A stretch of DNA of 8,172 bases, from positions 1 to 8,172 of the forward strand of contig CAMJTZ010000080.1 in NCBI GenBank assembly GCA_946408865.1, written 5' to 3'. The position numbers were made by a program, and so were the translations under genes. The DNA is from an uncultured Clostridia bacterium (GTDB lineage Bacteria > Bacillota_A > Clostridia > Christensenellales > Aristaeellaceae). Under the pieces are notes generated by a model. It saw only the letters and a program-made list of their open reading frames with translations, searched no databases and was not told where the DNA came from. Positions 1 to 8,172 of this stretch are shown piece by piece (within the stretch, counting starts at the first letter, position 1; the number at the start of each line of letters is the position of its first letter).

Positions 1-49
1 TGCGGTAACGCATGCAGCTTGATGATACTAATCGGTCGAGGGCTTGATT
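1..49 (+). rRNA. 23S ribosomal RNA, 3' end (partial)
   Basis: The segment ACTAATCGGTCGAGGGCTTG near positions 28-47 is the near-universal 3' terminal sequence of bacterial 23S rRNA, so the window opens inside the last bases of a 23S gene transcribed rightward. A 5S gene follows about 100 nt later on the same strand, which is the normal rRNA operon order. The exact mature 3' end cannot be set without the 5' pairing partner, which lies outside the window; position 49 is approximate. The 50-147 spacer contains no tRNA gene that I can fold. Confidence 0.93.
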
Positions 50-147
50 ACAAAAGCGTGATTCTGAGATTAATTGATAACAGTCTTTTACACTGAATCG
101 ATACTGTGCAGTCGTCAGGGTGCGATGAAATAACAAAGCTCACCATT

Positions 148-262
<115 letters not shown>

Positions 263-263
<1 letters not shown>

Positions 264-308
264 TTCCATAGAAAACTCTGTCGAAAGACAGAGTTTTTCT
301 TATGGAAT
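263..308 (+). terminator. rRNA operon terminator T1
   Basis: An 11-bp stem (272-282 AAAACTCTGTC with 287-297 GACAGAGTTTT) closes on a GAAA tetraloop and runs into a T tract, the classic intrinsic terminator form. The flanks also pair exactly: ATTCCATA at 263-270 with TATGGAAT at 301-308, giving a long two-part hairpin that starts at the last base of the 5S gene. It terminates the rRNA transcript rightward. The A run on the left side of the stem could also give weak termination leftward. Confidence 0.88.
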
Positions 309-322
309 CTCAGCGGCGCGCC

Positions 323-425
323 GTCCGCAGCCGCAATAGTCGCAACTCCCCGCAGGGGAGCTTGCTTCTTTGCGGCTGATCTCAGAACCGATGAGATTTC
401 CGCCACCGGCGGTCATCGGTTCTTC
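323..425. repeat. Structured unit, copy 1 (two hairpins)
   Basis: Hairpin 1a has an outer 9-bp stem, CAGCCGCAA 328-336 with TTGCGGCTG 370-378. Its inner stem is GCAA 342-345 with TTGC 362-365, continued by CTCCCC 346-351 with GGGGAG 355-360, with C361 bulged and a 3-nt loop GCA. Hairpin 1b has an 11-bp outer stem, AGAACCGATGA 384-394 with TCATCGGTTCT 413-423. It has a one-sided GATTT bulge at 395-399, an inner stem CCGCC 400-404 with GGCGG 408-412, and loop ACC. Confidence 0.75.
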
Positions 426-526
426 GTCCGCATCCTCAATCTACGCGACTGCCACCGGGCAGATCGCTTGTTTCGGATGACCTCAGCCCTGATGAAATAT
501 CTGCCACTGGCAGTCATCAGGGCTTC
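426..526. repeat. Structured unit, copy 2 (two hairpins)
   Basis: Hairpin 2a has a shorter outer stem, CATCC 431-435 with GGATG 475-479. Its inner stem is GCGA 445-448 with TCGC 464-467, continued by CTGCC 449-453 with GGCAG 458-462, with A463 bulged where copy 1 has bulged C361. Hairpin 2b has an 11-bp outer stem, AGCCCTGATGA 485-495 with TCATCAGGGCT 514-524. It has a one-sided AATAT bulge at 496-500, an inner stem CTGCC 501-505 with GGCAG 509-513, and loop ACT. Hairpins 1b and 2b align without gaps over 44 positions. Confidence 0.75.
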
Positions 527-539
527 GCCCGGATTCCAT

Positions 540-570
540 AAAAAGCTCCGCCTGATGGCGGAGTTTTTTT
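540..570. terminator. Bidirectional terminator T2 between converging transcripts
   Basis: A 7-bp GC-rich stem, CTCCGCC 546-552 with GGCGGAG 557-563, has loop TGAT, a run of seven T on the plus strand (564-570) and a run of five A (540-544) on the left that becomes a T run on the minus strand. It can therefore stop rightward transcription from the rRNA side and leftward transcription from the YhhN-family gene ending at 594. It is preceded by CCGGATTCCATA at 529-540, the same 12 bases that precede T1 at 259-270. Confidence 0.85.
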
Positions 571-593
571 ATGGGAGCGAAAGGGGAAATATA

Positions 594-1229
594 TTATAAC
601 TGTAAGCATGCAGAGCCAAACAGCAGCACTGCACCGTAATAACTGATCATGATCAGCCAGTTGTAAATTTCATCAGTTGGAAAAAGGATCCGGCGCAGGA
701 TCAGGAAATCACTCAGGTAAAATAATGCTCCGCCGCAGGCAATCAAAATACCGGCAAGGTTGTTGAGAGAGAAACAGCCTATAGCACATATACACATGAA
801 CAAGAGCGAAATTCCATAAACAATGAACATGGGCATCTGTTTTCCGATCTGTTTCCGCCAACGATAGAAAACCAAGACCAGCAAGGCACCCATCAGAAGC
901 AGACAGAACAGATGCAAAACGGAAATACCGGCAAGGTTGAGAAAAAAAGCAATATTGCAGATGTGTCCGGCCAGAAAGAAACCGGCGCCCAGCATAAAAT
1001 TGAACTCGAGAAGATAATCTGCAGCAGCATACAGAAGCAATGCGCCTGCGCAGATATAGCATCGGGGATCCAGCTTGATGGCAGCAATCAGCGCAAGCAT
1101 AAAGGCACAGAGGGTCCCTGTTGATTTATAGGAGCAGGCCAGGTGATATCGAAGAGACTTTTTGTAATGAATATAAAGAGGCATACAGATGAAGAGAACA
1201 ACAGCACACACGGCGGCAATCCAGATCAT
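594..1229 (-). CDS. YhhN/TMEM86-family membrane protein (putative lysoplasmalogenase)
   Basis: This is a 211-aa, almost entirely hydrophobic protein with about seven or eight membrane segments, the usual size and topology of the YhhN family. Family members characterised in animals (TMEM86B) and a Legionella homologue hydrolyse the vinyl-ether bond of lysoplasmalogen; the bacterial role in general is little known. Family-like features are the LGAGFFLAGHICNIAFF segment (80-96), the acidic residue D71 in YAAADYLLEF, LFYLSDFLI with D174, and a C-terminal tyrosine pair at 197-198. An AGGAGG site lies 7 nt before the ATG. It follows the 89-aa gene by 26 nt and is the last gene of the minus-strand cluster, ending before T2. 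Plasmalogens occur in anaerobic clostridia, so a lipid role is plausible, but the family assignment rests on pattern and topology only. Confidence 0.72.
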   Translation of the reverse strand: MIWIAAVCAVVLFICMPLYIHYKKSLRYHLACSYKSTGTLCAFMLALIAAIKLDPRCYICAGALLLYAAADYLLEFNFMLGAGFFLAGHICNIAFFLNLAGISVLHLFCLLLMGALLVLVFYRWRKQIGKQMPMFIVYGISLLFMCICAIGCFSLNNLAGILIACGGALFYLSDFLILRRILFPTDEIYNWLIMISYYGAVLLFGSACLQL

Positions 1230-1255
1230 GGGAAATCCTCCTGTCTGTTTCTGTC

Positions 1256-1525
1256 TTACAGACCAAATGTATCAAAAAGCGGTTCCGGTGTCAAAACGTC
1301 CGTTGCGGGAGACGGGGCAGCTGTTTCCCACCATTCTGCCTGTGTCGTCACCGGGAAAGAGGGCGTTACAGAGGGAGTTGCAGAAGGAGAAGCGGTTTCT
1401 GCCGGGACTGCAGGGGAAAATCCGGAAGGAAACCATATGTCATGTACGCACCAGAAAACAAGAATCAGCAGTGTTGTAACCAGTATCAGTGCTATAACCC
1501 GTATCCGGTATCGCATTGTTTTCAT
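1256..1525 (-). CDS. Small single-pass membrane protein with Pro/Ser/Thr-rich outer tail
   Basis: I do not recognise this 89-aa protein. It has a short basic N-terminus (MKTMRYRIR), one hydrophobic segment at about residues 9-29, and then a tail rich in Pro, Ser, Thr and Ala (about 33-89) ending in PEPLFDTFGL. This predicts an N-in anchor with a disordered outer segment. The start is set by AGGGAGG 8 nt upstream of the ATG; another ATG four bases earlier is in a different frame. It begins 15 bp after the SEDS-like gene and is followed by the YhhN-family gene. In related FHA-SEDS clusters this slot usually holds a class B penicillin-binding protein, whose N-terminal anchor looks similar. No transpeptidase domain or SxxK motif is present here, so an eroded or replaced PBP is only a guess. 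Confidence 0.7.
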   Translation of the reverse strand: MKTMRYRIRVIALILVTTLLILVFWCVHDIWFPSGFSPAVPAETASPSATPSVTPSFPVTTQAEWWETAAPSPATDVLTPEPLFDTFGL

Positions 1526-1540
1526 TCATTCAGCCTCCCT

Positions 1541-2677
1541 TCAATGCGCCAGCATGGCAAGACGGGCATCTTCCTCAAGATCTGCTTCATTGCGGGCGGA
1601 TACTCCGGAAAGCAGTCCGATCAGAAAAAACTGAGCGCATATAGACGGAAAGGAAGCGGTCATCAGCGGAAAATCCACAGTTTCAACCGGCAGCCAGTTC
1701 ATTGTCACAACAAGGAAAAGTATGGCGCGAAGACCAAAGAGGATCACTGCACCAAGAGCCACTGCCGCATGGAAGGATTTCCGTGTATGCAGTGCAAGCG
1801 ATGTGCCCCGGAGTAAAAACAGTACAAACAATATCAGCGCGCACAGGAGAAAAAGAAGACCGAAATGATCTCCCAGAAGAAAAAACAGGGAATCAGACGC
1901 TTTGGCGGATTCCGTGACTGTATCCGGCGGGATTACCTGCATTGCAGCCAGACGCGGGAGCAGGTGTGATTCAGAAGCGGAAGCAGAGGAGTGAAAAAGG
2001 TGCGGAGCAAAGAGCAGGCATCCGGCAAAAAACCCGCCGGAAGTAAAAAGTGAAATACCGGACCAAAGTCCACTTCCGGACGCAGCCCAGAAAACGAGCA
2101 CAGAAGCAACACACCAGATGGCGGCCGCAGACGGATCCTGCTGCAGAAGGAGAAGCATTACTCCGCCAAGAGAAGAAACCAGTGCAGGAAGGCACAGATG
2201 CAGTGAGAGAAAAGCTGCGACAGCAAACAGCAGCAGCGCTGTTCCTCCTTCTGCCAGCGAGAAGGAGACAGACGGCATCCACAGCGGAACGGAAAGCATT
2301 CCCAGCGAGAGAAGTACAAGCGACAGTGCAGCCGGAAAGGACGGACGGAAAGCACGGACCAATACGATTCCGGTCATCAGAAAGAACAGGGCAGCGATGC
2401 AGCGCATTCCCTGAGAGAGCGCTTCATCCGGCAGCACGGCTGCCGAAGCGAGAATGCTGAAGCCGCAAAGAATCAGAGCGGCAGAAAGGGAAGGACGGTC
2501 GAGGAATATTGCACTTCCCGGGAAAAACAGGAGAATCAGCATAACCGAAGGTACTGCAGCAGCCAGCAGATAGAGCCGGCCATCCCCGGTACGGGAAGCC
2601 GGAAGAAGAAAAGCGCATGCAAAGAAGATCAGGAGCATTGCTGCCAGACGGAAACGGCCGGAAGCTCTTTTTTTCAT
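1541..2677 (-). CDS. Divergent SEDS-family (FtsW/RodA-like) membrane protein
   Basis: This is a 378-aa polytopic membrane protein, close to the usual SEDS length. SEDS proteins are lipid II polymerases of peptidoglycan synthesis that work with a class B PBP. The C-terminal half aligns by eye. SDSLFFLLGDHFG (261-273) matches the family's TDFIFAxxxEELG, keeping the presumed catalytic Asp as D262. LLQQDPSAAAIW (178-189) resembles the QPDLGTA block, and LPVETVDFPLMTASFPS (329-345) stands where LPVTGLTLPFISYGGSS is expected. The YGGSS signature is lost, so activity is doubtful. The start at 2677 is chosen because its ATG overlaps the FHA gene stop as ATGA and has GGAGG 10 nt upstream; an upstream ATG at 2698 has no such site. 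The overlap implies coupled translation with the FHA gene. It may be a non-catalytic or specialised SEDS relative. Confidence 0.75.
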   Translation of the reverse strand: MKKRASGRFRLAAMLLIFFACAFLLPASRTGDGRLYLLAAAVPSVMLILLFFPGSAIFLDRPSLSAALILCGFSILASAAVLPDEALSQGMRCIAALFFLMTGIVLVRAFRPSFPAALSLVLLSLGMLSVPLWMPSVSFSLAEGGTALLLFAVAAFLSLHLCLPALVSSLGGVMLLLLQQDPSAAAIWCVASVLVFWAASGSGLWSGISLFTSGGFFAGCLLFAPHLFHSSASASESHLLPRLAAMQVIPPDTVTESAKASDSLFFLLGDHFGLLFLLCALILFVLFLLRGTSLALHTRKSFHAAVALGAVILFGLRAILFLVVTMNWLPVETVDFPLMTASFPSICAQFFLIGLLSGVSARNEADLEEDARLAMLAH

Positions 2678-3462
2678 TCGCCCAGATCCTCCTTCCATCG
2701 GTCGGAACGACGGATCCGGACCGGCTGTTCTTCCGGAGGCACTGTATCAGAAACCGGAATGACCGGCTCAGCAGGTACCTGCGGGCTGTTATCCGGAAGA
2801 ACAGCAACAGAATACGCTTCCGGCATATCTGTCAGCTGCTGCTGAACAGGAGGCTGGAAAGGCGTCTGTACAGGCGGAAACTGCATCGGCGGAACCGGCG
2901 TATAGTACGGAATCTCCGAAGGCGTTCCGCTGAAGCCGGACATCTCAGGCGAAGCTCCCTGAACCGGAGCAGCAGTATTATCGAGCGCAGCGAAAAGATG
3001 AAGCCGGAGAACGGCTGAACCAATCTGCAGCACTGAACCGTGTGTCAGCGGAACTGCAGAAACGTTCGTCCGGCAATTGACAGGGACGTCGTTGATCAGG
3101 ACTTCACATCCCGTTCGGGGATGGATCAGCAGCCCCTGTCCGTCCTGCCAGGAAAAATCAAGATGCTTGCTGTGCACACCGGGACAGGGGATCACCAGGT
3201 CGCAGGAACGGATCGAACCGAGTACACCCTCCCGGGGAACCGGGAACCAGGTGTTGATATCAAGATCCTGACCGCCGGAAAGAACGATCAGTTCACCGAC
3301 TGTGCCGCTCCCCGGAAGGTTTCGGATTCTTTCCCTGCGGTTTGCAGATTCAGACAGGATGAAGAAGAGAACAAGAATTACAAGGGAGAGGGCAAGCAGC
3401 GGAAAAAGGTAGCGGGAAACTGTATGGAGCACATTCCAGATATTTTCCGGCAGAACGGGCAT
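2674..3462 (-). CDS. Membrane-anchored FHA-domain protein
   Basis: This 262-aa protein has a short N-terminus, one membrane segment at about 17-37, a basic stretch (NRRERIR 41-47), an FHA domain at about 55-157, and a Pro/Gln-rich tail (about 160-250) ending in a charged segment. FHA domains bind phosphothreonine peptides, often in Ser/Thr-kinase control of cell-wall synthesis. FHA hallmarks are LGSIRSCDLVI (81-91), GVHSKHLDF (95-103), VLINDVPV (121-128) and LTHGSVLQIGSAVLRL (139-154). Two usual phosphothreonine contacts differ: the Arg of the LGR motif is Ser83, and the Ser of SxxH is His97 (HSKH). Binding is therefore uncertain. GGAGGT lies 8 nt before the ATG. It follows the ZnuA-like gene by 43 bp and overlaps the SEDS gene by 4 nt. 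No kinase or phosphatase gene is in the window. Confidence 0.85.
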   Translation of the reverse strand: MPVLPENIWNVLHTVSRYLFPLLALSLVILVLFFILSESANRRERIRNLPGSGTVGELIVLSGGQDLDINTWFPVPREGVLGSIRSCDLVIPCPGVHSKHLDFSWQDGQGLLIHPRTGCEVLINDVPVNCRTNVSAVPLTHGSVLQIGSAVLRLHLFAALDNTAAPVQGASPEMSGFSGTPSEIPYYTPVPPMQFPPVQTPFQPPVQQQLTDMPEAYSVAVLPDNSPQVPAEPVIPVSDTVPPEEQPVRIRRSDRWKEDLGE

Positions 3463-3505
3463 TTTTCCGCACCTCCTCTCCGCAGAATATCAATCATATG
3501 AAAAC

Positions 3506-4411
3506 TCAGTTTTCTTCTCCTGACAGTGCCTTGATCAGGGTATCCATATTCCGAAGCATCACGATTTCATAGTAATCCGGCGGGACATCGCTCTCCGGTC
3601 CGGTTACGATCGGGTCCAGGGAATAAACCGGCGCTCCGGTTTCAGCTGAAAGCGTCTTTGCTGAAAGATCTGTATACTGCGGTTCGACAAAGAGCGGAGG
3701 ATTGCCGAGAAGCCTGATTTCGCGGACCAATTCCCCCAGCTGGGCGGGCGTAAGCACTTCACCGGGCTCTTTATTCACGACCGCGACAACATTCAGGCCA
3801 TAGGCTGCGGCAAAATATGGAAACGCCTCATGAAAAGTAACGATGTCCTTGTGCGGAAGATCCTTCAGTCCCTGACGGAGCTGGCTGTCCAGCGCTTCCA
3901 GACGGGCCCGGTAATCCGACAGGTTAGCGGTGATGGCTGCCTCATCCCCGGGAAGAATGCGAATCAGCCCGGCTGCAAGGTTTTCTGCCATACGAACAGC
4001 ACGGAGCGGATCAAGCCATATGTGGGAATTTGTTTCTCCTTCTTCTTCCGCTTCAAGGATTTCCACAGCGCTGCCGTCTTCCAGCAGTTCAATCCCTTCG
4101 GAAGCTTCAATAACCGGAAGATCCGGCAATGAACGGGTAATTTCCGGCAGGAAAGCTTCCATGCCGGCTCCGTTGATCAGAAAAGCGTCTGCTGCAGCCA
4201 ACGCTTTCATATCGGCAGGCTGCAGCTGGTAATCGTGCAGGCAACCGAAGGATGGCGCAGCAAGGTTCCGCACAGTGACATGATCTTCCAGCCCGCTGGT
4301 CAGATTCAGCGTCATGATCCAGACCGGATAGAAGCTGGTAACAACCGTTTCACCCAAAGCCAGGCAGGGCAGCGCCAGAAGGGCGAGAAACAGGATGATA
4401 AACTTTTTCAT
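3506..4411 (-). CDS. Metal (zinc/manganese) ABC transporter substrate-binding protein, ZnuA/TroA family
   Basis: This 301-aa secreted protein belongs to the cluster A-I solute-binding family, which captures Zn2+ or Mn2+ for an ABC importer. It has a signal peptide (about 1-20, likely cut after ALG). The four ligand regions are in the expected order: H59 in CLHDYQL, H130 in SHIWLDP, H194 in TFHEAFPYFA, and D266 in SLDP (E243 in FVEPQYT is an alternative). The histidine-rich loop of typical ZnuA is replaced by an acidic, His-free loop, about 111-127. Cys16 in LALPC is not a proper lipobox, so lipid anchoring is not supported. GGAGGT lies 5 nt before the ATG, which overlaps the upstream gene's stop (ATGA). 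No permease or ATPase gene is nearby, so partners must lie elsewhere. Metal preference cannot be told. Confidence 0.9.
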   Translation of the reverse strand: MKKFIILFLALLALPCLALGETVVTSFYPVWIMTLNLTSGLEDHVTVRNLAAPSFGCLHDYQLQPADMKALAAADAFLINGAGMEAFLPEITRSLPDLPVIEASEGIELLEDGSAVEILEAEEEGETNSHIWLDPLRAVRMAENLAAGLIRILPGDEAAITANLSDYRARLEALDSQLRQGLKDLPHKDIVTFHEAFPYFAAAYGLNVVAVVNKEPGEVLTPAQLGELVREIRLLGNPPLFVEPQYTDLSAKTLSAETGAPVYSLDPIVTGPESDVPPDYYEIVMLRNMDTLIKALSGEEN

Positions 4412-4914
4412 CGGACACCTCCAGAGGGCACATTGTCATCCGGGAGCCATTGTTCCCATTCGGAACGGGGACGTGCTTCCCGGATCACGCGGGCAAGTAC
4501 CCGCCGCTCTTCACTTGTCATGAATTCCCCGAACCGGGTATACAGCACGCGCATGGCTGAAAAGGAACCGGATTCAAGCACATAGGCCTGCAGCGCTTCA
4601 TAGCTGACGGAATAAACTTTCATCCGGTCAAAAAGGACACCCATCACGTCGTCCGCGGCGTCCTTCAGCTCGGAAGTGCGGATGCGGCGGCAGGTTCCGT
4701 TATTCGTACAGACAGACATCCCTGAGCCCAGGCGGTTATACAGCATATTGAATAGCGTATCTTCCACACGGGCTGCCATGGACGCAAACGTGTCTTTATA
4801 AGACGCATAGGAACGCAGGAGATCAGCCAGCGGATCCGGAAAGCCTGGTTCATCCACAAGGGCAGAGCCCAGTCGGCTGCGAAGCGCTTCGCGGACATGC
4901 CAGGATTCAATCAT
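4408..4914 (-). CDS. Hypothetical protein, 168 aa, coupled to the metal-binding protein gene
   Basis: I do not recognise this protein. It is soluble and mostly helical in character, with many Arg, Glu and Ala, no signal peptide and no membrane segment. Two cysteines, C69 and C75, sit in VCTNNGTC, a spacing that could form a metal or disulfide site. The C-terminus is charged with two Trp (SEWEQWLPDD). The frame stays open upstream to 5175, but the start at 4914 is chosen because GGGGG lies 7 nt before this ATG, a promoter sits just upstream, and the upstream extension is AT-rich and not protein-like. The stop overlaps the ATG of the ZnuA/TroA-like gene by 4 nt, implying coupled translation. 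It is the first gene of the minus-strand cluster. A role linked to metal uptake is a guess from position only. Confidence 0.75.
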   Translation of the reverse strand: MIESWHVREALRSRLGSALVDEPGFPDPLADLLRSYASYKDTFASMAARVEDTLFNMLYNRLGSGMSVCTNNGTCRRIRTSELKDAADDVMGVLFDRMKVYSVSYEALQAYVLESGSFSAMRVLYTRFGEFMTSEERRVLARVIREARPRSEWEQWLPDDNVPSGGVR

Positions 4915-4945
4915 ATTTATTCCCCCGAATTCTTCTGATACAGCA

Positions 4946-4974
4946 AGTATACCACATTTAGTATTATTAATGAA
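4946..4974 (-). promoter_or_regulatory. Promoter of the minus-strand gene cluster
   Basis: Reading leftward, TTCATT (4969-4974) and TATACT (4946-4951) are separated by 17 bp, and a TGG immediately before the -10 makes it an extended -10 element. The start of transcription would fall near 4939, about 25 nt before the 168-aa gene. The -35 matches only half of the consensus. No clear Zur- or MntR-type palindrome overlaps it. It is the only good promoter I see for the six genes between 4914 and 594. Confidence 0.6.
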
Positions 4975-5028
4975 GCTGTTTGCGCAGATTTTGTTGTTGG
5001 AGGCGGAAGGAAAGAGGAAAATGACGCA

Positions 5029-5069
5029 TTCTAAATTAAATGTTAACTCTTTTGACAAAAAATTTAGAA
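5029..5069. repeat. AT-rich 9-bp inverted repeat upstream of dnaA
   Basis: TTCTAAATT (5029-5037) is repeated exactly as its complement AATTTAGAA (5061-5069) with 23 bases between. It lies in the AT-rich part of the divergent intergenic region, 90 bp from the -35 of one promoter and about 125 bp upstream of the first DnaA box. No T tract follows, so it is not a terminator. It may be an operator or part of a duplex-unwinding stretch, or chance in AT-rich sequence. Confidence 0.4.
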
Positions 5070-5155
5070 AACTGCGGAAACAGAAAAAGAACCGGCGTGT
5101 TTCTGCAAGGCAAATCATAAATCTTGTACCAAGGGGAACAAAAAAACACAAAACC

Positions 5156-5185
5156 TTGAAGGAAACGATGATCATTTCTTAAAAT
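5156..5185 (+). promoter_or_regulatory. Possible upstream dnaA promoter P1
   Basis: TTGAAG (5156-5161) and TAAAAT (5180-5185) are separated by 18 bp. A transcript would begin near 5192, include the AGGAGG site at 5203-5208 and run about 170 nt to dnaA. The match is moderate and the region is AT-rich, so chance is possible. Confidence 0.35.
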
Positions 5186-5211
5186 TTTGTCAAATTATCC
5201 ACAGGAGGACG

Positions 5212-5265
5212 ATGCTTGAAATTCAAGTATTTATTTGGTACTATAGTCGGGCCGGTTCGGGATGA
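5212..5265 (+). CDS. Possible 17-codon leader ORF upstream of dnaA
   Basis: ATG at 5212 opens a 17-codon frame (MLEIQVFIWYYSRAGSG) ending in TGA at 5263-5265. It follows AGGAGG (5203-5208) by only 3 nt, which is short. The same AGGAGG is 7 nt from a TTG at 5216, which opens a 61-codon frame to 5401 that overlaps the dnaA start. Either frame would need a transcript from P1. Neither peptide resembles anything I know. The strong ribosome-site sequence is the only support and may be chance next to the DnaA box. Confidence 0.2.
   Translation: MLEIQVFIWYYSRAGSG
5216..5244 (+). promoter_or_regulatory. Likely dnaA promoter P2 with overlapping palindrome
   Basis: TTGAAA (5216-5221) and TACTAT (5239-5244) are separated by 17 bp, and TGG before the -10 gives an extended -10 element. 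The predicted start is near 5251, leaving a 110-nt leader that contains two DnaA boxes. The -35 is embedded in the perfect palindrome CTTGAAATTCAAG (5215-5227), a possible operator. Use of this promoter would leave the AGGAGG at 5203-5208 untranscribed. Confidence 0.55.
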
Positions 5266-5361
5266 AAAGTTATCCACACCCGGTTATCCACAACTCACGA
5301 GACGCGAAATCATCGTGTGTTTTTTTACGCGGATTATTACAGCAGGACAGGGGGCTTGGGG

Positions 5362-6687
5362 ATGGATCTGGAATCACTGTGGAAGTCTGCCTGCATGCTG
5401 ATGGAAAAGAAAATGAATTATCTTGCATACACCACCTGGGTTCAGGACAATCTGTATCCGGTCGTGCTGGAAGATGATACACTGATCATCGGCGCCAAGA
5501 TGGAGCCGTTGATTCCCATGATTCAGAAAAAATACCTCTCTATCATCGAGAATTGCCTGAGTGAAAGCGAAGGAAAAGCGCTCAAGGCCCTGATCCTCGG
5601 AAAGAATGAAGCGGATCACCGTCTGACAAAAACAAACAAAAGCGGAGGGGACGATACGGATCCGCATCTGAATCCCAAATATACGATTAATTCTTTTATT
5701 GTAGGAGACAACAACCGCTTTGCCCGCGCAGCGGCACTGGCTGCTGCGGAATCGCCCGGAGATGTTTATAATCCGCTGTTTATCTACGGCGGGGTGGGCC
5801 TTGGGAAAACCCACCTGATGCAGGCAATCGGCAACTACGTGCATGAGAACAATCCGGAAAAGCGGATTCTCTACATGACGAGCGAAACGTTCATGAATGA
5901 GATGATCAACGCGATCCAGCAGAAGAGCACCTATGAATTCCGTGCGAAACTCCGGATGGTGGATGTGCTGCTGGTGGATGACATCCAGTTCATTGCCGGC
6001 CGGGAAGCGACACAGCAGGAGTTTTTCAATACGTTCAATGAACTGCACAATGAAAACAAGCAGATCGTCCTGACCAGCGACAAACCGCCCAAAGATATTC
6101 AGCGTCTGGAAGAACGGCTGTGCTCGCGGTTCGAGTGGGGTCTGGTGGCAGATATTCAGGCGCCGGATGAAGAGACCCGCAACGCGATTCTGCGCGAAAA
6201 AGTGAGACAGGAAAAATTTGAAGTTCCGGATGAAGTTATATCCATGATCGCCAGGGAGATCAAAAGCAATGTCCGCGAACTCGAAGGATGCCTGACCCGG
6301 CTTGTCGCATATTCCAATATGACGCAGCAACCGATTACGCTGGAGCTGAGCCAGACTGCTCTGAAGGAAATCATCGACAGCAGGAAAGTAAAGATTATTA
6401 CGGCAGAGATGATCATGCAGAGCGTCAGCGATTACTACAATGTTACGCTGAGTGAGATGGTGGGGCCGACCCGGAAACGCGAGATAACAATCCCACGTCA
6501 GGTTGCCATTTATCTGACACGGGAAATGACCGGCATGAGTCTGCCGCAGATCGGAACGGTCTTCGGAGGACGGGATCACACAACGATTCTGCACAGCTGC
6601 AAGGTGATGGAAAATACCGTTCGGGACGATCCCGGCATGAGGAACCTGGTGAATTCCATCAAACGGCAGATCGAGAGCGCACGGTGA
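5362..6687 (+). CDS. dnaA: Chromosomal replication initiator protein DnaA
   Basis: This 441-aa AAA+ ATPase binds DnaA boxes, melts the origin and loads the helicase. Domain I is at about 1-75 (MDLESLWKSA through WVQDNLYPV), domain II is a short linker at about 76-107, domain III follows, and domain IV is at about 345-441. Visible motifs are Walker A GGVGLGKTHL (143-152), Walker B LLVDDIQF (203-210), the box VII region RLCSRFEWGL (252-261) with the arginine finger, sensor II NVRELEGCLTRL (303-314), and the DNA-binding signature RQVAIYLTREMTG (379-391) with GGRDHTTILH (402-411). All look intact. The start at 5362 is preferred over an in-frame GTG at 5317 because domain I begins there and a G-rich site (GGGGG near 5350) precedes it. 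It is followed by its own terminator and then pheS; dnaN, the usual next gene, is missing. DnaA boxes upstream suggest autoregulation. Confidence 0.97.
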   Translation: MDLESLWKSACMLMEKKMNYLAYTTWVQDNLYPVVLEDDTLIIGAKMEPLIPMIQKKYLSIIENCLSESEGKALKALILGKNEADHRLTKTNKSGGDDTDPHLNPKYTINSFIVGDNNRFARAAALAAAESPGDVYNPLFIYGGVGLGKTHLMQAIGNYVHENNPEKRILYMTSETFMNEMINAIQQKSTYEFRAKLRMVDVLLVDDIQFIAGREATQQEFFNTFNELHNENKQIVLTSDKPPKDIQRLEERLCSRFEWGLVADIQAPDEETRNAILREKVRQEKFEVPDEVISMIAREIKSNVRELEGCLTRLVAYSNMTQQPITLELSQTALKEIIDSRKVKIITAEMIMQSVSDYYNVTLSEMVGPTRKREITIPRQVAIYLTREMTGMSLPQIGTVFGGRDHTTILHSCKVMENTVRDDPGMRNLVNSIKRQIESAR

Positions 6688-6720
6688 TTCAGCGATCCGC
6701 AAACGGAAATCAGCTATCAG

Positions 6721-6747
6721 GAAGGAACGTGAAGACGTTCCTTTTTT
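6721..6747 (+). terminator. Intrinsic terminator after dnaA
   Basis: A 9-bp stem, AAGGAACGT 6722-6730 with ACGTTCCTT 6735-6743, has loop GAAG and runs into a T tract ending at 6747. It lies 34 bp after the dnaA stop, making dnaA a single-gene transcript separated from pheST. Confidence 0.88.
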
Positions 6748-6749
6748 CT

Positions 6750-6778
6750 TTGCATTCAGAAGTTCTGCGTGATATAAT
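6750..6778 (+). promoter_or_regulatory. Promoter of pheST
   Basis: TTGCAT (6750-6755) and a perfect TATAAT (6773-6778) are separated by 17 bp, with TGA before the -10 making a perfect extended -10 (TGnTATAAT). The predicted start near 6785 leaves a leader of only about 28 nt before the pheS ATG. That is too short for the T-box riboswitch that often controls pheST in Firmicutes. Confidence 0.78.
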
Positions 6779-6812
6779 ATAATTTAGTATTTTCAGGCAG
6801 GAGTGAGCAATC

Positions 6813-7829
6813 ATGGAGCAAAGGATCAACGCGCTTCGCGAGGCAATGAAGCAGCAGATCGGACAGATCAATTCCAAGGAAAAACTGGCTGCTTTCTGGC
6901 AGGAATTCCTGGGCAAGAAGGGAAGCATTGCAGATCTGATGAAAGGCCTCGGAACGGTTGCCAAGGAAGACCGGCCGGCCATGGGCAAGGTTATCAATGA
7001 CTTCAAGGTCCAGGTGGAAGAACAGTACAGAATCATGAGCGAAAAGATGGAGCAGATGGAGCTGCAGGCGCGCAACCGCCTGGAAGCAGTGGATATCACG
7101 CTCCCTGCGAAAAAGTATCCGCAGGGACATCTGCATCCGCTGACGCTGGTCCGGAATGAAATGATCAATGTGTTTGCCGGTATGGGATTTGATGTGTTCG
7201 AAGGTCCCGAGATCGAGGATGACGATCATAACTTTACCCGGCTGAATGTTCCGAAGGATCATCCTTCCCGGGATATGCAGGATACCTTCTACCTCGACAA
7301 CGACTGGCTTCTGCGCACCCAGACGAGCGGCGGACAAATCCGCGTGATGGACGCACAGAAACCGCCGATCAAGGTACTGGTACCCGGGCGCGTGTTCCGC
7401 TCCGACAGCGACGCCACCCATTCCCCGATGTTCCATCAGATGGAAGGGCTTGTGGTGGACAAGGGAATCACGCTGTGCGATCTGCAGGGCATGCTGGACA
7501 AGTTTGTGCAGCAGCTGTTTGACGCCAGTGTCCGTACGCGGCTCCGGCCCAGCTATTTCCCGTTTACAGAACCCAGCGTGGAGGTGGATGTAAGCTGCTT
7601 TGAGTGCGCCGGCAAGGGATGCTCCCTGTGCAAGCACACCGGCTGGATTGAAGTGCTGGGCGGCGGTGTCGTACATCCCAAAGTGCTGGAAAACTGCGGG
7701 ATCGATTCCTCGGTATATTCCGGCATTGCATTTGGCATCGGCATTGAGCGGATTGCCATGCTGAAATACGGTATCAACAATATCGGCCTGCTGTTTGAGA
7801 ACGATCTTCGTTTCCTGAAGCAGTTCTGA
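6813..7829 (+). CDS. pheS: Phenylalanine--tRNA ligase alpha subunit
   Basis: This 338-aa class II aminoacyl-tRNA synthetase subunit is the catalytic half of the cytosolic alpha2-beta2 enzyme that charges tRNA-Phe. It has an N-terminal coiled-coil arm (about 1-90) that contacts tRNA, then the catalytic domain. Motif 1 is around [28 protein letters not shown] (split around 108-135), with DMQDTFYL (154-161) and LRTQTS (167-172). Motif 2 is [21 protein letters not shown] (around 192-212), and the Phe pocket region includes [18 protein letters not shown] (243-260). Motif 3 is [17 protein letters not shown] (304-320). Cysteines 262, 265, 270 and 273 form a CxxC-CxxC cluster as in many Firmicutes PheS. 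AGGAG lies 9 nt before the ATG. pheT follows after 19 bp. Confidence 0.98.
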
Positions 7830-7848
7830 TCGAAAGGAGACTGAGAGC

Positions 7849-8172
7849 ATGAAAGTACCGTACAGCTGGCTGAAAGAATATGTGGACCTGGATGTGACCG
7901 CAGAGGAGCTGCAGGAAAAGCTGTTCAGCTGCGGCTTTGAAGTGGAGGAGCTGATCGACCTGGGCGCTGAGATCAGCAACGTGGTCGTCGGCGTGATCAA
8001 AAGCTGCGAAAAGGTGGAAGGCACCCACCTGGTGATCTGCCGGGTGGACTGCGGCGAATACGGCGACGATGTTCAGATCGTTACCGGCGCGCCGAACGTT
8101 TATGAAGGTATGCATACGCCGGCGGCGCTGGACGGCGCCACCCTGCCCGGCGGCGTCAAAATCAACGCGAAG
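7849..8172 (+). CDS. pheT: Phenylalanine--tRNA ligase beta subunit, N-terminal part
   Basis: The first 108 codons of PheT are present; the gene runs off the window (the family is about 800 aa). The N-terminus MKVPYSWLKEYVDLDVTAEE is diagnostic, and residues about 40-108 form the start of the EMAP/OB-fold tRNA-binding domain (VVVGVIKSCEKVEGTHLVIC, VQIVTGAPNV, TPAALDGATLPGG). The beta subunit carries tRNA binding and editing functions and pairs with PheS. AAAGGAGA lies 8 nt before the ATG and the gap from pheS is 19 bp, so the two are one operon. Confidence 0.97.
   Translation, partial: MKVPYSWLKEYVDLDVTAEELQEKLFSCGFEVEELIDLGAEISNVVVGVIKSCEKVEGTHLVICRVDCGEYGDDVQIVTGAPNVYEGMHTPAALDGATLPGGVKINAK

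Follow-up and report, generated by a model that had tools for sequence, protein, structure and literature searches.

A tandem pair of structured sequences downstream of a 5S rRNA gene, in which paired positions change together from one copy to the other, could be a maintained RNA linked to the rRNA operon, or two copies of a repeat that is scattered over the genome. We addressed this question for a pair from an uncultured Clostridia bacterium, the window being the whole analysed stretch of 8,172 nucleotides (contig CAMJTZ010000080.1, forward strand). The feature is probably a double-hairpin DNA repeat of about 105 bp, present twice in tandem, of a kind that is dispersed, mobile and non-autonomous.

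The tandem pair and its surroundings

The window starts with the end of a 23S gene (assigned by eye), followed by the 5S rRNA gene (148..264, plus strand; Rfam RF00001, 102.8 bits) and then by the pair of ~105-nt repeats. An extended terminator hairpin, T1, lies 3' of the 5S gene (~260..310, plus strand; fold z = -7.9; inverted repeat 262-275/296-309), and a second one, T2 (532..577, no strand assigned; fold z = -5.3), separates the pair from a yhhN-family gene. The program-made list has no ORF of at least 80 aa before position 594, so the placement between the rRNA terminator and a second terminator, without an ORF, is as originally described. Both copies are enclosed by the arms of an inverted repeat (left arm 297..309, partner 532-544; 92% complementary). 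The protein domains found 3' of the pair are YhhN, FTSW_RODA_SPOVE, FHA, ZnuA, DnaA and phenylalanyl-tRNA synthetase; dnaA and then pheS occupy positions 5362-7829, the rRNA operon being ~5 kb upstream. The sequence of the 5S end, CCGGATTCCATA, is repeated directly at 259-271 and, 5' of T2, at 529-541, and the 3' arm of T1 extends into a nearly identical inverted version of the 3' end of 5S (~301-322, by eye).

A covariance model, R1, was derived from an alignment of 30 copies made without regard to structure (A1). It places copy 1 at 323..428 (107.8 bits) and copy 2 at 426..530 (117.4 bits), both on the plus strand. The score of copy 1 comes from a separate search without filters; this copy is missing from the whole-window listing, presumably owing to the overlap of its 3' end with copy 2. 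Each copy folds into two hairpins as drawn in the original prediction: hairpins 1a (328-378) and 1b (384-423) in copy 1, and hairpins 2a (consensus outer stem 431-435/475-479, inner stem 445-453/458-467) and 2b (485-524) in copy 2. The outer stem of hairpin 2a given here is that of the consensus; the minimum-energy structure of copy 2, folded alone, has a different one. As RNA, the copies have z = -7.0 and z = -5.7, respectively, against dinucleotide shuffles, none of 200 shuffles being equally stable, and the DNA folds are stable for both strands (z from -4.6 to -8.2).

All the paired changes claimed between the copies can be read from the sequence. In hairpin a these are 330-376 G-C to 433-477 T-A, 344-363 A-T to 447-465 G-C, and 348-358 C-G to 451-460 G-C; in hairpin b, 386-421 and 387-420 A-T to 487-522 and 488-521 C-G, 389-418 C-G to 490-519 T-A, and 401-411 C-G to 502-512 T-A. 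The bulges said to be conserved are likewise present, namely C361/A463 in hairpin a and the one-sided 5-nt bulge of hairpin b (GATTT at 395-399, AATAT at 496-500).

Covariation across the family

The A1 alignment yields a two-hairpin consensus of 106 positions with 31 pairs, 25 of which have changes on both sides. Pairing holds in 97.8% of 928 cells (30 copies), compared to 83.0 +/- 0.7% when partners are shuffled and at most 40.0% when they are slid. The number of further pair types was 38 against 34.2 in the shuffles, a count reached by 34 of 500 shuffles, and kinship among copies inflates tests of this kind. The 5-nt bulge is gap-free in all 30 copies, and the unpaired columns 13-15, 17, 47, 51, 60, 77 and 87 are conserved in 28-30 of them.

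The association of pair types is 0.319 within hairpin b and 0.120 between hairpins b and a, the value within hairpin a being 0.118; the block pattern that these figures suggest is visible for hairpin b alone. A single hairpin-b stem combines with several hairpin-a stems, which suggests that hairpin-b stems are exchanged as blocks. Hence the seven paired changes between the window copies may not be independent, and the four in hairpin b may represent one event. Still, covariation over the whole family stays strong, and thus the fold is under some constraint, either at movement or in transcripts.

The curated Rfam threshold was reached in the window by the 5S gene alone; at a lax threshold, Rfam 15 gave 21 window matches, none of them at cut-off, the best sub-threshold match being Leu_leader (33.7 bits; cut-off 50).

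Dispersal among relatives

Relatives were located via dnaA (best 80 of 297 loci), the top locus, L001, encoding a DnaA 93% identical to that of the window. The searches covered 61 relatives of G001, the genome of this locus. A DNA search with copy 2 had matches at many places in 25 of them. With R1 at E <= 1e-6, 37 of the 61 relatives carried 1-40 copies each, at least 398 in sum; this is a lower bound, since strict filters were used and 64 candidates were scored per genome. Thus, when copies are counted, the family is dispersed, and a single RNA locus finds no support.

In the list of relatives, the 37 carriers come first, and the last 24 rows are without a match; we read the first rows as the nearer relatives, the list itself giving no kinship. 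Three genomes, G009, G026 and G038, have 56, 50 and 46 matches, respectively, at E <= 0.01, in each case on one contig of 3.4-3.6 Mb, and such counts may include copies of a related type. R1 matched none of 49 distant dnaA loci, and of 291 genomes from the class G001 alone gave a match, although this is a weak test (strict filters, 13 candidates scored per genome). Two exact patterns had no match in viral contigs. The element was hence found in one group only, that of related gut and rumen Clostridia.

The 5S flank in syntenic loci

Many contigs of the relatives, like the window, begin at rRNA, roughly 5-10 kb before dnaA, which makes the 5S flank comparable. The 5S gene or its flank is covered by 21 syntenic loci; R1 exceeded 100 bits there in three of them (L001, L022 and L025), in addition to the window. 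When a fragment (L005) and the related, longer repeat type are included, repeats are present at this flank in 11 of the 21 loci. In other loci, for example L009, L015 and L030, the terminator stands alone (by eye), which argues against a fixed gene at this place. In six loci from five low-copy genomes the copies have different neighbours; a universal syntenic copy was not seen in these loci and was therefore rejected.

Near the 5S gene, several loci (L004, L006, L007, L031 and L082) have repeat copies followed by 5S fragments (by eye), and in L025 (542-737) the copy continues into another 5S gene that is partly broken (60.4 bits with Rfam, compared to 103.5 for the first).

Filled and empty sites

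Mobility was assessed in 60 stretches of 20 kb around copies from three genomes, with 74 matches. Two pairs of loci provide the clearest filled and empty sites. Over 400 nt on each side, the flanks of the filled site L228:10001 (G026) and the empty site L235:14253 (G038) are 96% and 97% identical, and 3 nt replace the 107 nt of the copy; for L248:10610 (filled, G038) and L094:1568 (empty, G002) the flanks are 88% and 93% identical, and again 3 nt replace 107. A similar filled/empty comparison can be made inside one genome (L269/L270 and L255:10421). For 16 filled copies, chosen for small gaps, 3 or 4 nt stand in place of the copy, most of the empty partners here being homologous repeats elsewhere and not the same place in a relative.

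Neither of the usual insertion marks was found in 61 contexts. A target site duplication of at least 5 nt occurs in three of them, compared to 9.6% expected from re-paired flanks, and the ends, taken as potential terminal inverted repeats, share a word of 4.4 nt on average (maximum 8), against 5.0 in the internal control.

Near-identical copies recur at equivalent positions within differing wider surroundings. The 10+10 nt next to the junctions are shared in 67 of 2080 copy pairs, and in 28 of these 67 pairs the elements are at least 93% identical while the outer flanks are less than 85% identical. An element without a single difference lies inside hairpin b of two diverged outer copies (L264:16223 and L269:10004).

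One copy, at locus L116 of G017, is situated in frame in a pseudouridine synthase gene (PF00849), and the Pfam domain spans it. The copy is missing from all 11 aligned relatives, and the gene has approximately 49 additional residues relative to L145, 35 of these residues being encoded by the copy. Pfam searches of 10 ORFs spanning copies and of 8 of the 21 such ORFs in the three closely read genomes found a domain across the copy in L116 only; in L130 and L257 the domain lies beside the copy. The domain-less ORFs spanning copies are taken as spurious, although 19 of 21 are on the strand of the copy.

Localization and targets of the copies

In the three genomes, 47 of 68 copies are situated between predicted genes: 14 in the sense and 13 in the antisense orientation to codirectional neighbours, 11 between convergent and nine between divergent genes. 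The other 21 lie in predicted ORFs, 17 of which are shorter than 200 aa and 19 of which are on the same strand. The orientation relative to genes is thus unbiased (14 vs 13). A scattered family of the REP/MITE type, which would speak against an RNA locus, is in kind what we see: dispersed copies, filled and empty sites, and no orientation bias. Of the fold that had been called a maintained RNA, or hairpin DNA, the fold itself stands (97.8% pairing), and the single structured RNA locus that it implied, given this distribution, is unsupported.

Several target cores recur: the TACC bulge in a different hairpin repeat, a core of GGGGCTG/CGTTCTCC, a TCAGGATGACA repeat, and hairpin b of the element's own kind (bulges and loops being assigned by eye). 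Several insertions, read by eye at single sites, fall into a bulge or loop of another repeat. A general preference for sites within hairpins was not significant (61 sites vs 1464 control windows; median 12 vs 10 spanning pairs; p = 0.08). Likeness averages 0.908 between copies that share a target and 0.741 between copies whose targets differ. This would result from a separate target for each subfamily, or from partial joint travel of the element with its host repeat. The identical elements within diverged outer copies favour the former.

The host hairpin repeat with TACC bulges is itself dispersed (GCAGTTGT TACC CAAATC AAA GATTTG G ACAACTGC; L235:14200-14260, L269:290-300, L254:3840-3860). In L217, L226 and L253 the copies have yet another hairpin repeat next to them (core GGGGCTG..CGTTCTCCACTGAAA); by eye, both arms of its second stem are variable as well. 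In four loci picked by eye (L231, L239, L251 and L273) the copies are 25-105 nt downstream of tRNA genes; the tRNA genes upstream of copies in these loci and in L090 and L102 are those for Ala, Met and Arg, and beyond some of these copies, judged by eye, there seems to be an additional 3' piece of a tRNA or an inverted repeat of it.

Possible mechanisms and alternative explanations

If the element is mobile, a trans-acting enzyme would recognise both the double-hairpin fold, formed by single-stranded DNA or by RNA, and the conserved unpaired bases. Such an enzyme would place the element next to CC in a bulge or loop of a different hairpin, with 2-4 target bases replaced. The fold would persist as a substrate for movement and would be tolerated in transcripts, behind stable RNA genes and once in frame in a gene, and the rRNA 3' flank would be a recurrent landing place. 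No mobilising enzyme was found; the Y1 transposase, examined as a partner, is only weakly associated. Two further points weigh against this account: the likeness of targets within a subfamily could partly reflect spread together with the host repeat, and the presence in all the first 37 listed relatives would suit a useful element as well. A broader scheme, in which several two-armed families of this one group of Clostridia insert hairpin into hairpin, each subfamily at its own bulge or loop spot, without target duplication, with modular hairpins and by a structure-reading enzyme or an RNA-based process, is at present rather doubtful.

A maintained non-coding RNA, or a regulatory RNA linked to rRNA, behind the 5S gene would explain the strong covariation, the conserved unpaired bases and the R1 scores above 100 bits behind the 5S gene in the window and three relatives. 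However, such scores at this flank are confined to three of 21 syntenic loci, the six loci of low-copy genomes are situated elsewhere, and copies dispersed in 37 of 61 relatives show no strand bias to genes, which makes such an RNA highly improbable. The second alternative retains movement and ascribes it to a RAYT-like (Y1) transposase acting on a REP/REPIN-like sequence. Y1 genes, with open frames of ~250-340 aa, are present in all three genomes read closely; they occur in 23 of 37 element-bearing genomes and in 6 of 24 others (p = 0.008, uncorrected for kinship), and among the 37 carriers the copy number rises weakly with the number of Y1 genes (rho 0.30, p = 0.07). Yet 14 of the 37 carriers show no Y1 gene, although draft genomes may miss one, the element is ~105 bp long with two unlike hairpins, and no R1 copy, that is, no copy of the window's repeat type, lies within ~1.5 kb on each side of the 30 Y1 loci searched (of 56). 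We consider this variant quite unlikely. The Y1 genes of loci L195-L213, all without an R1 copy, look RAYT-like.

The element could also be neutral hairpin DNA that needs no dedicated enzyme: template-switch correction would keep it palindromic, and ectopic recombination between repeats would spread it. Hairpin-b stems that vary as blocks and pair with different first hairpins would agree with this, as would the short target cores common around copies and the missing target duplication. But all 30 copies have retained the one-sided 5-nt bulge, and 28-30 of them several unpaired bases, features that palindrome correction would tend to erase, and hence this explanation also seems unlikely.

Comparison with known repeats

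No description of the element was recognised in the literature searched, subscription papers being mostly outside its coverage. Classical DNA MITEs have terminal inverted repeats and a target site duplication. The element resembles them in being short, dispersed, recently moved and without a protein of its own, but has neither mark in the 61 contexts. A REP is a single palindrome of 20-40 bp with a GTAG or CGTC tag at one end, and REP copies flank a Y1 transposase gene. The element, in contrast, spans ~105 bp with two unlike hairpins, and the 30 Y1 loci searched have no copy in their vicinity; GTAG occurs in none of the 30 copies and CGTC, anywhere in the copy, in 15. With the REP/RAYT system (PMC3733652) the element shares dispersal and the nature of a bacterial hairpin repeat.

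In form, the element is closest to the CcrM-associated intergenic repeats (CIR) of Caulobacter, dispersed sequences of ~110 bp with two long hairpin arms and a linker (PMC2229807); the arms with a linker, the similar size and the dispersal are common to both. CIR, from another phylum, have GANTC at a terminal loop and were not found within genes (PMC2229807), whereas one copy of the Clostridia element sits within a gene. GANTC is present in 10 of our 30 copies, at columns 24, 66, 76 and 99, and the loops (columns 33-35 and 86-88) are without it. As to gene insertion, the closest are the Rickettsia palindromic elements (RPE), which are 105-150 bp long, dispersed, and inserted in frame into genes (PMC10969869, PMC2229807). 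An RPE is, however, described as one long stem-loop, closed by its two ends, with terminal inverted repeats (PMC10969869, PMC2229807), while here there are two separate arms and no such repeats were found, and L116 is the only gene insertion shown.

In the missing flanking duplication, the element is closest to mitochondrial double-hairpin elements, for which, in Allomyces, such a duplication is likewise missing (PMC2800124). The Allomyces elements and the RHE of sponges also have two hairpins and lie between genes and in rRNA genes, but they are organellar and of unrelated sequence (PMC2800124). The sponge RHE have conserved stems and variable loops (PMC2800124), whereas in the Clostridia element it is the stems that vary, several unpaired bases being conserved. 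For movement of the Allomyces elements an RNA intermediate was suggested (PMC2800124). The Yersinia YPAL/RU-2 sequences are similar in having filled and empty sites and targets at or beside dyad symmetry, but they are 168 bp long and duplicate 3-26 bp of their target (PMC2229807), no such duplication being found here.

Mobile hairpin repeats give the same covariation signal as a cellular RNA, and hence tandem copies that covary strongly and also keep their bulges are not in themselves proof of such an RNA. The movement of hairpin repeats without their own transposase is left open in the available parts of the work on RPE, CIR and the double-hairpin elements; should the target rule prove true, the filled and empty sites of these bacteria would be a natural collection for tracing such movement. 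The covariance model can serve for annotation of the repeat family in rumen Clostridia.

A related longer repeat

A longer repeat, type A, has a similar first hairpin, and a side hairpin replaces the 5-nt bulge. It is also dispersed (six of eight genomes searched), and changes on both sides are seen in 21 of its 25 pairs (24 copies). Type A copies occur behind tRNA genes (L090 and L102) and beside 5S fragments. In L092 (1400-1660) one lies between promoter-like boxes and an apparent 16S rRNA leader (by eye), the locus having no Rfam match, and in L098 (1399-1625) another directly follows a TPP riboswitch aptamer (RF00059, 58.5 bits, 1399-1500).
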